Part shown: one piece after another, positions 1 to 64,000 of the stretch
How positions within the stretch are numbered: position 1 is the first letter of the stretch
How the letters are laid out: each line of letters begins with the position of its first letter
Source of the DNA: Balneolaceae bacterium
Lineage (GTDB): Bacteria; Bacteroidota; Rhodothermia; Balneolales; Balneolaceae
NCBI GenBank assembly: GCA_007693395.1
Contig: REDS01000119.1
Span: forward strand, 40,104 to 104,103
Direction: 5' to 3'
Length of the DNA stretch: 64,000 nucleotides
Notes under the pieces: generated by a model
The model's input: the letters and a program-made list of their open reading frames with translations, nothing else
What the model was told of the DNA's origin: nothing
The model's database searches: none
Position numbers and translations under genes: made by a program

Positions 1-1432
1 CTTTTGCTCTGTATGTTCTCTGAATGCGTCCGTCAACATTCACATAACTTGCTGCATGTTCTGCTGCAGTTGTAATCGGGATTACGAGATCAGCAACTTC
101 AGATGTCTCTGAGTTATTGGTTGCAAAAACTGCTACAAACTTATTCTTAAGCTGATCTGCAGTTATCACAGACCGATCTACAAGATTATCATTCAAAATA
201 AGAACAAGCTCAGCCTTTTGAATCTCTTTGCAGATTCCAGACTTATTGAGCTCTTTAAATCCAAGCAATCGGCACCCATTTGTGTTTGGTGCAACATCAT
301 CACTTAATAAGAAGCCATCACCGGTGCCTTCTTCAATGTGAGGTGTAAATACCGGTGTGTTCAGCCCTAATAAGTTTGTGTATTTATTGAGTGCATAATT
401 CTCTTCAACAGATGCATGAGGGCTGGCTATCACCAAAATCTTTGTATTATCTGTATCTTCAATTTGCTCGCTTAATGTTGCGATAGCATTATTCCAGCTT
501 GAGAGAACTTTTTCACCATCCAGTTTCTGTTGAGGCCTGGAAATTCTGTTTTCATTGAAAATTTTATAGGCTTCACGCCCGGCATCCGGCATCCAGTGAT
601 CGTTTACATCAGCATTGAAGCGCGGAGTAACCCTTAGTATCAGGTTGTCACGTGTCCAGAGATCGATGTTAGTGCCTTTACCGTTTGTAATATCAATGCT
701 TGGTGTCTGGTTCATCTCCCAAACTCTGGCTTTGAAACGAAAATCAGCTGATGTAAGAGCACCTACGGGACAGATATCTACAGTGTTCAGAGAGTAGGGA
801 TCGTCAAACTCCCTGCCAGGCGCTGTTGTAGGATAATTTTTATCGCCTCTTGATGTGATTGTAAGCTGGTGTGTTTTACTGATCTCCTGAGTGAAGCGAG
901 TGCAGCGTGTACAGTTGATACAACGCTCTGCATCAAGAACAACCCGTGGTCCCAATTGAATACGTTTTGGCTTATGTACTTTTTTAACTTCAAAACGGCT
1001 CCCTTCTGGCCCGTATTTGTAGGTTTGAATCTGAAGGGGACACTCACCGGCTTGATCACAAATTGGGCAATCCAGGGGGTGATTAATCAGAATTAATTCG
1101 AGATTATCCTTTTGGGCGCGTTTAACCTGTTCATCAGTCTCCTGAGTGAGTATTACCATGCCATCAGCTGCCATCAAGTTGCAGGAAGTCTGTAGCTTTG
1201 GGAACCATCGTATAACACGATCACCATTTTCATCAACTTCGTACTCACCGGTTTCCCGGCTTTTCATGTACTGCCCGGCTTTTACCATGCACTGCCTGCA
1301 GTTGGCTGGTGCTGTCATCGATGGATGATAGCAGAAAAAAGGCACCTCTTTTCCAAGATCCTGTATAAATTGTAATACTTTGTGTTCACCTTCAAATTCG
1401 TATCGGTGGCCATCTATAAAAATTTCAGGCAT
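1..1432 (-). CDS. nuoG: NADH-quinone oxidoreductase subunit G (partial, C-terminus beyond window)
   Basis: Reading on the minus strand from the ATG at 1430-1432, the frame stays open to the left window edge (about 477 codons), so the 3' end is missing. NuoG is the large iron-sulfur subunit of the peripheral arm of complex I and passes electrons from NuoF/NuoE toward NuoB. Visible ligands are an N-terminal 2Fe-2S set (FFCYHP, then NCRQCM and SCNL), the HxxxCxxCxxxxxC cluster motif around HPLDCPICDQAGECP, and a CxxCxxC set in ERCINCTRCTRF with a later DICPVGAL. A molybdopterin-oxidoreductase-like region follows. It lies 68 bp after nuoF as the last visible gene of the nuo operon. Several short plus-strand reading frames over it are shadows. 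Confidence 0.94.
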   Translation of the reverse strand, partial: MPEIFIDGHRYEFEGEHKVLQFIQDLGKEVPFFCYHPSMTAPANCRQCMVKAGQYMKSRETGEYEVDENGDRVIRWFPKLQTSCNLMAADGMVILTQETDEQVKRAQKDNLELILINHPLDCPICDQAGECPLQIQTYKYGPEGSRFEVKKVHKPKRIQLGPRVVLDAERCINCTRCTRFTQEISKTHQLTITSRGDKNYPTTAPGREFDDPYSLNTVDICPVGALTSADFRFKARVWEMNQTPSIDITNGKGTNIDLWTRDNLILRVTPRFNADVNDHWMPDAGREAYKIFNENRISRPQQKLDGEKVLSSWNNAIATLSEQIEDTDNTKILVIASPHASVEENYALNKYTNLLGLNTPVFTPHIEEGTGDGFLLSDDVAPNTNGCRLLGFKELNKSGICKEIQKAELVLILNDNLVDRSVITADQLKNKFVAVFATNNSETSEVADLVIPITTAAEHAASYVNVDGRIQRTYRAK

Positions 1433-1500
1433 CTTATCTAAACTTGTTGATTAATATATAGTTGTTGATGAAAAACCGATCAGATAACCGGTGGTTTGTA

Positions 1501-2793
1501 TCAGGCTACTGCGTGTGATTTCTTTTTACAGCGTGCTTCAAATTCATCCCGGAAACGGTTAATTGTAAACCGAACAGGCCATGCAGCTGCATCGGCCAGT
1601 GCACAGATGGTTCTGCCTTCCATCTGTGTGGTGAGGTCGAGCAAGAGGTCAAGATCTCTCACTTCTCCGTCACCGTTTTTAATTTTCAGTAAAATTTTCT
1701 CAAGCCATCCAGTACCTTCACGGCATGGTGTACACTGCCCGCAAGATTCGTGATGATAAAAATGTGCAATTCTCCAAAGCACATCAACCATATCTGTATC
1801 TTCATCCATCACAACCATACCGGCTGTACCAAGCATAGAGCCTACGGTTCGTAGTGAATCACTATCCATTGTAATCCCATCAAGCTGATCAGCACGAAGC
1901 ACCGGGGTTGAAGATCCGCCAGGGATTATCGCTTTCAAAATTTTGCCGTTTCTCATGCCACCTGCAACTTCAATCAGATCAAGAATAGGTACACCGGAAG
2001 GCAGTTCATATACTCCGGGATTATTCACATGACCTGAGATTCCGTATAGCACCGGTCCAGGATGGGTTGGCGCTCCAATAGAGCTAAACCAATCTGCACC
2101 GTTATTGATTACTCCGGTTACATGAGAGAGTGTCTCAATGTTGTTGATGGTTGTTGGCCTTCCCCACAACCCTTTTTGAGCAGGGAATGGTGGTTTAACC
2201 CGTGGGTAACCACGCTTGCCTTCCAAGGATTCGAGCATTGAGGTCTCTTCGCCGCAAATGTAAGCTCCGGCACCTGAGTGCACATAGAAATCCACACTAA
2301 ATGTAGAACCAAGAATATTTTTGCCGATATATCCTTTATCGTATGCATCGGAGATGGCTTTCTCCATCATGTCGATGTAGGTTTTATATTCACCGCGAAT
2401 GTAAACGTAGATAGTGGTGATCTCCATTGCATACGCCGCAATCAATGCACCTTCGATGAAGACGTGCGGATTATATTCAAAGATTTTCCGGTCTTTAAAT
2501 GTGCCGGGCTCAGATTCGTCACCATTGCAGGCAAGATATCTTGGGCCGCCATCAGCCGGAGGCATGAACGACCATTTTAAGCCGGCATTAAAACCTGCAC
2601 CACCTCGGCCGCGAATGTTTGCCTTCTTTACTTCTTCAATCACTGCTTTAGGCCCTTCCCATTTCTTCTTATCTGTAAGAACAGATTTCAGGGCTTTATA
2701 TCCACCGTTTTTGGTGTACACATCAATTTTGTGCAGATCTTTGATATCAGGAAGAAGTACAGGGGTATAATTTTTCCAGTCGACAGTACTCAT
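1501..2793 (-). CDS. nuoF: NADH-quinone oxidoreductase subunit F
   Basis: 430 aa, the usual length for NuoF, the NADH-oxidising, FMN-binding subunit of complex I. Seen in sequence: a glycine-rich FMN site (GRGGAGFNAGLKW, near residue 60), the NADH/FMN region GAGAYICGEETSMLESLEGK, and the 4Fe-4S (N3) ligands ESCGQCTPCREG followed by RTICALADAAAWP near the C-terminus. The gene begins 5 bp after the nuoE stop, consistent with co-transcription and a shared NADH dehydrogenase module with NuoE and NuoG. No anomalies were seen. Confidence 0.97.
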   Translation of the reverse strand: MSTVDWKNYTPVLLPDIKDLHKIDVYTKNGGYKALKSVLTDKKKWEGPKAVIEEVKKANIRGRGGAGFNAGLKWSFMPPADGGPRYLACNGDESEPGTFKDRKIFEYNPHVFIEGALIAAYAMEITTIYVYIRGEYKTYIDMMEKAISDAYDKGYIGKNILGSTFSVDFYVHSGAGAYICGEETSMLESLEGKRGYPRVKPPFPAQKGLWGRPTTINNIETLSHVTGVINNGADWFSSIGAPTHPGPVLYGISGHVNNPGVYELPSGVPILDLIEVAGGMRNGKILKAIIPGGSSTPVLRADQLDGITMDSDSLRTVGSMLGTAGMVVMDEDTDMVDVLWRIAHFYHHESCGQCTPCREGTGWLEKILLKIKNGDGEVRDLDLLLDLTTQMEGRTICALADAAAWPVRFTINRFRDEFEARCKKKSHAVA

Positions 2794-2798
2794 AGTTA

Positions 2799-3329
2799 CT
2801 AAATATTCTTGTGCTGTGGCATTTTGATTTGTTCGTACTCCAGCTCATCACCATTCTTTAACTTTTCAACCAACTCGTCTGCTTTTTCTTTCGTGAGGTG
2901 ATTTACATACTTATCATTCGTAACCTGCAACATAGGTGCGTAACCGCAGGCACCAAGGCACTCAACCTGATTTAACGTAAATGTACCATCTTCGGTGGTT
3001 TCACCGGCTTTTATTCCAAGTTTTTCTTCCAGGTGATGAAGTATGTCATAACCGCCGCAAAGCTGGCAGCTTAAGCAGGTACAAACATCAAGTACGTGTT
3101 TGCCTTTCTTTTCTTTATAATACTGTGTGTAGAAATTAGCAACGCCATGTACGTGTGCTTCCGGCAAGCCAAGAGTTTCTGCTACCAAACGCTGTACTTC
3201 AGGCTCAACATGGCCAAAGCGCCTCTGGGCAACCCATAATGCGGGCAGTGTAGCAGGCATAACTTCCGGGTACTTTGCCTTGATTGTTTCTATTTCCTGG
3301 AGATCTTCCTTCGTAAATTCGTATGCCAT
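2799..3329 (-). CDS. nuoE: NADH-quinone oxidoreductase subunit E
   Basis: 176 aa thioredoxin-like 2Fe-2S subunit of the NADH-dehydrogenase module. The N-terminal helical part (ALWVAQRRFGHV, LPEAHVHGVANFYTQY) and the cluster ligands are visible: a first cysteine pair within VCTCLSCQLCGG and a second in ECLGACGYAPM, matching the CLGACGxAP hallmark. Spacing to nuoD and nuoF is 5 bp each. NuoE of complex I and HoxE-type hydrogenase subunits are related, but the surrounding nuo order makes complex I the clear assignment. Confidence 0.96.
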   Translation of the reverse strand: MAYEFTKEDLQEIETIKAKYPEVMPATLPALWVAQRRFGHVEPEVQRLVAETLGLPEAHVHGVANFYTQYYKEKKGKHVLDVCTCLSCQLCGGYDILHHLEEKLGIKAGETTEDGTFTLNQVECLGACGYAPMLQVTNDKYVNHLTKEKADELVEKLKNGDELEYEQIKMPQHKNI

Positions 3330-3334
3330 AATTC

Positions 3335-4627
3335 TTATTTGTCAGCTTCTCCCAACACGGGATCTAATCCACCAATAATTACCACTGTATCTGCTACCAT
3401 TTCACCGTCAAGTACGTTTTCGAGTACCTGCAAATTTGTGAATGATGGCGCATTGATTTTTAATCGCCAGGGATGGCCGGTGCCATCGCTCTGGATGTAA
3501 TATCCAAGCTCGCCTTTGGGTGATTCTACCGCATGATAACTTTCTGCACCTTCAGGTGGGCAGATACCGGTATCGGTCATCATGAAGTCGTGAATCATTC
3601 CTTCCATTGAGTAATAAACCTCATCTTTAGAAGGATAAGACTGTTTAGCGTTGTCCGTTCGGACAGGGCCTTTTGGCAGTTTTTCGAGACACTGTTTAAT
3701 GATTTTGATGCTTTCTCCCATCTCTTCCATTCTCACATAATATCGTGCAAGATTATCACCTTCAAGGCGGGTGGGAATATTGAAATCTACCTCATTATAG
3801 CGGGCATAAGGGGATAGTTTTCTAATATCAAGCGCATATCCACAGGCCCGAAGAACCGGGCCGGTAGCACCAATTTTTAGAGCATCTTCAGTTTTAAGAA
3901 CACCTGTAGCTTCATTTCTGTCGAAGAAAATACGGTTTCTGTCGAGCAGTTTGTGATAATCCCGCAGTTCATTCGGGAAGGTATTTATAAACTCTTTGAT
4001 ATAGGCTGTAGCTTCATCTGTAAGGTCATTAGCAACGCCACCGATACGGCTGTGCGAAATTGTGAACCTGTGTCCGCCTATGCGGTCCATGATGTCGTAG
4101 ATTTTTTCGCGTTCTTTGAATGTCCAAATAAAGAACGATATAGCACCTGCATCCATCACCATGGTTCCAAGCCACAATAAGTGAGAGGAGATTCTTGCAA
4201 GCTCACATCCAATCATTCGGATATAATGAGCACGTTCAGGTACTTCAACAGAAGCAATTTTCTCAACTGCGGTACAGAGAGCTACGTTGTTGCTGTAAGG
4301 GGATAGGTAATCCATGCGGTCTGTGTAGGGCATGAACTCCTGATACGTTTTATTCTCAGCAATTTTTTCTACACCTCTGTGAAGGTAACCGATATCAAGT
4401 TTGTTTTTTTCGATTGTTTCACCGTCAAGCTGAAGTACAAGACGCAACACACCGTGAGTTGCGGGGTGCTGAGGGCCCATATTAAGAATCATCTTGGTTG
4501 TAAGCGGATCACCTTCATCAAGCTCCTCAATAGAGGTGTGCTTATCTTCAAGGCTTTGGTATAGCTTTTTTTGATGCTCCTTAAAGAACGTAGAATTTAC
4601 TTTACTCTGGATATCTGAAAGTTTCAT
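3335..4627 (-). CDS. nuoD: NADH-quinone oxidoreductase subunit D
   Basis: 430 aa 49-kDa-type subunit that with NuoB forms the quinone-binding site. Seen: the N-terminal GPQHPATHGVLRLVLQLDG, the GYLHRGVEK block, MDYLSPYSNNVAL, and the conserved C-terminal GGLDPVLGEADK. It is homologous to the large subunit of NiFe hydrogenases but lacks their CxxC nickel ligands. It is separate from NuoC here, unlike the NuoCD fusion of Escherichia coli. It lies 9 bp downstream of nuoC. Confidence 0.97.
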   Translation of the reverse strand: MKLSDIQSKVNSTFFKEHQKKLYQSLEDKHTSIEELDEGDPLTTKMILNMGPQHPATHGVLRLVLQLDGETIEKNKLDIGYLHRGVEKIAENKTYQEFMPYTDRMDYLSPYSNNVALCTAVEKIASVEVPERAHYIRMIGCELARISSHLLWLGTMVMDAGAISFFIWTFKEREKIYDIMDRIGGHRFTISHSRIGGVANDLTDEATAYIKEFINTFPNELRDYHKLLDRNRIFFDRNEATGVLKTEDALKIGATGPVLRACGYALDIRKLSPYARYNEVDFNIPTRLEGDNLARYYVRMEEMGESIKIIKQCLEKLPKGPVRTDNAKQSYPSKDEVYYSMEGMIHDFMMTDTGICPPEGAESYHAVESPKGELGYYIQSDGTGHPWRLKINAPSFTNLQVLENVLDGEMVADTVVIIGGLDPVLGEADK

Positions 4628-4636
4628 AAGCTCTGT

Positions 4637-5152
4637 TTACTGATCGTTATCCGGTGTGGTGCTTGGTAACTCTATAGAACCGGGTATACCGAGCAGTGGA
4701 AATTCTTTTCTTAGCGGGAAATATTGAAAATCTTCCGGCAAGAAAATCCGTCTCAGGTCCGGGTGATTGTTGAAGAACACGCCAAACATATCATAAACTT
4801 CACGCTCATTCCATCCGGCAGCAGGCCATACAGATGTGACAGAATCAACAACGGGATCTTCTTCTTCACATCTAACCTTCACAAAAACTCTGGCACCTGT
4901 TTTCAGGGAGAGTAAGTTGTAAACAACTTCAAACCTCTCTTCTGATGTGTAGCGATCAATCCCAAAAATATCGCTGAGATACACGTAATGTTGTTTATCT
5001 CTCAGATAGGTAGCGATTTCAACGATTGCATCTGCCTCTACACGGATAAACGTATCGCCGGTTGATTGATAAACCTCAATTACTTTATCAGAGAAATTTT
5101 CTGTTAATCCGTCAACAGTATTTTGTAATGGGTCTGAAAGTTGTAGGCTCAT
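4637..5152 (-). CDS. nuoC: NADH-quinone oxidoreductase subunit C
   Basis: 171 aa 30-kDa-type subunit of the peripheral arm of complex I. The family signature is visible: WPAAGWNEREVYDMFGVFF followed by HPDLRRIFLPEDF and PLRKEFPLLG. The last 15-20 residues are an acidic/polar tail. The stop is 9 bp from the nuoD start and the start is 3 bp after the nuoB stop, so it is tightly coupled within the operon. It scaffolds the junction between the NADH module and NuoB/NuoD. Confidence 0.95.
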   Translation of the reverse strand: MSLQLSDPLQNTVDGLTENFSDKVIEVYQSTGDTFIRVEADAIVEIATYLRDKQHYVYLSDIFGIDRYTSEERFEVVYNLLSLKTGARVFVKVRCEEEDPVVDSVTSVWPAAGWNEREVYDMFGVFFNNHPDLRRIFLPEDFQYFPLRKEFPLLGIPGSIELPSTTPDNDQ

Positions 5153-5155
5153 AAT

Positions 5156-5638
5156 CTAAGTATCAAGCAGTACAGAGTGTTCAGCTTTAATTTTGTCCTG
5201 AATTTTCATAAGTGCATGGATTACAGCATCGGGGCGGGGTGGACAGCCTGATATATAGGCATCTACCGGTAAAAAGTTATCTGCTCCCTGTACCACGCCA
5301 TAGCAGCGGTGCATGCCACCGGTTGAAGCGCAAGCCCCCATTGCAATACACCACTTTGGATCGGGCATCTGATCCCATATTCTGCGAATAGCATGCGACA
5401 TTTTATACGTACACCAACCGGCCACAATCATCACATCAGCCTGCCGGGGTGAAAATCTCATTACTTCAGAACCAAATCGTGAAACATCATATCTTGGACC
5501 TGCAAATGCCATCATTTCGATAGCGCAACATGCTAAACCCATAGGCATTGGCCACGCTGCGTTTGAGCGGGCCCAGTTTACCAGAGTGTCCATTCTTGTT
5601 GTGAGGTAACCTTTACCTAAAGCACTTTCTAAACCCAT
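5156..5638 (-). CDS. nuoB: NADH-quinone oxidoreductase subunit B
   Basis: 160 aa PSST-type subunit that holds cluster N2, the last iron-sulfur cluster before quinone. Cluster ligands are evident: adjacent cysteines in [10 protein letters not shown], one in [19 protein letters not shown] and [15 protein letters not shown]. The [12 protein letters not shown] segment is diagnostic. It lies 2 bp from nuoA and 3 bp from nuoC. Confidence 0.97.
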
Positions 5639-5640
5639 AA

Positions 5641-6030
5641 TTACTTCGTTATAGCCTCATATTTTAATTTTTTTAAATCCCAATCCAGGGTACCCTTTTT
5701 CAGTGTATAAATTAGTCCGATAAAGAGTATTACAATAAATACAACCATGGCAATAAACGTTCCGGTTCCGTGCTCCATAAAGCGTACTGCCCAGGGGTAT
5801 ATAAACACAACTTCGAGGTCGAAAACAATGAATTCCATAGCAACCAGATAGAAGGCAATAGAATAGCGATCTTTGGCTTCTCCTACAGGGTCCATACCGC
5901 TTTCGTATGGCTGGAGTTTGGTTTTGTTAGGGCGATAGGGCCCGAGTATCCTTGAAAGAGACATCAACACGATACCAAGTACTAATGCGATGCCAAGTAA
6001 AACGAATATTGGAATGTATTGTTCGAGCAT
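5641..6030 (-). CDS. nuoA: NADH-quinone oxidoreductase subunit A
   Basis: 129 aa membrane subunit of complex I with the expected three transmembrane helices (about residues 4-26, 60-85 and 90-112). The conserved loop YESGMDP (PYESG motif) follows helix 1 and [12 protein letters not shown] lies in helix 2. It is the first gene of the nuo operon and is preceded by a good promoter candidate 28-56 bp upstream. The membrane-arm genes nuoH-N are not in this window and may lie beyond nuoG to the left. Confidence 0.95.
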
Positions 6031-6057
6031 AAATCTTGTCGGTTCTGAATTCCGCTT

Positions 6058-6086
6058 AAATTACCGCCAGATGCATCTAATGTCAA
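6058..6086 (-). promoter_or_regulatory. Candidate sigma-70-type promoter for the nuo operon
   Basis: On the minus strand, TTGACA (6081-6086) is followed after exactly 17 bp by TAATTT (6058-6063). The predicted transcription start is near 6050, about 20 bp upstream of the nuoA ATG. The perfect -35 hexamer and the spacing make it the strongest promoter match I saw. If the organism uses a Bacteroidota-type TAnnTTTG promoter instead, the match could be coincidental. Confidence 0.5.
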
Positions 6087-6226
6087 TCTGTATGAGGGGT
6101 AGAAGATAGCAGTTATTGAGCGCAAAGTAGAACTGTTTTTTTAAAAAAAGGTAAGATTCTCAGCTTCATCGATTAGAAAGGTATTGTGCATACCGATCAA
6201 AAAATATTCAGGAGTGATTATTGCAG

Positions 6227-6261
6227 AAAAAAATCTGCCGAAGCCTGCTAACCTTCGGCAG
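6227..6261 (-). terminator. Rho-independent terminator after the class A PBP gene
   Basis: A perfect 9-bp stem, CTGCCGAAG (6235-6243) with CTTCGGCAG (6253-6261), has a 9-nt loop. On the minus strand it is followed by a run of seven T residues (6227-6233). It starts 13 bp past the stop of the penicillin-binding protein gene, so it ends the ispB-lpxH-PBP transcript before the nuo promoter region. Confidence 0.88.
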
Positions 6262-6273
6262 AGGATCAAAAAT

Positions 6274-8583
6274 TTACCAGCCAATGCGGCCACGGCGCGA
6301 ATCCTGATCGGCACCGTTTGCAGGCTCTTCAGGCATTACAAATCCGGGGGGAGGAGTGAAGCCTTCGGTACTCCATGGCGCGTCAGGGTCGGCTGTAACA
6401 TTGTTGATGAATGTACCAACTATCGGCAGTGCCGTTCTTGCTCCCTGGCCAATGCTTGTTGGGCTGTTGGTTGGGAAACGAATTCGCCGGTCTTCACCTC
6501 CAACCCACGATCCCATTACAATATGAGGCATCATGGCAACAAACCAGTTGTCGGCACTGTTCTGGGTGGTTCCGGTTTTACCGGCAACATCTTGTTGAAC
6601 ATTGTATACGTTTCTCAGCCGAACACCTGTACCGTGGTATCCATCACCCCCGCGAACAACACCTCGCATCATATCAAGCATCATATAGGCTGTTTCGGGG
6701 CTTATTGCTTCCTGGCTGTATTCGGGGAAATATTCAACCAATACATTTCCTTCTTTATCTTCAATTCGTGTGATGGCAATCGGATCGATATGAACACCCT
6801 GGTTTACAAACGTTGTGTAGGCGCTAACAAGTTCAAGAAGTGTAACTTCTGCTGTTCCCAGTGCTATGGATGGAAATACTTGTGATTGCCCGATATTAAT
6901 GCCCAGATTAACCGCCATATTCTGAATCATGTGGGCTGCTGGCTGCAAATCGGCGGTTCGGTTGGTTCCCGGTGCACCGGCAATTTCAGGCAGCAGGCGC
7001 ACCGTTACATTGTTTAAACTTCTTGCGAGTGCTTCGCGCAGGGGTACCATCTCAGGGCCGGCGGGTATAGAGCGGTCTTTAGGGTTCCACATGCGTCCGC
7101 TCGGCTCAAGAAAGCTAACTGGATATTTGGAAAATCTGTGATGAGGCATGTAACCATTATCAATTGCAACGGCATAAACAAATGGTTTAAATGTTGAACC
7201 GGCCTGCCGCCTTGATTGATGTACATGATCGAACTGCTGCGTGCCATAATCTGCACCGCCAACCCAGGCGAGTATGTGCCCGTTGTTGGGGTCAATTGCG
7301 GTAAAACTGGCCTGAAGCTTTGTTCTTGCCCGCTTTAGTGAGTCGACAAATGCTTCATCTGCCATCAGGTTTTGAAAAACTACAGACTCCTGATTGGTTT
7401 CGAATTTGGCAAAACCGTTTCTATAACGGTCTGTTTCGCGAATATAATCTCGCAAGAATTGGGGATACTGTTCCCAAAGCCGGTCCATGTAATTGCCGCC
7501 GGGAGAGGTCCACTCACGCTCAAACCTGGGTTGAAATTCACTGAGCCTGTCGAGCACGGCACGTTCTGCATGACGCTGTAAGCGGGAATCGATAGTTGTG
7601 TAGATAACCAGACCATCGGAATAGAGGTCATATCCGTTTTCTTCAACCCAGCCGCGCACTTGCTGGCGAACATATTCACCAAAATAGCGGCTCTCACGCC
7701 CCGCACGCGATGGCGGGTGATAATTTAAAACAAGCTCTTCTTCACGCAAATTCTGAAACATCTCGGATGTGATAAAACCATGCCGCTCCATCAGCGAGAG
7801 TACTACATTACGGCGCAGGGTTGCTCTTTCATTGAAAAATCTCGGGTTGAACGCGTACACAGCGCGAAGTTGTCCAATTAATGTGGCTGCTTCGAGAACA
7901 GTAAGGTCGCTGGCGGGTTTGCCAAAATGTGTTCGGGATGCCGATTCAATTCCAAAAGCGCTGTTACTGAACTCCACAGTGTTCAGGTACATCTCAATAA
8001 TTTCACGCTTGGTGTAATTATTTTCGATCTGAACAGCTGTAATCATTTCGCGCAACTTTCGGGTTACAGACACATCAAACCCAATATTTCTATAAAGATT
8101 TCTGGCAAGCTGCTGGCTGATGGTTGAGCCACCCTGAAAACGCTGCTGAATCCAGTAGTATGGTAGCCTCATAAGGCTTTGAGAGTCTACCCCCCAGTGA
8201 TTGAAAAACCGATGGTCTTCAGTAGCGATTAATGCATTAATGGCATTAGGGGAGATATTGTCAATGGAAACGTACGTTCTATTTTCGATGAAATAGCGAT
8301 CCAGAACCACACCATCGCGGCTGCGCACCTCTGATGCAATGGCTGTTCTCGGGTTTTCAAGCTCTTGAATGGAAGGCAAACCCTGGTAGAGATAAATTAC
8401 ATACCCGCCAATGAAAGCAAGTATGACCGCAGCGGTGATTGATAATGTTACCCAAAATCGCTTCTTTTTATAGTATGGGCGTTCATTGGCAGATTTTCTC
8501 TGTGAAACTACCTGCTTACGATATGCAGCATCGTTAAAGTAGCGTTCCATATCTACATTATTGTTTGATGGATCCTTACTCAT
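6274..8583 (-). CDS. mrcA: Class A penicillin-binding protein (PBP1A type)
   Basis: 769 aa bifunctional peptidoglycan synthase. After a basic cytoplasmic tail there is one transmembrane anchor (about residues 43-66). Then comes a GT51 transglycosylase domain with catalytic Glu in EDHRFFNHWG (about residue 122) and QGGSTISQQLARN (about 150-162). The transpeptidase domain has the SxxK nucleophile in AGSTFKPF (about residue 463), SLN (about 522-524) and KTGTT (about 669-673). The C-terminal tail is rich in Pro, Arg and Gly. Last gene of a three-gene minus-strand operon with the LpxH-like hydrolase and polyprenyl synthase, all serving envelope assembly. The symbol follows family usage; orthology to E. 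coli mrcA specifically is inferred. Confidence 0.93.
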   Translation of the reverse strand: MSKDPSNNNVDMERYFNDAAYRKQVVSQRKSANERPYYKKKRFWVTLSITAAVILAFIGGYVIYLYQGLPSIQELENPRTAIASEVRSRDGVVLDRYFIENRTYVSIDNISPNAINALIATEDHRFFNHWGVDSQSLMRLPYYWIQQRFQGGSTISQQLARNLYRNIGFDVSVTRKLREMITAVQIENNYTKREIIEMYLNTVEFSNSAFGIESASRTHFGKPASDLTVLEAATLIGQLRAVYAFNPRFFNERATLRRNVVLSLMERHGFITSEMFQNLREEELVLNYHPPSRAGRESRYFGEYVRQQVRGWVEENGYDLYSDGLVIYTTIDSRLQRHAERAVLDRLSEFQPRFEREWTSPGGNYMDRLWEQYPQFLRDYIRETDRYRNGFAKFETNQESVVFQNLMADEAFVDSLKRARTKLQASFTAIDPNNGHILAWVGGADYGTQQFDHVHQSRRQAGSTFKPFVYAVAIDNGYMPHHRFSKYPVSFLEPSGRMWNPKDRSIPAGPEMVPLREALARSLNNVTVRLLPEIAGAPGTNRTADLQPAAHMIQNMAVNLGINIGQSQVFPSIALGTAEVTLLELVSAYTTFVNQGVHIDPIAITRIEDKEGNVLVEYFPEYSQEAISPETAYMMLDMMRGVVRGGDGYHGTGVRLRNVYNVQQDVAGKTGTTQNSADNWFVAMMPHIVMGSWVGGEDRRIRFPTNSPTSIGQGARTALPIVGTFINNVTADPDAPWSTEGFTPPPGFVMPEEPANGADQDSRRGRIGW

Positions 8584-8602
8584 GCCTTATTTAATATTGA
8601 TT

Positions 8603-9346
8603 TTAGTCTGCAAATGGTGATAATTGTTTTCTCTCGCTGTTCCATATAACGATTTCGAACGTATTATTGGTATAAAAAGCCAGCGTACCAAAATGGTGAT
8701 ATGCACCGGGGTTTATATACAAACCACCAGCAAAAGTTTCAATTCTTGGAACGTGATCATGGCCGGTTATAACTACATTAAACTCACTTTGATCAAGAAA
8801 TTTTTCTGCCCACTCCGATAGTCTGTTAGGTATCATCTCCTCATCGCGGGTAAATTCAGAAAAGTTTTTCATAAAATGGTTGCCTGCCTCACCACTGAGA
8901 ATATACTGAAATAGATCAACAAACCATGGTTTGCGGATCATACTGTTCAGTAATGGTCGGGGTATATTAAATTCCGGATTAGTTAAACCATCACCATGGA
9001 AAAGCAGGATGTTTTTTCCGCCAAGTTTTAATGTAGAATACTCTTGTTCTGTGCGGAAGCCTGAATCGTTAAAGTGTCCACGTGTCCAAAAGTCGTGGTT
9101 TCCTGTTATGAACAGCGAATTGAACGTTCTATTGTACTCTTTAAAACGTGCAAGCAATCTCTTTCCGAGCGGAGGGGTATAATTTTTGTACTCCATCCAG
9201 TAATCAAACAGATCGCCCAGAAGGTGAATCTGAATGCTGTTGGTTTCGCAATAATCAATCAGATGGATTAGTGATTTTTCAAGCCGTTTGTTTTTCTCTT
9301 CGCGAAATGCGCCAAGGTGTACATCAGCTAAAAAAATATGCTGCAT
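8603..9346 (-). CDS. lpxH: UDP-2,3-diacylglucosamine diphosphatase-like metallophosphoesterase
   Basis: 247 aa calcineurin-like phosphoesterase. Metal-binding motifs appear in order: ADVHLG (residues 7-12), GDLFDYW (44-50), GNHDFW (82-87), an HGDG block and GHDH near residue 200. Order, spacing and length match LpxH, which hydrolyses UDP-2,3-diacyl-glucosamine to lipid X in lipid A synthesis at the inner membrane. It lies 19 bp before the PBP gene and 6 bp after the polyprenyl synthase gene. A different phosphoesterase of the same fold cannot be excluded from motifs alone. Confidence 0.78.
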   Translation of the reverse strand: MQHIFLADVHLGAFREEKNKRLEKSLIHLIDYCETNSIQIHLLGDLFDYWMEYKNYTPPLGKRLLARFKEYNRTFNSLFITGNHDFWTRGHFNDSGFRTEQEYSTLKLGGKNILLFHGDGLTNPEFNIPRPLLNSMIRKPWFVDLFQYILSGEAGNHFMKNFSEFTRDEEMIPNRLSEWAEKFLDQSEFNVVITGHDHVPRIETFAGGLYINPGAYHHFGTLAFYTNNTFEIVIWNSERKQLSPFAD

Positions 9347-9352
9347 TCCTGA

Positions 9353-10351
9353 TTATTTGTTTCGGGTGATGATAAAGCGTATGAGATCCTCAAAGTCTTC
9401 AAAGCCACGTTTAACAGGCAGAGTGCGCAGAGTGGCTAAAGCATTTTCAGTGTATTCTACCATTTTCTTTTCTGCTGCCTCGAGACCGTTATACTCATGT
9501 ACAAATGCCACAATTTTGTTGATATCTTTGTTGGTTTTTTTCCGTTTTCTCATCAATCGGCGAATGTGCAGCTGCTTCGGCTTGGATGCGTTTTCGAGTG
9601 CGTAGATGAGGGGAAGGGTTACTTTTCTTTCCTTGATATCATTACGAGTGGGTTTACCGATATCATCCCGGCCGTAATCGAACAGGTCATCTTTAATCTG
9701 GAACGCTATACCAATATCCAGCCCAACATTATGCATCGCTTCGGCGATATAGTCATCATCAGTAGCAGCTATAGCGCCGCACTGACAACAGGCTGCGATA
9801 AGGCTTGCCGTTTTTTCAGAAATAATCTGGAAGTAGCGCTCTTCCGTCATATTAAAAAGGTTGGATGTTTTGAGCTGCCTTAATTCCCCTTCACTCATTT
9901 TCTTAACTGCGTCAGACAGTACATGCAGCAGTTTATACTCTTTGTGTTCGAGTGCAATTAACAGGCCTTTGGATAGTAAAAAATCACCAAGCAGCACTCC
10001 TGCCTTATTGCGCCAAATTTTGTTGATGCTTAAAAAGCCACGGCGTTTGTCTGCTTCATCCACCACGTCATCATGAATCAGAGTGGCAGTGTGGAGTAAT
10101 TCAACCATGGTTGCAGCTATAAAACTGCGGTCATCAATATTCCCAAACATGCGTGCAGTCATAAATACAAATGTGGGCCTTATCTCTTTCCCTTTTTGCC
10201 GCAGTAAATATTGAATGATCTGATCGAGAAGAAAAACTTCACTGCTTATCTCATTTTTGAAAAATTTTCTGAATACAGCGAGGTCGTCTTTAACGGGAGC
10301 TGTTACTTCTGAGAGCGAATTTTTTTTCGATAAAATATCTGTAGTGCTCAA
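9353..10351 (-). CDS. ispB: Polyprenyl diphosphate synthase (trans-isoprenyl type)
   Basis: 332 aa all-helical trans-prenyltransferase. The two aspartate-rich Mg-binding motifs are present: IHDDVVDEADKRRG (DDVVD at about 94-98) and QIKDDLFDYGRDD (about 221-225). GKEIRP near residue 57 binds IPP. It elongates farnesyl diphosphate with IPP for quinone side chains. The start is a TTG at 10349-10351 with an AGAGG stretch just upstream. First gene of the envelope operon, divergent from pfkA. Product chain length cannot be read from motifs, so ispB versus hepT or menaquinone-specific naming is uncertain. Confidence 0.88.
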   Translation of the reverse strand: MSTTDILSKKNSLSEVTAPVKDDLAVFRKFFKNEISSEVFLLDQIIQYLLRQKGKEIRPTFVFMTARMFGNIDDRSFIAATMVELLHTATLIHDDVVDEADKRRGFLSINKIWRNKAGVLLGDFLLSKGLLIALEHKEYKLLHVLSDAVKKMSEGELRQLKTSNLFNMTEERYFQIISEKTASLIAACCQCGAIAATDDDYIAEAMHNVGLDIGIAFQIKDDLFDYGRDDIGKPTRNDIKERKVTLPLIYALENASKPKQLHIRRLMRKRKKTNKDINKIVAFVHEYNGLEAAEKKMVEYTENALATLRTLPVKRGFEDFEDLIRFIITRNK

Positions 10352-10489
10352 TTAAACCTCTTGCAGAGTACTTTTGGGTAGTTGGTTTAAGATGTGTTAA
10401 TAATACAAATATTACTCATTAATAATTTGCGCAATGCATACCTGATTTTTAGTTTACGTAACACTAACCTATCAAAACATCATACACAT

Positions 10490-11434
10490 TTGAAACATAT
10501 AGCAGTTCTTACAAGTGGCGGAGACTCTCCCGGGATGAATGCCGCAATCAGGGCGGTGATCCGATCGGCTGAGCATTTTGAATTACAAATAGTTGGTGTA
10601 AGATTTGGCTTTAGGGGATTAATTAAGGGTGATTTTGTTCCATTTACTTCTTCTGATGCATCGGGAATAATACAGCGGGGAGGCACCATTTTGAAATCGG
10701 CCCGCTCCGATGAATTTATGACTAAAGAGGGGCGGCAGAAAGCAGCAAATCAGCTTAAAGACAAAAAAATTGAAGCACTTGTTGTAATCGGAGGAGACGG
10801 AACATTTCGAGGTGCAACTGTGCTTGCCAAAGAGCACGGAATTAAAGTTGTTGGAATACCCGGAACCATCGATAATGATCTGATTGGTAGCGATGAAACC
10901 ATCGGGTACGACACGGCACTGAATACGGCTATGGAAGCGATCGATAAAATCCGCGATACGGCGGACGCACATGAGCGCCTTTTTTTGATTGAAGTGATGG
11001 GGCGCCATGCAGGTTTTGTAGCTCTGGAAACGGGGCTTGCAAGTGGAGCAGAACTAATCATACTGCCCGAATATAATCGGGATATTGATGAGATAAAATC
11101 TTCACTAAAAGAGATTCTGAAAGTACACAGCCGCAGTACTCTGGTAATTGTAGCGGAAGGTGAGCAGACAGGAGGAGCAGTAAAATTAGGAGAACAACTT
11201 GAACCCGAATTTAAGCAATATGACATGCGCGTTGCAATTTTAGGGCATATTCAGCGCGGTGGGGCACCCACTGCACGTGATCGTGTTCTCGCGAGCAGGT
11301 TGGGTTATGAGGCTGTAAACGCACTGCAAAATGGGTTGAGTGGTGTAATGGTGGGAGTAATTAACAATGTAGTAAAAATCACTCCGCTTGAAGAAACATT
11401 TGGAAAAAAAAAAAATAGATTTCGATCTTGTTGA
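10490..11434 (+). CDS. pfkA: ATP-dependent 6-phosphofructokinase (3' frame shift at poly-A)
   Basis: Catalyses fructose-6-phosphate to fructose-1,6-bisphosphate, the committing step of glycolysis. Family motifs: IAVLTSGGDSPGMNAAIRAV at the N-terminus, VVIGGDGTFRGA, GIPGTIDNDL with the catalytic TIDND Asp, and EVMGRHAGF. An ATG at 10394 would add 32 residues unlike PfkA. The TTG at 10490-10492 gives MKHIAVLTSGGD, matching the usual start, so I chose it (315 codons). The frame ends in KKKNRFRSC after a run of 12 A at 11404-11415. With one A fewer the frame reads IDFDLVELSKVLR and stops at 11454-11456, which resembles the normal PfkA C-terminus, 4 bp before pgi. Confidence 0.9.
   Translation: MKHIAVLTSGGDSPGMNAAIRAVIRSAEHFELQIVGVRFGFRGLIKGDFVPFTSSDASGIIQRGGTILKSARSDEFMTKEGRQKAANQLKDKKIEALVVIGGDGTFRGATVLAKEHGIKVVGIPGTIDNDLIGSDETIGYDTALNTAMEAIDKIRDTADAHERLFLIEVMGRHAGFVALETGLASGAELIILPEYNRDIDEIKSSLKEILKVHSRSTLVIVAEGEQTGGAVKLGEQLEPEFKQYDMRVAILGHIQRGGAPTARDRVLASRLGYEAVNALQNGLSGVMVGVINNVVKITPLEETFGKKKNRFRSC
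11404..11415 (+). other. pfkA: 12-A homopolymer at the pfkA 3' end (frameshift or slippage site)
   Basis: Twelve consecutive A residues separate two pfkA frames. The uninterrupted frame ends at 11434 with a non-family tail. The frame reached by losing one A (or by slippage) continues to 11456 with DFDLVELSKVLR. Three explanations fit: an assembly error in the homopolymer, a real indel, or transcriptional slippage that yields both products. Confidence 0.75.
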
Positions 11435-11459
11435 ACTGTCAAAAGTATTACGATAAAAA

Positions 11460-12749
11460 ATGATAAAAACAGACATAAGCAGTGCAAAGAAGTTTCTTGA
11501 CGAAGCTGAATTAAATGTTGCAAGGAAGAAAGCGGCAGAAGCTTTCAAAATAGTAAAAGAGAAAAGCGGCCCTGGCTGCGAGTGGTTAGGCTGGCGCCGC
11601 ATTCTGGATACTCCAAATGATGCTGAGCTGGAAGAGATCTCATCACTTGCGGCTAAAATACGCCGGGATGCAGACATATTTATTGTTGCCGGTATTGGTG
11701 GATCTTACACCGGAGCTATGGCACTCATTAAAGCACTCACTCCTCAGTTTGGGCAAAAAGGACCTGAAATTATCTATGCCGGGCACCACATGAGCGGGCG
11801 ATATCTTTCTGAATTGGTGAATTTTCTTGATCAACCAAAAGAAGATGGAAGTACAAAGCAGGTTTACCTGAATGTGATTTCAAAATCCGGAAGCACGCTC
11901 GAAACGGCACTGGCCTTCAGAACCCTGAGAAGCTGGATGCACAAAAAATATGATGATGCAAAGGATAGAATAATTGCAACAACAGGACCCGAAGGCGGGG
12001 TTTTGAATAATATCATCAAAGAAGAGGGGTACAAAAAATATATCATACCGGATGATGTTGGTGGGCGATTTTCTGTACTTACACCCGTTGGCCTCCTGCC
12101 GGTTTCTGTTGCAGGGATCGATATTCAAACTCTTTTTTATGGTGCTGTGTCAGAATTTGAGGAAAACGAAACGGATGCATCAGAAGTGATTGAATATGCT
12201 GCTGCGCGTTACCTTTTCCACGAAAACGATTACGCAATAGATGTAATTGGTTCATTTGAACCCGAACTTCTTGGATTTACTGCATGGATTCAGCAGCTGA
12301 TCGGAGAGAGTGAAGGGAAAGAAGGGAAAGGATTATTCCCAGCGTTAGCCGGCTACTCTACCGATTTGCACAGTGTAGGTCAATTAGTTCAGGAAGGACG
12401 AAGAAACATTGTGGAAACACTTCTTGTAGTAGATAAATCTTTTTCAGACTTAAAGGTTACAAGCGAAAGCTCGGGAGATGTGGATGGGCTGGATTATCTA
12501 TCTGGAAAACCATTTCATGAAATTAACCGCAGCGCTCTTGATGGTACTGTGCAGGCTCATACAGAAGGTGGCGTTCCTGTAATAAAAATTCGTCTCGAAA
12601 TGCTGAATACCCAACAGCTGGGACGGTTGATCTATTTTTATGAACTCTTTACAGCTGTTTATGTTTACATGCTGGGTGTAAACCCGTTTAATCAGCCGGG
12701 AGTTGAAGATTATAAAAAAGCCATGTATACACTTTTAGGAAAAGCTTAA
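11460..12749 (+). CDS. pgi: Glucose-6-phosphate isomerase
   Basis: 429 aa, the short form typical of Firmicutes and several Bacteroidota rather than the 550-aa E. coli type. Seen: GIGGSYTGAMALIKAL (phosphate-binding loop), SKSGSTLETALAFR, GGRFSVLTPVGLLP and the GESEGKEGKGLFP...STDLHS block with catalytic residues. It interconverts glucose-6-phosphate and fructose-6-phosphate, immediately after pfkA (4 bp from the frame-corrected stop). Its stop overlaps the next start as TAATG, implying translational coupling. Confidence 0.95.
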   Translation: MIKTDISSAKKFLDEAELNVARKKAAEAFKIVKEKSGPGCEWLGWRRILDTPNDAELEEISSLAAKIRRDADIFIVAGIGGSYTGAMALIKALTPQFGQKGPEIIYAGHHMSGRYLSELVNFLDQPKEDGSTKQVYLNVISKSGSTLETALAFRTLRSWMHKKYDDAKDRIIATTGPEGGVLNNIIKEEGYKKYIIPDDVGGRFSVLTPVGLLPVSVAGIDIQTLFYGAVSEFEENETDASEVIEYAAARYLFHENDYAIDVIGSFEPELLGFTAWIQQLIGESEGKEGKGLFPALAGYSTDLHSVGQLVQEGRRNIVETLLVVDKSFSDLKVTSESSGDVDGLDYLSGKPFHEINRSALDGTVQAHTEGGVPVIKIRLEMLNTQQLGRLIYFYELFTAVYVYMLGVNPFNQPGVEDYKKAMYTLLGKA

Positions 12750-13381
12750 TGCCGGATTCAAATAAAAAATATATTGCGATTGCCGGTAACATTGGCGCAG
12801 GAAAATCCAGCCTCACATCTTTACTCGGAAAAAACTTTGGGTGGGAAACCTATTACGAATCGGTAGATGATAATCCGTACCTCTCCGACTTTTATGATGA
12901 CATGAGGCGATGGAGTTTTAATCTTCAGATCTATTTTTTATCGAGCAGGTTTCAGCATCAAAAAACGTTGATGGGTGCCCAAAAAAGCCTAATTCAGGAC
13001 AGAACCATTTATGAAGATGTGGAAATATTTGCGAAAAACCTCCATGAAATGGGCCTGATGAGCGACAGAGACTATAAAAATTACTGTGCTCTTTTTGCCG
13101 AGATGGTATCGTACTTAAAACCACCGGATCTGCTTATTTATCTCCGGGCTGAAGTTCCTACTCTCGTAAGGCAGATTCAGCAGCGTGGCAGGGAATATGA
13201 GAATACTATCCGAATAGAATATCTCGAAAGACTGAACCGGCTTTATGAAGACTGGATTGACAGATACAACCAGGAAAAACTGATTATAGACACAGATAAT
13301 CTCGATTTTGTTAACAACGAAGAAGATCTTGGTAAAGTAATTACATTAGTAGAGCAAAGATTGTTTGGGCTGTTTAATTAA
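12749..13381 (+). CDS. Deoxynucleoside kinase (dGK/dAK family)
   Basis: 210 aa P-loop kinase of the deoxynucleoside kinase family that phosphorylates purine or pyrimidine deoxynucleosides for dNTP salvage. Walker A is GNIGAGKSS (about residues 13-21). The DRTIYEDVEIFA segment holds the ERS/DR-type catalytic motif, and QQRGREYE forms the lid arginine region. It shares one base with the pgi stop and lies 32 bp before the YceD-like gene. Base specificity (dA/dG versus dC/T) cannot be fixed by eye. Confidence 0.88.
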   Translation: MPDSNKKYIAIAGNIGAGKSSLTSLLGKNFGWETYYESVDDNPYLSDFYDDMRRWSFNLQIYFLSSRFQHQKTLMGAQKSLIQDRTIYEDVEIFAKNLHEMGLMSDRDYKNYCALFAEMVSYLKPPDLLIYLRAEVPTLVRQIQQRGREYENTIRIEYLERLNRLYEDWIDRYNQEKLIIDTDNLDFVNNEEDLGKVITLVEQRLFGLFN

Positions 13382-13413
13382 ATTGCATTAAAAAAGAGTT
13401 ATTTCTATTTTTC

Positions 13414-13935
13414 ATGGCTATTGTGGAAACAGCTAAATTGACTTTTAACGTAAAAGATCTGCCCGATGGCAGAAGCAGCAGAACGGTTCAGTTAGAACCC
13501 GGAGAGATTGAACTCGACGATACTGCAACTTTTGATGGCGGCTCTGTATATGTGGATTTTTACAAAACAGAGCATTTTGTTGAAGTTAAATTCAATATTG
13601 CTGCAATTGCAGAACTGATTTGCGACAGATCTTTACAATCATTTAAAAAGGATTTAACAGGATCATATTACATTTATTTCGATCCAGGTGATGTTGAAGA
13701 GTCAGAAACGGCAAAAGGATCTGTAAAACAGATATCCCGGGTAGATTTATCAATGGATATCAGCAAAGAAGTTCGCGATACAATGATGCTTGACATTCCA
13801 ATAAAGAAAATTCATCCGGATTTCTTAGATTCTGAAGGAAATCCTGTTGATTTTGAGATTCAATCATTTGGGAGTCAGGACAATAAAAAAAATGATATTG
13901 ACCCAAGATGGGCAGCTTTAAAAAAACTGAAGTAA
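13414..13935 (+). CDS. YceD/DUF177 family protein
   Basis: 173 aa. The N-terminal beta-rich region followed by ICDRSLQSFKKDLTGSYYIYF (conserved C-D-R/C-L motif of DUF177), the C-terminal PIKKIHPDF and the DPRWAALKKLK ending fit the YceD family. In most bacteria this gene sits directly before rpmF, as here (19 bp). The family is linked to 23S rRNA accumulation or ribosome assembly in plants and bacteria, but its biochemical role is not settled. Assigned from length, motifs and the invariant neighbourhood. Confidence 0.85.
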   Translation: MAIVETAKLTFNVKDLPDGRSSRTVQLEPGEIELDDTATFDGGSVYVDFYKTEHFVEVKFNIAAIAELICDRSLQSFKKDLTGSYYIYFDPGDVEESETAKGSVKQISRVDLSMDISKEVRDTMMLDIPIKKIHPDFLDSEGNPVDFEIQSFGSQDNKKNDIDPRWAALKKLK

Positions 13936-13954
13936 CTTATTAAATTGCAATTAA

Positions 13955-14137
13955 ATGGCACATCCTAAACGAAAAACATCGAAAGCCCGCAGAAATAAAA
14001 GGCGTTCTCATCACGCAATCAGTGAAATACCGCTGGCTGAGTGTAAAAATTGTGGTGCAATGCACCGATACCACCATGTTTGCATGGAGTGTGGATACTA
14101 CAGAGGTCGTCAGGTTATAGATATTTCTAAATCCTAA
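13955..14137 (+). CDS. rpmF: 50S ribosomal protein L32
   Basis: 60 aa. MAHPKRKTSKARRNKRRSH is the classic L32 start, and two CxxC pairs (CKNC, CMEC) form the zinc ribbon. The zinc-binding form is complete. It lies between the YceD-like gene and plsX, the widespread yceD-rpmF-plsX-fab arrangement that links ribosome and membrane-lipid synthesis. Confidence 0.98.
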   Translation: MAHPKRKTSKARRNKRRSHHAISEIPLAECKNCGAMHRYHHVCMECGYYRGRQVIDISKS

Positions 14138-14149
14138 ATTACCGTATAA

Positions 14150-15136
14150 ATGTTAATTGCTGTTGATGCAGTAGGCGGAGACCATTATCCTGAACGTCCG
14201 GTTCAGGGGGCTATTGAAGCCACCAAAGAGGACAAAGATCTTCGGATTCTTCTTTTGGGGCCGGAAGAGCTCATAAAAAAAGAACTCTCCGGCAAAGATT
14301 ACGATACCAGCAGGATTCATATACACCATGCACCTGAGATTATTGGCATGGATGAATCGCCTGCATCTGCCGTAAAAACAAAACAGCAATCTTCCATAAC
14401 TCTTGGTATTTCAGCCCATAAGCAAGGTAAATGCGATGCATTTGTAAGCGCAGGCAATACTGGGGCGTTGCTCGCCGCTTCAACCTTCATTCTTGGTAAA
14501 CTTGAAGGAGTAATCAGGCCAACCATCGCTGTAACATATCCCACTATTAAAGGTGTGAGCCTTCTCGCAGATGCCGGTGCAAATCTTGAATTGAAGCCTG
14601 AAATGTATCTTCAAGTAGCCAAAATGTGCGAAATTTTTGCCCGGGATATCATGGGGATTGAGAAACCTACGGTAGGGCTGATCAATATTGGTGAAGAGGC
14701 TGAGAAGGGACTTGAACTCCACAAAGAAGTACACAAAAAGTTAGCAGGGCTGCCGAACTTTGCTGGAAATATCGAAGGAAAAGATATTCTGTTTGGTAAA
14801 GGTGATATCTATTTGACCGATGGTTTTACAGGCAATGTTATCCTAAAGTTTGGCGAATCCATGCCTGATGTTCTTAAATACCTGCTCAAGAAAACGATGA
14901 CAGAAGATAATTTGAGTGACGAGCAACAAAAGCTTGTATTCAGTGTAATTGCCAAAACTATGGATACATTTAATTACGAACGCGTTGGCGGACTGCCATT
15001 TCTTGGGGTTAATGGCGTTAGCCTTGTGGGGCATGGAGGCAGTTCAGTTACAGCGATAAAAAATATGATACACAATGCCGTAAATTGCATTGATTCTGAG
15101 ATCAATAAAAAGATTGTCTCTTCTTTAAATAACTAA
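14150..15136 (+). CDS. plsX: Phosphate acyltransferase PlsX
   Basis: 328 aa. PlsX makes acyl-phosphate from acyl-ACP for the PlsY glycerol-3-phosphate acyltransferase, starting phospholipid synthesis. Seen: AVDAVGGDHYPERPVQGAI at the N-terminus, VSAGNTGALLA, LLADAGANLELKPE, and the DGFTGNVILKFGE and LVGHGGSS blocks. It is usually a peripheral membrane enzyme. It lies 12 bp after rpmF and 9 bp before fabH. Confidence 0.96.
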   Translation: MLIAVDAVGGDHYPERPVQGAIEATKEDKDLRILLLGPEELIKKELSGKDYDTSRIHIHHAPEIIGMDESPASAVKTKQQSSITLGISAHKQGKCDAFVSAGNTGALLAASTFILGKLEGVIRPTIAVTYPTIKGVSLLADAGANLELKPEMYLQVAKMCEIFARDIMGIEKPTVGLINIGEEAEKGLELHKEVHKKLAGLPNFAGNIEGKDILFGKGDIYLTDGFTGNVILKFGESMPDVLKYLLKKTMTEDNLSDEQQKLVFSVIAKTMDTFNYERVGGLPFLGVNGVSLVGHGGSSVTAIKNMIHNAVNCIDSEINKKIVSSLNN

Positions 15137-15145
15137 CTAATATTT

Positions 15146-16132
15146 ATGACCTCCAAAAGAGCAATTATTACCGGTGTGGGTCACTATCTGCCGGACTATG
15201 TGTTGACCAATAAAGAGCTCGAATCGTACGTGGAAACCAATGATGAATGGATTCGCACTCGTACAGGCATATCTGAGCGAAGAATCTTAAAAGATCCGGA
15301 CAAAGCCACCTCTTACATGGGTGAAAAGGCAGCAATTGAAGCGCTGGAAGATGCTGGAGTTGCTGCTGCTGATATCGATACAATTATAGTAGCTACTGTA
15401 ACGCCTGACTACATGTTTCCTGCTACCGCTGCACTTGTACAGAAAAAAATTGGTGCAGATAATGCGTACGCGTTCGATCTTTCTGCAGCCTGTTCAGGAT
15501 TCTTGTATGCACTCTCTACCGGTGGGATGATGATTGAATCGGGACGCGCTAAAAAAGTTCTTGTTATCGGTACCGATAAGATGAGTTCAATTATAGATTT
15601 CACGGACAGAACCACTTGTATTCTTTTTGGCGATGCTGCCGGTGCGGTTGTTCTCGAAGCGGGTGAAGAGGGCGGAATTATCGATTTTGTACATCACACG
15701 GAAGGCGATGAGCAGTGTATGCTCTATCAGCCGGCGGGCGGAAGCATGAATCCCGCATCGGAAGAGACTATCAAAAATAAAGGGCATTTCATCAGGCAGG
15801 ACGGCAAATCGGTATTTAAAAAAGCCACAGAAGGTATGGCAGATGTATCTCTTGAGATCATGGAGCGAAATAATTTAACCGGAGAAGATGTTGCGTGGCT
15901 GGTGCCGCATCAGGCTAACTTGCGAATAATTGATGCCACTGCCAGAAGAATGGGATTAGACAAAGAGAAGGTGATGATTAATATCGGGAAATATGGTAAT
16001 ACTACTGCGGCAACCATACCCCTCTGTCTATACGACTGGAAAGATCAGCTAAAGAAAGGTGATAATATTATTTTATCAGCTTTTGGCGGCGGATTAACCT
16101 GGGGCGCTATTTACCTGAAGTGGAGCAGATAA
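15146..16132 (+). CDS. fabH: 3-oxoacyl-ACP synthase III (KAS III)
   Basis: 328 aa thiolase-fold enzyme that condenses acetyl-CoA with malonyl-ACP to start type II fatty acid synthesis. The Cys-His-Asn triad is present: nucleophile in DLSAACSGFL (about residue 116), His in VPHQANLRI, Asn in GKYGNTTAATIPL. The N-terminal TNDEWIRTRTGI motif and C-terminal FGGGLTWGA are family hallmarks. It is one base from fabD. Substrate preference (straight or branched primers) is not readable from this alone. Confidence 0.97.
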   Translation: MTSKRAIITGVGHYLPDYVLTNKELESYVETNDEWIRTRTGISERRILKDPDKATSYMGEKAAIEALEDAGVAAADIDTIIVATVTPDYMFPATAALVQKKIGADNAYAFDLSAACSGFLYALSTGGMMIESGRAKKVLVIGTDKMSSIIDFTDRTTCILFGDAAGAVVLEAGEEGGIIDFVHHTEGDEQCMLYQPAGGSMNPASEETIKNKGHFIRQDGKSVFKKATEGMADVSLEIMERNNLTGEDVAWLVPHQANLRIIDATARRMGLDKEKVMINIGKYGNTTAATIPLCLYDWKDQLKKGDNIILSAFGGGLTWGAIYLKWSR

Positions 16133-16133
16133 A

Positions 16134-17018
16134 ATGAAAGCATATATTTTTCCGGGACAAGGATCTCAAAAAATTGGCATGGGTAAAGGCCACTTTGAAT
16201 CTAACGAAAATTTCAAAAATCTACTGAACAGAGCTGATGAAATTATGGGCATATCTCTCAGTAGAATTATGTTTGAGGGGCCATCAGAAGAGTTAACTCA
16301 AACAAAGCACACTCAACCTGCAATATTTGTGCATTCAGTTGCGCTTTTCCAAACACTGGGTCAAACACCTGATATGGTAGCGGGACACAGTCTCGGTGAA
16401 TTTTCAGCTCTTGCAGCTGCAGGTGTTTTAGATTTTGAAACCGCCTTCGAATTAGTTGTATTACGTGGTAAACTGATGCAGGAAGCAGGTACAATCTATC
16501 CGGGAACCATGGCTGCAATCATTGGGATGGAGAATGAGCTTGTAGAAAAAATTTGTAAAGAAGCCACTGAAGCCATTCAAAAACCGGTAGTACCGGCCAA
16601 CTACAATTCACCGGGTCAGGTTGTTATCTCCGGTGATGTGGATAGTGTGAAAAAAGCAGCAGATTTAGCAAAAGAGAACGGATGTCGGTTGGCGAAATTA
16701 TTGCCAGTTAGTGGTGCGTTTCATTCACCATTGATGCAGCCTGCTTATGAAGCATTAAAAGAAAAACTAAACGAAATTACCTTTAAATCACCAGTTTGTC
16801 CGGTCTATAGTAATGTAACTGCAGTTGCTACATCGGAATCTGACCTCATCAAAAATAATTTACTTCAACAGTTAGTAAACCCGGTTAAGTGGACACAAAC
16901 CATACAAAATATGGTGAAAGACGGTGCTACAGATTTTGTGGAAGTAGGTCCGGGAAGTGTTTTGCAAGGCCTTGTTAAAAGAACAGTTAACGATGTAACC
17001 ATCGAAGGATACGAGTAA
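16134..17018 (+). CDS. fabD: Malonyl-CoA:ACP transacylase
   Basis: 294 aa. FabD transfers malonyl from CoA to ACP. Seen: FPGQGSQ at the N-terminus, the GHSLGEF nucleophile elbow with Ser at about 86, catalytic His in GAFHSPLM, and VEVGPGSVLQGL near the end. The gene lies between fabH (1 bp) and fabG (5 bp) in the expected fab order. Confidence 0.97.
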   Translation: MKAYIFPGQGSQKIGMGKGHFESNENFKNLLNRADEIMGISLSRIMFEGPSEELTQTKHTQPAIFVHSVALFQTLGQTPDMVAGHSLGEFSALAAAGVLDFETAFELVVLRGKLMQEAGTIYPGTMAAIIGMENELVEKICKEATEAIQKPVVPANYNSPGQVVISGDVDSVKKAADLAKENGCRLAKLLPVSGAFHSPLMQPAYEALKEKLNEITFKSPVCPVYSNVTAVATSESDLIKNNLLQQLVNPVKWTQTIQNMVKDGATDFVEVGPGSVLQGLVKRTVNDVTIEGYE

Positions 17019-17023
17019 TAATT

Positions 17024-17767
17024 ATGGATTTAAAAGGAAAAAACTGCCTTGTTACCGGAGGTAGTCGGGGAATCGGGAAATCTATCGCTTTAACGCTGGC
17101 AAAGCTGGGTGCAAATGTTGCCATAACTTATGCTCGCTCGGTTGATGCCGCTAATGAAGTTAAGAAAGAGATTGAAGCTCTTGGAGTTAAAAGTATCTCA
17201 TTTCAGGCAGATGCTGTACAATTTGAACGTGCCGAAGAAGTAATTAACGAAATAGTAAGCTCATGGGGATCACTTGATGTGCTTGTAAATAATGCAGGTA
17301 TTACAAAAGACAATCTAATCCTAAGAATGGATGAAAAAGCCTGGGATGATGTGATCACCACAAACCTGAAGAGCATATTTAATTACAGCAAGGCTGCCAC
17401 TAAACCTATGATGCGAGCACGTGGAGGATCCGTAATAAACATCAGTTCAGTGGTAGGTATTTCAGGAAATGCCGGGCAGAGTAATTACTCTGCATCGAAA
17501 GCCGGAATCATCGGTTTTACCAAATCATATGCCAAGGAACTGGCAAGCAGAAATATCAGGGCGAATGTTGTTGCTCCCGGATATATTTTAACTGAAATGA
17601 CCGGAAACCTAAATAAAAAAGTGCTTGAATCCATCAAAAAGGAAACACCACTTGGCCGTGCAGGCGAACCCGAAGAGATATCAAACGTTGTTGCATTCCT
17701 TGCCTCAGATCTGAGTTCATACATAACCGGTGAGGTTATACGGGTTGACGGCGGAATGGCAATGTAG
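17024..17767 (+). CDS. fabG: 3-oxoacyl-ACP reductase
   Basis: 247 aa short-chain dehydrogenase that reduces 3-oxoacyl-ACP with NADPH. The TGGSRGIG cofactor loop (11-18), NNAG, catalytic Ser in INISSVVG and YSASKAG (Tyr-x3-Lys), and the C-terminal VIRVDGGMAM are all present. Length and the position between fabD and acpP support FabG over other SDRs. Confidence 0.97.
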   Translation: MDLKGKNCLVTGGSRGIGKSIALTLAKLGANVAITYARSVDAANEVKKEIEALGVKSISFQADAVQFERAEEVINEIVSSWGSLDVLVNNAGITKDNLILRMDEKAWDDVITTNLKSIFNYSKAATKPMMRARGGSVINISSVVGISGNAGQSNYSASKAGIIGFTKSYAKELASRNIRANVVAPGYILTEMTGNLNKKVLESIKKETPLGRAGEPEEISNVVAFLASDLSSYITGEVIRVDGGMAM

Positions 17768-17776
17768 CAAGCGCAT

Positions 17777-17806
17777 TTGAATTGATAGCCAAGAGCGTGT
17801 TATTTT
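17777..17806 (+). promoter_or_regulatory. Candidate promoter upstream of acpP
   Basis: The 120-bp gap between fabG and acpP is the longest inside this gene run. TTGAAT (17777-17782) and TATTTT (17801-17806) are 18 bp apart, about 80 bp before the acpP ATG. ACP is needed at a much higher level than the enzymes, so a separate promoter or processing site here is plausible. The match is weak. Confidence 0.3.
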
Positions 17807-17887
17807 ATGGCATTATGTTGTATTTTCATATGTCAGATTTACGAAACTAACTTTTATTAAACCAATAATTAAACAATAGGTCTAAAC

Positions 17888-18124
17888 ATGTCACAAGACG
17901 TAGAAGCAAAAATCAAATCAATCATTGTAGATAAACTGGGTGTAGATGAATCAGAAGTTGTAGCTGATGCAAACTTCACCAATGATCTTGGAGCAGACTC
18001 TCTTGATACTGTAGAATTGATCATGGAATTCGAAAAAGAGTTCGACCTCAGTATTCCTGATGAAGATGCTGAGAATATTGCCACTGTTGGTGATGCTGTA
18101 AAATATATTCAGGAGAAGTCTTAG
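17888..18124 (+). CDS. acpP: Acyl carrier protein
   Basis: 78 aa acidic protein that carries acyl chains on a phosphopantetheine arm. The attachment serine (about residue 38) lies in [14 protein letters not shown], the canonical DSL motif on helix II. It lies 120 bp after fabG and 18 bp before fabF. Composition and length are standard. Confidence 0.98.
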
Positions 18125-18142
18125 AATTTAGATTCTGTTTAT

Positions 18143-19387
18143 ATGGCTGAGAGAAGAGTCGTAATTACCGGTATTGGTGCACTTACGCCATTGGGAAAGA
18201 CCGCTCCTGATTTTTGGAACGGTCTTCTTTCCGGCACAAGTGGAGTGCGTCCGATTACTCATTTTGATGTAGAAGACCTCCCCACAAAGTTCGCCGGACA
18301 AATAGAAAATTATGACTCCAATGACTACTTCGAAAGAAAAGAAGCACGACGTCTGGATCCCGTTACCCAATATGCTCTTATTACAGCTGAAGAAGCAATA
18401 AGAGACAGTAAACTCGACCTTGATACAGTTGATAAAGATCGTGTTGCAGTAATTGTTGGAACAGGAATCGGTGGAATGAACACATTCTATGAACAGTCTG
18501 TCTCTCTGCACGAAAATGGATCACGCGGGGTGAATCCGTTTTTTATCCCAATGCTTATCCCAGATATACCTGCGGGCCACATCTCTATTAAATATGGATT
18601 CAGAGGTGCTAATTACTGCGCCGTTTCTGCGTGTGCAACCGGCTCTCACAATATTGGCCTTGCCTTCGATAACATTCGATACGGCCACTCCGATATTGCC
18701 GTTTGCGGTGGTACGGAGTCACCGGTTTGGAGAATCGGCATTGCCGGCTTCTCTTCAATGAGGGCACTCTCCCGAAGAAACGAAGATCCCCAAAAGGCCT
18801 CAAGACCGTTCGATAAAGACCGGGATGGCTTTGTATTGGGTGAAGGATCGGCGATGTTCATACTTGAGTCTTTAGAATCAGCCCTTGCAAGAGGTGCGCG
18901 AATTTATAGCGAAATAGTTGGATATGGTTTTTCTGCTGATGCATACCATATTACAGCACCTGATCCTGATGGCAACGGAGTTATCCTTGCGATGAACAAT
19001 GCTCTGAAAATGGCCGGGATTAAACCGGAAGATATTGAGCATATTAACATGCATGGAACTTCTACTCCTCTCGGAGATATTGCTGAGACTAATTCCATCA
19101 AAAAGGTATTCGGAAAGCATGCATACAATATCAATTTGAATTCAACTAAATCTATGACAGGGCATATGCTCGGTGCAGCAGGTGCAGCTGAGGCTATTGC
19201 AACTCTTCTTGCCATCTATCATAGTACAATCCCACCCACTATAAATCAGGAAACACCTGACCCTGAATGCGATCTCAACTACACTCCAAATAATCCAATT
19301 GAGAGAGATATTACATATGCAATGAATAATGCTTTCGGGTTTGGTGGGCACAATACCGCTCTTATTTTCAAGAAATACGAAAATTAA
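18143..19387 (+). CDS. fabF: 3-oxoacyl-ACP synthase II (KAS II)
   Basis: 414 aa elongating condensing enzyme. The Cys nucleophile lies in CAVSACATGSHNIG (about residue 164), with two histidines in NMHGTSTPLGD and NSTKSMTGHMLGAAG and the C-terminal NNAFGFGGHN. The Cys-His-His triad distinguishes it from FabH. It starts 18 bp after acpP and is 3 bp from rnc. Confidence 0.97.
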   Translation: MAERRVVITGIGALTPLGKTAPDFWNGLLSGTSGVRPITHFDVEDLPTKFAGQIENYDSNDYFERKEARRLDPVTQYALITAEEAIRDSKLDLDTVDKDRVAVIVGTGIGGMNTFYEQSVSLHENGSRGVNPFFIPMLIPDIPAGHISIKYGFRGANYCAVSACATGSHNIGLAFDNIRYGHSDIAVCGGTESPVWRIGIAGFSSMRALSRRNEDPQKASRPFDKDRDGFVLGEGSAMFILESLESALARGARIYSEIVGYGFSADAYHITAPDPDGNGVILAMNNALKMAGIKPEDIEHINMHGTSTPLGDIAETNSIKKVFGKHAYNINLNSTKSMTGHMLGAAGAAEAIATLLAIYHSTIPPTINQETPDPECDLNYTPNNPIERDITYAMNNAFGFGGHNTALIFKKYEN

Positions 19388-19390
19388 AGG

Positions 19391-20155
19391 ATGATTGAAC
19401 GGTTCAAGAGATGGCTGCGAATTGAATCTGATTCAAAAAATACCCCTCATTCCATTCGTTTTAAACATCTTGGAGATAAACTTGGGATAATTATACTCCC
19501 TGAGCATAATAAGATTTTTGAACAAGCACTTCGCCACAGGTCAATTGTAGACAACGAAAAGTTCGATTCATTTGAAACGTATGAGCGTCTCGAATTTCTT
19601 GGAGATGCAGTTCTCGATTTGATTGTTACCGAAATTTTATTTGAAAAATTTCCGGCAGAGAATGAAGGGTTCCTCACAAAATTGCGTGCAAAGATAGTTC
19701 GCGGAGATACGCTTTACCAAATGGCCCAAAAGCTCGATTTAAATACTTATCTTGAAATTGGAGACCGTGCCGCAGGGCAAGGAATTGAGTATTCGAAAAG
19801 TGTGCTATCTGATGTATATGAATCACTAATAGCTGCAATTTACGTTACTGCCGGTTACGAAAAAGCATTTCAATTTGTACAAAACAATATTGAGACACTG
19901 CTCAACCTCGAAGAAGTTGTAAACCAAGTTGATAATTACAAGAGTGTGCTAATGGAATACTCTCAATCGCTAAAGCTAAAATTACCAAAATACAGTGTGG
20001 TATCAGAGCATGGCCCCGGGCATAATAAAACATTTCATGTAGCTGTATTTATTGAAAATGAAAAAATGGGAGAGGGATCCGGGAAAAGTAAAAAACAAGC
20101 TGAGCAACAGGCAGCGAAAGCCGCTCTTGAAAAAATTGAAGAAGCAGCCAGATAA
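19391..20155 (+). CDS. rnc: Ribonuclease III
   Basis: 254 aa double-strand-specific endoribonuclease for rRNA and mRNA processing. The RNase III signature ERLEFLGDAVLDL (about 65-77) and the second acidic site in SDVYESLIAAIYVTAG precede a C-terminal dsRNA-binding domain (about 185-250, ending with SKKQAEQQAAKAALEKI). The N-terminus is about 20 residues longer than in E. coli. It lies 3 bp after fabF; fabF-rnc adjacency is common. Confidence 0.96.
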   Translation: MIERFKRWLRIESDSKNTPHSIRFKHLGDKLGIIILPEHNKIFEQALRHRSIVDNEKFDSFETYERLEFLGDAVLDLIVTEILFEKFPAENEGFLTKLRAKIVRGDTLYQMAQKLDLNTYLEIGDRAAGQGIEYSKSVLSDVYESLIAAIYVTAGYEKAFQFVQNNIETLLNLEEVVNQVDNYKSVLMEYSQSLKLKLPKYSVVSEHGPGHNKTFHVAVFIENEKMGEGSGKSKKQAEQQAAKAALEKIEEAAR

Positions 20156-20241
20156 GTGAATCAAAAGTTTACTTCTGCCTAAAATTTTTTATACTTCTGC
20201 TGCCGTTTTGCAAATCCAATTCGTAGTTATACAGTCTCTCA

Positions 20242-21624
20242 ATGATTGCACATTTACTAAAACCGGAAATTGATGAGCTTATCCAAAAAAAGGACTGGAT
20301 AACGATAAAGGACGCTCTTGAAGATGTTCCTGCCGTAGATATTGCCGAGATGCTTGAAGAACTAAAGCCGCAGGTGGCCGTAGTTATCTTCAGATTGCTC
20401 AAAAAAAGTAAAGCTGCAGATGTATTTAGTTATTTGAGTTCATCTAAAGGAGCAGAACTCCTTGAAGTTTTCAGCAGGCAGCAACTGAGTGACGTGATGA
20501 ATAATCTTGAGCCGGATGAGAGAGTTGCTCTGATGGAAGAGCTACCAGGCGACCTTACGCAGAAAATGCTCAACTCGATGGAGCCCGATAACATTGCTCA
20601 GGTTAGGCGATTGCTAGGATATCCTGCTGAGAGTATTGGTCGAATAATGACCACAAACTATGTGCGAATAAAAGAGCACTGGACTGTACTCAAAAGTTTT
20701 GAGCATATTCGCAAGTTTGGAAGAAATGCAGAAACACTCAACGTGATTTATGTTGTAGATGAAGATGAGAAGTTAATTGATGACCTTCGTCTGAATCAGC
20801 TTATTTTGGCTGAACCGGAAACAAAAATTACCGACATAATGGACAGCACATTTGAGGCTTTAAGTGCTTTCAATGATCAGGAGGAGGCTGTTAAAATGTT
20901 GAGTAAATACGATAGGGTCGCACTACCCGTAGTTGATTCTGGGGGAATTCTTGTTGGTATAGTAACTGTCGATGATGTGTTGGATATAGCTCAGGAAGAA
21001 ACCACTGAAGATATGCAATTGATGGCGGGTATGAGTGCTCTGGATAGAAACTATTCAGAGACACCTGTTACTCAAATGGTTACAAAGAGAATAGGGTGGC
21101 TAATCTTGCTTTTTCTTGGACAGATGTTCACTGTAACTGCAATGGCTGGATATGAAGATACACTTGCTGCTGCCGCAATACTTGCACTTTTTATTCCAAT
21201 GATTATTTCAAGTGGTGGTAACTCCGGTTCTCAGGCTGCAACACTTATAATCCGCTCAATTTCTACGGATGATTTGAAGTTAAGCGACTGGAAAAGGGTA
21301 TTGGGTAGAGAGCTTTTATCCGGACTACTATTAGGTTCTATACTTGGGTTTTTGGGCACTGTTGTGATTGGTTTCTGGATGATTCTTCGCGGAGATCCTT
21401 TTACACTTGCCTTAGGGTTACAGGCCCTAACCGTTGGTACCAGTTTAGTGGGAGTGGTGCTTTTTGGGAACATGAGTGGCTCTATGCTTCCTTTTATAAT
21501 GTCGAAACTGGGCTTTGATCCCGCTGTAACATCTGCTCCATTCGTGGCTACACTTGTAGATGTAACGGGCATTTTTATCTATTTTACAGTAGCCGTATTC
21601 TTATTAACAGGTGTTGTTCTTTAA
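20242..21624 (+). CDS. mgtE: Magnesium transporter MgtE
   Basis: 460 aa dimeric Mg2+ channel/transporter. An N-terminal helical superhelix (about 1-130, DVPAVDIAEMLEEL, LDEL-type repeats) is followed by a CBS pair (about 135-250, with VDEDEKLIDDLRL and VVDSGGILVGIVTVDDVLDIAQEE). Five transmembrane helices begin near residue 285 (RIGWLILLFLGQMFTVTAMAG). The pore signature is PMIISSGGNSGSQAATLIIR. The gap from rnc is only 86 bp, too short for an Mg riboswitch, and none was seen. Confidence 0.95.
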   Translation: MIAHLLKPEIDELIQKKDWITIKDALEDVPAVDIAEMLEELKPQVAVVIFRLLKKSKAADVFSYLSSSKGAELLEVFSRQQLSDVMNNLEPDERVALMEELPGDLTQKMLNSMEPDNIAQVRRLLGYPAESIGRIMTTNYVRIKEHWTVLKSFEHIRKFGRNAETLNVIYVVDEDEKLIDDLRLNQLILAEPETKITDIMDSTFEALSAFNDQEEAVKMLSKYDRVALPVVDSGGILVGIVTVDDVLDIAQEETTEDMQLMAGMSALDRNYSETPVTQMVTKRIGWLILLFLGQMFTVTAMAGYEDTLAAAAILALFIPMIISSGGNSGSQAATLIIRSISTDDLKLSDWKRVLGRELLSGLLLGSILGFLGTVVIGFWMILRGDPFTLALGLQALTVGTSLVGVVLFGNMSGSMLPFIMSKLGFDPAVTSAPFVATLVDVTGIFIYFTVAVFLLTGVVL

Positions 21625-21643
21625 GTAAATTCTAATAATATCT

Positions 21644-22492
21644 ATGAAAGCTTATCTTGATTTAGTACAAAACGTATTTGATAACGGTGTCTGGAAAGAG
21701 AACAGAACGGGTGTTAAAACACTTTCGAACTTTTCTGAATTTTATAAGGTAGATCTTTCAGAAGGTTATCCTTTACTTACCACAAAAAAAGTGTTTTTTA
21801 AATCTGTTATTATGGAATTGCTCTGGTATTTACGGGGGGAAGACCATATAAAATGGCTGAGGGATGAAAATGATGTGCATATTTGGGATGCATGGGCAGA
21901 TGAAGATGGTTATGTAGGGCCGATCTACCCCGTATTATGGCGTCGTTTCCCAATGGTAAAAGCAGAAGATGGTTCGGTATATAAACCACTTGGAAGCACA
22001 ATAGAAAAAAATTGGAAGTACGTGGAGTTCGATCAGGTTCAGAATGCTATTAACCTTCTAAAAACCAACCCGAATAGCCGCAGAATAGTAGTTTCAGCCT
22101 GGCATCCGGGGCTGCTTGGTGAAATGGGATTACCTCCCTGCCATTTGATGTATATCTTTAACGTTGCGGATGGCAAATTGAATTTGCATCTCACACAGCG
22201 TTCCGGCGATATAGCTTTGGGCATTCCATTTAATCTTGCTTGCTACTCAGCTCTTTTGATGGCGGTAGCACAAGAAGTAGATTTAAAACCGGGTGTGTTT
22301 GCCCACACAATTGTGGATGCACATATATATGAAAATCATGTTGATGGACTGAAAGAACAATTAAAAAGAAAACCCAAGAAACTGCCTGCGCTCGAAATTT
22401 CGAAAAAACCGATTTATGAGTTAACCTTTGATGATTTTAAACTGAAGGATTATAACCCCGATCCCGTAATTCGATTTCCTGTAGCTGTATGA
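21644..22492 (+). CDS. thyA: Thymidylate synthase
   Basis: 282 aa folate-dependent enzyme converting dUMP to dTMP with methylene-THF. Seen: NRTGVKTL near residue 20, the catalytic Cys in LPPCHLMY (about 166), the QRSGD..LGIPFN dUMP-binding block and the C-terminal FPVAV. The usual GPVYGxQWR loop reads GPIYPVLWRRF and the usual QRSCD/QRSAD reads QRSGD, so it is a divergent ThyA. Its stop overlaps the folA start by 4 bp; paired expression recycles the dihydrofolate it makes. Confidence 0.94.
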   Translation: MKAYLDLVQNVFDNGVWKENRTGVKTLSNFSEFYKVDLSEGYPLLTTKKVFFKSVIMELLWYLRGEDHIKWLRDENDVHIWDAWADEDGYVGPIYPVLWRRFPMVKAEDGSVYKPLGSTIEKNWKYVEFDQVQNAINLLKTNPNSRRIVVSAWHPGLLGEMGLPPCHLMYIFNVADGKLNLHLTQRSGDIALGIPFNLACYSALLMAVAQEVDLKPGVFAHTIVDAHIYENHVDGLKEQLKRKPKKLPALEISKKPIYELTFDDFKLKDYNPDPVIRFPVAV

Positions 22493-22977
22493 AGTTAATC
22501 ATTATCGCGGCACATGATCCTAATCTGGTTATTGGATACAATGGGGAGTTACCCTGGCACTACAGTGAAGATTTAAAATTCTTTAAGCGAATCACAATGG
22601 GCTGCCCTATCTTAATGGGCAGGGTGGTTTTTGAGGAGCTAAAGGAAAAGCCATTGCCCGGGCGGGAAAATGTGGTGTTAAGCAGGTCAAAAAAATATGG
22701 TCATGTGAAAACCTTTACCAACATTAACGATGCCATGCATTATCTAAAAGATCATGAAAAGGTTTTTATTATTGGTGGCGGAAAAATATATGAGCAGACA
22801 ATAGCGCTCGCTGATGAACTTGTAATAACAGAAATAAAAAAAGAGTACTCCGGCGATACCTATTTAGTAAATTATCGCGATGATATAGGTACTGTTTGGG
22901 AAGAAATTTGGAGAGAAGAGCACCCCGAATTTGCCTTTGTGAAATATAGGAGAGTTAATCCAGATCAAGCTCTTTGA
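22489..22977 (+). CDS. folA: Dihydrofolate reductase
   Basis: 162 aa. Reduces dihydrofolate to tetrahydrofolate with NADPH. Seen: IIAAHDPNLVIGYNGELPWH (substrate loop), the catalytic acid in EDLKFF, MGRVVFEEL (usually MGRxTxES) and IIGGGKIYEQ. The start overlaps the thyA stop (ATGA). The last 23 bp overlap the 3' end of the convergent HD-domain gene, so the two transcripts are complementary at their ends. Confidence 0.95.
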   Translation: MKLIIIAAHDPNLVIGYNGELPWHYSEDLKFFKRITMGCPILMGRVVFEELKEKPLPGRENVVLSRSKKYGHVKTFTNINDAMHYLKDHEKVFIIGGGKIYEQTIALADELVITEIKKEYSGDTYLVNYRDDIGTVWEEIWREEHPEFAFVKYRRVNPDQAL

Positions 22978-24211
22978 GGTGTACAAGGTAGGGCTTTACA
23001 ACCGGTGTGGTTAAAGCTATAATATGCTTTGTGTCAGCTGCTTTCGAAAACTCTACTGCTTTTTGTTCGTCATCCAGAATCCATATACTTTCATTTTCAT
23101 ATTTATACGCTTCACTATAGCTTTCATTCAGATCGTAATAATACTTTGTAGAGAGTTCATCATGAGGAAAACCAGATTTTTTCAAATACTTGCTGGTTTT
23201 TTTATGAACATCTTCTGCAAGAGAATCGCGGGTTTTGAGATCAGCAAACCTTGTCCGATATAAACGGCGGTTCAAAAAACGTTCAGCCAAATCAGCCAGA
23301 ATCATGTCTTTACTGGCCTGCCATTTTTTAATACAAATAAAAACGTCATGATCATCCAAAGCCAGGTAATGGTTCATCATGGTTTCACTAATCACTTTTT
23401 TTGATGATGGATTTCTGCTGATAAAATATTTTAGCGAAGCTGAAGGAGTTGCTACTTTCTCACCCGACTCGACAAGGAACTGAACACGTTCAAAAATTTT
23501 CCTTAACAGCGTATCGGCACTCAAAACCGTTTTGTGTAAATATACCTGCATATACATAAGCCTGCGGGATAGAATGTAGTTTTCAACAGCGTAAATTCCC
23601 TTCTTCTCAATAACCACATTTCCGTTAAAAACACGCATGGTTTTTAGAATTCGGTTAATTCCTACAGAGCCCTCAGATACTCCTGTAAAAAAACTATCCC
23701 GTTTCAGGTAGTCTAACCTGTCCATATCAAGTTGAGATGAGATAAGCTGATGCAGAAATTTCTTTGGGTACTGGTTTGTAAAAATTTCGATTGCAGTAGT
23801 AAGCTCGCCTTCAAATTCCCTGTTCAGAGCTTCCATCACACGAAGGCTCATCATCTCGTGATTAAAATCCTCAATCAGGGTATGTTCAAGCGTGTGGGAT
23901 AACGGCCCATGGCCTGAATCATGTAGTAGAATAGCAATCAGCGTTCCCTTTACTTCAGCTTCGCTTATCGTGGTATCTTTCTCTTTTAAATTTTTCAGTA
24001 CTCTCTGCCCGAGCTCCATTGCACCTAAAGCGTGCGAGAAACGCGTATGTTCTGCCGCGGGAAAAACCAGATAACCCAAACCCAGCTGGCGTATTCGCCT
24101 GAGCCGTTGCACATAAGGATGGTCAATCAGTTTTAAAATAATGCCCTTCGGAATGGTGATGAAACCGTGAACCGGATCGCTGAATATTTTGTATTGACTG
24201 CTCTTATCCAT
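22955..24211 (-). CDS. HD-domain phosphohydrolase (dGTPase/SAMHD1-like)
   Basis: 418 aa HD-superfamily protein with early metal-ligand motifs: HTRFSHALG (about 55-63) and LLHDSGHGPLSHTLEH (HD at about 97-98), then QLDMDRLDYLKRDSFFTG (about residues 165-185). This layout matches the SAMHD1/dGTP triphosphohydrolase-like group; several members cleave dNTPs or phosphorylated metabolites, so the substrate is unknown. It lies 2 bp after a thioesterase gene on the same strand and overlaps the folA 3' end by 23 bp. A dNTP-pool role next to thyA/folA is attractive but unproven. Confidence 0.85.
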   Translation of the reverse strand: MDKSSQYKIFSDPVHGFITIPKGIILKLIDHPYVQRLRRIRQLGLGYLVFPAAEHTRFSHALGAMELGQRVLKNLKEKDTTISEAEVKGTLIAILLHDSGHGPLSHTLEHTLIEDFNHEMMSLRVMEALNREFEGELTTAIEIFTNQYPKKFLHQLISSQLDMDRLDYLKRDSFFTGVSEGSVGINRILKTMRVFNGNVVIEKKGIYAVENYILSRRLMYMQVYLHKTVLSADTLLRKIFERVQFLVESGEKVATPSASLKYFISRNPSSKKVISETMMNHYLALDDHDVFICIKKWQASKDMILADLAERFLNRRLYRTRFADLKTRDSLAEDVHKKTSKYLKKSGFPHDELSTKYYYDLNESYSEAYKYENESIWILDDEQKAVEFSKAADTKHIIALTTPVVKPYLVHLKELDLD

Positions 24212-24212
24212 T

Positions 24213-24647
24213 TCAGCTTTTGTAGAGATATTTTCCCGGATCTTTTATTTCGGGCAGGCGTACTGGACGGTTCTTTTTCAAATCAAACCAAACCCCGATT
24301 GATTCTGCCACTGCCTTCAGTTCTTTTGTCTCTTTTGAATAGATAGCCTGAAATCCGTTAACACTACTATTTCCAAGCTCTTTCATAGCGCTGCCAACCA
24401 AAACAGTTTCACCATATTGAATTGGTTTTATATAGTCGATAGAGATGTGAACCAGCACGAACGACTTTCCCTGTTGCACTGAATGATCAAATTCAGGGAT
24501 TTGTCCTACAAACTGAACTCTTCCCTCCTCAAAGTAAGAGTTGAAAACAGAATTATTGACGTGGCGCAGTGGATCAAGGTCTCGAAACCGAACCTCAAGT
24601 TCTATCCAGTTAAAAAAAGTGTCGGGGTTGTAAACAGGTTTATCCAT
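24213..24647 (-). CDS. Acyl-CoA thioesterase, 4HBT hot-dog family (YbgC-like)
   Basis: 144 aa from the ATG at 24645-24647 (MDKPVYNPDTFF). A start at 24707 would add 20 hydrophobic/polar residues with no family match. The hot-dog signature VRFRDLDPLRHVNNSVFNSYFEEGR (read in two parts) carries the catalytic Asp and the HVNN loop typical of 4-hydroxybenzoyl-CoA thioesterase/YbgC proteins. It probably hydrolyses short- or medium-chain acyl-CoA or acyl-ACP. It precedes the HD-domain gene by 1-2 bp and is divergent from the M42 peptidase gene. Confidence 0.85.
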   Translation of the reverse strand: MDKPVYNPDTFFNWIELEVRFRDLDPLRHVNNSVFNSYFEEGRVQFVGQIPEFDHSVQQGKSFVLVHISIDYIKPIQYGETVLVGSAMKELGNSSVNGFQAIYSKETKELKAVAESIGVWFDLKKNRPVRLPEIKDPGKYLYKS

Positions 24648-24780
24648 AATGTTGTTAAGTGAATTGCTTTGGTAAAGGTAAAGAGAATTGAGCAGTATAT
24701 AACCCAATTTATCGCTCTAATTGCCATTTTCATTCCTGCGTTGATTATATTCATATCTAATTTTTAACAAAGACTACCTT

Positions 24781-25857
24781 ATGATTGAAGCAGCATCACT
24801 CGAATTTCTTGAAAAACTTATTTCAACACCAAGCCCTACCGGTTACGAAGCCGAAGGGCAGAAAATTTGGAAAGCGTATATATCACAGTTTTGTGATAAA
24901 ACTGAATCTGATGCATACGGCTCAGCATTGGCGCGTTTAACAGTGAGCAACGATGTACCAACCATAATGCTGGAGGCACACGCTGATGAAATAGGCATGG
25001 TTGTACAGCACATTTCTGATGATGGTTTTGTTACCCTGAATAAGCTTGGCGGGAGTGATTCTACCATAGCAAAGGCAAAAAGAGTAAATATTTTCAATAA
25101 GAGGGGACGGGTTAGCGGTGTAATTGGAAATACTGCCATTCATCTGCAGGAGACAAAAAATGGTGGCGGCAAGCAACCTGCATGGAAAGAAATTTTTGTT
25201 GATATAGGAGTATCATCAAAAGAGGAAGCTTTGGAGTTGGTGCAAGTTGGTGATCCCGTAACATTTACGGATGAATTTGAGATGCTTAATGACCAGATTA
25301 TAACAGGACGTGCGCTTGACAACCGCATAGGTGGATTTGCCATTGCAGAAGCGATGAACATCATCAAAAAAAACCGGAAAAATCTGAAAGTAAATGTACT
25401 TGCCCTGAACTCCGTACAGGAAGAAGTTGGTGGTTTTGGAGCACGAATGATGGCTTACCGCCATATGCCCGATGCGGCTATTGTTACAGACGTTACACAC
25501 GCAACCGATACGCCCGGAATAAATCAAAAAGAGTATGGAGCAGTTAAACTGGGAGATGGGCCAACAGTTCAGCATGGGGGGGCTAACCACATCGCACTTG
25601 TAGATTTAATTGAAAAAGTTGCGGCTGAGAAGCAAATTGCGATACAGCATGAGGCAACCAGCATTCGCACCGGAACAGATACCGACAGCATATTTTTCCA
25701 GCGAACGGGCATACCAAGTGCATTGATATCTCTGCCTCTCAGATATATGCACTCACCGGTAGAAACAGCTTCGCTGAAAGACCTTGAAGGATTGATTGAG
25801 CTGATGGCGGCTTCTGTTTTAGCGATGACGCCGGATCAGGTTTTTACTGTGGGATGA
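24781..25857 (+). CDS. M42 family metallo-aminopeptidase
   Basis: 358 aa tetrahedral-aminopeptidase-type (TET) protein. Metal-site motifs are visible: EAHADEIG (His/Asp at about 67 and 69), GRALDNRIGG (bridging Asp), QEEVGGFGAR (catalytic Glu pair), TDVTHATDTPG and RYMHSPVE. M42 enzymes trim small peptides in the cytoplasm and are sometimes annotated as endoglucanase M. It is monocistronic, between the divergent thioesterase and convergent galE (14 bp from its stop). Confidence 0.92.
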   Translation: MIEAASLEFLEKLISTPSPTGYEAEGQKIWKAYISQFCDKTESDAYGSALARLTVSNDVPTIMLEAHADEIGMVVQHISDDGFVTLNKLGGSDSTIAKAKRVNIFNKRGRVSGVIGNTAIHLQETKNGGGKQPAWKEIFVDIGVSSKEEALELVQVGDPVTFTDEFEMLNDQIITGRALDNRIGGFAIAEAMNIIKKNRKNLKVNVLALNSVQEEVGGFGARMMAYRHMPDAAIVTDVTHATDTPGINQKEYGAVKLGDGPTVQHGGANHIALVDLIEKVAAEKQIAIQHEATSIRTGTDTDSIFFQRTGIPSALISLPLRYMHSPVETASLKDLEGLIELMAASVLAMTPDQVFTVG

Positions 25858-25871
25858 GATTTATGAATTAA

Positions 25872-26882
25872 CTAAAATCCGTTAGGATTTTTTGTTTGCC
25901 AATTCCATGCGTCGCGGCATATCTCTTCAAGGTTGTAATTGGCTTTCCATTTTAGTTCTTTTGCTGCCTTCGTAACATCAGCATAACAGATAGCGGCATC
26001 ACCCGGCCTTCTTCCGGTTATTTCATATGGAATTTTGATGCCATTGGCTTCCTCAAACGCATGTACTACATCGAGCACACTCGAACCCTTACCGGTTCCA
26101 AGGTTGTAAGTTACTAAACCTGGCTTATCATCTAATTTTTCAAGAGCCTTTAGATGGCCGTTTGCAAGATCAACCACATGGATATAATCCCGAATACCGG
26201 TGCCATCAGGTGTGGGGTAATCGCCGCCAAAAACCTTCAGTTTTTCAAGTTTTCCTACGGCAACCTGAGTAATGTATGGCATCAGGTTGTTTGGAATGCC
26301 GTTAGGATCTTCACCGATCTTTCCGCTTTTATGGGCGCCAACAGGATTGAAATACCTCAGTAGGGCTATGTTCCATCGATTATCAGCACTGTAAAGATCT
26401 TTCAAAATATACTCAATGGTAAGTTTTGTACGCCCGTAGGGGTTTACCGCCGAAAGTGCGCTATTTTCGATCAAAGGTGATTGATCAGGATTTCCGTAAA
26501 CCGTAGCAGATGAGCTGAAAACAAGATTGCTTACGCCGTATTCCATCATCACCTCACATAGGTTTAATGTGCCTGCAATATTGTTTTGATAGTATTTGAG
26601 TGGTTTTTCTACCGACTCACCTACAGCTTTTAAACCTGCAAAGTGTATTACACCATCAAAGGAGTTTTCACTGAAAATCTCAGACAGGGATGATTTGTCA
26701 AGAAGGTCGCATTTGTAGAATGCTACTTTTTTATCGCTTAGTTTTTCAACTCTGTGAAGGGATTCGCGTTTGCTGTTGCACAGGTTATCCATCACAACTA
26801 CATCGTATTGATTTGAAAGGAGCTCTAAAACTGTATGGCTTCCAATAAATCCGGTGCCGCCGGTAACAAGAATTGATTTCAC
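25872..26882 (-). CDS. galE: UDP-glucose 4-epimerase
   Basis: 336 aa extended SDR. The N-terminal NAD loop [48 protein letters not shown] (Tyr-x3-Lys) and [19 protein letters not shown] are GalE-specific. It interconverts UDP-Glc and UDP-Gal (possibly the GlcNAc/GalNAc pair) and can supply UDP-Gal to the polysaccharide locus starting 1.2 kb downstream. Last gene of a minus-strand group with the HPt and YciA-like genes. Confidence 0.95.
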
Positions 26883-26924
26883 AAAAAGAAGTTTAAGATT
26901 TACAGATGATAGGGATGCTAAAAT

Positions 26925-27269
26925 TTAGATGAATTCTTTTAGTTCTACTAAAAGTTTGCCACAATAAGTATCCATTTCTCTTATGAGTTGTTTTATTTCA
27001 TCTCTGTTGTTTGTGCCAATTAAATCTTTCGATTTTTCATACATCTCTACAATGTGGTAAAGATTCATCATTTGAGCTACGGGTTTTATTTTATGGCCGG
27101 CATTTCTAAGTTTAATTTCATCATTCTTTATAAGTGCTTCCTTAAAATGCTGTTGGAACTCAGTAAACGAATCAACTGAAGCTTCTGCAAACTCCTTCAT
27201 ATAGTTTTCATCACCATAGAGTAAATCCACAATTAACTGCCTTTCAATAAGTGGGTTATTCGGTTCCAT
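26925..27269 (-). CDS. Histidine phosphotransfer (HPt) domain protein, orphan
   Basis: 114 aa single-domain helical protein. NAGHKIKPVAQMMNL (His at about 59) matches the HPt phosphohistidine motif (AHxLKG-like, with Lys two residues after the His and a Pro/Gly-like turn). Helical segments before and after it fit a four-helix bundle. HPt proteins shuttle phosphoryl groups between receiver domains, but no histidine kinase or response regulator lies nearby. It is 2 bp from the thioesterase gene upstream and 42 bp before galE. Function inferred from the motif only. Confidence 0.72.
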   Translation of the reverse strand: MEPNNPLIERQLIVDLLYGDENYMKEFAEASVDSFTEFQQHFKEALIKNDEIKLRNAGHKIKPVAQMMNLYHIVEMYEKSKDLIGTNNRDEIKQLIREMDTYCGKLLVELKEFI

Positions 27270-27271
27270 TT

Positions 27272-27664
27272 TTATTCATTTACAGGTTCCTTGATTCCAT
27301 GGGGCTTAGGCCTTCCATTTTCATCAAGGTGCACAAATACAATTTTATCAATTCTTATGATGGGTTTTCTTGTAAACTTTTGCCTTACTTCACACTTAAC
27401 AGTAATTGATGTAGTTCCAAAATTTACTGTTTCCATTCCTATCTCAATAATATCACCAAGTTTAGCGGAATGAACAAAATCAATTTCCGACATAAATTTT
27501 GTAGCAATATTACTTTTCCCTAACTGACAGATTACATAAATCGCGGCTTCTTCATCTATCCAGGCCAGTACAGAGCCACCGAACAATGTACCGTGAGCAT
27601 TGAGATCTTCCGGTTTAATTAATTTTCGGCTAAAGAAACGCATTCCTTGATGGATATCCGGCAT
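27272..27664 (-). CDS. Acyl-CoA thioesterase, YciA-like hot-dog protein
   Basis: 130 aa. LNAHGTLFGGSVLAWIDEEAAIYV is the cytosolic acyl-CoA thioesterase (YciA/BACH) signature with the Asp/Glu catalytic region. FVHSAKLGDIIEIGMETVNFGTTSITVKCEV is the second conserved block. It likely hydrolyses a range of acyl-CoAs to control the CoA pool. First gene of the minus-strand trio with HPt and galE. Confidence 0.9.
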   Translation of the reverse strand: MPDIHQGMRFFSRKLIKPEDLNAHGTLFGGSVLAWIDEEAAIYVICQLGKSNIATKFMSEIDFVHSAKLGDIIEIGMETVNFGTTSITVKCEVRQKFTRKPIIRIDKIVFVHLDENGRPKPHGIKEPVNE

Positions 27665-28050
27665 AATTTAATTTGGATTAAGCAAAAATTTACTGAACTA
27701 AAATAAGGGTAAACTCAATCAATAGAAACGAATAGATAGAACGGAAAAGGTTCAATTTTTATGAAGTAATTTAACACTGAATTAACACAGGGGTAAAGAA
27801 CTTAGCCTATCATTAGGTATTCCAAAGCGTACAAATTACAATCAAATAACGGCAAAATGGCTCTCTTGATCGGGAGCCATTTTATTTTCAGGTGCTTTTT
27901 CACACAACATTTCACTCTTTTTAAAGCCTGCATCTTCGGACAAAGATTTTTTCCTCTGATTTGAATGAAATCAAGAAAAATAGCAACAAAACCTTTACTT
28001 TAAGTTCTTTTTACGAGCTGCAATTTAACAGAATTTACACGGGTTAAGGT
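27665..28050. other. 386-bp intergenic region before the polysaccharide locus
   Basis: AT-rich, divergent region between the YciA-like gene (minus) and the WecA-like gene (plus). It contains one strong stem-loop (27854-27883). No tRNA, no convincing promoter hexamers and no coding frame longer than about 35 codons were seen. Room remains for promoters of both flanking genes and for a leader RNA in front of the 29-kb locus. Confidence 0.7.
27854..27883 (+). terminator. Stem-loop, terminator-like, in the polysaccharide-locus leader
   Basis: AAAATGGCTC (27854-27863) pairs perfectly with GAGCCATTTT (27874-27883). A T-G and a C-G pair extend the stem to 12 bp around a 6-nt loop. A-rich and T-rich flanks make it look like a bidirectional intrinsic terminator. 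No annotated gene ends nearby in either direction. It may end a small RNA or act as an attenuator for the locus that starts at 28051. Confidence 0.55.
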
Positions 28051-29088
28051 TTGACGGACATACTGTTGCTCATAATTGCTGTGGCGATTTTTGGAGTAAA
28101 TTATTTTTTTACTAAATGGTTTATCCGTTACGCAAAAGTAAAGCGCATAACGGATTATCCCACAGAAAGAAGTTCGCATGAGGTACCAACGCCACGAGGC
28201 GGGGGTGTTGGCTTCGTACTATTCACAATTCTGGGAACGGCTGTTTATGCTTTAATTTCCGGGTTATCTTTCCATGCAAACCTTCTAGTTTTTCTTGGAG
28301 CAGCACTTCTTGTTGCAGTTCTCGGGTGGTTTGATGATAAAAATGACCTCTCTAAAAGAGTTCGTTTTTCTGTTCAAATGCTTGCAGCCATTATCGTATT
28401 GTTAGCCATTGGTAACTTTTCATCTCTCTACCTTCCAGGTGGTGTAATCGTACAAATGGGTTTGATTGGTTTGGTGCCGGGATTGATCTGGATTACAGGC
28501 AACACAAACATTTTTAACTTTATGGATGGTGTTGACGGCATTGCTTCAGTACAGGCACTTACAGCATCAGCCGGATGGATTATTTTTGCCTTTTTTTGGG
28601 AAGCACCTTCCTTAATGGCATTGAACGTCATTCTGTTTTGCGGAGTGGCATCTTTCTTGATATTTAACTGGTCTCCTGCAAAAATATTTATGGGAGATGT
28701 TGGCAGTCTTTTTTTAGGCTTTATTTTCGGTTCCATGCCTTTCTTTGCAGTAGCAACTGTTAGCACACTTTCTGTAGGCATGGCTGTTTGGATTGGTGGT
28801 TTGTTATTATGGCCATTCCTGTTTGACGGTACATTCACAATTCTGAGGCGTTTATTGATGGGGGAGAATATTTTTCAGGCTCATCGATCGCATCTTTACC
28901 AAAAAATGAACATTGGTGGCTGGAAACATCACTCAATTTCTCTTATCTATCTTCTTTTTTCATTACTCAGCGTGGTAATTGCGCTGCTTTTTGTGTTTGG
29001 ATCTCATACTATTCAGTGGACATTGGTTGCACTATTACTGCTATTTTCTTTGATTTTTTCTGCCGTTGTTTTGATGCTTGAACGGTAG
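28051..29088 (+). CDS. WecA/MraY-like undecaprenyl-phosphate HexNAc-1-phosphate transferase
   Basis: 345 aa multi-pass membrane protein (about 10 helices) with GT4/MraY superfamily motifs: TPRGGGVGFV, the Mg-binding GWFDDKNDLS, NFMDGVDGIASVQ, KIFMGDVGSLFLGFIFG and the HRSHLYQK loop. WbpL/WecA-type enzymes start lipid-linked glycan assembly by moving a HexNAc-1-phosphate to undecaprenyl phosphate. Translation starts at a TTG (28051). First gene of the locus. Sugar specificity is inferred to be an amino sugar made by the neighbouring CapD-like enzymes, as in the WbpL/WbpM pairing. Confidence 0.9.
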   Translation: MTDILLLIIAVAIFGVNYFFTKWFIRYAKVKRITDYPTERSSHEVPTPRGGGVGFVLFTILGTAVYALISGLSFHANLLVFLGAALLVAVLGWFDDKNDLSKRVRFSVQMLAAIIVLLAIGNFSSLYLPGGVIVQMGLIGLVPGLIWITGNTNIFNFMDGVDGIASVQALTASAGWIIFAFFWEAPSLMALNVILFCGVASFLIFNWSPAKIFMGDVGSLFLGFIFGSMPFFAVATVSTLSVGMAVWIGGLLLWPFLFDGTFTILRRLLMGENIFQAHRSHLYQKMNIGGWKHHSISLIYLLFSLLSVVIALLFVFGSHTIQWTLVALLLLFSLIFSAVVLMLER

Positions 29089-29293
29089 TCTCAATAAAAC
29101 CAAATTTCTATATTCAATACGTCGGTAATAATTGCAACTTATCGAGTAATGGAACACAAATTTTGGTTTTCAGTTGTAAGGATTAAAAATTTGAATAGAG
29201 TACAAATTGTCAATCTATTTACTATATTCTATTGATCTATTGGAATAATTGATGGTTTGTGGTTTTTTTACTGCAACTGTTTAACTTGAACAG

Positions 29294-31189
29294 ATGAGTT
29301 TGCTAAAAAATTACCTTTCACGTGCGATATTTTTTATCACAGGCGACGCACTGGCCATATTTACTGCCTCATTATTTTCTTACCTGATTATCAGATCTGT
29401 TTCAGATGTAAGTCTTGCTTTCCCTACGCTCAGTGCGGTTTCCATCATAGTAGTATCTCTATTATTCCTTGGGCTGTTTAAAATGTATCAGGTGAGCTGG
29501 CGATTTACCAGTTTACGTGAGCTGATGATGATTGTGAATTCCCTTGCTCTTGCAGCAATTATTTATGTTGGGGTACTCTTAATAAGCGGTAATTTTTCAG
29601 GTTTTCATCTCTCTTTTTCTATTCTTGTTTTTCTTCAAAGTATACTCTACGTTGGAGGTTTTCGCATAAGTAAGCGAATGAGCCGGGAAGTAATTAAAAA
29701 ACCACAGCTTAAAAAACGGGCAATTATTTTTGGTGCAGGAAACGCCGGCGACCAGATAATGAGAGATATTACAAGGCACCGGCACTGGAACCTGAATATT
29801 ATTGCAATTTTTGATGATCTTGAGAAGTTGCACGGATTGTCTATGCATGGCGTGCCAATAAAGGGCGATCGCCGTAGAATGTTTCAGTTTTTACGATATA
29901 GTGATGTTGATGAGCTGATTATTGCTATTCCATCGCTGCCCAAGCCCGACCTTAAGGCTGTGATCGAACGGGTAAAGCAAATCTCACCCACATTAAAAGT
30001 AAAAGTACTTCCATCTTTTCACCTTCTTTCTGATGATCCTGTTGGAGTGAAAAATATCAGGGAAATAAGCATTGAAGATATTCTTGGGCGTGAACCTGCA
30101 AGGATTGACATTGACCTTATTCGTTCCAGTTTATCAGAGAAAACAGTACTCATCACAGGCGCAGGTGGTTCAATAGGCAGAGAAATTGTACGCCAGTGTG
30201 CTAAGCTCAGTCCTAATAGGATCATTGCATTAGATATTGATGAAACCGAAGTATTTTATATAATAAAAGAGTTCGAAAACTCCGAAACAGAAGTAGTTCC
30301 TTGCGTAGCAAATATTCTTGATAAAGAGCGTATGGACAAGCTATTTGAGGATACTAAACCCGATGTTATTTTCCATGCAGCCGCATATAAGCATGTGCCA
30401 ATGATGGAGAGTTTCCCGGATGAAGCTATAAAAGTAAATGTTGAAGGCACCAAGGTACTCGCTAAACTTGCCTGTTCGCATGAGGTTGATCGATTTGTAC
30501 TTGTATCTACAGATAAAGCCGTAAATCCTACCAATGTGATGGGTGCTACCAAGAGAATAGCTGAAGAGATTTGCCTTTCATACAATCAGCTTTGTATTAC
30601 AAAATTTATCTCTGTTCGGTTCGGTAACGTTTTAGGCTCTCGTGGATCTGTTGTACCTATCTTTATAGATCAAATTAGAAATGGTGGGCCGGTTACCATC
30701 ACACATAAAGAGGTTAAACGTTATTTTATGACAATTCCGGAATCTGTTTTGCTTGTTATGCAAGCTGCAGAGATGGGAGATGGGGGCGAGGTATTTGTTC
30801 TTGATATGGGTGAACCTGTAAAAATTCTTGATATGGCCGAGCAGCTTATACGACTTCACGGTTTGGAGCCTTATAAAGAAATTCCAATAGAGTTTACAGG
30901 TTTACGGCCGGGTGAGAAGATGTTTGAGGAGCTTCTGCAAGCTGAAGAAGGAGTTGAAAAAACTGAGCATGAACTTATTTACAAAGCAATTTGCAGAAAA
31001 ACTATTGATAACAAAGATCTCAACGTAGTTCTCAATAAGTTAACTCTCACCATCAAATCTAATAATCATGAAGCATTGAGGCCAATTATCAAGCAAATTG
31101 TACCTACTTACGAATTCAATACAAACGGGGTTCATCATACTGAAAAAGCTCAATCGAGTATTCGTGAGTTAGCAAATCAAGAGTTATAA
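29294..31189 (+). CDS. WbpM/CapD-like membrane NDP-HexNAc 4,6-dehydratase (copy 1)
   Basis: 631 aa. Four N-terminal transmembrane helices (about 10-125) precede a Rossmann domain (IFGAGNAGDQIMRD at about 146) and a catalytic SDR domain beginning LITGAGGSIGREIVRQ (about 282). The active-site segment STDKAVNPTNVMGATKR has Met where most SDRs have Tyr, the SMK triad described for WbpM-type large 4,6-dehydratases. These make UDP-4-keto-6-deoxy-HexNAc, precursor of bacillosamine, QuiNAc or FucNAc. The preceding 205-bp gap may hold its own promoter; nothing clear was seen there. Confidence 0.9.
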   Translation: MSLLKNYLSRAIFFITGDALAIFTASLFSYLIIRSVSDVSLAFPTLSAVSIIVVSLLFLGLFKMYQVSWRFTSLRELMMIVNSLALAAIIYVGVLLISGNFSGFHLSFSILVFLQSILYVGGFRISKRMSREVIKKPQLKKRAIIFGAGNAGDQIMRDITRHRHWNLNIIAIFDDLEKLHGLSMHGVPIKGDRRRMFQFLRYSDVDELIIAIPSLPKPDLKAVIERVKQISPTLKVKVLPSFHLLSDDPVGVKNIREISIEDILGREPARIDIDLIRSSLSEKTVLITGAGGSIGREIVRQCAKLSPNRIIALDIDETEVFYIIKEFENSETEVVPCVANILDKERMDKLFEDTKPDVIFHAAAYKHVPMMESFPDEAIKVNVEGTKVLAKLACSHEVDRFVLVSTDKAVNPTNVMGATKRIAEEICLSYNQLCITKFISVRFGNVLGSRGSVVPIFIDQIRNGGPVTITHKEVKRYFMTIPESVLLVMQAAEMGDGGEVFVLDMGEPVKILDMAEQLIRLHGLEPYKEIPIEFTGLRPGEKMFEELLQAEEGVEKTEHELIYKAICRKTIDNKDLNVVLNKLTLTIKSNNHEALRPIIKQIVPTYEFNTNGVHHTEKAQSSIRELANQEL

Positions 31190-31305
31190 ACAAGGGTATA
31201 AAATACGTAGCTCCTCTATTTTTGTCTTTTATACTTCTCCCAAAGAATGGGTTTCTATCGATCGTAATGAACCGTATATTATCGGGCTAAAAATCAAAAA
31301 GCTAT

Positions 31306-32634
31306 ATGAGTTTAGAAAAGTTACTAAAGCAGGTTTTAGACAAAGAGTATAAAGTTGGAATTATTGGGCTTGGCTATGTTGGCCTCCCATTAATGTGGAC
31401 TTTCCATGAAAAGCAGATGCCCGTTCTGGGATTTGATATTGATCAAAAAAAAGTAGACTGCATCAATGAAGGTGTACCCTACATAAAACATCTCGGAAAG
31501 GATAAGATGCAATTATTAGCAAATTCTGATATTTGCGATGCCACATCTGATTTCAACAGGCTACCGGAAGCAGATGCACTGTTGATGTGTGTACCAACCC
31601 CGCTTGATGGCCACCGTGAGCCGGATATGCGATTTGTTGAACAAACTACCGAAGTTATTTCACGGCATTTGCGAAAAGATCAGCTGGTTATACTTGAATC
31701 AACAACCTGGCCGGGCACTACAGAAGAACTAATCATCAACATTTTAGAGAAGAATAGTGGATTGAAAGCAGGTGAGGATTTCTATGTTGCATATAGCCCG
31801 GAGCGTGAAGATCCCGGGAACGAAAACTTCAACACGGCCAAAATTCCTAAAGTTGTTGGTGGACATGGGGAAGATGCATTAAAGCTTGCCTGCGCGCTAT
31901 ATGATACTGCAATCGTAAAAACGGTACCCGTAAGTAATACAAAAACTGCAGAGGCTGTAAAGCTTACAGAAAATATATTCAGGTCGGTAAATATCGCGCT
32001 GGTGAATGAACTTAAAGTTGTATTTAGCGAAATGGGTATTGATGTTCATGAAGTACTTGATGCAGCCGAAACAAAACCATTCGGATTCATGAAATTTACC
32101 CCAGGCCCAGGCCTCGGGGGGCACTGTATACCGATTGATCCCTTTTATTTAACATGGAAAGCCAGAGAGTACGAACAAAATACAAGGTTTATTGAGCTTG
32201 CCGGAGAAGTAAATACTGCGATGCCCAAATACGTGGTTCAACGAACCATCGAGGCTTTAAATTCTCATAAAAAGTCTGTAAATGGTAGTAGAATACTATT
32301 AATCGGGTTAGCTTATAAACCAAATGTGGATGACGACCGGGAATCGCCCACATATAAGTTGATGGACTATTACACTGAACTTGGTGCACAAATAGATTAT
32401 TTTGATCCTTATGTTCCTGTAATTAAAGAATCAAGAGAACATGCGCACTGGGCTGGTAAAGAGTCAATAGAGTGGTCGGGAAATAGTATCCGTGCTTATG
32501 ATGCAGTGGTTATTTCAACAGATCACTCTGATATTGACTACCAACAGCTTTCTGAATGGGCAGGCTTGATCATTGATACACGAAATGCAATGAAACATGT
32601 AAAGGATAAAAATGGACATGTTTGGAAAGCGTAA
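31306..32634 (+). CDS. wbpA: UDP-N-acetylglucosamine 6-dehydrogenase (WbpA-like)
   Basis: 442 aa nucleotide-sugar dehydrogenase. GIIGLGYVGLPLMW is the NAD loop, VPTPLDGHREPD and ESTTWPGTTEE are conserved, YSPEREDPGNENFNT is characteristic of the WbpA subgroup, and catalytic Cys lies in GPGLGGHCIPIDPFYLTWKA. It oxidises the C6 of UDP-GlcNAc to give UDP-GlcNAcA. The subgroup assignment rests on close motif agreement with Pseudomonas WbpA; UDP-glucose or UDP-ManNAc as substrate is less likely. The product makes the polymer acidic. Confidence 0.85.
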   Translation: MSLEKLLKQVLDKEYKVGIIGLGYVGLPLMWTFHEKQMPVLGFDIDQKKVDCINEGVPYIKHLGKDKMQLLANSDICDATSDFNRLPEADALLMCVPTPLDGHREPDMRFVEQTTEVISRHLRKDQLVILESTTWPGTTEELIINILEKNSGLKAGEDFYVAYSPEREDPGNENFNTAKIPKVVGGHGEDALKLACALYDTAIVKTVPVSNTKTAEAVKLTENIFRSVNIALVNELKVVFSEMGIDVHEVLDAAETKPFGFMKFTPGPGLGGHCIPIDPFYLTWKAREYEQNTRFIELAGEVNTAMPKYVVQRTIEALNSHKKSVNGSRILLIGLAYKPNVDDDRESPTYKLMDYYTELGAQIDYFDPYVPVIKESREHAHWAGKESIEWSGNSIRAYDAVVISTDHSDIDYQQLSEWAGLIIDTRNAMKHVKDKNGHVWKA

Positions 32635-32664
32635 GTCGCTGGACAAACAAATTATGTTGTTGAT

Positions 32665-33702
32665 ATGAAAATCTTAATTACAGGGGTTGCTGGTTTTATC
32701 GGGTTTCATTTAGTGAAACGTCTTCTTGATACAGATTATGAAATAACAGGGCTTGATAACCTGAATAGTTACTATGATGTAAACTTAAAATACGACAGAT
32801 TGAAGCAAACAGGTGTTTTCACCTGGGAAAAGAACAGGCTTGTTAGAAGTGAGCATTTTTCAAATTATCAGTTTATCGAAGCTGATCTTCAGGATCAGAC
32901 ATTATTAACGGACTTATTTCAGTCAGAAAAGTTTGATATTGTTGTAAATCTTGCTGCACAAGCAGGTGTACGCTATAGTCTTGAAAATCCCTACTCGTAT
33001 GTTGAGAGCAATATTACAGGTTTTTTGAATATACTCGAAGGCTGCCGACACAACAAAGTGAAGCATCTTATCTACGCATCCTCAAGCTCGGTTTATGGTG
33101 CAAATGAGGAGATGCCATTCAAAACATCAGATCGTGTTGATAATCCTGTAAGCCTCTATGCTGCAAGCAAGAAGTCGAACGAACTAATGGCTCATACGTA
33201 TTCCCATCTGTTTGGTATTCCTACTACAGGGTTAAGGTTTTTTACTGTTTACGGACCCTGGGGCAGGCCGGATATGGCGCTTTTTCTGTTCACCAAAGCT
33301 ATGATAGAGGGGAAGAAAATTGATGTTTTCAATTTTGGCGAAATGGCAAGGGACTTTACGTATGTAGATGATATTGTTGAGGGCATCTACAGGCTTCTGC
33401 CGTTGGCTCCCAAAAGTGAAGAAAATAAGATGCAGAACTCAAAGATACCTTATCAGCTGTTTAATATTGGCTATGGGAGTCCCGTTCGATTGATGGACTT
33501 TATTTCAGAAATTGAGAAAAATCTTGGTATTGAAGCTGACAAAAACTTTATGCCTATACAGCCAGGAGACGTGCCAAAAACATGGGCCGATGTAGATGAT
33601 CTCTTTACGTTAACTGATTTTAAACCACAGGTTCCAACAAAGCAAGGTGTAAAAAACTTTATTGAATGGTATTTGGATTACTACAGAATCAACCTGAAGT
33701 AA
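32665..33702 (+). CDS. NAD-dependent UDP-uronate 4-epimerase
   Basis: 345 aa extended SDR. TGVAGFIGFHLVKRLL, DNLNSYYDVNLKYDRL, AAQAGVRYSLENPYSYVESN, SSSSVYGANEEMPF, YAASKKSNELMAHTYSHL (Tyr-x3-Lys) and RFFTVYGPWGRPDMALF are the signatures of UDP-glucuronate 4-epimerases (CapI/GAE type). It directly follows the dehydrogenase, so it may epimerise UDP-GlcNAcA to UDP-GalNAcA (TviB/TviC-like logic) or UDP-GlcA to UDP-GalA. Which one is undetermined. Confidence 0.87.
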   Translation: MKILITGVAGFIGFHLVKRLLDTDYEITGLDNLNSYYDVNLKYDRLKQTGVFTWEKNRLVRSEHFSNYQFIEADLQDQTLLTDLFQSEKFDIVVNLAAQAGVRYSLENPYSYVESNITGFLNILEGCRHNKVKHLIYASSSSVYGANEEMPFKTSDRVDNPVSLYAASKKSNELMAHTYSHLFGIPTTGLRFFTVYGPWGRPDMALFLFTKAMIEGKKIDVFNFGEMARDFTYVDDIVEGIYRLLPLAPKSEENKMQNSKIPYQLFNIGYGSPVRLMDFISEIEKNLGIEADKNFMPIQPGDVPKTWADVDDLFTLTDFKPQVPTKQGVKNFIEWYLDYYRINLK

Positions 33703-33794
33703 GAGACTTCTTTATAAGCTTTTGCCTGTTTTTTATTTTGTATGAGTTAATAGCAGCACGTTAAATTAAAAATTACACTCTGCGTATTATTTCT

Positions 33795-33802
33795 TATCTT
33801 TG
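33795..33802 (+). promoter_or_regulatory. Possible Bacteroidota-type -7 box (TAnnTTTG)
   Basis: TATCTTTG matches the TAnnTTTG -7 consensus of Bacteroidota housekeeping promoters and lies about 45 bp before the next gene. No TTTG is found at the expected -33 distance, so this is only half a match. Confidence 0.25.
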
Positions 33803-33846
33803 CTTTGCTATAACAAGCGGTATCCCATACAAGCTGAGTAGCATAA

Positions 33847-35727
33847 TTGATTAGTGCCTTGGCAATGTTAAAAAGAGTTATTAATTACAGAGATATATGG
33901 AAGTTTTTTGTTGAGATTTCAACATGGACTTCAATTACTTTAATTGCATTTCTTCTCAGGTTAGACGGAGATTTATCCGGTTATGGAAGTGTAATTGCTG
34001 AAGCCACTCTATACCTGTTTTTTCTTAAATCACTCTCGATTTATTGGTTTGGAACATTTCATCAGTCTTGGAGAAATACAGGATTCAGAGACCTTTTCTC
34101 TCTTGTAAAATCCGTTTCATTAGTTTCAGCGATTTTTTTAATTACCGTTATTTTTACAAGGCAAAGTTACGGCATACCTCTTTCTATTCCAGTCATTGAA
34201 TTTTTCCTTTCACTTTTTGTACTTGCGGGCATTCGTGTAGGCACCAGATTTGTACTTGTTTACTGGAAACCCGGAAAAATCAAAGCAAAAGATCCGCAAC
34301 GTATACTCATTGCCGGAGCTGGAGAAAGTGGTAATATGGCTGTTCGTGAGATGCTGCGGCATCCTGAGGCCGGAATGCAACCCGTTGCTTTTTTAGATGA
34401 TGATAAGTCGAAACACGGGCAAAAGTTTCTTGGACTGCCCGTTGTAGGAAATATCAGCGATATGGAAGAAGCCGCTTCAAGGCTTAAGGTTGATGAGATA
34501 TTGATCGCAATGCCATCGGAATCGGGCAAGGTGATTCGCAGAGTTGTGAATTATGCCCGAAAAACAGGGGCTAAATATAGAATAATTCCAAGTATATATG
34601 ATCTGATCAGTGGCAAGGTAACCATCAATCAGATTCGAAAAGTTGATGTGGAAGATCTGCTTAGAAGAAAACCCGTTCAGCTTGATACTACTCAGATTGC
34701 ATCGTATTTAGAAGGAAAAACAATACTTGTTACAGGTGCGGGAGGTTCTATAGGTTCTGAAATAGTGAGACAGGCTGCAAGGTTCAATCCTTCAAAAGTT
34801 ATTCTTCTTGGAAGGGGTGAAAATAGTATTCACCAGCTTGTAAATGAAATAGAGTACCATTTCAAAGATCTTAACTACTTTGCTAGAATTGGCGATATAC
34901 GTGATTATGTAACTATAGAACGCATAATGGATGAATTTCAACCTGACGTTGTATTTCATGCAGCAGCACACAAACATGTACCACTGATGGAGGTGAATCC
35001 GGATCAGGCCGTTTTGAATAATGTTCAGGGAACCAGAAATCTTGTAAATCTATCGGTTACGTACGGTGTAAGCCACTTTGTAAACATCTCTACGGATAAA
35101 GCAGTAAACCCAACCTCGGTAATGGGGGTTACTAAGCGCATATCCGAACAGATTGTACAATGGGGTGCAACTCAGGCTAAAAGTAACGAAGTGTTTGTAT
35201 CTGTTCGATTTGGAAATGTACTTGGCAGCAGAGGAAGTGTTATTCCGAAATTCAAAGAGCAGATTAAACGAGGCGGGCCTGTTTCCATAACACACCCTGA
35301 TATGATTCGTTATTTTATGACAATTCCCGAAGCATCTCAGCTTGTTTTGCAAGCAGGAGCGCTTGATTTGAACGGATCTGTATATGTTCTTGACATGGGT
35401 GACCCGGTTAACATCGAAAAAATGGCGAGAGATTTGATCTCTCTTTCCGGTTTAGAGCCCGATAAGGACATACGCGTTGAATACACTGGAATGAGGCCAG
35501 GTGAAAAACTCTATGAAGAGTTGCTTACGGTAGAAGAAGGAACCGCAATTACTCAACACGAGAAAATATACATTGCGAAAAGCGTGGACTTTATTGAAGA
35601 CTTAACAGAACAGCTTGATCATCTTATTGAGGTTTCGAAGGCCGGCAGTGTAGATGAGATTAAACTTGCACTTAAACAGGTTGTGCCTACTTATCACTAT
35701 AAGCCAAAGGTTGCTATTAACTATTAA
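33847..35727 (+). CDS. WbpM/CapD-like membrane NDP-HexNAc 4,6-dehydratase (copy 2)
   Basis: 626 aa with the same layout as the copy at 29294: four membrane helices (about 20-140), a Rossmann domain (ILIAGAGESGNMAVREML) and a catalytic SDR domain from LVTGAGGSIGSEIVRQ. The active-site segment STDKAVNPTSVMGVTKR again shows Met in the Tyr position (SMK triad). The TTG at 33847 is used here; an in-frame ATG at 33865 is equally possible. Two homologues in one locus suggest two distinct 6-deoxy-HexNAc precursors or a recent acquisition. Confidence 0.9.
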   Translation: MISALAMLKRVINYRDIWKFFVEISTWTSITLIAFLLRLDGDLSGYGSVIAEATLYLFFLKSLSIYWFGTFHQSWRNTGFRDLFSLVKSVSLVSAIFLITVIFTRQSYGIPLSIPVIEFFLSLFVLAGIRVGTRFVLVYWKPGKIKAKDPQRILIAGAGESGNMAVREMLRHPEAGMQPVAFLDDDKSKHGQKFLGLPVVGNISDMEEAASRLKVDEILIAMPSESGKVIRRVVNYARKTGAKYRIIPSIYDLISGKVTINQIRKVDVEDLLRRKPVQLDTTQIASYLEGKTILVTGAGGSIGSEIVRQAARFNPSKVILLGRGENSIHQLVNEIEYHFKDLNYFARIGDIRDYVTIERIMDEFQPDVVFHAAAHKHVPLMEVNPDQAVLNNVQGTRNLVNLSVTYGVSHFVNISTDKAVNPTSVMGVTKRISEQIVQWGATQAKSNEVFVSVRFGNVLGSRGSVIPKFKEQIKRGGPVSITHPDMIRYFMTIPEASQLVLQAGALDLNGSVYVLDMGDPVNIEKMARDLISLSGLEPDKDIRVEYTGMRPGEKLYEELLTVEEGTAITQHEKIYIAKSVDFIEDLTEQLDHLIEVSKAGSVDEIKLALKQVVPTYHYKPKVAINY

Positions 35728-35812
35728 CCAACTCAATAATTTGCTGTTATATGGTTTTTCAATGAAAGTTCAATAGAAGTATACACTGGCTTCTCAAGAC
35801 AATATATTTTTT

Positions 35813-35840
35813 TTGAATAACATTTCTATATTCATACAAT
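35813..35840 (+). promoter_or_regulatory. Candidate promoter before the wzz-like gene
   Basis: TTGAAT (35813-35818) and TACAAT (35835-35840) are separated by 16 bp, 31 bp before the TTG start at 35872. The 144-bp gap before this gene allows an internal promoter. The match is moderate and untested. Confidence 0.35.
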
Positions 35841-35871
35841 ACATTAAAAATCTTACACTGAATTCATACTC

Positions 35872-37131
35872 TTGAGCGAAAACGCTTCAAACATACCGGA
35901 GAAAAATAACGACGGCAAACAGCTGCAAAAAAGAGAGATTGTAGAGGAGTACCGTTTAGTTTCTATTGATGATTATACCCATAAAGATGATGAGAAAATC
36001 ATCGATATAATCTGGGTTTTGAAAGATCTCTGGTTGAATAAAAAAGGAATCATCGCCGTCACAGCAATTTTTTTTCTTTTAGGACTGATTTATTACGCCG
36101 GTAGTGAAAGGATTTATTACTCAGAAGCCAAGCTTATGCCCGAAACAACATCAACCGCTTCGCAATTGGGACAGGTTTTTCAGCAGGCAGAAAATATTTT
36201 TGGTTTGCAACGCCGCGTGGAAGAGGAGGATATACGCGTTTCCATGTATCCTTACATAGTAGAAAGTTTGCCATTTCAATTGGAATTGATGCAGCATGAA
36301 GTCTATTTCGGCGATTTGGGCAGAAGGGTTACAATCTTTGAATATTTCACTGAGTTCTATCAGCCAAGTTTTATAGACAGAACAGCTGAAATATTATGGA
36401 ATTATACTATTGGCTTACCTGTAACAATCTGGCGTGCAGCTACTACCCGCCGCCCCATGGCAGATGATTCAGCAGAGATTGCAGGAATAGATTTTTCTCA
36501 GCTTTCAGACTTTAGTGAACCCAGAATTTTAGACAATCAAATACGCCGGGTAGCTAATCAAATGAGTGATTACATCACCATAAGCAGAGAGCCTCAAACA
36601 GGTTTTGTGAGTATTGGCGTATCCCTGCCTGATGCACATGCATCAACAGAGATTGTTATTCTTGTTAAAAACCTGCTTCAGGAATATGTAATCGATTATC
36701 GAACCGAGAAAGCAATTAATAACCTTGAGTTTATTAGAGAGCGTTATAAAGATTCCAAAATTGTATTTCAGCAGAGGCAGGATTCACTTGCTGCTTTTCA
36801 GGATAGAAATGTAAATCCGGCAAGGCAAACCTTGCTGGTGCAGGAGCAGCGTTTACAGTCTGAATTCGACATTGCATTTAGTTTGTATAACACTCTCGCG
36901 AGGAGGTTACAGGAGGCAGAAATCCAGGTTCAGGAAGAAACACCTGTATTTCGTGTTCACGAACCGGCTACCATACCCGGAAGGCATGCACAGCCCAATG
37001 GCATTCGCATCATGGGAGGTTCAATATTTGTGGGATTGTTTTTAGGAATTGCTGCAATCTATATCAGGAGAGGCTTCAGAAGCTTTTTGTATGAATTTCA
37101 CAATAAAGAACCCAAAATCCATCAGGCCTGA
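35872..37131 (+). CDS. Wzz-like polysaccharide co-polymerase / chain-length determinant
   Basis: 419 aa with the two-helix polysaccharide co-polymerase layout. A cytoplasmic acidic N-terminus leads to TM1 (about 60-80, GIIAVTAIFFLLGLIYYAGS) and a long periplasmic domain with coiled-coil segments (about 280-350, RERYKDSKIVFQQRQDSLAAF). TM2 comes near 375-397 after HEPATIPGRHAQPNG, the typical Pro/Gly-rich motif before TM2. It sets chain length together with the Wzy polymerase. There is no C-terminal BY-kinase domain (no Walker motifs), unlike Wzc. Starts at TTG. Confidence 0.85.
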   Translation: MSENASNIPEKNNDGKQLQKREIVEEYRLVSIDDYTHKDDEKIIDIIWVLKDLWLNKKGIIAVTAIFFLLGLIYYAGSERIYYSEAKLMPETTSTASQLGQVFQQAENIFGLQRRVEEEDIRVSMYPYIVESLPFQLELMQHEVYFGDLGRRVTIFEYFTEFYQPSFIDRTAEILWNYTIGLPVTIWRAATTRRPMADDSAEIAGIDFSQLSDFSEPRILDNQIRRVANQMSDYITISREPQTGFVSIGVSLPDAHASTEIVILVKNLLQEYVIDYRTEKAINNLEFIRERYKDSKIVFQQRQDSLAAFQDRNVNPARQTLLVQEQRLQSEFDIAFSLYNTLARRLQEAEIQVQEETPVFRVHEPATIPGRHAQPNGIRIMGGSIFVGLFLGIAAIYIRRGFRSFLYEFHNKEPKIHQA

Positions 37132-37133
37132 TA

Positions 37134-38936
37134 TTGAAAGTTTTTGAGAGCATTTCTTATTACCTGAGTGTTTACAAAAAGTTTATTGGTAAGCGGTTAT
37201 ACATTGTATTTGGGTTAACCGCCGCTGCAGCAATAACCGAAGCATTTGGTATAACATTAATTTTACCACTTATTGAAGCAGCCGATGCCGGTGATGGCGA
37301 TCTCGACAGAAGCAGCTACGCAGTACGAATTATTTATGGTATCCTGCGTTTTATTGGCATAGAGCAGTCTGTTGTTGGTATTCTTGTTTTTATAGGACTG
37401 GTATTTATCGGGAAAGGTTTGCTTAAATTTGTTGAAGGCGGTTATGCAAGTTACCTTCGTGCACAACTACTTCGAGAGATAAAAGGCCAGATGTTTAATG
37501 CCTACAGAGAAATGGACTACAGTTATTACGCCCATAATAATACAGGGCATTTTATAAATGTAATCAACGGCCAGATCAACAATTTTATTCGGTCTTTTGA
37601 TACATTTACACGGTTTTTAACGATGATAATCATTACCGTTTCGTACCTCTCAATCGCTTTTTTACTTGCTTGGAACTTTGCCCTTATGGCTGTTGCGGTT
37701 GGATTTGTACTTCTCTTTTTGTTCAGGTACCTCAACAAATATGTACAGGAATTATCTCGTAAAACCGCCACGGAAGAAAGTGTTTTAAATAAGTTTCTGG
37801 TGCAAACTATCCAGTCATTCAAATATCTCTCCTCAACCAACCAAATGCAGCATTTAAAAGGTGGTGTAATGGCAAGTATAAGTAAACTTGCAGGTTATAT
37901 GTTTCGCCAGGGTGCGGCAAGTGCATTTACACTTGCCATCAGAGAGCCTGTATCGGTAATATTTTTGTTATTTGTAATCATCATTCAGGTGGTGGTTTTC
38001 GATTCGCCAATTGCCCCGATTTTTGTAGCATTGCTGCTGTTCCACAGGGGTATGCAGCACATGATTGGGATTCAGGACGACTGGCAGCGAACCATGGAGA
38101 AAATAGGTTCGTTAGAAATGGTTGTGAATGAATTCGAGCTTCTCGAAAAAAATAAAGAGCATACAGGTACCCGAAAACTTGGAAAACTTTCAAAAAGCAT
38201 CGAGCTAAAAAATGTTCACTTCTCATATGAAGACAGCGCAGATAAAGTTTTAAAAGATGTATCTATTGAAATACCTGTAAATAATATGGTGGCTTTTGTG
38301 GGGGAATCAGGTGCCGGTAAATCCACCCTTATCGATATGCTAACGTTGCTTTTACGGCCACAGGAGGGTGAAATTCGTATTGACGGAGTACCTGCTGATG
38401 AAATTGATTTTAAATCATGGCGATCTCAAATTGGATACGTTTCTCAGGAAACCGTGGTTTTTGATGATACTATTGCCAACAACATCTGTTTATGGAAGGG
38501 CGACTATGAAAATGATGATACGATCCGGCAGAATGTAGAAGAGGCAGCAAAAAGAGCATATGCCCATAGGTTTATTATGGATTTGCCTGATGGCTACAAC
38601 ACCCTTGTTGGTGATCGCGGAGTAAGACTCTCCGGTGGGCAAAGGCAACGGCTTTTTATTGCCCGTGAGCTCTATAAAAAACCAAATCTGCTGATTCTCG
38701 ATGAAGCAACAAGCTCTCTGGATACAGAGTCAGAACAGTTTATTCAGCAGAGTATCGACGCTCTGAAAGGCTCAATGACCGTTGTAATTATTGCACACAG
38801 ATTATCTACAATTAAAAATGCCGACCATATTTACGTAATTGAAAAAGGCAAACTGGTTGAAGGTGGCTCATACGAAGAGTTATCATTGAACAATAAAACA
38901 CGATTCTCGAAGATGGTGAGAATCCAAAGCCTCTGA
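37134..38936 (+). CDS. ABC exporter with fused permease and ATPase (PglK/MsbA-like flippase)
   Basis: 600 aa half-transporter. Six transmembrane helices (about 20-315) precede a nucleotide-binding domain with Walker A GESGAGKSTL, a Q-loop region GYVSQETVVFDD, signature LSGGQRQRLF, Walker B LLILDEATSSLD and IAHRLST. The LSNN/ELPxxV-type tail and the position next to wzz suggest a lipid-linked oligosaccharide flippase, as PglK is in N-glycosylation loci. No Wzx-type MATE flippase was found in the locus, so this may be the only translocase. It starts at a TTG 2 bp after the wzz-like stop. Confidence 0.85.
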   Translation: MKVFESISYYLSVYKKFIGKRLYIVFGLTAAAAITEAFGITLILPLIEAADAGDGDLDRSSYAVRIIYGILRFIGIEQSVVGILVFIGLVFIGKGLLKFVEGGYASYLRAQLLREIKGQMFNAYREMDYSYYAHNNTGHFINVINGQINNFIRSFDTFTRFLTMIIITVSYLSIAFLLAWNFALMAVAVGFVLLFLFRYLNKYVQELSRKTATEESVLNKFLVQTIQSFKYLSSTNQMQHLKGGVMASISKLAGYMFRQGAASAFTLAIREPVSVIFLLFVIIIQVVVFDSPIAPIFVALLLFHRGMQHMIGIQDDWQRTMEKIGSLEMVVNEFELLEKNKEHTGTRKLGKLSKSIELKNVHFSYEDSADKVLKDVSIEIPVNNMVAFVGESGAGKSTLIDMLTLLLRPQEGEIRIDGVPADEIDFKSWRSQIGYVSQETVVFDDTIANNICLWKGDYENDDTIRQNVEEAAKRAYAHRFIMDLPDGYNTLVGDRGVRLSGGQRQRLFIARELYKKPNLLILDEATSSLDTESEQFIQQSIDALKGSMTVVIIAHRLSTIKNADHIYVIEKGKLVEGGSYEELSLNNKTRFSKMVRIQSL

Positions 38937-38971
38937 TTACATTCCTGTACCCCCAATCTTTTAGATGCAAT

Positions 38972-39006
38972 AAGTTGAGGTAGTTTAGTTATTTTAATCT
39001 CAACTT
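38972..39006. repeat. 8-bp inverted repeat between ABC exporter and GT2 gene
   Basis: AAGTTGAG (38972-38979) is the exact reverse complement of CTCAACTT (38999-39006), with a 19-nt AT-rich spacer. It sits in the 101-bp gap between two genes of the locus. It has no T-run, so it is not a standard terminator; it could be a weak hairpin or a binding site. Confidence 0.35.
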
Positions 39007-39037
39007 CTATGCGCATTGATGGATAAGTAACTGCTTC

Positions 39038-39970
39038 ATGAGCTCAGATCTTGCTATAGTAATCCCGATTTATAAAAAAGAGTTTTTAACAGAAGCTCTT
39101 GAAAGTATAAGAGCACAAACAGATCAACGGTTTACCGCTTACATTGGCGATGATGCGAGCCCTCACAAGTTGGATGAACTCATAGCAGAGTTAGAACTAC
39201 CCCAAAATTTCAGTTACCACAGGTTTGATAATAACCTTGGGCAACATTCACTTGTAAGCCAATGGCAAAGGTGTATAAATCTCACAAGTGGTGAAAAATG
39301 GATCTGGTTATTTTCTGATGATGACATTGCTGATGCAGCTTGTGTAGAACAGTTCTACAAGTGGAAGCAGAATTTTCCCGGCTATGATCTGTACCGCTTC
39401 AATACCAACAAAATTTCGGAAGATGGCAATCTGTTGAAAGAAAATCTCTTTCCGCAAGTAGTCACCAGTTCCGACTTCCTGAATATAAAACTAAACTATC
39501 TGCAAGAAAGCTATGTAGTAGAGAGCATATTCAGAAGAGACGCTTTTGAGAGAGTTAACGGATTTCCCGACCTTCCGCTTGCATGGGCTTCTGATGATAT
39601 GTTTTGGGCAAAAATTGCATCCAAAACGGGTATTTTTACTATGGATGGCGCTCGTGTTAGCTGGAGGTACAGTGGCAGTAATATCTCATCCAGAAAAGAG
39701 AGTGGAACTGGGAAATTAAAATTAGAAGCATCGCGGCAATTTGTAAAGTGGATCTGCGTAGAATCCGGCCTATTACCGAAACTTGAACCTGCCGACCTTC
39801 CGATAAAATGGTATATTCGGCAACTGAGAAACCTCAGGAAAAACCTGAGTTTCTTCGATCAGCTGGCTTCAGTGGCAAAAGTTTCAAAATATTCGAAGAA
39901 AAGCTGGTTCTATTTTGCAAAGCTTCTAAAGAATGAAAGCAGAGTTTTAAGATGGGTAAAAAAATTCTGA
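39038..39970 (+). CDS. Glycosyltransferase family 2
   Basis: 310 aa GT-A fold transferase. The N-terminal LAIVIPIYKKEFLTEALESI and GDDASP region, the FSDDDIAD (DxD-like) metal site near residue 95 and a C-terminal WASDDMFWAKIA (the ED/DD acceptor-base region) fit GT2. It adds one sugar to the lipid-linked repeat unit at the cytoplasmic face. Donor and linkage are unknown. Its 3' end overlaps the next gene by 19 bp. Confidence 0.85.
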   Translation: MSSDLAIVIPIYKKEFLTEALESIRAQTDQRFTAYIGDDASPHKLDELIAELELPQNFSYHRFDNNLGQHSLVSQWQRCINLTSGEKWIWLFSDDDIADAACVEQFYKWKQNFPGYDLYRFNTNKISEDGNLLKENLFPQVVTSSDFLNIKLNYLQESYVVESIFRRDAFERVNGFPDLPLAWASDDMFWAKIASKTGIFTMDGARVSWRYSGSNISSRKESGTGKLKLEASRQFVKWICVESGLLPKLEPADLPIKWYIRQLRNLRKNLSFFDQLASVAKVSKYSKKSWFYFAKLLKNESRVLRWVKKF

Positions 39971-41199
39971 TAATTAGCCCGGTTCCGGTTTTTCCCTGGC
40001 ATGCGGGTAACAGAATGCGAATTAAAAGTATTTGTGATGCATTGATCACACGGGGTTGTGAACTCGATTTTTTCTACATTGGATTTGACGAAAAGTTGTC
40101 TGAAAATCACTATACGTTTTTCAATGGGCAAGTTTTAGATCACCTCATTGATGATACAACTACGAATTTCGTTAAAGAGCCGGTTCTTAGAATTCAGGAA
40201 ATAGTAAACGGGCTAAAAACCAGAGCCGGTTATTTTCAAAGACGTTTAAAGTATGGGGAAGATTCTGCAAGATTCAATAAAAGCCTTAGTGAGTTTAAAA
40301 GTATCAAAAAACAGAGGCTTTTAAAGGAACAAATTCAAAAGAATATATATGATGGTGTACTTTTGAACTACACTGTTTACTCTCACCTGTTTGATCTTTT
40401 TGATGACAACGTTATAAAAATTATCGATACGCATGACCGTCTTTCCGACAGATACACACTGTTTCTTGAAGAAGGTGTTGAACCGGTTATTTGGAAAAGT
40501 ATCTCTTCAGCGGATGAAAAAAAGTCGCTATCTAAAGCAGATGTAATTCTCGCTATCACTCAAAAAGAGGCAGAGTATTTCAGAGAGCTTATCAAAGTTT
40601 CAAAACCAGATATTCTTACCGTAACCCATCTTTCACCGTACGATGAGGTTCCTTTGTCTGCCGGCAGATCTGGCAAGACAATTATCACAGTTGGCGGGAA
40701 GAGTGAAATCAACCTAAACGGTTTAAACTGGTTTCTTGATAAGGTATGGAGGCATATCACAAAAAAATTCAATGATGCTGAACTCTTGGTGGCAGGGTCG
40801 CTGTGTGAACAATCTTCCGCGTTCGTTTACAATGAAAATGTAACCCTTCTTGGCCGTTTTGATAGTACGCACGAGGTATATGATAAAGCAGGTTTATGTG
40901 TAAATCCCATCCAGTTTGGTACTGGCTTAAAGATTAAAACCATAGAGGCACTCTCATCGGGAAAAAAAATAATTACCACTAAAGAAGGAGCCTCCGGTTT
41001 AGAGCGTTTTATAGGCAAGGGCCTTGTGATGAGTGATTCACCTGAGGAATGGGTTAGAGAGATAAGCTCCCACTTTGAATGTGAGGAAAACACCGCTGAT
41101 TTTAAAGAAACACTAAAAGCCGAGGTTCACAAATACAATGAAGAGGCCTTTAGAAATATCTATAAAGCGGTTCAGCTTGAAACCGAAACTTTATCATGA
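39952..41199 (+). CDS. Glycosyltransferase family 4/1 (GT-B fold)
   Basis: 415 aa. The N-terminal ILIISPVPVFPWHAGNRMRI starts a GT-B fold. The C-terminal half has ITVGGKSEINLNGLNWFLDKVW, LLGRFDSTHEVYDKAGLCVNPIQFGTGLK (split here as the donor-binding region) and EALSSGKKIITTKEGASGL, typical of GT4-like proteins (Glyco_trans_1_4). It overlaps both neighbours (19 bp upstream, ATGA downstream), showing tight coupling in the assembly operon. Confidence 0.82.
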   Translation: MGKKILIISPVPVFPWHAGNRMRIKSICDALITRGCELDFFYIGFDEKLSENHYTFFNGQVLDHLIDDTTTNFVKEPVLRIQEIVNGLKTRAGYFQRRLKYGEDSARFNKSLSEFKSIKKQRLLKEQIQKNIYDGVLLNYTVYSHLFDLFDDNVIKIIDTHDRLSDRYTLFLEEGVEPVIWKSISSADEKKSLSKADVILAITQKEAEYFRELIKVSKPDILTVTHLSPYDEVPLSAGRSGKTIITVGGKSEINLNGLNWFLDKVWRHITKKFNDAELLVAGSLCEQSSAFVYNENVTLLGRFDSTHEVYDKAGLCVNPIQFGTGLKIKTIEALSSGKKIITTKEGASGLERFIGKGLVMSDSPEEWVREISSHFECEENTADFKETLKAEVHKYNEEAFRNIYKAVQLETETLS

Positions 41200-42143
41200 A
41201 AAACGTTCCTGAAGATATTAACATATCAGTGGTAATACCTGTATTTAACAGGGATGATGTTATTTCAAGAGCTATTAAGTCGGTATTAAATCAAACATTA
41301 CCACCAACGGAAATTATAGTGGTTGATGATGGTTCCATGGATAATACTGCAGATATTGTGCAGCAATTCGGGGAAGAGGTAACGTATCTGTATCAAACAA
41401 ATGCAGGCCCATCTATTGCAAGAAATCTGGGAATTACATCAGCAAGTGGTAATTATATCGCTTTTTTAGACTCTGATGATGAGTGGATGGCCGATAAACT
41501 GGAAAAGCAGGTTGAGATAATTCGCGATTTAAAAGCAGATATTGTTATCACAAACTCCGTCTATTTTGATGACACAGGTAGCGGTAATACTGCCTTTTCC
41601 AGATCTGAATTTTCAGATATTCTTTCTAAAAATAACGGGAAGCTGTTAGACTGTTTTACCATGCTTTTAGAGCAAAACTTTATTCATCTTTCAACCGTAC
41701 TTGTCAGGAAAAGCTGCCTGGAAAATGCGGATCTATTTGATGAAACGATGAAAATTGCAGAAGATACCGACCTATGGCTTCGGCTATCAAGTAATTATTC
41801 GTTTGGAATTATTACTAAAACACTTGCCAAAAGGGATGATAGACCGGATAAACTTTCAGGGAATATTCAAAAAGAGTATATGGGCAGAATTTATCTTCTG
41901 AATAAGTTATTGAAGAGAAATACCGAACTGGATAGTGCAAAACGGAAAAAAGTATCACAAAGAAGAGACCTTATTTTGGGTAGGCTTTTAAGTTTAAATT
42001 TTCAGGCAAATGGAGTTGGAAGTGCATTAAAAGCGCTGCTTCTAACAAACTTTAGTTCATTTTTTTCAAAAGAGTTTTATAGGGGATTTTACTGGAACCA
42101 GAAAGAGAATCGAAATTCATCAGAGAAAAAGAACGATGGCTAA
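41196..42143 (+). CDS. Glycosyltransferase family 2
   Basis: 315 aa. VVIPVFNRDDVISRAIKSVL, VVDDGSMDNT, NAGPSIARNLGI, AFLDSDDEW (DxD metal site, about residue 93) and a later EDTDLWLRLS catalytic-base block are textbook GT2. A membrane anchor is not evident; a basic C-terminus (QKENRNSSEKKNDG) is present. Starts in an ATGA overlap and overlaps the next gene by 8 bp. Confidence 0.88.
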   Translation: MKNVPEDINISVVIPVFNRDDVISRAIKSVLNQTLPPTEIIVVDDGSMDNTADIVQQFGEEVTYLYQTNAGPSIARNLGITSASGNYIAFLDSDDEWMADKLEKQVEIIRDLKADIVITNSVYFDDTGSGNTAFSRSEFSDILSKNNGKLLDCFTMLLEQNFIHLSTVLVRKSCLENADLFDETMKIAEDTDLWLRLSSNYSFGIITKTLAKRDDRPDKLSGNIQKEYMGRIYLLNKLLKRNTELDSAKRKKVSQRRDLILGRLLSLNFQANGVGSALKALLLTNFSSFFSKEFYRGFYWNQKENRNSSEKKNDG

Positions 42144-43101
42144 CGAAGTTAAATCTACACATAACGGCCAAACCCAGTTGCCGAAAACTTCTGTTATTGT
42201 TCCCTACAGAAATAATGCAGAAGAGGTTTTGCGGCTGGTTCATCATCTGAGAAAACAAACCTACCCTTCAGAAAAAACTGAGATCATACTCATTAATAAT
42301 GGATCTGAAAACTACGTAAAACATTCAGATTTTTCCTCAGAGAAAATAATCCTGCTGGATGAAAGAGAGTTTTCTAACAGTCCATACAGTGCTCGCAATA
42401 GGGGAGTTGAAGCGGCAACCGGCGAAATTCTGGTCTTTATTGATGCCAACTCGTACCCTGCAGAAGACTGGCTGGAAAAGGGGGTTAAATTTCTTCAAGC
42501 TGAAATGGTAAATTTAGCCGCAGGCGCGGTGCAATTTAATTATGAAGACAACGTAACCGCCGCTAAAATAACAGACGCATTAACCTCTATTCGGGTAAAA
42601 GAGGCAGTGTCAGAGCGTGGAGTTGCATATACCGCCAACCTGTTTGTATGGAAAGAAGTATTTAATAAAACCGGTTTATTTGAGGAGGGAGTTCGTTCCG
42701 GTGGTGATGTGCGATGGACTTCAAATGCTGTAAACAGTGGCTTTAAAATTGGATATGCAGAAGATGCTGTGGTTTATAAATTCGCAAGAGGTACCAGAGA
42801 GTTATACCAAAAAAAAATAAGAACGGGAAAAGGTTATTTTTTTAGCTGGAAAGAAGAAGAGAACAGTACGCTGTGGTTTTATAATTTTTTCAGGTCGCTT
42901 AAACCCCCATCTTTTTCAGCCATTACAAAGATCAATGAAGAGAGATATCAATCAGAGTTTGATGCTAAAAAACTGGGAATTTGGTTTCATCTTTATGCAA
43001 CCGGGATAATTGAACAAATTGCATTTATGGTTCAATATTTATCGTACGTATTGGGCAGCCAAAGAGATATAGATAGAAGAGAGGAGATGAAAAAGGATTA
43101 G
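42136..43101 (+). CDS. Glycosyltransferase family 2 (paralogue of the gene at 46093)
   Basis: 321 aa. SVIVPYRNNAEEVLRLVHHL, INNGSEN, PYSARNRGVEAATGEILVFID and a DAN motif at the DxD position define GT2. Blocks shared with the protein at 46093 include PYSARN, EDW-LEKGVKFL versus QNW-IKKGVKAL, RSG-D--W and the ending near KPPSF versus APPKI. The two are likely duplicates, now separated by the lyase/GH88 island. It overlaps the previous gene by 8 bp. Confidence 0.85.
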   Translation: MANEVKSTHNGQTQLPKTSVIVPYRNNAEEVLRLVHHLRKQTYPSEKTEIILINNGSENYVKHSDFSSEKIILLDEREFSNSPYSARNRGVEAATGEILVFIDANSYPAEDWLEKGVKFLQAEMVNLAAGAVQFNYEDNVTAAKITDALTSIRVKEAVSERGVAYTANLFVWKEVFNKTGLFEEGVRSGGDVRWTSNAVNSGFKIGYAEDAVVYKFARGTRELYQKKIRTGKGYFFSWKEEENSTLWFYNFFRSLKPPSFSAITKINEERYQSEFDAKKLGIWFHLYATGIIEQIAFMVQYLSYVLGSQRDIDRREEMKKD

Positions 43102-43114
43102 AAAGCTGAAAAAT

Positions 43115-44617
43115 CTACTGAATAAGAGTCATTTTCCGGGTAAGAACGGTACCGTTGTTTCTAAGCCTATAAATATAAACGCCTGACGATAATCCGGAAC
43201 CATCAAAAGGTACTAAGAAACTTCCTGCCGGCATCTGGCCGTTAACCAGTGTTTGTATACGTCTTCCGGTCATATCATACACAGTGAGTTCCGTTTCTCC
43301 CGATTGTTCAAGTGAGTAGTAAATTATTGTACGGTTGTTAAACGGGTTGGGATAATTCTGATCAAGAAACAGAAAGTTTTTCACATTAAGTTCAGGAAAT
43401 TCTTCCTGGAGCACCTCTTTGTACCGAAGAATTGCTTCAAGATAGTAGTAGTCAGCATAGGAGGTGCCAACATTACCAAAACCTCTGTGCAATGTAGATT
43501 TATTTAAAATTGAACTTAATGATGATTGATGAGTTGAGTAATCTGAACTGCTTAGAGAAAGCAAGATTTCAACTGCAGTATTAAAATAGAGCGAGTTAAA
43601 CGTGTATTGATAAAGCTCTAAAAAACCTGAAGCGGCAATGGCTGCGGCAGAAGCGTCTTTGGTTTGAACGGATCTGTAGGGTTCGTAAAAATCGTAATAG
43701 GGTACAAAATCGTCTGGCAATCTCTCTATAAAGTATTGCGAGGCAGCTTCTGCCGCATCAAGAAACTTTTTGTCTTCTGTAAAGCGATAGATCATTGTAA
43801 AACCGTAAATAGCCCAGGCCTGGCCCCGTGTCCAGACGGAGGTAGGCCCGGCGCCCTGAGTTGTAAATTTGCGATATACATTGCCATTATTGTCAAAATC
43901 TACAACATGATAGGTACTGCCATCTTCACGCATGTGATGCTCAAGTGAAGTTTCTGCATGTGTTTTTGCAATGTTATATAACGAACGGTTCCCGCTATTT
44001 TCAGCTGCCCAAAACAACAGTTCAAGATTCATAAGGTTATCAATAATTACAGGGTAATTTCCGGTCCAATCCCACGATTTAATGGCTCCAATTGTGGGGT
44101 CAAATCGGCGGGATAGGGTATTTGCTGCCCTCAGAAGTGTGCGATAATACGTGCGTTTATTTAATGTTTTATAGCCATTCCCGAAGCTGCTGAAGATCCT
44201 AAAGCCGGTGTCATGATCGAAATTTGCATTCGTCATCGGTTCGAGATCTTCCGTCCATGTAATAGCCAGATCTTTCCACGATTCATCACCCGTTAAACGG
44301 TACATATACCAAAGAGAGCCGGAAAAAAAACCGCTGGTCCATTCATTTCTGCTCAGGTAGTTGATATCCCATTGACCCGACTCGGGATTTGTGTGGCCGG
44401 GATGTTTGGAAGGATTGTGATTTATCTCGTCGAGTGTTTGTAGTAGTTTTGATTCAGCGTGATTGAGTGCCTGCTGAATGCTTTGCGATTCGAACTTATG
44501 AGTACTTATTTGTTGTGCGGTTGCAAAGTTATAATTGAGCAGCGAGAGTAGAGAAACAGCAATTAAAATACCTGTCAGTAAACATAACGTATCCCCAATA
44601 CAAAGCTTACTTCTCAT
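43115..44617 (-). CDS. Glycoside hydrolase family 88-like protein with T9SS C-terminal signal
   Basis: 500 aa. An N-terminal signal segment (hydrophobic about 12-35, ATAQQ) is followed by an (alpha/alpha)6-barrel with NEWTSGFFSGSLWYMYRLTG, WDWTGNYPVIIDNLMNLELLFWA (in two parts, catalytic Asp) and QGAGPTSVWTRGQAWAIYGF. These match GH88 unsaturated glucuronyl hydrolases, which take unsaturated uronic sugars from lyase products. Residues about 420-500 (YPNPFN ... GVYIYRLRNNGTVLTRKMTLIQ, in parts) form a type IX secretion sorting domain. The start overlaps the lyase stop (ATGA). Antisense to the surrounding biosynthesis genes. Confidence 0.9.
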   Translation of the reverse strand: MRSKLCIGDTLCLLTGILIAVSLLSLLNYNFATAQQISTHKFESQSIQQALNHAESKLLQTLDEINHNPSKHPGHTNPESGQWDINYLSRNEWTSGFFSGSLWYMYRLTGDESWKDLAITWTEDLEPMTNANFDHDTGFRIFSSFGNGYKTLNKRTYYRTLLRAANTLSRRFDPTIGAIKSWDWTGNYPVIIDNLMNLELLFWAAENSGNRSLYNIAKTHAETSLEHHMREDGSTYHVVDFDNNGNVYRKFTTQGAGPTSVWTRGQAWAIYGFTMIYRFTEDKKFLDAAEAASQYFIERLPDDFVPYYDFYEPYRSVQTKDASAAAIAASGFLELYQYTFNSLYFNTAVEILLSLSSSDYSTHQSSLSSILNKSTLHRGFGNVGTSYADYYYLEAILRYKEVLQEEFPELNVKNFLFLDQNYPNPFNNRTIIYYSLEQSGETELTVYDMTGRRIQTLVNGQMPAGSFLVPFDGSGLSSGVYIYRLRNNGTVLTRKMTLIQ

Positions 44618-45972
44618 GGCTGATCAGCATTGTTAAGAAGTTCAAGAGAAGGGTAGACAAGCGTTATTGCAGAATTTCTGCAGCCTCGGTTAAGCAATTG
44701 ATTTGCAGCACTTTCGTAATACAGGGAGCTGAATGCTAAAGCTGCCGGCCTCATTAATTCATAGTATCTGCAATCGTCAAAACCCGGTTCCGTAACAAAC
44801 GTACCCGGTAGCTGGTTGCCCGTGATGTAATCTGCAATCATATCAAGTGCCGGCTTAAGCCCCCCTATATCCTCTTTATCCAGTAATTGCCAGTCCCGAT
44901 CAGCGACTGTTCGATTTCTTCTCAAATGAGTGAGGTTCATGTATCCTCTCAGGTTGAAATAAACGTAATGTTGTGGCCTGCCGCGGGTTACTTCGTTTGG
45001 TTGGTTACCGGTAGCATCGAAATGGGTATTTATGCGATCGCTGACAGGAGGAATGTAAAAGCCTGAATTAAGTTTATCTTCCTGCTCAGAAAGCATAAAG
45101 TAAATTGCTCTTTGTACATCGAGCCAGGTTGACACATTTGTAGTGCTGTAGGCATCAGCATTGTAGTTCCTGATTACCCATCTCGAAAATTGATAGAACC
45201 ACTCTTTGAGTTGAATGTGGCTTTGGCCTGACCAACTTGCACTATCATAAATAAGAGACGCCGCATCAATAACCTGAATAAAATCATTTGCATCAATAAT
45301 TCCCGGGGAACCACCCCCTCCTGTATCAGGTACACCCAGACGAATTTGTGCAAAATTCATATTGGGGTTCATTCTTGTATAAGGCTCAAAAAACCACTTC
45401 CTCAGAATATCTGCAGCTTTTTCAGCATAATCTTCATCACCAGACATATAGTACGCGAGTGCGAGTGTGAAGACTCCTGAGGACATTTCGGCAAGTTTTG
45501 GCCGGTCGAATTGCTCAACCAGCGGATTTGTGATACCATCTTTGTAGATGGTATGCGCTCCTGTAGAATCAGGGTGCCAGTATCGCGAAATGCTTACATA
45601 ATCATTAATTGAACCACCGGGAGGAACTTGCGGCTTTTCAGTTACAAAACGAAAGTTGTGTGATAAAAACCGATTTGCCCCATTAATCAAAAGTTGATAC
45701 TCTTCCTGAAGTATGGGGTCGGATTCAAGATTCTCCTTAACGATATCAAGATAACTTGTATTGATGATATAAGGGCCTGTGTTTGATGAGCTGAAATCAG
45801 GAATATCATCAGATCGTACACACGATGAAGTAAATATAAATCCTGCTAACAGGAGATAGATCAAATAGTTGTTATATGATAGTTTATAAGCCAGTAGTTT
45901 TTTGTGTTTTTTACGAAATAACGGTTGAAAAAAAATTAGTGAACAGCATTGAAATATATTAAGCAGTATCAA
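44614..45972 (-). CDS. Alginate-lyase-family lipoprotein (PL5-like)
   Basis: 452 aa. A lipobox-like FIFTSSC (Cys about residue 51) follows a hydrophobic stretch. The TTG at 45972 gives a long basic pre-sequence, and an in-frame TTG at 45862-45864 would give a normal 14-residue lipoprotein signal. Helical-barrel blocks include SSGVFTLALAYYMSGDEDYAEKA, NPNMNFAQIRLGVPD, GIIDANDFIQVIDAASLIYDS and NVSTWLDVQRAIYFML, as in Alginate_lyase (PF05426) proteins. It would cut a uronate-containing polymer by beta-elimination, giving unsaturated ends for the GH88 enzyme in the same operon. Confidence 0.82.
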   Translation of the reverse strand: MILLNIFQCCSLIFFQPLFRKKHKKLLAYKLSYNNYLIYLLLAGFIFTSSCVRSDDIPDFSSSNTGPYIINTSYLDIVKENLESDPILQEEYQLLINGANRFLSHNFRFVTEKPQVPPGGSINDYVSISRYWHPDSTGAHTIYKDGITNPLVEQFDRPKLAEMSSGVFTLALAYYMSGDEDYAEKAADILRKWFFEPYTRMNPNMNFAQIRLGVPDTGGGGSPGIIDANDFIQVIDAASLIYDSASWSGQSHIQLKEWFYQFSRWVIRNYNADAYSTTNVSTWLDVQRAIYFMLSEQEDKLNSGFYIPPVSDRINTHFDATGNQPNEVTRGRPQHYVYFNLRGYMNLTHLRRNRTVADRDWQLLDKEDIGGLKPALDMIADYITGNQLPGTFVTEPGFDDCRYYELMRPAALAFSSLYYESAANQLLNRGCRNSAITLVYPSLELLNNADQP

Positions 45973-46092
45973 AAAATCATATTAGTATAGATACTTAAAT
46001 ATAAATGTGCCCCGTACAGATTTTTGATAATTTAACTATCATTTGTGTGAATGCGAAAGTCGTCTCAACCAGATTGAAATCAATATAATTTC
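45973..46092. promoter_or_regulatory. Divergent intergenic region, lyase operon and downstream GT genes
   Basis: 120 bp, very AT-rich, between the minus-strand lyase and the plus-strand GT2 gene. It must hold the promoter of the lyase-GH88 operon and may re-start transcription of the plus-strand genes. No hexamer pair stood out. A short TGATA/TATCA dyad is present near 46025-46042. Confidence 0.4.
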
Positions 46093-46977
46093 TTGGAAAA
46101 TTTTGTTTCTGTAATTGTACCGGTTAAAAACGCCTCGGATACCATTGATGAGTTTTTAACTGCTTTGAAAAGTCAAAACTGGTCTGGAAATCAGTTTGAA
46201 ATTATTGTTGTGGATAACGGTTCAGTTGATGATACTATTTCGAGAGTAGAAAAATATCCAGTTAGGCTGTTTTTCGAATCAAATAAAAGCGGCCCATACT
46301 CTGCCCGGAATTTGGGCATAAGCTATGCCAAAGGGAACATCATTGCGTTAACTGATGCAAACAAAATTCCTGAACAGAACTGGATTAAAAAAGGAGTGAA
46401 AGCTTTAGCAAGTAACAATGCCGGGCTCGCAGCAGGTAAGATTACGTTTGAAATTTCAGAGGAATCCTCTTCATCAGAAGTTTACGATGCTTTAACCTAC
46501 AACAACAACAAAAAGCTGGTTGAAGAGGAGGGCGCTGCAACAACCGGTAATCTGTTTTTTTACCGCGATGTGTATGATCAAATTGATGGTTTTCCTGAAA
46601 ATATTCGATCAGGAATGGATATATGGTGGACCAAAAAAGCTGTAAAATGTGGATTTAAACTTGTATACAGTGAAGACGCTGTCGTTGTATGTAAACCAAG
46701 ATACTTTAAGGAGATATTAAAGAAATCCTACCGCGTGGGTAAATCGCATCCTCACAATCTAAAGGCAGATGGTGTTAGCAGTGTATCGATTTTTATGATG
46801 ACTCTCCGAACATTTGCACCACCAAAAATTAAACCATTAAAGGAGAGTATTCTTCAAACTGGGTTAGCAGTAAACCTGATGCCGGTTTGGTTTGTTGCGT
46901 GGCAGAGTAAGATTTTCATGGCTCTTGGCAGGTTGAATGGCCTTCTGAGAAAGGATGCTATCAAAACCAACAGATGA
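46093..46977 (+). CDS. Glycosyltransferase family 2 (paralogue of the gene at 42136)
   Basis: 294 aa from a TTG start. SVIVPVKNASDTIDEFLTAL, IIVVDNGSVDDTI, KSGPYSARNLGISYAKG and ALTDANKIPEQNW give the GT2 nucleotide-binding region, with RSGMDIWWTKKAV as the acceptor block. Shared block order with the protein at 42136 indicates duplication. A C-terminal hydrophobic segment (about 255-280, VNLMPVWFVAWQSKIFMAL) may attach it to the membrane. Confidence 0.85.
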   Translation: MENFVSVIVPVKNASDTIDEFLTALKSQNWSGNQFEIIVVDNGSVDDTISRVEKYPVRLFFESNKSGPYSARNLGISYAKGNIIALTDANKIPEQNWIKKGVKALASNNAGLAAGKITFEISEESSSSEVYDALTYNNNKKLVEEEGAATTGNLFFYRDVYDQIDGFPENIRSGMDIWWTKKAVKCGFKLVYSEDAVVVCKPRYFKEILKKSYRVGKSHPHNLKADGVSSVSIFMMTLRTFAPPKIKPLKESILQTGLAVNLMPVWFVAWQSKIFMALGRLNGLLRKDAIKTNR

Positions 46978-47005
46978 GGATAATTCGCTGTATCTTAAAA
47001 AGTTT

Positions 47006-48046
47006 ATGAAAATTGCATACATCTACTACAACTTTTACCCCGTAACTGGCGGGGCATCGGTTCATGGGTACTACCTTGCGAGAGAGCTGAGTAATCTCGG
47101 TTTTGAGCTGTATAAGATTAATGGAGAAGCAGACCCTTACACCAAAAAATTAAAAAACAGGATTATTGGCCTGATTTGGATGTTGCGTAATTGTGATCTC
47201 TTCTACATCCGCATGGATTATTTTTCAAATTTTAGAAACCTGATCACAAATATTGCTCTGTTGTTTAACAGGAAAGTTGTTGTTGAACTGAATTCACCGT
47301 CAGATGAGCTACATCTTTTTGGAAAAACTGAGCAACAGATTAGAAAAGCGGATAAGAGAATGGCTGCCGTTTTGAAAAGAGTAGATGCAGTAATTGTAAT
47401 GAGCTCAGCTACAAAGAGATACTGCCAAGAGGCTCTGGGCTTAAAAAATGTACACGTTATAGAAAATGGGGGAGAGGTCTTTAATTCTGATGTAACTAAG
47501 GTATCAATACCCATTCAAGATACACTTAAAGAGATTCGTAAAAACTCGGACGTAATTGTGATTTGGCCGGGTTCTCTAAACTCCATGCAACATGTTGATA
47601 TGATCCGGGAGGTGTCTGAGAAAGTGAGCGATCGAATTTCGTTTCTTGTAGTTACCGGGGATGATTCTTGCAGGCTTCAAAAGAAATTTGGCGACAATGT
47701 GCATATTATACATGATGCAAGCAGAGCAGATGTAGAGTATATGATAGTTAACTCCGATGCCGGCCTTGCTCTGTATGGAGATTACAGCTGGTGCAGATGG
47801 GGTTTCTACAACAGTTCGCTGAAGGTATTTGAATATCTGAATAATGGCCTCGAAACAATTTGCAATAAAGAGGGTTCAGCAGTTCAACAAGCTTATCCAA
47901 ACTTTCATCACATCAGAAATTCAGATGAAATCGTTACCTTCCTTGAAGAAACACGCACCGGCAGGAATACAGTTTCATTGCCGTACAGAACATGGAAAGA
48001 TGTGGCTTTAGAGACGTCTAAAATTTTGAAAGAAGTAATTCGATAA
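47006..48046 (+). CDS. Glycosyltransferase family 4
   Basis: 347 aa from the ATG at 47006 (MKIAYIYYNFYPVTGGASVHG), the standard GT4 start with its GG loop. An upstream ATG at 46955 would overlap the previous gene and add 17 unlikely residues. Later blocks are VDAVIVMSSATKRYCQEAL, VHVIENGG, VIWPGSLNSMQ and KVFEYLNNGLETICN, the E-x7-E-like donor-binding region. It probably transfers a sugar from an NDP donor to the growing repeat unit. Confidence 0.85.
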   Translation: MKIAYIYYNFYPVTGGASVHGYYLARELSNLGFELYKINGEADPYTKKLKNRIIGLIWMLRNCDLFYIRMDYFSNFRNLITNIALLFNRKVVVELNSPSDELHLFGKTEQQIRKADKRMAAVLKRVDAVIVMSSATKRYCQEALGLKNVHVIENGGEVFNSDVTKVSIPIQDTLKEIRKNSDVIVIWPGSLNSMQHVDMIREVSEKVSDRISFLVVTGDDSCRLQKKFGDNVHIIHDASRADVEYMIVNSDAGLALYGDYSWCRWGFYNSSLKVFEYLNNGLETICNKEGSAVQQAYPNFHHIRNSDEIVTFLEETRTGRNTVSLPYRTWKDVALETSKILKEVIR

Positions 48047-48050
48047 CCGT

Positions 48051-49451
48051 TTGACCAACCAAACACTTCATAAACTTAGAGTATTGGTTTTTATACTCCC
48101 TTTCTTCTTGTATGAAGAGGGGTTGCTTGCCATAATGATGACACTTGCTGCTATCATTATCATCTATTCCGAAAAGATGATGAGATATTTCGTGCAGCTC
48201 GACTGGAAAGAGTATCTGTTTTTTCTCTACATGTTCCACATGCTGTTCGGAGAGAGGCAGTTTGCATATATCGGTATCGAGCCTCTGTTTGTTACGGAAT
48301 TTGTTCTTGGTGTATTGATTTTTGCCTATGCACGGGATCTGCTTCAGGTTAGACGAGTGCTGTTTATTTATTACCTTATTGTTTTAATTGGTCTTGGTTT
48401 TAGTTTCATCTACTTTTTCCAGTTTAAACTGGATGCTGTACGTGATTCGTTTATGCTGCTATATGCCTTCTGGGTGCCCGTGGTTTATCACGTTTTTCGA
48501 GGCAAAAATCATTACGACCTATTTTTTGCACTTCTTAAGATTTTCATCATGCTGAAAGCAATTGCTTACTGCTACGAAGCTGTGATGATTCTTCTTGGCA
48601 ACAGAGCGATTACATTTGAAGGCTTTCGTTTTGGTGTGGGATACATCATGCCGTCCATGATTGTGTTATCGATCTTTTTGCCATTCAGGCATATAGACTG
48701 GAAGTATAAATTGGTTGCCCTGCTAATGGTTCCGGCTGTATTTACTGTGTTTCACCGATCCATATTCCTGGGGATTATACTTGGTGTACTGGTGATATTT
48801 ATCATTGGAGGGCAAACATCACGTAAAAATATCGTTTTGTACGGAGCATCAAGCCTGACGGTTCTCATTGGTTTCCTGATCTACTACAACACAGTGGTAG
48901 AGGTAGACATTTTCAGGATTCTTGAGGTAAAATCGTCTCTTGATGAGGGGAACATCAACTATCGTGTACTCTCTTGGCAGCATGTGCTCGATAAGTTCTA
49001 TGAACATTTTTTGATTGGTTACGGAGTTGGGCGACCGGTAATGTTTGCATATCAAAATGTATTTTACTCAACTGTGGAACTTACCTACTTTGAAATACGG
49101 GATCTTGCAGGAAATGCACAGCCGCACAACTCTTACCTTAATATATTAACAAGATTTGGGGTGCTTGTTTTCCCGCTGTTCCTGTTTGCAATTTTTCAGC
49201 CTTTGTTCAGAATCAGATATTTTGCTCAAAAGAAAAAAAGCTCGAGCACACACGAGTATTCCAAATATTTGCTATTAATAGGCTTTCTAATGCTTATGTA
49301 TGTACTTGCATTTTTTAATGTTGTACTTGAAGGGCCACATCACTCATTTCCATTCTGGCTTGTTATTGGAATGTTGTTAAGTTTTGACAGAGCAGGTAAC
49401 TTGTCTCCAAAAATTCTGCAGATTAAAAAGACGGTGGTAAATTATAGATGA
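48051..49451 (+). CDS. O-antigen polymerase/ligase-like membrane protein (Wzy-type)
   Basis: 466 aa with 11-12 predicted transmembrane helices. A large periplasmic loop (about 290-365) carries GYGVGRPVMFAYQNVFYS and NAQPHNSYLNILTRFGVL; the HNSYL...G segment is the Wzy_C/O-antigen ligase hallmark. It most likely polymerises lipid-linked repeat units in the periplasm with the Wzz-like protein. Ligase versus polymerase cannot be separated by sequence. TTG start, 4 bp after the GT4 stop; ATGA overlap with the next gene. Confidence 0.85.
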   Translation: MTNQTLHKLRVLVFILPFFLYEEGLLAIMMTLAAIIIIYSEKMMRYFVQLDWKEYLFFLYMFHMLFGERQFAYIGIEPLFVTEFVLGVLIFAYARDLLQVRRVLFIYYLIVLIGLGFSFIYFFQFKLDAVRDSFMLLYAFWVPVVYHVFRGKNHYDLFFALLKIFIMLKAIAYCYEAVMILLGNRAITFEGFRFGVGYIMPSMIVLSIFLPFRHIDWKYKLVALLMVPAVFTVFHRSIFLGIILGVLVIFIIGGQTSRKNIVLYGASSLTVLIGFLIYYNTVVEVDIFRILEVKSSLDEGNINYRVLSWQHVLDKFYEHFLIGYGVGRPVMFAYQNVFYSTVELTYFEIRDLAGNAQPHNSYLNILTRFGVLVFPLFLFAIFQPLFRIRYFAQKKKSSSTHEYSKYLLLIGFLMLMYVLAFFNVVLEGPHHSFPFWLVIGMLLSFDRAGNLSPKILQIKKTVVNYR

Positions 49452-50647
49452 ACATCCTCCAGGTGCACAATAAGTATAAAATTTTGGGGGGAGAATGGAC
49501 CGTATTACAGCAAGAATATGATCTGTTGAAAAACACCCATGCAGTTGAGCAGTTTATTGTAGATAATGCAAAAGAGCTTTCAACAGTAATAGATAAGTTA
49601 AAATTAATTTTTAAAACACACTACAACAAAAAGGCAAAAAAGCAGCTGTTTCATAAACTTACAGTCGGGAATTACGACGTAATGCACACACATAACTTTT
49701 TCCCGCTTTTGTCGCCTTCCGTGTTTGAGGCAGCCAGAGAAGCAGGTGTGCCATCTATTCTAAGTCTTCATAATTTCAGACTTATTCACCCGAACGGATT
49801 GCTGTATCACAATGGAAAAATTGATCACAGAAGCATTGGGGGCAGTGCGTATAACTGTGTTTGGGATGGTGTTTACCGAAATTCGAAAGTTCAAACTGCG
49901 GTAGCCGCTCATATGATAGAGTATCACAGGAAACAAAATACATGGCAAACGTTTCCTTCAGCGTTTATAGCACTTTCAGAATTTTCCAAACAGATGTTTG
50001 TTGATGGAGGCCTTCCGGAAGAACGTATTTTTATAAAACCCAATTTTATTGAAGACCCTCTGAACAATGGCAGCGGGCTTGCTATTCAAGAGAAAAAGGA
50101 AAATATGTTTCTTTTTGTAGGTAGAATCAGCACAGAAAAGGGCATTCAGGATTTGATTGAGTGCTGGGTTCAGTATAAAATAAAGGCGAAGCTTGTTGTA
50201 GCAGGTGATGGCCCTCTCCGGGAGAAACTGGAAAAAAAATCAAAGGCAAACCCATCTATTCAATGGCTTGGGCAAATTTCTAGGGAGGAGATTCTGCAAA
50301 AACTTGCAGTTGCCAAGGCTATGTTGTTCCCAACAAGGTGTTACGAAGGCCAGCCATTGATTATCCTTGAGGCGTTATCCGTAGGTTGCCCTGTAATTAC
50401 ATCTAAGATAGGAAATCCACAAAATATGATTGATGATGGTGTAAATGGGCTCCATTTTAAAACCGGTGATATCCAGGATTTGTACGATAAGATTTCTGCT
50501 ATATATTACAAAACAGAGAAGAGAAAAGAGATGAGTATAAACGCCAGGGAGAGTTATCTCAACAGATACACACCGGAAAAAAATTCTGAGATGTTGATGA
50601 ATATCTACAAAGAAGCTGCAAAACTGGAAAAAAAACTCACAGCCTGA
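49448..50647 (+). CDS. Glycosyltransferase family 4
   Basis: 399 aa. MNILQVHNKYKILGGEWTV at the N-terminus, DVMHTHNFFPLLSP, SLHNFRLIHPNGLLYHNGKI, then FVGRISTEKGIQDLIE, VVAGDGPLREKLE, LGQISREEILQKLAVAKAML and EGQPLIILEALSVGCPVI form a complete GT-B GT4 enzyme with the EALSxGxPV donor loop. It overlaps the polymerase gene by 4 bp and is 8 bp from the WecG-like gene. Confidence 0.92.
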   Translation: MNILQVHNKYKILGGEWTVLQQEYDLLKNTHAVEQFIVDNAKELSTVIDKLKLIFKTHYNKKAKKQLFHKLTVGNYDVMHTHNFFPLLSPSVFEAAREAGVPSILSLHNFRLIHPNGLLYHNGKIDHRSIGGSAYNCVWDGVYRNSKVQTAVAAHMIEYHRKQNTWQTFPSAFIALSEFSKQMFVDGGLPEERIFIKPNFIEDPLNNGSGLAIQEKKENMFLFVGRISTEKGIQDLIECWVQYKIKAKLVVAGDGPLREKLEKKSKANPSIQWLGQISREEILQKLAVAKAMLFPTRCYEGQPLIILEALSVGCPVITSKIGNPQNMIDDGVNGLHFKTGDIQDLYDKISAIYYKTEKRKEMSINARESYLNRYTPEKNSEMLMNIYKEAAKLEKKLTA

Positions 50648-50655
50648 ATTTAAAC

Positions 50656-51417
50656 ATGCCTCAAAAGGTAAACATACTTGATGTGGCGGTTAGCAGATAT
50701 AATCTGCAGGAAACGATGGAGGAGTTTTCTAATGCTATTAAAAAAAAGGAAAAACTGCGTGTATCTGTAACCCCCGTAAACTGCATTTTATGGGCAAGAA
50801 AAAATGAATCTTTAAAAAAAATCTACAACAGCGCAGATATTGTTACAGCAGACGGAGTACCTGTAGTTTGGGCATCAAAATTTTTGGGTGATCCAATAAA
50901 AGGAAGGGTGACCGGACTTGATCTGCTGCCTAGGTTTTCTGCAATAGCTGCCAAAGAGGGCTTCTCTTTCTTTTTTTTGGGTGCCGCAGAAGGTGTAGCG
51001 GAGCAACTTTCCAAAAAGCTTGCTGGAATGTATCCGGGTTTGAAAGTTTCAGGAAAATATTCACCTCCCTATGCTGAAACATTTTCTGATGAAGAGAATG
51101 AGAAAATGATTGAGCTTATAAATCAATCAAAAGCTGATGTACTATGGGTAAGTTTAACGGCACCCAAACAAGATTTTTGGATTGCAGAACATTTTGATCG
51201 GCTTGATGTATCGATTGCTGTTGGAGTTGGGGCTGCATTTGATGTTGTTTGTGGAAACATCAAACGCTCGCCGGAGTGGATGCAGATGGCTGGATTGGAG
51301 TGGCTGTATCGATTCTTTCAGGAACCGGGACGACTTTTTAAGCGATATTTTGTTGAAGCCCCGATTTTTATCCCGCTAATTATAAAACAGAAGTTGTATA
51401 AAAAAAGATCAACATGA
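50656..51417 (+). CDS. WecG/TagA/CpsF family glycosyltransferase (GT26)
   Basis: 253 aa. VTPVNCILWARKN, YNSADIVTADGVPVVWASK, GRVTGLDLLP, FFFLGAAEGVAEQL, SLTAPKQDFWIAEHF, AVGVGAAFDVVCGNIKRSPEWMQ (in parts) and GLEWLYRFFQEPGRL are the full set of WecG/TagA signatures. Members transfer ManNAc(A) or similar sugars to the lipid-linked primer, usually as the second sugar. It overlaps fcl by 4 bp. Confidence 0.93.
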   Translation: MPQKVNILDVAVSRYNLQETMEEFSNAIKKKEKLRVSVTPVNCILWARKNESLKKIYNSADIVTADGVPVVWASKFLGDPIKGRVTGLDLLPRFSAIAAKEGFSFFFLGAAEGVAEQLSKKLAGMYPGLKVSGKYSPPYAETFSDEENEKMIELINQSKADVLWVSLTAPKQDFWIAEHFDRLDVSIAVGVGAAFDVVCGNIKRSPEWMQMAGLEWLYRFFQEPGRLFKRYFVEAPIFIPLIIKQKLYKKRST

Positions 51418-52373
51418 ACGTAAAGAAAACGGATAAAATCTACATTGCCGGCCACAAAGGTATGGTTGGGTCAGCCATTTATCGGCTGCTAAAGCATCGG
51501 GGATACAATAATCTGCTGGTGAGAACACGAAACGAGCTCGATCTGCGAAATCAGGGGGAAGTAGTTCATTTCATGTCATCAGAAAAACCAAAAGCTGTGA
51601 TTATTGCTGCGGCAAAAGTTGGCGGAATTCTTGCAAACAATCAGTATCCGTACCAGTTTTTACGAGATAATCTCATTATTCAGGATAATCTTATAAACAG
51701 CGCTTTCGAAAATGGAGTTAAAAAGCTCATTTTTCTGGGGAGTTCATGCATTTATCCAAAATTTGCACAACAACCAATGAGTGAAGATTCTCTTCTTACA
51801 GGCGAACTGGAACCTACAAACCAGTGGTACGCAATTGCTAAAATTGCAGGTGTTAAACAGTGCGAAGCTATTAAAAAACAATTTGGACGTGATTACGTAT
51901 CATTAATGCCAACAAATCTTTATGGCCCGGGCGATAACTTTGACCTGGAAACATCACACGTGCTGCCCGCAATGATTCGAAAATTTCATGATGCAAAAGA
52001 AGACAACCATGCTCCTGTAAGGTTGTGGGGTTCCGGCTCTCCGAAGCGAGAGTTTCTTTATGTTGATGATGTTGCGGACGCAGTTGAATTTGCTTTGACG
52101 AGAGAGTTATCGAGTAATTTGTACAATGTTGGCTCTGGAATAGATCTTTTCATTAAAGAACTGGCGGAAAAAATCCGGGAGATGGTAGGCCATAAAGGGG
52201 AAGTACTATGGGATGCAGATAAACCGGATGGTACGCCAAGAAAGTTAATGGATGTATCAAAATTAAAGGCAGAGGGATGGGAATATTCTGTGAAACTTGA
52301 GGATGGTATAGAACAAACATATAATTGGTTCAGGTCAAATTTAGATAACATTAGGGAAGTTAAATTTGATTAG
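51414..52373 (+). CDS. fcl: GDP-L-fucose synthase
   Basis: 319 aa epimerase-reductase that turns GDP-4-keto-6-deoxymannose into GDP-L-fucose. Seen: YIAGHKGMVGSAIYRLL, AAAKVGGILANNQYPYQFLRDN (in parts), FLGSSCIYPKFAQQPM, EPTNQWYAIAKIAGVKQCE (Tyr-x3-Lys) and TNLYGPGDNFD. Its partner gmd is 4 kb downstream (56095). The gene ends a run of tightly coupled genes; a 281-bp gap follows. Confidence 0.96.
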   Translation: MNVKKTDKIYIAGHKGMVGSAIYRLLKHRGYNNLLVRTRNELDLRNQGEVVHFMSSEKPKAVIIAAAKVGGILANNQYPYQFLRDNLIIQDNLINSAFENGVKKLIFLGSSCIYPKFAQQPMSEDSLLTGELEPTNQWYAIAKIAGVKQCEAIKKQFGRDYVSLMPTNLYGPGDNFDLETSHVLPAMIRKFHDAKEDNHAPVRLWGSGSPKREFLYVDDVADAVEFALTRELSSNLYNVGSGIDLFIKELAEKIREMVGHKGEVLWDADKPDGTPRKLMDVSKLKAEGWEYSVKLEDGIEQTYNWFRSNLDNIREVKFD

Positions 52374-52533
52374 GCAGATGAAATTGATGAAATGATCAAC
52401 TGTTTAAATAATATAAACCAAAAATAATCAATAGTATATTGCGTTTACGTAGGTGCTATTCTGCCCACAAGATATTCATCTTGCTTACAATTCTGATTCC
52501 ACAATTTAGTTCTAATTTTTTTTACATAAAGTT

Positions 52534-52553
52534 CATATTTGGGGACAAATATG
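52534..52553. promoter_or_regulatory. Perfect 8-4-8 inverted repeat, candidate operator
   Basis: CATATTTG (52534-52541) and CAAATATG (52546-52553) are exact reverse complements around GGGA, about 100 bp upstream of the sugar-transferase ATG. TAAATTTG (52556-52563), a match to the Bacteroidota -7 consensus TAnnTTTG, follows directly. This arrangement suits a repressor or activator site at a promoter that restarts transcription for the last part of the locus. The rest of the 281-bp gap shows no other clear feature. Confidence 0.45.
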
Positions 52554-52654
52554 CTTAAATTTGCTCGATATAATAAATCCGGATAGCGGCTGTTCAAAAT
52601 ACTTGAGTAGGTTTTAGTGTTTAATGTTTCAGCAGGGCGCCAAATTATTTTGTA

Positions 52655-53380
52655 ATGGATCTATATGTAAATGATGTTCAGACAGTTCGGGAAAGGCTTG
52701 AGCAAGAGTCTGAAATAGCTGCTGAAAACCCCAAAGAAAGCGGTTATAAAATTTCGAGGTATAAAAACCTGAAAGTACGTCAGTACAAAGGTAAGAGAGC
52801 TTTTGATTTAGTAATTGGTTCCATCGCTTTAATTTTTTGTTTAATCCTTTTCCCATTCATAGCACTGGGCATAAAACTTTCTTCCAAAGGCCCAATATTT
52901 TTTAAACAGAAAAGAACAGGACAGAATGGTATCGTTTTCGTCTGTTATAAGTTTCGTACAATGCGAAATAATTCAGTGAAGCCGGTTAATGGCAAGCCCG
53001 ATATCACCGTAGAAGGGGACGACAGAATTTTCCCATTCGGCAAACTCCTCCGGCTTCTTAACCTGGATGAATTGCCGCAGATCATCAATGTGTTAAAAGG
53101 CGACATGAGCCTTGTAGGCCCCCGCCCATACCCTATTGAAGAGTGCGCTTATTGGAACTCAACTTTCGATGACTTTTTCTATCGTTATGCTGTTAAGCCC
53201 GGCATTACTGGTTTTTCTCAGGTGAAGGGATTCAGGGGCGGAACGTACGATGTTCAACACATGAGAAAAAGAACCGACTACGATCTTATCTATGTGCAAA
53301 AAAATACCTTTCTGATGGATTTATACATCATCATGAAAACAGTAACCAAGATGATAAATCTTGATACCAACGCTCATTAA
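52655..53380 (+). CDS. Initiating undecaprenyl-phosphate sugar-phosphate transferase (WcaJ/PglC-like)
   Basis: 241 aa monotopic phosphoglycosyl transferase. Residues about 45-85 contain KRAFDLVIGSIALIFCLIL, the re-entrant membrane helix. KLSSKGPIFFKQKRTGQNG, FVCYKFRTM, LDELPQIINVLKGDMSLVGPRP (in parts) and KPGITGFSQV define the bacterial sugar transferase family (PF02397). It lacks the extra N-terminal helices of full-length WcaJ/WbaP. This is a second initiating-type enzyme in the locus besides the WecA-like one at 28051. Confidence 0.93.
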   Translation: MDLYVNDVQTVRERLEQESEIAAENPKESGYKISRYKNLKVRQYKGKRAFDLVIGSIALIFCLILFPFIALGIKLSSKGPIFFKQKRTGQNGIVFVCYKFRTMRNNSVKPVNGKPDITVEGDDRIFPFGKLLRLLNLDELPQIINVLKGDMSLVGPRPYPIEECAYWNSTFDDFFYRYAVKPGITGFSQVKGFRGGTYDVQHMRKRTDYDLIYVQKNTFLMDLYIIMKTVTKMINLDTNAH

Positions 53381-53416
53381 TAAGTATTTAACTTAAGTAA
53401 ATAGTATTCCTACCCT

Positions 53417-55987
53417 ATGAGAAGAATTATACCACTTTTTATCACAGTATTAATTTTTACTGTTTTTATTCCTCAAACTATTCATGCTCAGTTTGGGGGT
53501 TTTGGAATCGGTAACATACAAAACGTTCAGGTCGACAATTTATCTGACCAAGAGCTCCTCAATTTTTACAGACAAATGCAGGCCCAGGGGTTCACCATTC
53601 AGGAAGTGGGTAATATTGCACGTGCACGTGGTATGCCTGCTTCTGAAGTATCGCGATTAACATCCCGTCTTAATCAGATCGCTACAGGCAGAGACCAAAC
53701 TGATTCGAGAGATACACGATCCCTAAGTAGATCGGTAGATGATACGATGCTTCAGTTCGATGCAGATTTAAGACCACTTGAAGAAGAATTACTGATCAGT
53801 GAGTTGCGCAGGCTTGTTCAGGAAAGGGATGAAGAAGACTTAATACGCCAGCTTGATCTAATTCTCGAAGAAGGCTTCCCGGTTTTTGGAGCAAACTTAT
53901 TTTCAGGTTCATCGCTATCTTTCGAGCCCTCAATGAATATTCCAACACCCGTTGATTATATATTTGGCACTGATGATGAAATTCGAATAGATATCTGGGG
54001 TGCTGCAGAAGCAAACTACAGGCTAACAGTAGATCCTGACGGAAACATAAGAATTCCAAATATTGGCCCTGTTCGAATTGGCGGGTTAAGCTTTGACGAG
54101 GCAAGAAGCAGAATTTTACGAAATCTTCAGAGAATTTATTCCGGTATAAACCTTTCAGAGCCCGAGCGTGGAAATACATATGCTGATATTTCTCTCGGCA
54201 ATGTCAGAAGTATCAATGTTAGCATGATTGGTGAAGTTCGTCAGCCAGGTTCTTACACCGTCTCTTCTCTTGCAAGTGTATTTAACATGCTATACGCTGC
54301 CGGTGGGCCAAACAGGAGCGGTACATGGAGAAGTATTCAGGTAATCAGAGGTGATAGTGTTGTTACTGAATTCGACTTGTATGACCTTATAGTTCACGCA
54401 AATCAGCGGGACAATATTCGCCTCAAAGATCAGGATATTATTCGTATTCCACCTTACATGAACAGGGTTCGGTTAAACGGTGAAGTAAAACGTCCCGGTA
54501 TCTATGAAATGAAAGACGGTGAAACTCTTCGTGATCTTGTAGAGTTTTCCGGTGGTTTTTCTGAGGAAGCATACACAGACAGAATTGTGCTTCATAGAAA
54601 AACCAACATTCAGCGCAGTATTTCTGATGTTGTCTGGCCCGATGGTGGAGAAATTGAACTTCGTAATGGTGATTCTATTGAAATTAAACCAATTATAGAC
54701 CGCTACGAAAACAGGGTGCGAATAGAAGGTGCAGTTTACCGGGAGGGAGATTTTGAATTGACCGAAGGGATGACTCTCACAGATTTACTCGATAAGGCCG
54801 AGGGAGTAAAACCCGAAGCGTATCAGGAAAGAGGTATTATTTTCAGAAGCCAGGATAACCTGATGCTTGAAAGTATTGCGTTTTCAGTGAGAGATATTGT
54901 AGAGGGGAATGCTGAAGATATCGTGTTAAAGCGAGACGATCTTGTTAGAATTTCCTCACTTTTTGATCTTCAGGAAACATTTACTATTTCCGTATCTGGT
55001 TCTGTAAATAATGCAGGGAGATTTGAATATTTAAATGGGATGACACTTGAAGATGCAATTTTCCTCGCTAAAGGCCTGCGGGATGAAGCAGCAGCCTATC
55101 GTGTTGAAGTAGCACGAAGAGTGATTGATGAAGATACCCGAACAAAAGTAAATCAAATAGCTGAAGTATTTCAGTTTGAAATTGAACCGAATTTTAATTT
55201 CCGGGACAGAGACAGTGAATTTCAGCTTCAGCCATTTGACAGAGTTTTTGTAAGAACCAAGCCAAATTACCAGCGGCAATTAACCGTACGCATTGAGGGT
55301 GAAGTACAGTTCCCTGGAGAATATGTACTTGAAAGACGCGACGCACGATTAACTGACTTAATTGAGCAAGCCGGTGGACTTTCACAATATGCATTCCCTC
55401 AGGGAGCTTCAATGTTGCGAGTGCTTGAAATAACCAGTGAAGAGGTAGAAAGGCAAGAGTTTAGAGACAGGTCAGATGTACTTGCTGCACTCAATCTTGA
55501 AAATGTAGATTTAGACAGGTTCGAAACAATCAATGATACAACATTTACACCTGTAGGTATTCGCCTGCGCGAAGCTCTAAGTAATCCAAGAGGCTTGAAC
55601 GATCTTCGTCTTCAGCCGGGTGATGTGATTACAATTCCAAGGGAATTTCAAACTGTACGTGTGGAAGGTGGGGTTCTGTCTCCGGTTACCATGCGCTATG
55701 TGCCTGGCCGTGGCTTACAGAGCTACATTAACTCTGCTGGTGGCACAACTGATCGCGGGCAAAAGCACCGTGCATATATTGTATATGCGAATGGAGAGGT
55801 AGATCGTGTACGAAGATTCTTACGCATCAGAAATAACCCGTCGGTAGAGCCCGGGGCTACAATTATAGTGCCCGAGAAACCGGCGAGTGAGCAGATGTCA
55901 CCACAAGAGACTATTGCACTTACTTCAGCTATCTTGAACACCACTATATTACTTTTTACGGTGATCGACAGACTCAACAGAGATTAG
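53417..55987 (+). CDS. Polysaccharide export outer-membrane protein with multiple SLBB domains
   Basis: 856 aa, more than twice the length of E. coli Wza. A signal peptide (about 1-26, ending IHAQF) and a coiled-coil/charged region precede the Poly_export domain (about 175-265, DYIFGTDDEIRIDIWGAAEANY in parts). About six SLBB-like repeats follow, each opening with a V-x-G-x-V-x-x-P-G-x-Y type strand (GEVRQPGSYTV, GEVKRPGIYEM, GAVYREGDFEL, GSVNNAGRFEY, GEVQFPGEYVL, GGVLSPVTMRY). A C-terminal hydrophobic segment (about 835-853) ends the protein. It likely forms the export channel. A strong terminator follows. Confidence 0.9.
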   Translation: MRRIIPLFITVLIFTVFIPQTIHAQFGGFGIGNIQNVQVDNLSDQELLNFYRQMQAQGFTIQEVGNIARARGMPASEVSRLTSRLNQIATGRDQTDSRDTRSLSRSVDDTMLQFDADLRPLEEELLISELRRLVQERDEEDLIRQLDLILEEGFPVFGANLFSGSSLSFEPSMNIPTPVDYIFGTDDEIRIDIWGAAEANYRLTVDPDGNIRIPNIGPVRIGGLSFDEARSRILRNLQRIYSGINLSEPERGNTYADISLGNVRSINVSMIGEVRQPGSYTVSSLASVFNMLYAAGGPNRSGTWRSIQVIRGDSVVTEFDLYDLIVHANQRDNIRLKDQDIIRIPPYMNRVRLNGEVKRPGIYEMKDGETLRDLVEFSGGFSEEAYTDRIVLHRKTNIQRSISDVVWPDGGEIELRNGDSIEIKPIIDRYENRVRIEGAVYREGDFELTEGMTLTDLLDKAEGVKPEAYQERGIIFRSQDNLMLESIAFSVRDIVEGNAEDIVLKRDDLVRISSLFDLQETFTISVSGSVNNAGRFEYLNGMTLEDAIFLAKGLRDEAAAYRVEVARRVIDEDTRTKVNQIAEVFQFEIEPNFNFRDRDSEFQLQPFDRVFVRTKPNYQRQLTVRIEGEVQFPGEYVLERRDARLTDLIEQAGGLSQYAFPQGASMLRVLEITSEEVERQEFRDRSDVLAALNLENVDLDRFETINDTTFTPVGIRLREALSNPRGLNDLRLQPGDVITIPREFQTVRVEGGVLSPVTMRYVPGRGLQSYINSAGGTTDRGQKHRAYIVYANGEVDRVRRFLRIRNNPSVEPGATIIVPEKPASEQMSPQETIALTSAILNTTILLFTVIDRLNRD

Positions 55988-56006
55988 ATAGTTGAATTCA
56001 TTTCTT

Positions 56007-56050
56007 AAGCCGGGTCTCAACATTAAACACGATGCAGAGCCCGGCTTTTT
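56007..56050 (+). terminator. Rho-independent terminator after the SLBB export gene
   Basis: AAGCCGGG (56007-56014) pairs with CCCGGCTT (56040-56047) over a long loop with a partial TCTC/GAG inner stem. The stem runs into seven T residues. It lies 20 bp after the export-protein stop and 45 bp before gmd, so gmd probably has its own promoter. Confidence 0.85.
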
Positions 56051-56094
56051 TATTGTATATTTCATTTAGTTACAACCATTAAGAATCAGTAATT

Positions 56095-57231
56095 ATGGCA
56101 AACAAAAAAGTTGCACTCATTACCGGAATAACTGGCCAGGATGGATCTTACCTCGCAGAACTACTTCTTGATAAGGGGTATATCGTTCACGGTATTAAAC
56201 GCAGGGCAAGCCTTTTTAACACAGATAGGATCGACCATCTTTATCAGGATCCTCATGTTGAGGATAAGGTTCTGTTTCTTCACTATGGTGACTTAACTGA
56301 TTCTATGAATATCACAAAAATTATTCAGGATGTTCAACCCGATGAAATATACAATCTCGCGGCAATGAGCCACGTAAAGGTAAGCTTTGAAACTCCCGAA
56401 TATACCGCAAATACCGATGGCCTCGGTACGCTGCGAATTCTCGAAGCAGTGCGGCTTTTAGGGTTAACAAAAAAAACAAAAATTTATCAGGCATCCACTT
56501 CAGAGTTATACGGATTGGTTCAGGAAGTACCGCAAAGTGAAAAAACACCATTTTATCCCAGGTCTCCCTATGCGGTTGCAAAGATGTACGCTTACTGGAT
56601 TACAGTAAACTATCGTGAAGCGTATGATATGTACACCTGTAACGGGATACTTTTCAATCACGAATCGCCGAGACGCGGAGAAACATTTGTAACCCGCAAA
56701 ATTACCCGTGCAGCTGTAAAAATTGCATTGGGACTGCAGGATAAACTTTACATCGGCAATATGGATGCTAAACGTGACTGGGGCCACGCAAAAGACTATG
56801 TAGAAGCCATGTGGTTAATGCTTCAACAGGATAAACCCGAAGATTTTGTGATAGCTACCGGAAATACAACGTCTGTTCGCGATTTTATTAAAATGGCATT
56901 TGAAGAGGTGGGTATTTCATTATCATTCAAAAATAAAGGAAAAGAAGAGATTGGTGTTATTGAGAAGATCGTTGCAGTTGGTGATATAAATGCAGCACAA
57001 AATGTTTCTGTGGGGGACGTACTCATTAAAGTAGATCCGAGATATTTTCGCCCAACGGAGGTAGAACTGCTTATTGGTGACCCATCTAAAGCCAAATCTA
57101 AATTGGGATGGGAACCAATATACAACCTGAATATGCTGGTAAATGATATGGTTGCTGCGGATGTTGATCTCTTCAGGCAGCAACAGACACTTATTAAGAA
57201 CGGCTACACAGTTCTGAAGCAAGCAGAATAA
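56095..57231 (+). CDS. gmd: GDP-mannose 4,6-dehydratase
   Basis: 378 aa. [58 protein letters not shown] (in parts), [19 protein letters not shown] (Tyr-x3-Lys) and [17 protein letters not shown] are diagnostic. It makes GDP-4-keto-6-deoxymannose, substrate of Fcl encoded at 51414, so the polymer probably contains L-fucose (or a derivative). It follows a terminator and closes the polysaccharide locus. Confidence 0.97.
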
Positions 57232-57300
57232 TTTTTTTTCGTTTTTAAGTGTAAGGTTTCTGTGATTTTTTGCTCATACTAATAAAAAAGGTATTTACGT

Positions 57301-57618
57301 ATGAAAAAATCACTGATGCTTTCAAACCTTCGCGTAGAAATTCGCAGAAAGCAATCGTCATTCGCGAATGAACGAATGATGCTAAACTGGGTAAAAAGAT
57401 TCTTCGATGAGATGTCCATTGTTCACTCTTCTCAAATAAGAGACTGGCAAAAAGAGATGTTTTTAGCTGATCTTCGGAAAAAAGAAAATGTTTCTTATGA
57501 AGAACTACTCCAGGCAAAATCATCACTTTTCTTTTTGTTTGAAAAAGTGTTGAAGCAATCGGAGTTTTCAAAAATTACTACCGATAGCGAACCCGGATCT
57601 TTCAGGATTACTGCTTGA
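57301..57618 (+). CDS. Small protein resembling a lone tyrosine-recombinase core-binding (SAM-like) domain
   Basis: 105 aa. LRVEIRRKQSSFANERMMLNW, VKRFF, FLADLRKKENVS and QAKSSLFFLFEKVL follow the pattern of the N-terminal core-binding domain of integron-type tyrosine recombinases (LR..IR....S..TE.AY..W...F ... FL..L....NVS...Q..A..AL.FLY..VL). The protein stops where the catalytic domain would begin, so none of the Arg-His-Arg-Tyr residues is present. No catalytic part is encoded just downstream in any frame; the next gene is on the other strand. It may be a remnant or a small DNA-binding protein in its own right. Identification is by eye. Confidence 0.65.
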   Translation: MKKSLMLSNLRVEIRRKQSSFANERMMLNWVKRFFDEMSIVHSSQIRDWQKEMFLADLRKKENVSYEELLQAKSSLFFLFEKVLKQSEFSKITTDSEPGSFRITA

Positions 57619-57631
57619 TTCTGCCGATTAT

Positions 57632-58063
57632 TTATCTTCTGTCGATAATTGCCAGCGTACATCTCGATATTGAAACGAGTTTTTGATCTTCAGTTTCAAT
57701 TCGAGTTTCCCAAACCTGGGTTTGTGACCCACGGTGAATTGGTTTTGCAATTCCAAGTACTGAACCACCAATCCTCACCGGTTTGATATGATTGGCATTA
57801 ATCTCCAGGCCAACCGCCGCTTTTTTTTCGCTTGTGAGATTTAAGTAAGCCCCAACGGAAGCGAGGGTTTCGGCCAGTGCTACAGATGCACCACCATGCA
57901 AAATGCCAAAAGGTTGAATCGTATTTTCATTTACGGGCATTCTCGCTCTTAATTCATTACGGCTTATATGCAAAAATTCGAGGCCAAGAGCGTCGCCCAT
58001 CGTTTTTCTTTTAATAGAAAATAATTCTTCAAACTTCTGTTTTATCTCTTCTTCAATGATCAT
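57632..58063 (-). CDS. Hot-dog fold thioesterase (PaaI/YdiI-like)
   Basis: 143 aa. MGDALGLEFLHISRNELRARMPVNENTIQPFG leads to LHGGASVALAETLASVGAYLNL, with the HGG...E motif of PaaI-type (1,4-dihydroxy-2-naphthoyl-CoA or phenylacetyl-CoA) thioesterases. The end (SISRCTLAIIDRR) matches the last strand. It lies divergent from the acyl-CoA ligase gene. Substrate unknown; a menaquinone-pathway DHNA-CoA role or housekeeping in fatty acid breakdown are the two main options. Confidence 0.87.
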   Translation of the reverse strand: MIIEEEIKQKFEELFSIKRKTMGDALGLEFLHISRNELRARMPVNENTIQPFGILHGGASVALAETLASVGAYLNLTSEKKAAVGLEINANHIKPVRIGGSVLGIAKPIHRGSQTQVWETRIETEDQKLVSISRCTLAIIDRR

Positions 58064-58157
58064 TGTTATTACTCAATTATATTTTCAGCTTTTCGATACA
58101 GTTTTAGGGTTTATTCTGTTTACTTATAGTCTAAGATATCTTATCTGCAGGAAAGTG

Positions 58158-58182
58158 TTCAAAAAAGTAAACTTTTTTTGAA
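58158..58182. promoter_or_regulatory. Inverted repeat in the thioesterase-ligase divergent region
   Basis: TTCAAAAAAGT (58158-58168) and ACTTTTTTTGAA (58171-58182) form a near-perfect dyad (one A/T bulge) with a 2-nt centre, about 90 bp upstream of the acyl-CoA ligase. A second, weaker GGTAAC/GTTAACC dyad lies near 58222-58237. Either could be the site of a fatty-acid-responsive regulator, or the first could be a weak bidirectional terminator. Confidence 0.35.
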
Positions 58183-58269
58183 TCTCATTTTTAAAAGTCC
58201 CGGCAAAGTGTAAATTGTTAGGGTAACAGTGTTAACCTTTGTTAATCATCCAAAAAACCGCTTTTTTCT

Positions 58270-60054
58270 ATGAGTGAATATAACAAAACGCTGCCGGAAA
58301 TTATCTTTGAAGGCCTTAAAAAATATGGTGACGGCCTTTTTGCTTCTACCAAAAGAGGGGGGGAATGGCAACCTACAAATGTTGAAACCTTTATCGAGAA
58401 AACTAAAAATCTTGCAATGGGTTTATATACGTTAGGCGTTAGGCCTGGCAGCAAAGTGGCAATCCATTCTGAGAACTCTACAGAATGGTTGATGTGCGAT
58501 CTGGCCACCCTGTCAATTGGAGCTGCAAATGTTCCTATTTACACTACTCAACCCGGCGATCAGATTAAGTATATACTCGAAAATTCTGATTCTGTGGTTC
58601 ATATTGTATCAAATGATGAGATGTTTGCAGATACAAAACCACTCATTAAATGTGTGAAAAATGTAAAAGCTATTGTATCCATCCAGGGTTCATCACATAA
58701 AAAACTAAAGTCGTTTGATGAAGTTATTGAATCAGGTAAGAAACTGAGAGAAGAAAAGCCCGATCTTTTCGATGAACTAAAGAACGCTATTAAACCGGAT
58801 GATCTTGCCACACTGATTTACACTTCAGGCACTACCGGCTTACCTAAAGGAGTTATGCTTACCCATAGAAATATCGCTTCGAACGTTGTGGCATCCCTCG
58901 AAAAATTACCGTTTGATGCGAGTGAATTCCTGGGCCAAAGAGTACTCTCTTATTTGCCGTTATCGCACGTTTTTGAAAGAATGATTGAGTATATGTATAT
59001 CAGCATGGGGTGCAGAATTTATTACATCGAAGTAGTGGAAGAGATCAGGGATGATTTTGGATATGTTCGCCCGTTCTTTTTTGCTACGGTGCCCCGCTTG
59101 CTTGAAAAAATTCATACCGGTGTAAAAGTAAAAGGGCAGGAGTTATCGGGAGCTCAGAAGAATATTTACTATTGGGCAATATATCGTACAGAAAATTATG
59201 ATCCGGAAAATCCACCATCGAAACTTAATGTAAACCACCGACTGGCGAACAGGCTTGTTTACAGTAAAATACGAGAGCTTTTTGGTGGGAATCTTCGGGG
59301 AATGGTCAGCGGAGGTGCAGCACTATCGCCAGATATTTTTAAATTTATGAATGCAATTGGCTTTATTTGTGTGCAGGGGTACGGCCTGACGGAAACATCC
59401 CCGGTAATTACAGTGCAGGCACCCGGTGCCATGAGAATTGGCAGCTCAGGAAAAACTATTCGTGATGTAGAGGTGAAAATTGCCGAAGATGGTGAGATTC
59501 TTTCCAGAGGGCCGCATATCATGAAAGGTTATTATAAAGATGAGGAGCAGACTAAAGAAGTAATGACCGATGATGGCTGGTTCAAAACCGGCGATATCGG
59601 TAAGATTGATGATGACGGTTTTCTCTACATTACCGACAGGAAAAAGTCGATGTTTAAGCTATCCACTGGAAAATATGTAGCACCTCAGAATGTGGAAAAT
59701 CATATTTCAGGATCAGGTTTTATTGAGCAGGCTGTAGTGATCGGATATCAGCGAAAATTCTGTTCTGCACTCATTGTGCCGGCATACGACAATGTACTGA
59801 AACGCCTGAAGCGTGATGGGTATGAGCCATCAAAACCTTTTGCGAAAGATGAAAAGATACGGGAACTCATTCAGGGTGAAGTTGATAAAGCCAATAAAAA
59901 TGTATCTCCATGGGAAACAGTAAAGAAATTCGTACTGCTCGAAGAGCCATTAACAATCGACAGTGGCGAACTTACACCAACCATGAAAGTGAAGCGACCT
60001 GTTGTTCTCGAGAAATACAAGGAGGAGATTGAATCGATGTATGGGGATGAGTAG
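58270..60054 (+). CDS. Long-chain fatty acid-CoA ligase (AMP-binding)
   Basis: 594 aa ANL-superfamily enzyme that activates fatty acids to acyl-CoA. P-loop TLIYTSGTTGLPKG (about 181-194), YLPLSHVFERM (the FACS-type linker), GYGLTETSPVI, and DGWFKTGDIGKIDDDGFLYITDRKK (in parts) with the C-terminal Lys region are present. Length and the LSHVFER motif place it with long-chain ligases (FAA1/FadD15-like). The TAG stop is the first triplet of heptamer repeat cluster R1. Confidence 0.95.
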   Translation: MSEYNKTLPEIIFEGLKKYGDGLFASTKRGGEWQPTNVETFIEKTKNLAMGLYTLGVRPGSKVAIHSENSTEWLMCDLATLSIGAANVPIYTTQPGDQIKYILENSDSVVHIVSNDEMFADTKPLIKCVKNVKAIVSIQGSSHKKLKSFDEVIESGKKLREEKPDLFDELKNAIKPDDLATLIYTSGTTGLPKGVMLTHRNIASNVVASLEKLPFDASEFLGQRVLSYLPLSHVFERMIEYMYISMGCRIYYIEVVEEIRDDFGYVRPFFFATVPRLLEKIHTGVKVKGQELSGAQKNIYYWAIYRTENYDPENPPSKLNVNHRLANRLVYSKIRELFGGNLRGMVSGGAALSPDIFKFMNAIGFICVQGYGLTETSPVITVQAPGAMRIGSSGKTIRDVEVKIAEDGEILSRGPHIMKGYYKDEEQTKEVMTDDGWFKTGDIGKIDDDGFLYITDRKKSMFKLSTGKYVAPQNVENHISGSGFIEQAVVIGYQRKFCSALIVPAYDNVLKRLKRDGYEPSKPFAKDEKIRELIQGEVDKANKNVSPWETVKKFVLLEEPLTIDSGELTPTMKVKRPVVLEKYKEEIESMYGDE

Positions 60055-60077
60055 TCGTGAGTCTTGAGTCCTGAGTA
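60052..60077 (+). repeat. Heptamer repeat cluster R1 (GTCNTGA x3)
   Basis: Three tandem heptamers, GTCGTGA-GTCTTGA-GTCCTGA (60054-60074), preceded by TA and followed by GTA. The first three bases TAG are the in-frame stop of the acyl-CoA ligase. Nineteen bases (60052-60070) are the exact reverse complement of 63103-63121 in R4. Confidence 0.9.
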
Positions 60078-60155
60078 TTTAGAAAGGCCTGGGACATCGG
60101 ATAAGATTCACGCATATAATAAGAATAAGCTCCGGAATTAAATTCTAAGAAAATC

Positions 60156-60186
60156 TCATGACACAAGACTCACGACTCAAGACTAA
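60156..60186 (+). repeat. Heptamer repeat cluster R2 (TCANGAC x4), overlaps the fadN start
   Basis: Four tandem units TCATGAC-ACAAGAC-TCACGAC-TCAAGAC (60156-60183) followed by TAA. The ATG inside the first unit is the start codon of the FadN-like gene, so the array encodes MTQDSRLKT. Bases 60164-60186 are the exact reverse complement (23 bp) of 62536-62558 in R3. Confidence 0.9.
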
Positions 60187-62539
60187 AAAAATCCAAAACG
60201 TCATCATCCTCGGCTCAGGTGTCATGGGCAGCCAGATTGCCGCGCACTGTGTGAATGCCGGATTGAAGGTGAAGCTGCTGGACCTGAAATCGGACGATCC
60301 CAAACGGCCGAACAAGACGGCGGAAGAGAATATTCAGAAACTGACCAAAATGAACCCGGCGCCTCTGGGCGACCCGGAGTGGACGGAGAGGATTTCGCCG
60401 GGTAATTTTGAGGATCACCTGGAGTGGGTGAAAGATGCAGACTGGGTCTGCGAGGTGATTGTGGAGCGGATGGATATCAAAAAGGAGATGATGGCGAAAC
60501 TGGAGAAGGTGCGCAGGCCGGGCACCATTGTGAGCTCCAACACCTCCGGGCTGCCGATTTCCGATATCAGCGAAGATGTCTCTGATGAGTTCAAAGCTCA
60601 TTTCCTCGGCACGCACTTCTTCAATCCGCCGCGCTATATGAAGCTGCTGGAGATCATACCGACCGAAACCACGGATGATGCGGTGACGCAGTACATGACC
60701 GGCTTCTGCGAAAAAATCCTCGGTAAAGGCGTGGTGATCTGCAAGGATACACCCAACTTCATCGCCAACCGGATCGGCGTCTTTTCGATGGCGTCGATGA
60801 TGCCGTGGTTTTTTGACGGGAAGTTCCGCGCAGAGGAGATCGACTTTCTGACCGGCACCCTCACCGGCTACTCCAAGGCGGCAACGTTCCGAACCGCTGA
60901 TATGGCCGGGCTTGATGTGCTGAACCACGTGGCCGAAAACCTCTATCCCGCGGTGCCGGATGATGAGCGCAGGGAAGCGTTCAAACTTCCTGAGGGATTT
61001 AAGGAAATGGTAGAGAAGGGTGCCCATGGAAATAAGAAAGGGCACGGGTTTTATAAAAAAGTGAAGGGCAACAAGGGAAATGAATACCACGTGGTGGATC
61101 CCGAAACGCTGGAGTATGAAAAGCAGCAGGATGTTTCGTTTGATTCGGCCGATAAAGCCAAAAAGGAGTACAAAACCTCAGGTGAGCGGCTGAAATTTAT
61201 GGTGAACCGGGATGACAAGGCCGGGAAATTTTTGTGGGAGATACACTGCGATCTGCTGCTCTACTCCGCCAACCGCATTCCGGAGATCACAGATTCGGTT
61301 GAGTCGATCGACCGCGCGATGCAGTGGGGCTTCAACTGGGAGCTCGGGCCGTTTCAACGGTGGGACGCTATCGGGGTAGAGGAGTCGGTAAAACGAATGG
61401 AAGAGGAGGAACGAACGGTTCCCGAATCTGTGAAGAAAATGCTTGACAGCGGTCGCAAATCCTTTTACAAGGATGACGGCACCGTGTACAATCTGGCCAC
61501 CGGCAAGGCGGAAGATCTTACCTCGCCGGCAAAAGGGGCGATTACCGTATCCTCGCTCAAACGAAATGGCAAGGAGGTGTGGGGCAACAAGAGTGCCGGC
61601 CTGTACGATATGGGCGATGGTGTGGCATTGTTCGAGTTCCGCACCAAAAACCAGACGCTCGGTTTTGAGCTGGTGAAGTCGGTGGATGAAGCCGCTGAAA
61701 TTGTGAAGGAGCAGTTCGACGCGATGGTGATCGGCCACGACCATGAGAATTTCAGCTATGGCGCCAACCTGGGCGAGGCCGGGGAAGCCCTGAAAAGCGG
61801 TGATTTTGGAAAGATCAACGATGCTGTGAACAATTTCCAGCGTGTGGCTGTCGGACTGCGATACCGGCCGTTTCCGGTGATCGGTGCTGTATCGGGCCGC
61901 TGCTTCGGCGGCGGGGTGGAGTTTATGATGCACTGCGACAAGGTGGTGGCGCATCACGAGCTCTACTGTGGACTGGTGGAGCTGGGTGTTGGGCTTATTC
62001 CCGCCGGGGGTGGCACAAAAGAGCTGCTGCTCCGCGCCATGGAGAAGGTGAAGGAGGAAGAGGATGCCGATCCGCTGCCCTACCTGAAGGACGCTTTTAA
62101 AACCATCGGCATGGCAAAAGTCTCCGATGGCGCACCGAAGGCGAAAAAGCTGGGCTACTTACGCGATACCGACATGATTGTGATGCACCGCGACCTGCTC
62201 CTTGCCACAGCCAAACAGCAGGCCAGGGCGATGGCCGACGCGGGCTATCGTCCACCGGCAGAGCCGAAGATCAAACTGACGGGCCAGACCGGCAAAAGCG
62301 TACTCGATGTCACCGTCTACATCATGACTGAAGCGAAATGGGCCTCACCGTACGACAAGGTCCTCGCCGGAAAAGTGGCCGAAATCATGACCGGCGGTGA
62401 TCTCAGCGAAGCCCAGGAAGTGCCCGAATCGTACGTGCTGAAACTGGAGCGCGAAGCGATCCTGGAGTGCTTCAAGGATGAGCGAACGCATAAGAGGATG
62501 GAGCATATGTTGAAGACGGGGAAACCTCTTAGAAATTAG
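60158..62539 (+). CDS. fadN: Bifunctional 3-hydroxyacyl-CoA dehydrogenase/enoyl-CoA hydratase (FadN-like)
   Basis: 793 aa. The NAD-binding dehydrogenase half comes first (VIILGSGVMGSQIAAH at about 15-30, SSNTSGLPISDI, GTHFFNPPRYMKLLEIIPT in parts). The crotonase-type hydratase half is at the C-terminus (VIGAVSGRCFGGGVEFMMHCD in parts, GLVELGVGLIPAGGGTKELL in parts). This order matches Bacillus FadN, the reverse of FadB/FadJ. The only start before the NAD loop is the ATG inside repeat R2; the TAG stop belongs to R3. GC by hand count of one 60-base line is about 57%, versus about 43% in the ligase and 35% in the next small gene. This suggests a different origin or codon use. Confidence 0.94.
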   Translation: MTQDSRLKTKKIQNVIILGSGVMGSQIAAHCVNAGLKVKLLDLKSDDPKRPNKTAEENIQKLTKMNPAPLGDPEWTERISPGNFEDHLEWVKDADWVCEVIVERMDIKKEMMAKLEKVRRPGTIVSSNTSGLPISDISEDVSDEFKAHFLGTHFFNPPRYMKLLEIIPTETTDDAVTQYMTGFCEKILGKGVVICKDTPNFIANRIGVFSMASMMPWFFDGKFRAEEIDFLTGTLTGYSKAATFRTADMAGLDVLNHVAENLYPAVPDDERREAFKLPEGFKEMVEKGAHGNKKGHGFYKKVKGNKGNEYHVVDPETLEYEKQQDVSFDSADKAKKEYKTSGERLKFMVNRDDKAGKFLWEIHCDLLLYSANRIPEITDSVESIDRAMQWGFNWELGPFQRWDAIGVEESVKRMEEEERTVPESVKKMLDSGRKSFYKDDGTVYNLATGKAEDLTSPAKGAITVSSLKRNGKEVWGNKSAGLYDMGDGVALFEFRTKNQTLGFELVKSVDEAAEIVKEQFDAMVIGHDHENFSYGANLGEAGEALKSGDFGKINDAVNNFQRVAVGLRYRPFPVIGAVSGRCFGGGVEFMMHCDKVVAHHELYCGLVELGVGLIPAGGGTKELLLRAMEKVKEEEDADPLPYLKDAFKTIGMAKVSDGAPKAKKLGYLRDTDMIVMHRDLLLATAKQQARAMADAGYRPPAEPKIKLTGQTGKSVLDVTVYIMTEAKWASPYDKVLAGKVAEIMTGGDLSEAQEVPESYVLKLEREAILECFKDERTHKRMEHMLKTGKPLRN

Positions 62540-62560
62540 TCTTGAGTCGTGAGTCTTGAG
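62536..62560 (+). repeat. Heptamer repeat cluster R3 (GTCNTGA x3), overlaps the fadN stop
   Basis: Units GTCTTGA-GTCGTGA-GTCTTGA (62539-62559). The TAG at 62537-62539 is the fadN stop. It forms a 23-bp perfect inverted pair with R2, so the fadN coding region is framed by inverted repeats lying directly on its two ends. Confidence 0.9.
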
Positions 62561-62683
62561 ATTTTGAACTCATTTTTAGATTTATATCAATATCCACAAA
62601 TACAAAATGGACTTACTTTCACACTTCAATCTACTCAACATCTTCAAGACTAATAAAAAAGTGTAAGGAAATTTTGATACCGG

Positions 62684-62709
62684 GTTCATATAGTTAAGTC
62701 AATATGAAC
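62684..62709. promoter_or_regulatory. Small dyad upstream of the four-helix-bundle gene
   Basis: GTTCATAT (62684-62691) and ATATGAAC (62702-62709) are exact reverse complements with a 10-nt spacer, ending 15 bp before the ATG of the small gene. It could be an operator or a translational hairpin. Confidence 0.35.
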
Positions 62710-62724
62710 TTAATCTGGTGAATT

Positions 62725-63078
62725 ATGGATAATTTTAGAAATTTGATTGTATGGAAACGTGCTGTTGAATTGGCAACAAGTGTTTATCGTAAAACCGTAA
62801 ACTTTCCCAAATATGAACTTTATGGATTAACCTCACAAATAAGGAGATCAGCAGTTTCAATCAGCTCAAATATTGCTGAAGGCGCGGGTCGAAGGTCAAA
62901 GAAAGAGTTCGCCAACTTCCTTGGAATCTCTTATGGATCTGCCTGTGAATTGGAAACACAGTTACTGATCGCAAGAAATCTGGAATACTTAGCTCAAACT
63001 GATTTTGATTCTCTTTTCCAAGAATTAAACGAAATTCAAAAAATGCTCTACGCCCTGGAAAAGAAACAACGCAACTAA
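62725..63078 (+). CDS. Four-helix-bundle protein (S23 / 23S rRNA intervening-sequence protein family, Avd-like)
   Basis: 117 aa. NFRNLIVWKRAVELATSVYRK at the N-terminus, YGLTSQIRRSAVSISSNIAEG, GRRSKKEFANFLGISYGSACELETQL (in parts) and the helical C-terminus are the hallmarks of the family first found in rRNA intervening sequences and related to Avd of diversity-generating retroelements. Avd is basic and binds RNA/reverse transcriptase, but the role of free-standing members is not established. The gene is not in rRNA here. It lies between fadN and the thiolase, inside heptamer arrays R3 and R4. Confidence 0.92.
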   Translation: MDNFRNLIVWKRAVELATSVYRKTVNFPKYELYGLTSQIRRSAVSISSNIAEGAGRRSKKEFANFLGISYGSACELETQLLIARNLEYLAQTDFDSLFQELNEIQKMLYALEKKQRN

Positions 63079-63091
63079 ATCCAATTCCCTC

Positions 63092-63122
63092 TCATGACTC
63101 AAGACTCAAGACTCACGACTAA
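63092..63122 (+). repeat. Heptamer repeat cluster R4 (TCANGAC x4), overlaps the thiolase start
   Basis: Units TCATGAC-TCAAGAC-TCAAGAC-TCACGAC (63092-63119) followed by TAAA. The ATG in the first unit is the thiolase start, giving MTQDSRLTTK, nearly the same N-terminus as FadN. Nineteen bases pair exactly with R1. Confidence 0.9.
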
Positions 63123-64000
63123 ACAAAACGAAATCTTCATCGTAGCCGCAAAACGAACCGCCTGCGGAAAGGCCAACAAAGGCTCCCTACGTTTCACTCG
63201 TCCCGATTCGCTGATGGGTGAAATCATCAAAGACCTTTTAAAGCACGCTCCTGCTGTTAAACCCGAAATGGTGGATGACGTCATCGTCGGCTGTGCCTTT
63301 CCCGAAGGGTCTCAGGGGATGAATGTTGCGCGGCAGGCGGTATTTCTGGGTGGGTTGCCCGATTCGGTTCCCGGAATGACGATCAACCGGTTCTGTTCGT
63401 CGGGTTTGCAGACGATCGCCATGGCTGCGGAACGGATAATGGCGAGTGGTGCGGAGATCATGATTGCCGGTGGGGTTGAGAGTATGAGTCAGGTGCCGAT
63501 GGGAGGGGTGTCATTTCAGCCGAATCCCGATCTGGCTGATCAGCGTCCGGAGGTCTATATCAACATGGGGCTGACGGCAGAGAATGTGGCGGACAAATAT
63601 GGTGTGAGCCGGGAAGATCAGGATCAGTTTGCATTCAATAGCCATCAAAAGGCGATTAAAGCGTGGGAAGAGGGGTACTTTGATGAGCAGATCACACCGG
63701 TTGAGGTGGTTCACAAGTATGTAACCGCTGACGGCGAAGTGGAAGAGAATAAATTTTCCTTTGTAAAGGATGAAGGTCCTCGCAAGGATACCAATATGGA
63801 AGCACTCGGCGGACTGCGCGCCGTGTTCAAAACAGGCGGTACCGTCACAGCCGGAAACTCCTCACAAATGAATGATGCTGCTGCAGGCGTACTGGTGATG
63901 AGCCGCAAAAAAGCGGATGAGTTGGGCCTGAAGCCGATCGCTCGGTATCACGGATTTGCCGTGGCGGGTGTGGCACCGGAGATTATGGGAATCGGCCCGG
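63094..64000 (+). CDS. fadA: Acetyl-CoA acyltransferase / 3-ketoacyl-CoA thiolase (partial, runs off window)
   Basis: About 302 codons are visible with no stop before the right edge. After a repeat-encoded MTQDSRLTTK, the thiolase body begins EIFIVAAKRTACGKANKGS. The nucleophile Cys lies in INRFCSSGLQTIA, followed by GGVESMSQVP, SREDQDQFAFNSHQKA and TVTAGNSSQMNDAAAGVLVMS (in parts). The C-terminal His and Cys motifs fall beyond the window. No other ATG, GTG or TTG precedes the conserved start, so the repeat supplies the initiator. It completes beta-oxidation with FadN. Hand-counted GC of one line is about 57%. Confidence 0.93.
   Translation, partial: MTQDSRLTTKQNEIFIVAAKRTACGKANKGSLRFTRPDSLMGEIIKDLLKHAPAVKPEMVDDVIVGCAFPEGSQGMNVARQAVFLGGLPDSVPGMTINRFCSSGLQTIAMAAERIMASGAEIMIAGGVESMSQVPMGGVSFQPNPDLADQRPEVYINMGLTAENVADKYGVSREDQDQFAFNSHQKAIKAWEEGYFDEQITPVEVVHKYVTADGEVEENKFSFVKDEGPRKDTNMEALGGLRAVFKTGGTVTAGNSSQMNDAAAGVLVMSRKKADELGLKPIARYHGFAVAGVAPEIMGIGP

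Follow-up and report, generated by a model that had tools for sequence, protein, structure and literature searches.

The fad operon in the 64,000-nucleotide stretch of Balneolaceae DNA analysed here (the window) raises the question of what has placed inverted arrays of a 7-bp repeat at two of its gene junctions, once with and once without a gene between them. Its genes, all on the forward strand and assigned by profile matches, encode a fadD-like acyl-CoA ligase (58270–60054), a fadN-like 3-hydroxyacyl-CoA dehydrogenase / enoyl-CoA hydratase (60158–62539) and a fadA-like thiolase (63094–63999, continuing past the window end). Array pattern search places GTCNTGA arrays at 60052–60077 (R1) and 62536–62560 (R3), and TCANGAC arrays at 60156–60186 (R2) and 63092–63122 (R4). 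These form two inverted pairs, R1–R2 at fadD-fadN and R3–R4 at fadN-fadA, flanking fadN on both sides. R2 and the reverse complement of R3 have 23 bp in common (CAAGACTCACGACTCAAGACTAA), and R1 and the reverse complement of R4 have 19 bp in common (TAGTCGTGAGTCTTGAGTC); the first-pass annotation had reported these arrays and inverted matches, and direct reading confirmed all of them. The two-unit heptamer pattern has 10 matches in the window, all within R1–R4, where shuffles expect 0.14.

The arrays run into the coding sequences. The TAG at 60052–60054 in R1 is the fadD stop, the TAG at 62537–62539 in R3 is the fadN stop, and TCATGAC units hold ATG 60158 (fadN, in R2) and ATG 63094 (fadA, in R4), by reading the only plausible starts of these two genes. 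FadN and FadA consequently both begin MTQDSRL, and what had been described earlier of in-frame stops, starts and a common N-terminus holds for the three fad genes. Relatives without the right array start elsewhere (fadN with MPSKKFNIQNV.., fadA with MNTEIVIV..), and therefore the right array has replaced an old start codon here.

Between R1 and R2 lie 78 bp (60078–60155) without a gene. By eye, this interior resembles the fadD-fadN interiors of loci L031, L033, L034, L039 and L044 and shows no evident similarity to what lies inside the long element; the whole 140-nt hairpin of the gene-less element folds as RNA with z = -4.6. The long element holds, between R3 and R4, a degenerate inner TCANGAC array (62634–62653) that has an intact counterpart at this position in L033, L035 and L044, a promoter-like leader motif TGTAAGG-N16-TTCATAT (62662–62691, forward strand), and a gene for a protein of 117 aa (62725–63078, forward strand). 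The leader recurs upstream of similar genes of Bacteroidota and Balneolota, a TGTAAG-like motif being found before 67 of 161 such genes vs 9 control windows. A promoter-like TGTAAGG-N-TCATAC (57250–57279) also precedes an ORF at 57301–57618 with an integrase SAM-like N-terminal domain (PF13495), around which no heptamer arms were seen.

The gene within the long element, unrecognised in the first-pass annotation, is the key to the nature of that element. Its product, here called IVP, is a four-helix-bundle protein matching the full domain of both PF05635 (2e-41; 140.9 bits vs a cut-off of 33.8) and TIGR02436 (2e-40; 137.2 bits vs 24), with solved relatives in PDB entries 2gsc and 2rld. This family is the one encoded in, and named after, the intervening sequences (IVS) of 23S rRNA genes. 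In agreement with a 23S IVS, the window copy has inverted termini that pair into a long stem enclosing the IVP gene; it differs in location, sitting between two protein genes, fadN and fadA. Membership in the DGR Avd group was considered and rejected: the matches to bAvd (9e-5, 23.4 bits vs 40) and to NF033474 (Avd; 8e-5, 22.9 bits vs 80) are weak and fall under both curated cut-offs, and no reverse transcriptase lies between the arms. A PADLOC search gave no match. PF05635 genes are common in this part of the tree, with seven matches in the own genome (six above cut-off) and presence in 45 of 59 relatives; across the phylum, 157 of 198 sampled genomes have them, with up to 16 copies each.

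For 161 distinct IVP genes from Balneolota and Bacteroidota, each taken with its two flanks, we scored the best inverted match between those flanks, counting a score of at least 30 as arms. This score was reached by 95/161, vs 2/161 with swapped flanks and 17/161 for direct matches, and the median best inverted match was 33 for own flanks vs 18 for flanks of different IVPs; the remaining 66/161 lack arms at this threshold. Tandem arrays with a lag of 7 occur on 29% of IVP sides vs 4% of control windows 650–1050 bp off (13/318), and other lags are near zero, save lag 8 plus multiples of 7 and 8. About 70 different canonical 7-bp units were seen, nearly all of them once, and where both flanks carry an array the units match inverted in 15/25 and direct in 3. 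The same holds at home: the other IVP genes of the own genome are also flanked by 7-periodic or inverted repeats, some clear and some degenerate, with units that differ per copy (GTGAAAA, GAAGACA, GGTTACA and others). The 7-bp arm unit is specific to the element lineage and complementary between both ends. Read in the IVP direction, left arms are rich in G and poor in C (0.28 vs 0.11), and right arms show the reverse (95 elements, L031–L246).

Across these 95 elements, stop codons occur in left arms at the rate expected from composition and in right arms above that rate; right arms seldom contain an ATG. The idea that arms are designed suppliers of stops and starts, which had been read from the window as a trait of the elements, fails on these codon rates; such supply is local to the fad operon.

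Arm sequence follows IVP sequence. At non-orthologous sites, the median local score between left arms climbs with IVP identity, from 11 below 40% to 14 at 50–59%, 17 at 60–69% and 32 at 70–79%. IVP pairs of at least 55% identity have a mean arm score of 19.3 vs 12.5 when permuted, a value reached in 0 of 2000 permutations, and neighbouring DNA lacks the trend (rho -0.02 vs 0.24 for arms). The nearest IVP to that of the window away from fadN-fadA (L081 in genome G011) likewise has GTCNTGA arms. Since arm similarity tracks IVP identity at unrelated sites, arms and gene share a history; judged from sequence comparison, they most likely travel together as one unit.

The preference for gene boundaries noted at the outset proved strong. 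Where the upstream gene runs in the same direction, the left arm begins a median of 4 nt past its stop (within 10 nt in 45/74), and the right arm ends a median of 7 nt ahead of the downstream start (within 10 nt in 31/67). Between tandem genes, 60 IVP genes point with the operon direction and 14 against it (p 6e-8). Named examples of sites are cas6-IVP-cas4 and cas10-IVP-cmr3, and a reversed IVP is inserted between nrdB and nrdA.

Orthologous junctions in relatives differ in state (empty, IVP, gene-less arrays, other units), which bears out the gain and loss that the first-pass annotation had anticipated. At fadN-fadA, an IVP gene is present in 8 of 24 comparable loci, the rest being empty or having arrays only or an element with a DUF559 gene. 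In 18 fadN-fadA loci with an IVP the left arm starts at the fadN stop, and its unit differs (GTCNTGA, TTGAGTA, TTAGATA, AAAGTCG, GGTAGAT). At L076 the fadA start is still supplied by an old GTCNTGA right array, which now follows an IVP element whose arms are different, a layout that indicates layered insertion. The fixC and fixX genes are overlapping or directly adjacent outside the genus (L324–L326), and in most genomes of the genus they are separated by different heptamer elements, IVP or reversed IVP being among the states; L303 keeps only an apparent C-terminal remnant of an IVP, and L302 has arms and leader with the IVP gene absent. Orthologous junctions have clearly gained, lost and exchanged elements. 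In an AU test, one common origin for the IVPs at fadN-fadA was not rejected (p = 0.27), and therefore the case for independent insertions there rests on the layering at L076 and on the junction states. The DUF559 (PF04480) endonuclease-like ORF represents a second single-gene element at fadN-fadA in relatives (L032:8597–8986, L036:3602–3991), with ends rich in ccctcctt / aaccaccccta; a candidate fragment of this type lies at fadD-fadN (L045:5747–5935).

GTCNTGA arrays are dispersed well beyond the fad operon. As had been predicted, the own genome contains other copies: 40 three-unit matches (up to 2 mismatches allowed), spread over 13 contigs and about 15 sites, vs 5 for the reversed pattern. 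Such arrays occur in 21/27 genomes of the genus (0–114 matches), and outside it their counts hardly exceed the reversed-pattern control. Over 28 genomes of the genus, array count correlates with window-type IVP (rho 0.49, p 0.008), a relation confounded by relatedness. The expectation that arrays come in inverted pairs was borne out in part: the array-rich relative G014 has 10 GTCNTGA pairs lacking an IVP, and 28/38 of its arrays have no partner under a strict search. The interiors of these 10 pairs showed no mutual similarity. The view of the two fad elements as copies of one family accordingly stands as to their arms, which are alike and belong to a dispersed, inverted-ended family of which one kind carries a gene; no common interior was seen. 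GTCNTGA arrays or hairpins also appear just upstream of apparent successive tRNA genes in the same relative (L395, G014:C187, about 576–1040), and on contig C22 of the own genome three GTCNTGA hairpins (L003, L005, L023) lie directly before putative trpS-like, trpG-like and trpB-like genes.

Our main reading, to which we give a probability of about 0.72, is that R3-IVP-R4 (62536–63122) belongs to a widespread family of miniature elements, each with one IVP gene between inverted arms of degenerate 7-bp repeats and about 490 bp in all. R1–R2 (60052–60186) shares these arms and is a relative without a gene, most likely either the remnant of an older element or one moved in trans. The elements would have moved as DNA in the past, with the IVP perhaps recognising its own element's arms and working with a host or element enzyme, and sites at gene boundaries may be those left after the loss of insertions that disrupted coding sequence. 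DNA-level templated copying between arms (hairpin or quasipalindrome correction) together with 7-bp slippage would account for arms that stay matched as their units drift. No target-site duplication was detected (own 4.11 vs swapped 3.98 nt), and among the 161 IVPs no near-identical ones were found in different contexts. Flanks are shared in 14/14 IVP pairs with at least 80% DNA identity; movement is therefore old or rare, with no recent transposition visible in the sample. Classification as a MITE or other non-autonomous transposon was rejected, there being no target-site duplication and no common interior among the 10 GTCNTGA pairs of G014.

The elements might instead never have moved, the hairpins stabilising mRNA, coupling translation or being RNase III sites, and the IVP being an RNA-binding partner. 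The arrays do fold well as RNA (z -4.6 to -9.7), the element favours the operon direction, such action has been proposed for cyanobacterial 7-bp STRR hairpins between genes (PMC2670836), and RNase III cuts the 23S IVS (PMC4990558). However, mismatches between arms show no excess of G-U over A-C (124 vs 135), and RNA pairing is thus unlikely as the force that keeps arms matched; element presence and unit also vary among relatives at one junction, and we regard a static RNA function as improbable. We rate slightly lower still an origin of the arrays by local polymerase slippage, with a chance palindrome and hairpin-templated copying inverting them and an unrelated IVP often nearby. Long perfect heptamer arrays exist, heptanucleotides frequently lead their class of bacterial repeats in abundance (PMC4679880), and both the unpaired arrays of G014 and the lack of a common interior in its paired ones fit; yet 7-bp arrays bracket IVP genes specifically, and arms covary with IVP sequence at unrelated sites.

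Less remote, though still unlikely, is the IVP as a passenger, with a trans-acting enzyme (a REP-associated tyrosine transposase, a reverse transcriptase or another) moving anything so armed. Gene-less pairs occur, and the IVP is small, has no known catalytic domain and weakly resembles bAvd/Avd, a reverse-transcriptase accessory protein. Between the arms we found no transposase, recombinase or reverse transcriptase, and in particular no RAYT tyrosine transposase (PF01797). The covariation of IVP and arms weighs against a mere passenger, an IVP that reads the arms being its simplest account, although co-transfer alone could also produce it. We can go further only tentatively, and hold the following more doubtful than not: the IVP may be a recognition factor of an undescribed class of mobile elements, each lineage's protein reading its own arms, with arms that drift and yet stay complementary by DNA-templated copying, and with the 23S IVS and the cyanobacterial heptamer hairpins as special cases.

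The window element is an IVS-type element in a protein operon, with copy-specific inverted heptamer arms. In Coxiella, the 23S rRNA IVS has a PF05635/S23p gene, with the IVP between inverted terminal repeats, and has been termed a selfish element (PMC4990558). An IVP gene between inverted termini is common to both, and an Azospirillum copy (L256) within a 23S rRNA gene, where Rfam RF02541 spans the IVP, has 36-nt arms of GAGGACG/GATGACA units and an own inverted score of 47. In the open-access literature on 23S IVS we found no description of a heptamer make-up, of copy-specific units or of arm/IVP covariation. The window arrays are also, like STRRs, short tandem 7-bp repeats that can form hairpins between operon genes (PMC2670836); the difference is that cyanobacterial IVP genes here carry such arrays as arms, a link for which we found no open-access report. 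TAACTGA repeats of Beggiatoaceae, cyanobacteria and some Bacteroidetes are likewise intergenic heptamer arrays near start codons, patchy and suspected of horizontal transfer, but are almost always direct and of one unit, with no gene association reported (PMC4679880). The earlier label "REP-like" survives as a loose analogy: REPs and REPINs are also small, dispersed, inverted intergenic repeats with gene-less beside gene-bearing forms, whereas here there are tandem heptamers in place of a short palindrome, PF05635 in place of a tyrosine transposase, and a unit that varies per copy. DGR Avd is a remote four-helix-bundle relative of the IVP, but neither a reverse transcriptase nor a repeat pair was seen here. 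Our search of the open-access literature, with subscription papers outside its scope, returned no paper describing heptamer arms around IVP genes and no settled role for PF05635.

The finding is genuine, and it reaches further than the first-pass annotation supposed. Two curiosities, the intervening sequences of 23S rRNA and the heptamer hairpins of cyanobacteria, are brought together by the link between IVP and arms, which also gives the IVP a testable role; the natural series of protein/repeat pairs offers a route to a recognition code, and the elements show one route by which the spacing of operon genes, and start codons as well, get remodelled. The layout recurs in other phyla. Among 12 plasmid-borne IVPs (11 cyanobacterial and the one from Azospirillum), 9 score about 30 or higher for the inverted match vs a swapped median of 19, with arm units such as GGGAGTA, GGGAACA, AAAAGGG and GGGTGTA. 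Arms were also found in 5 of 7 acidobacterial and deltaproteobacterial loci tested; the strongest single match of that set, in L334, resembles coding sequence and was excluded from the support. CRISPR-cas operons on cyanobacterial plasmids hold IVP elements between cas6 and cas4 or cas10 and cmr3 (L253, L255, L258), and a figure legend in a CRISPR survey names an IVP domain (PMC10910872).
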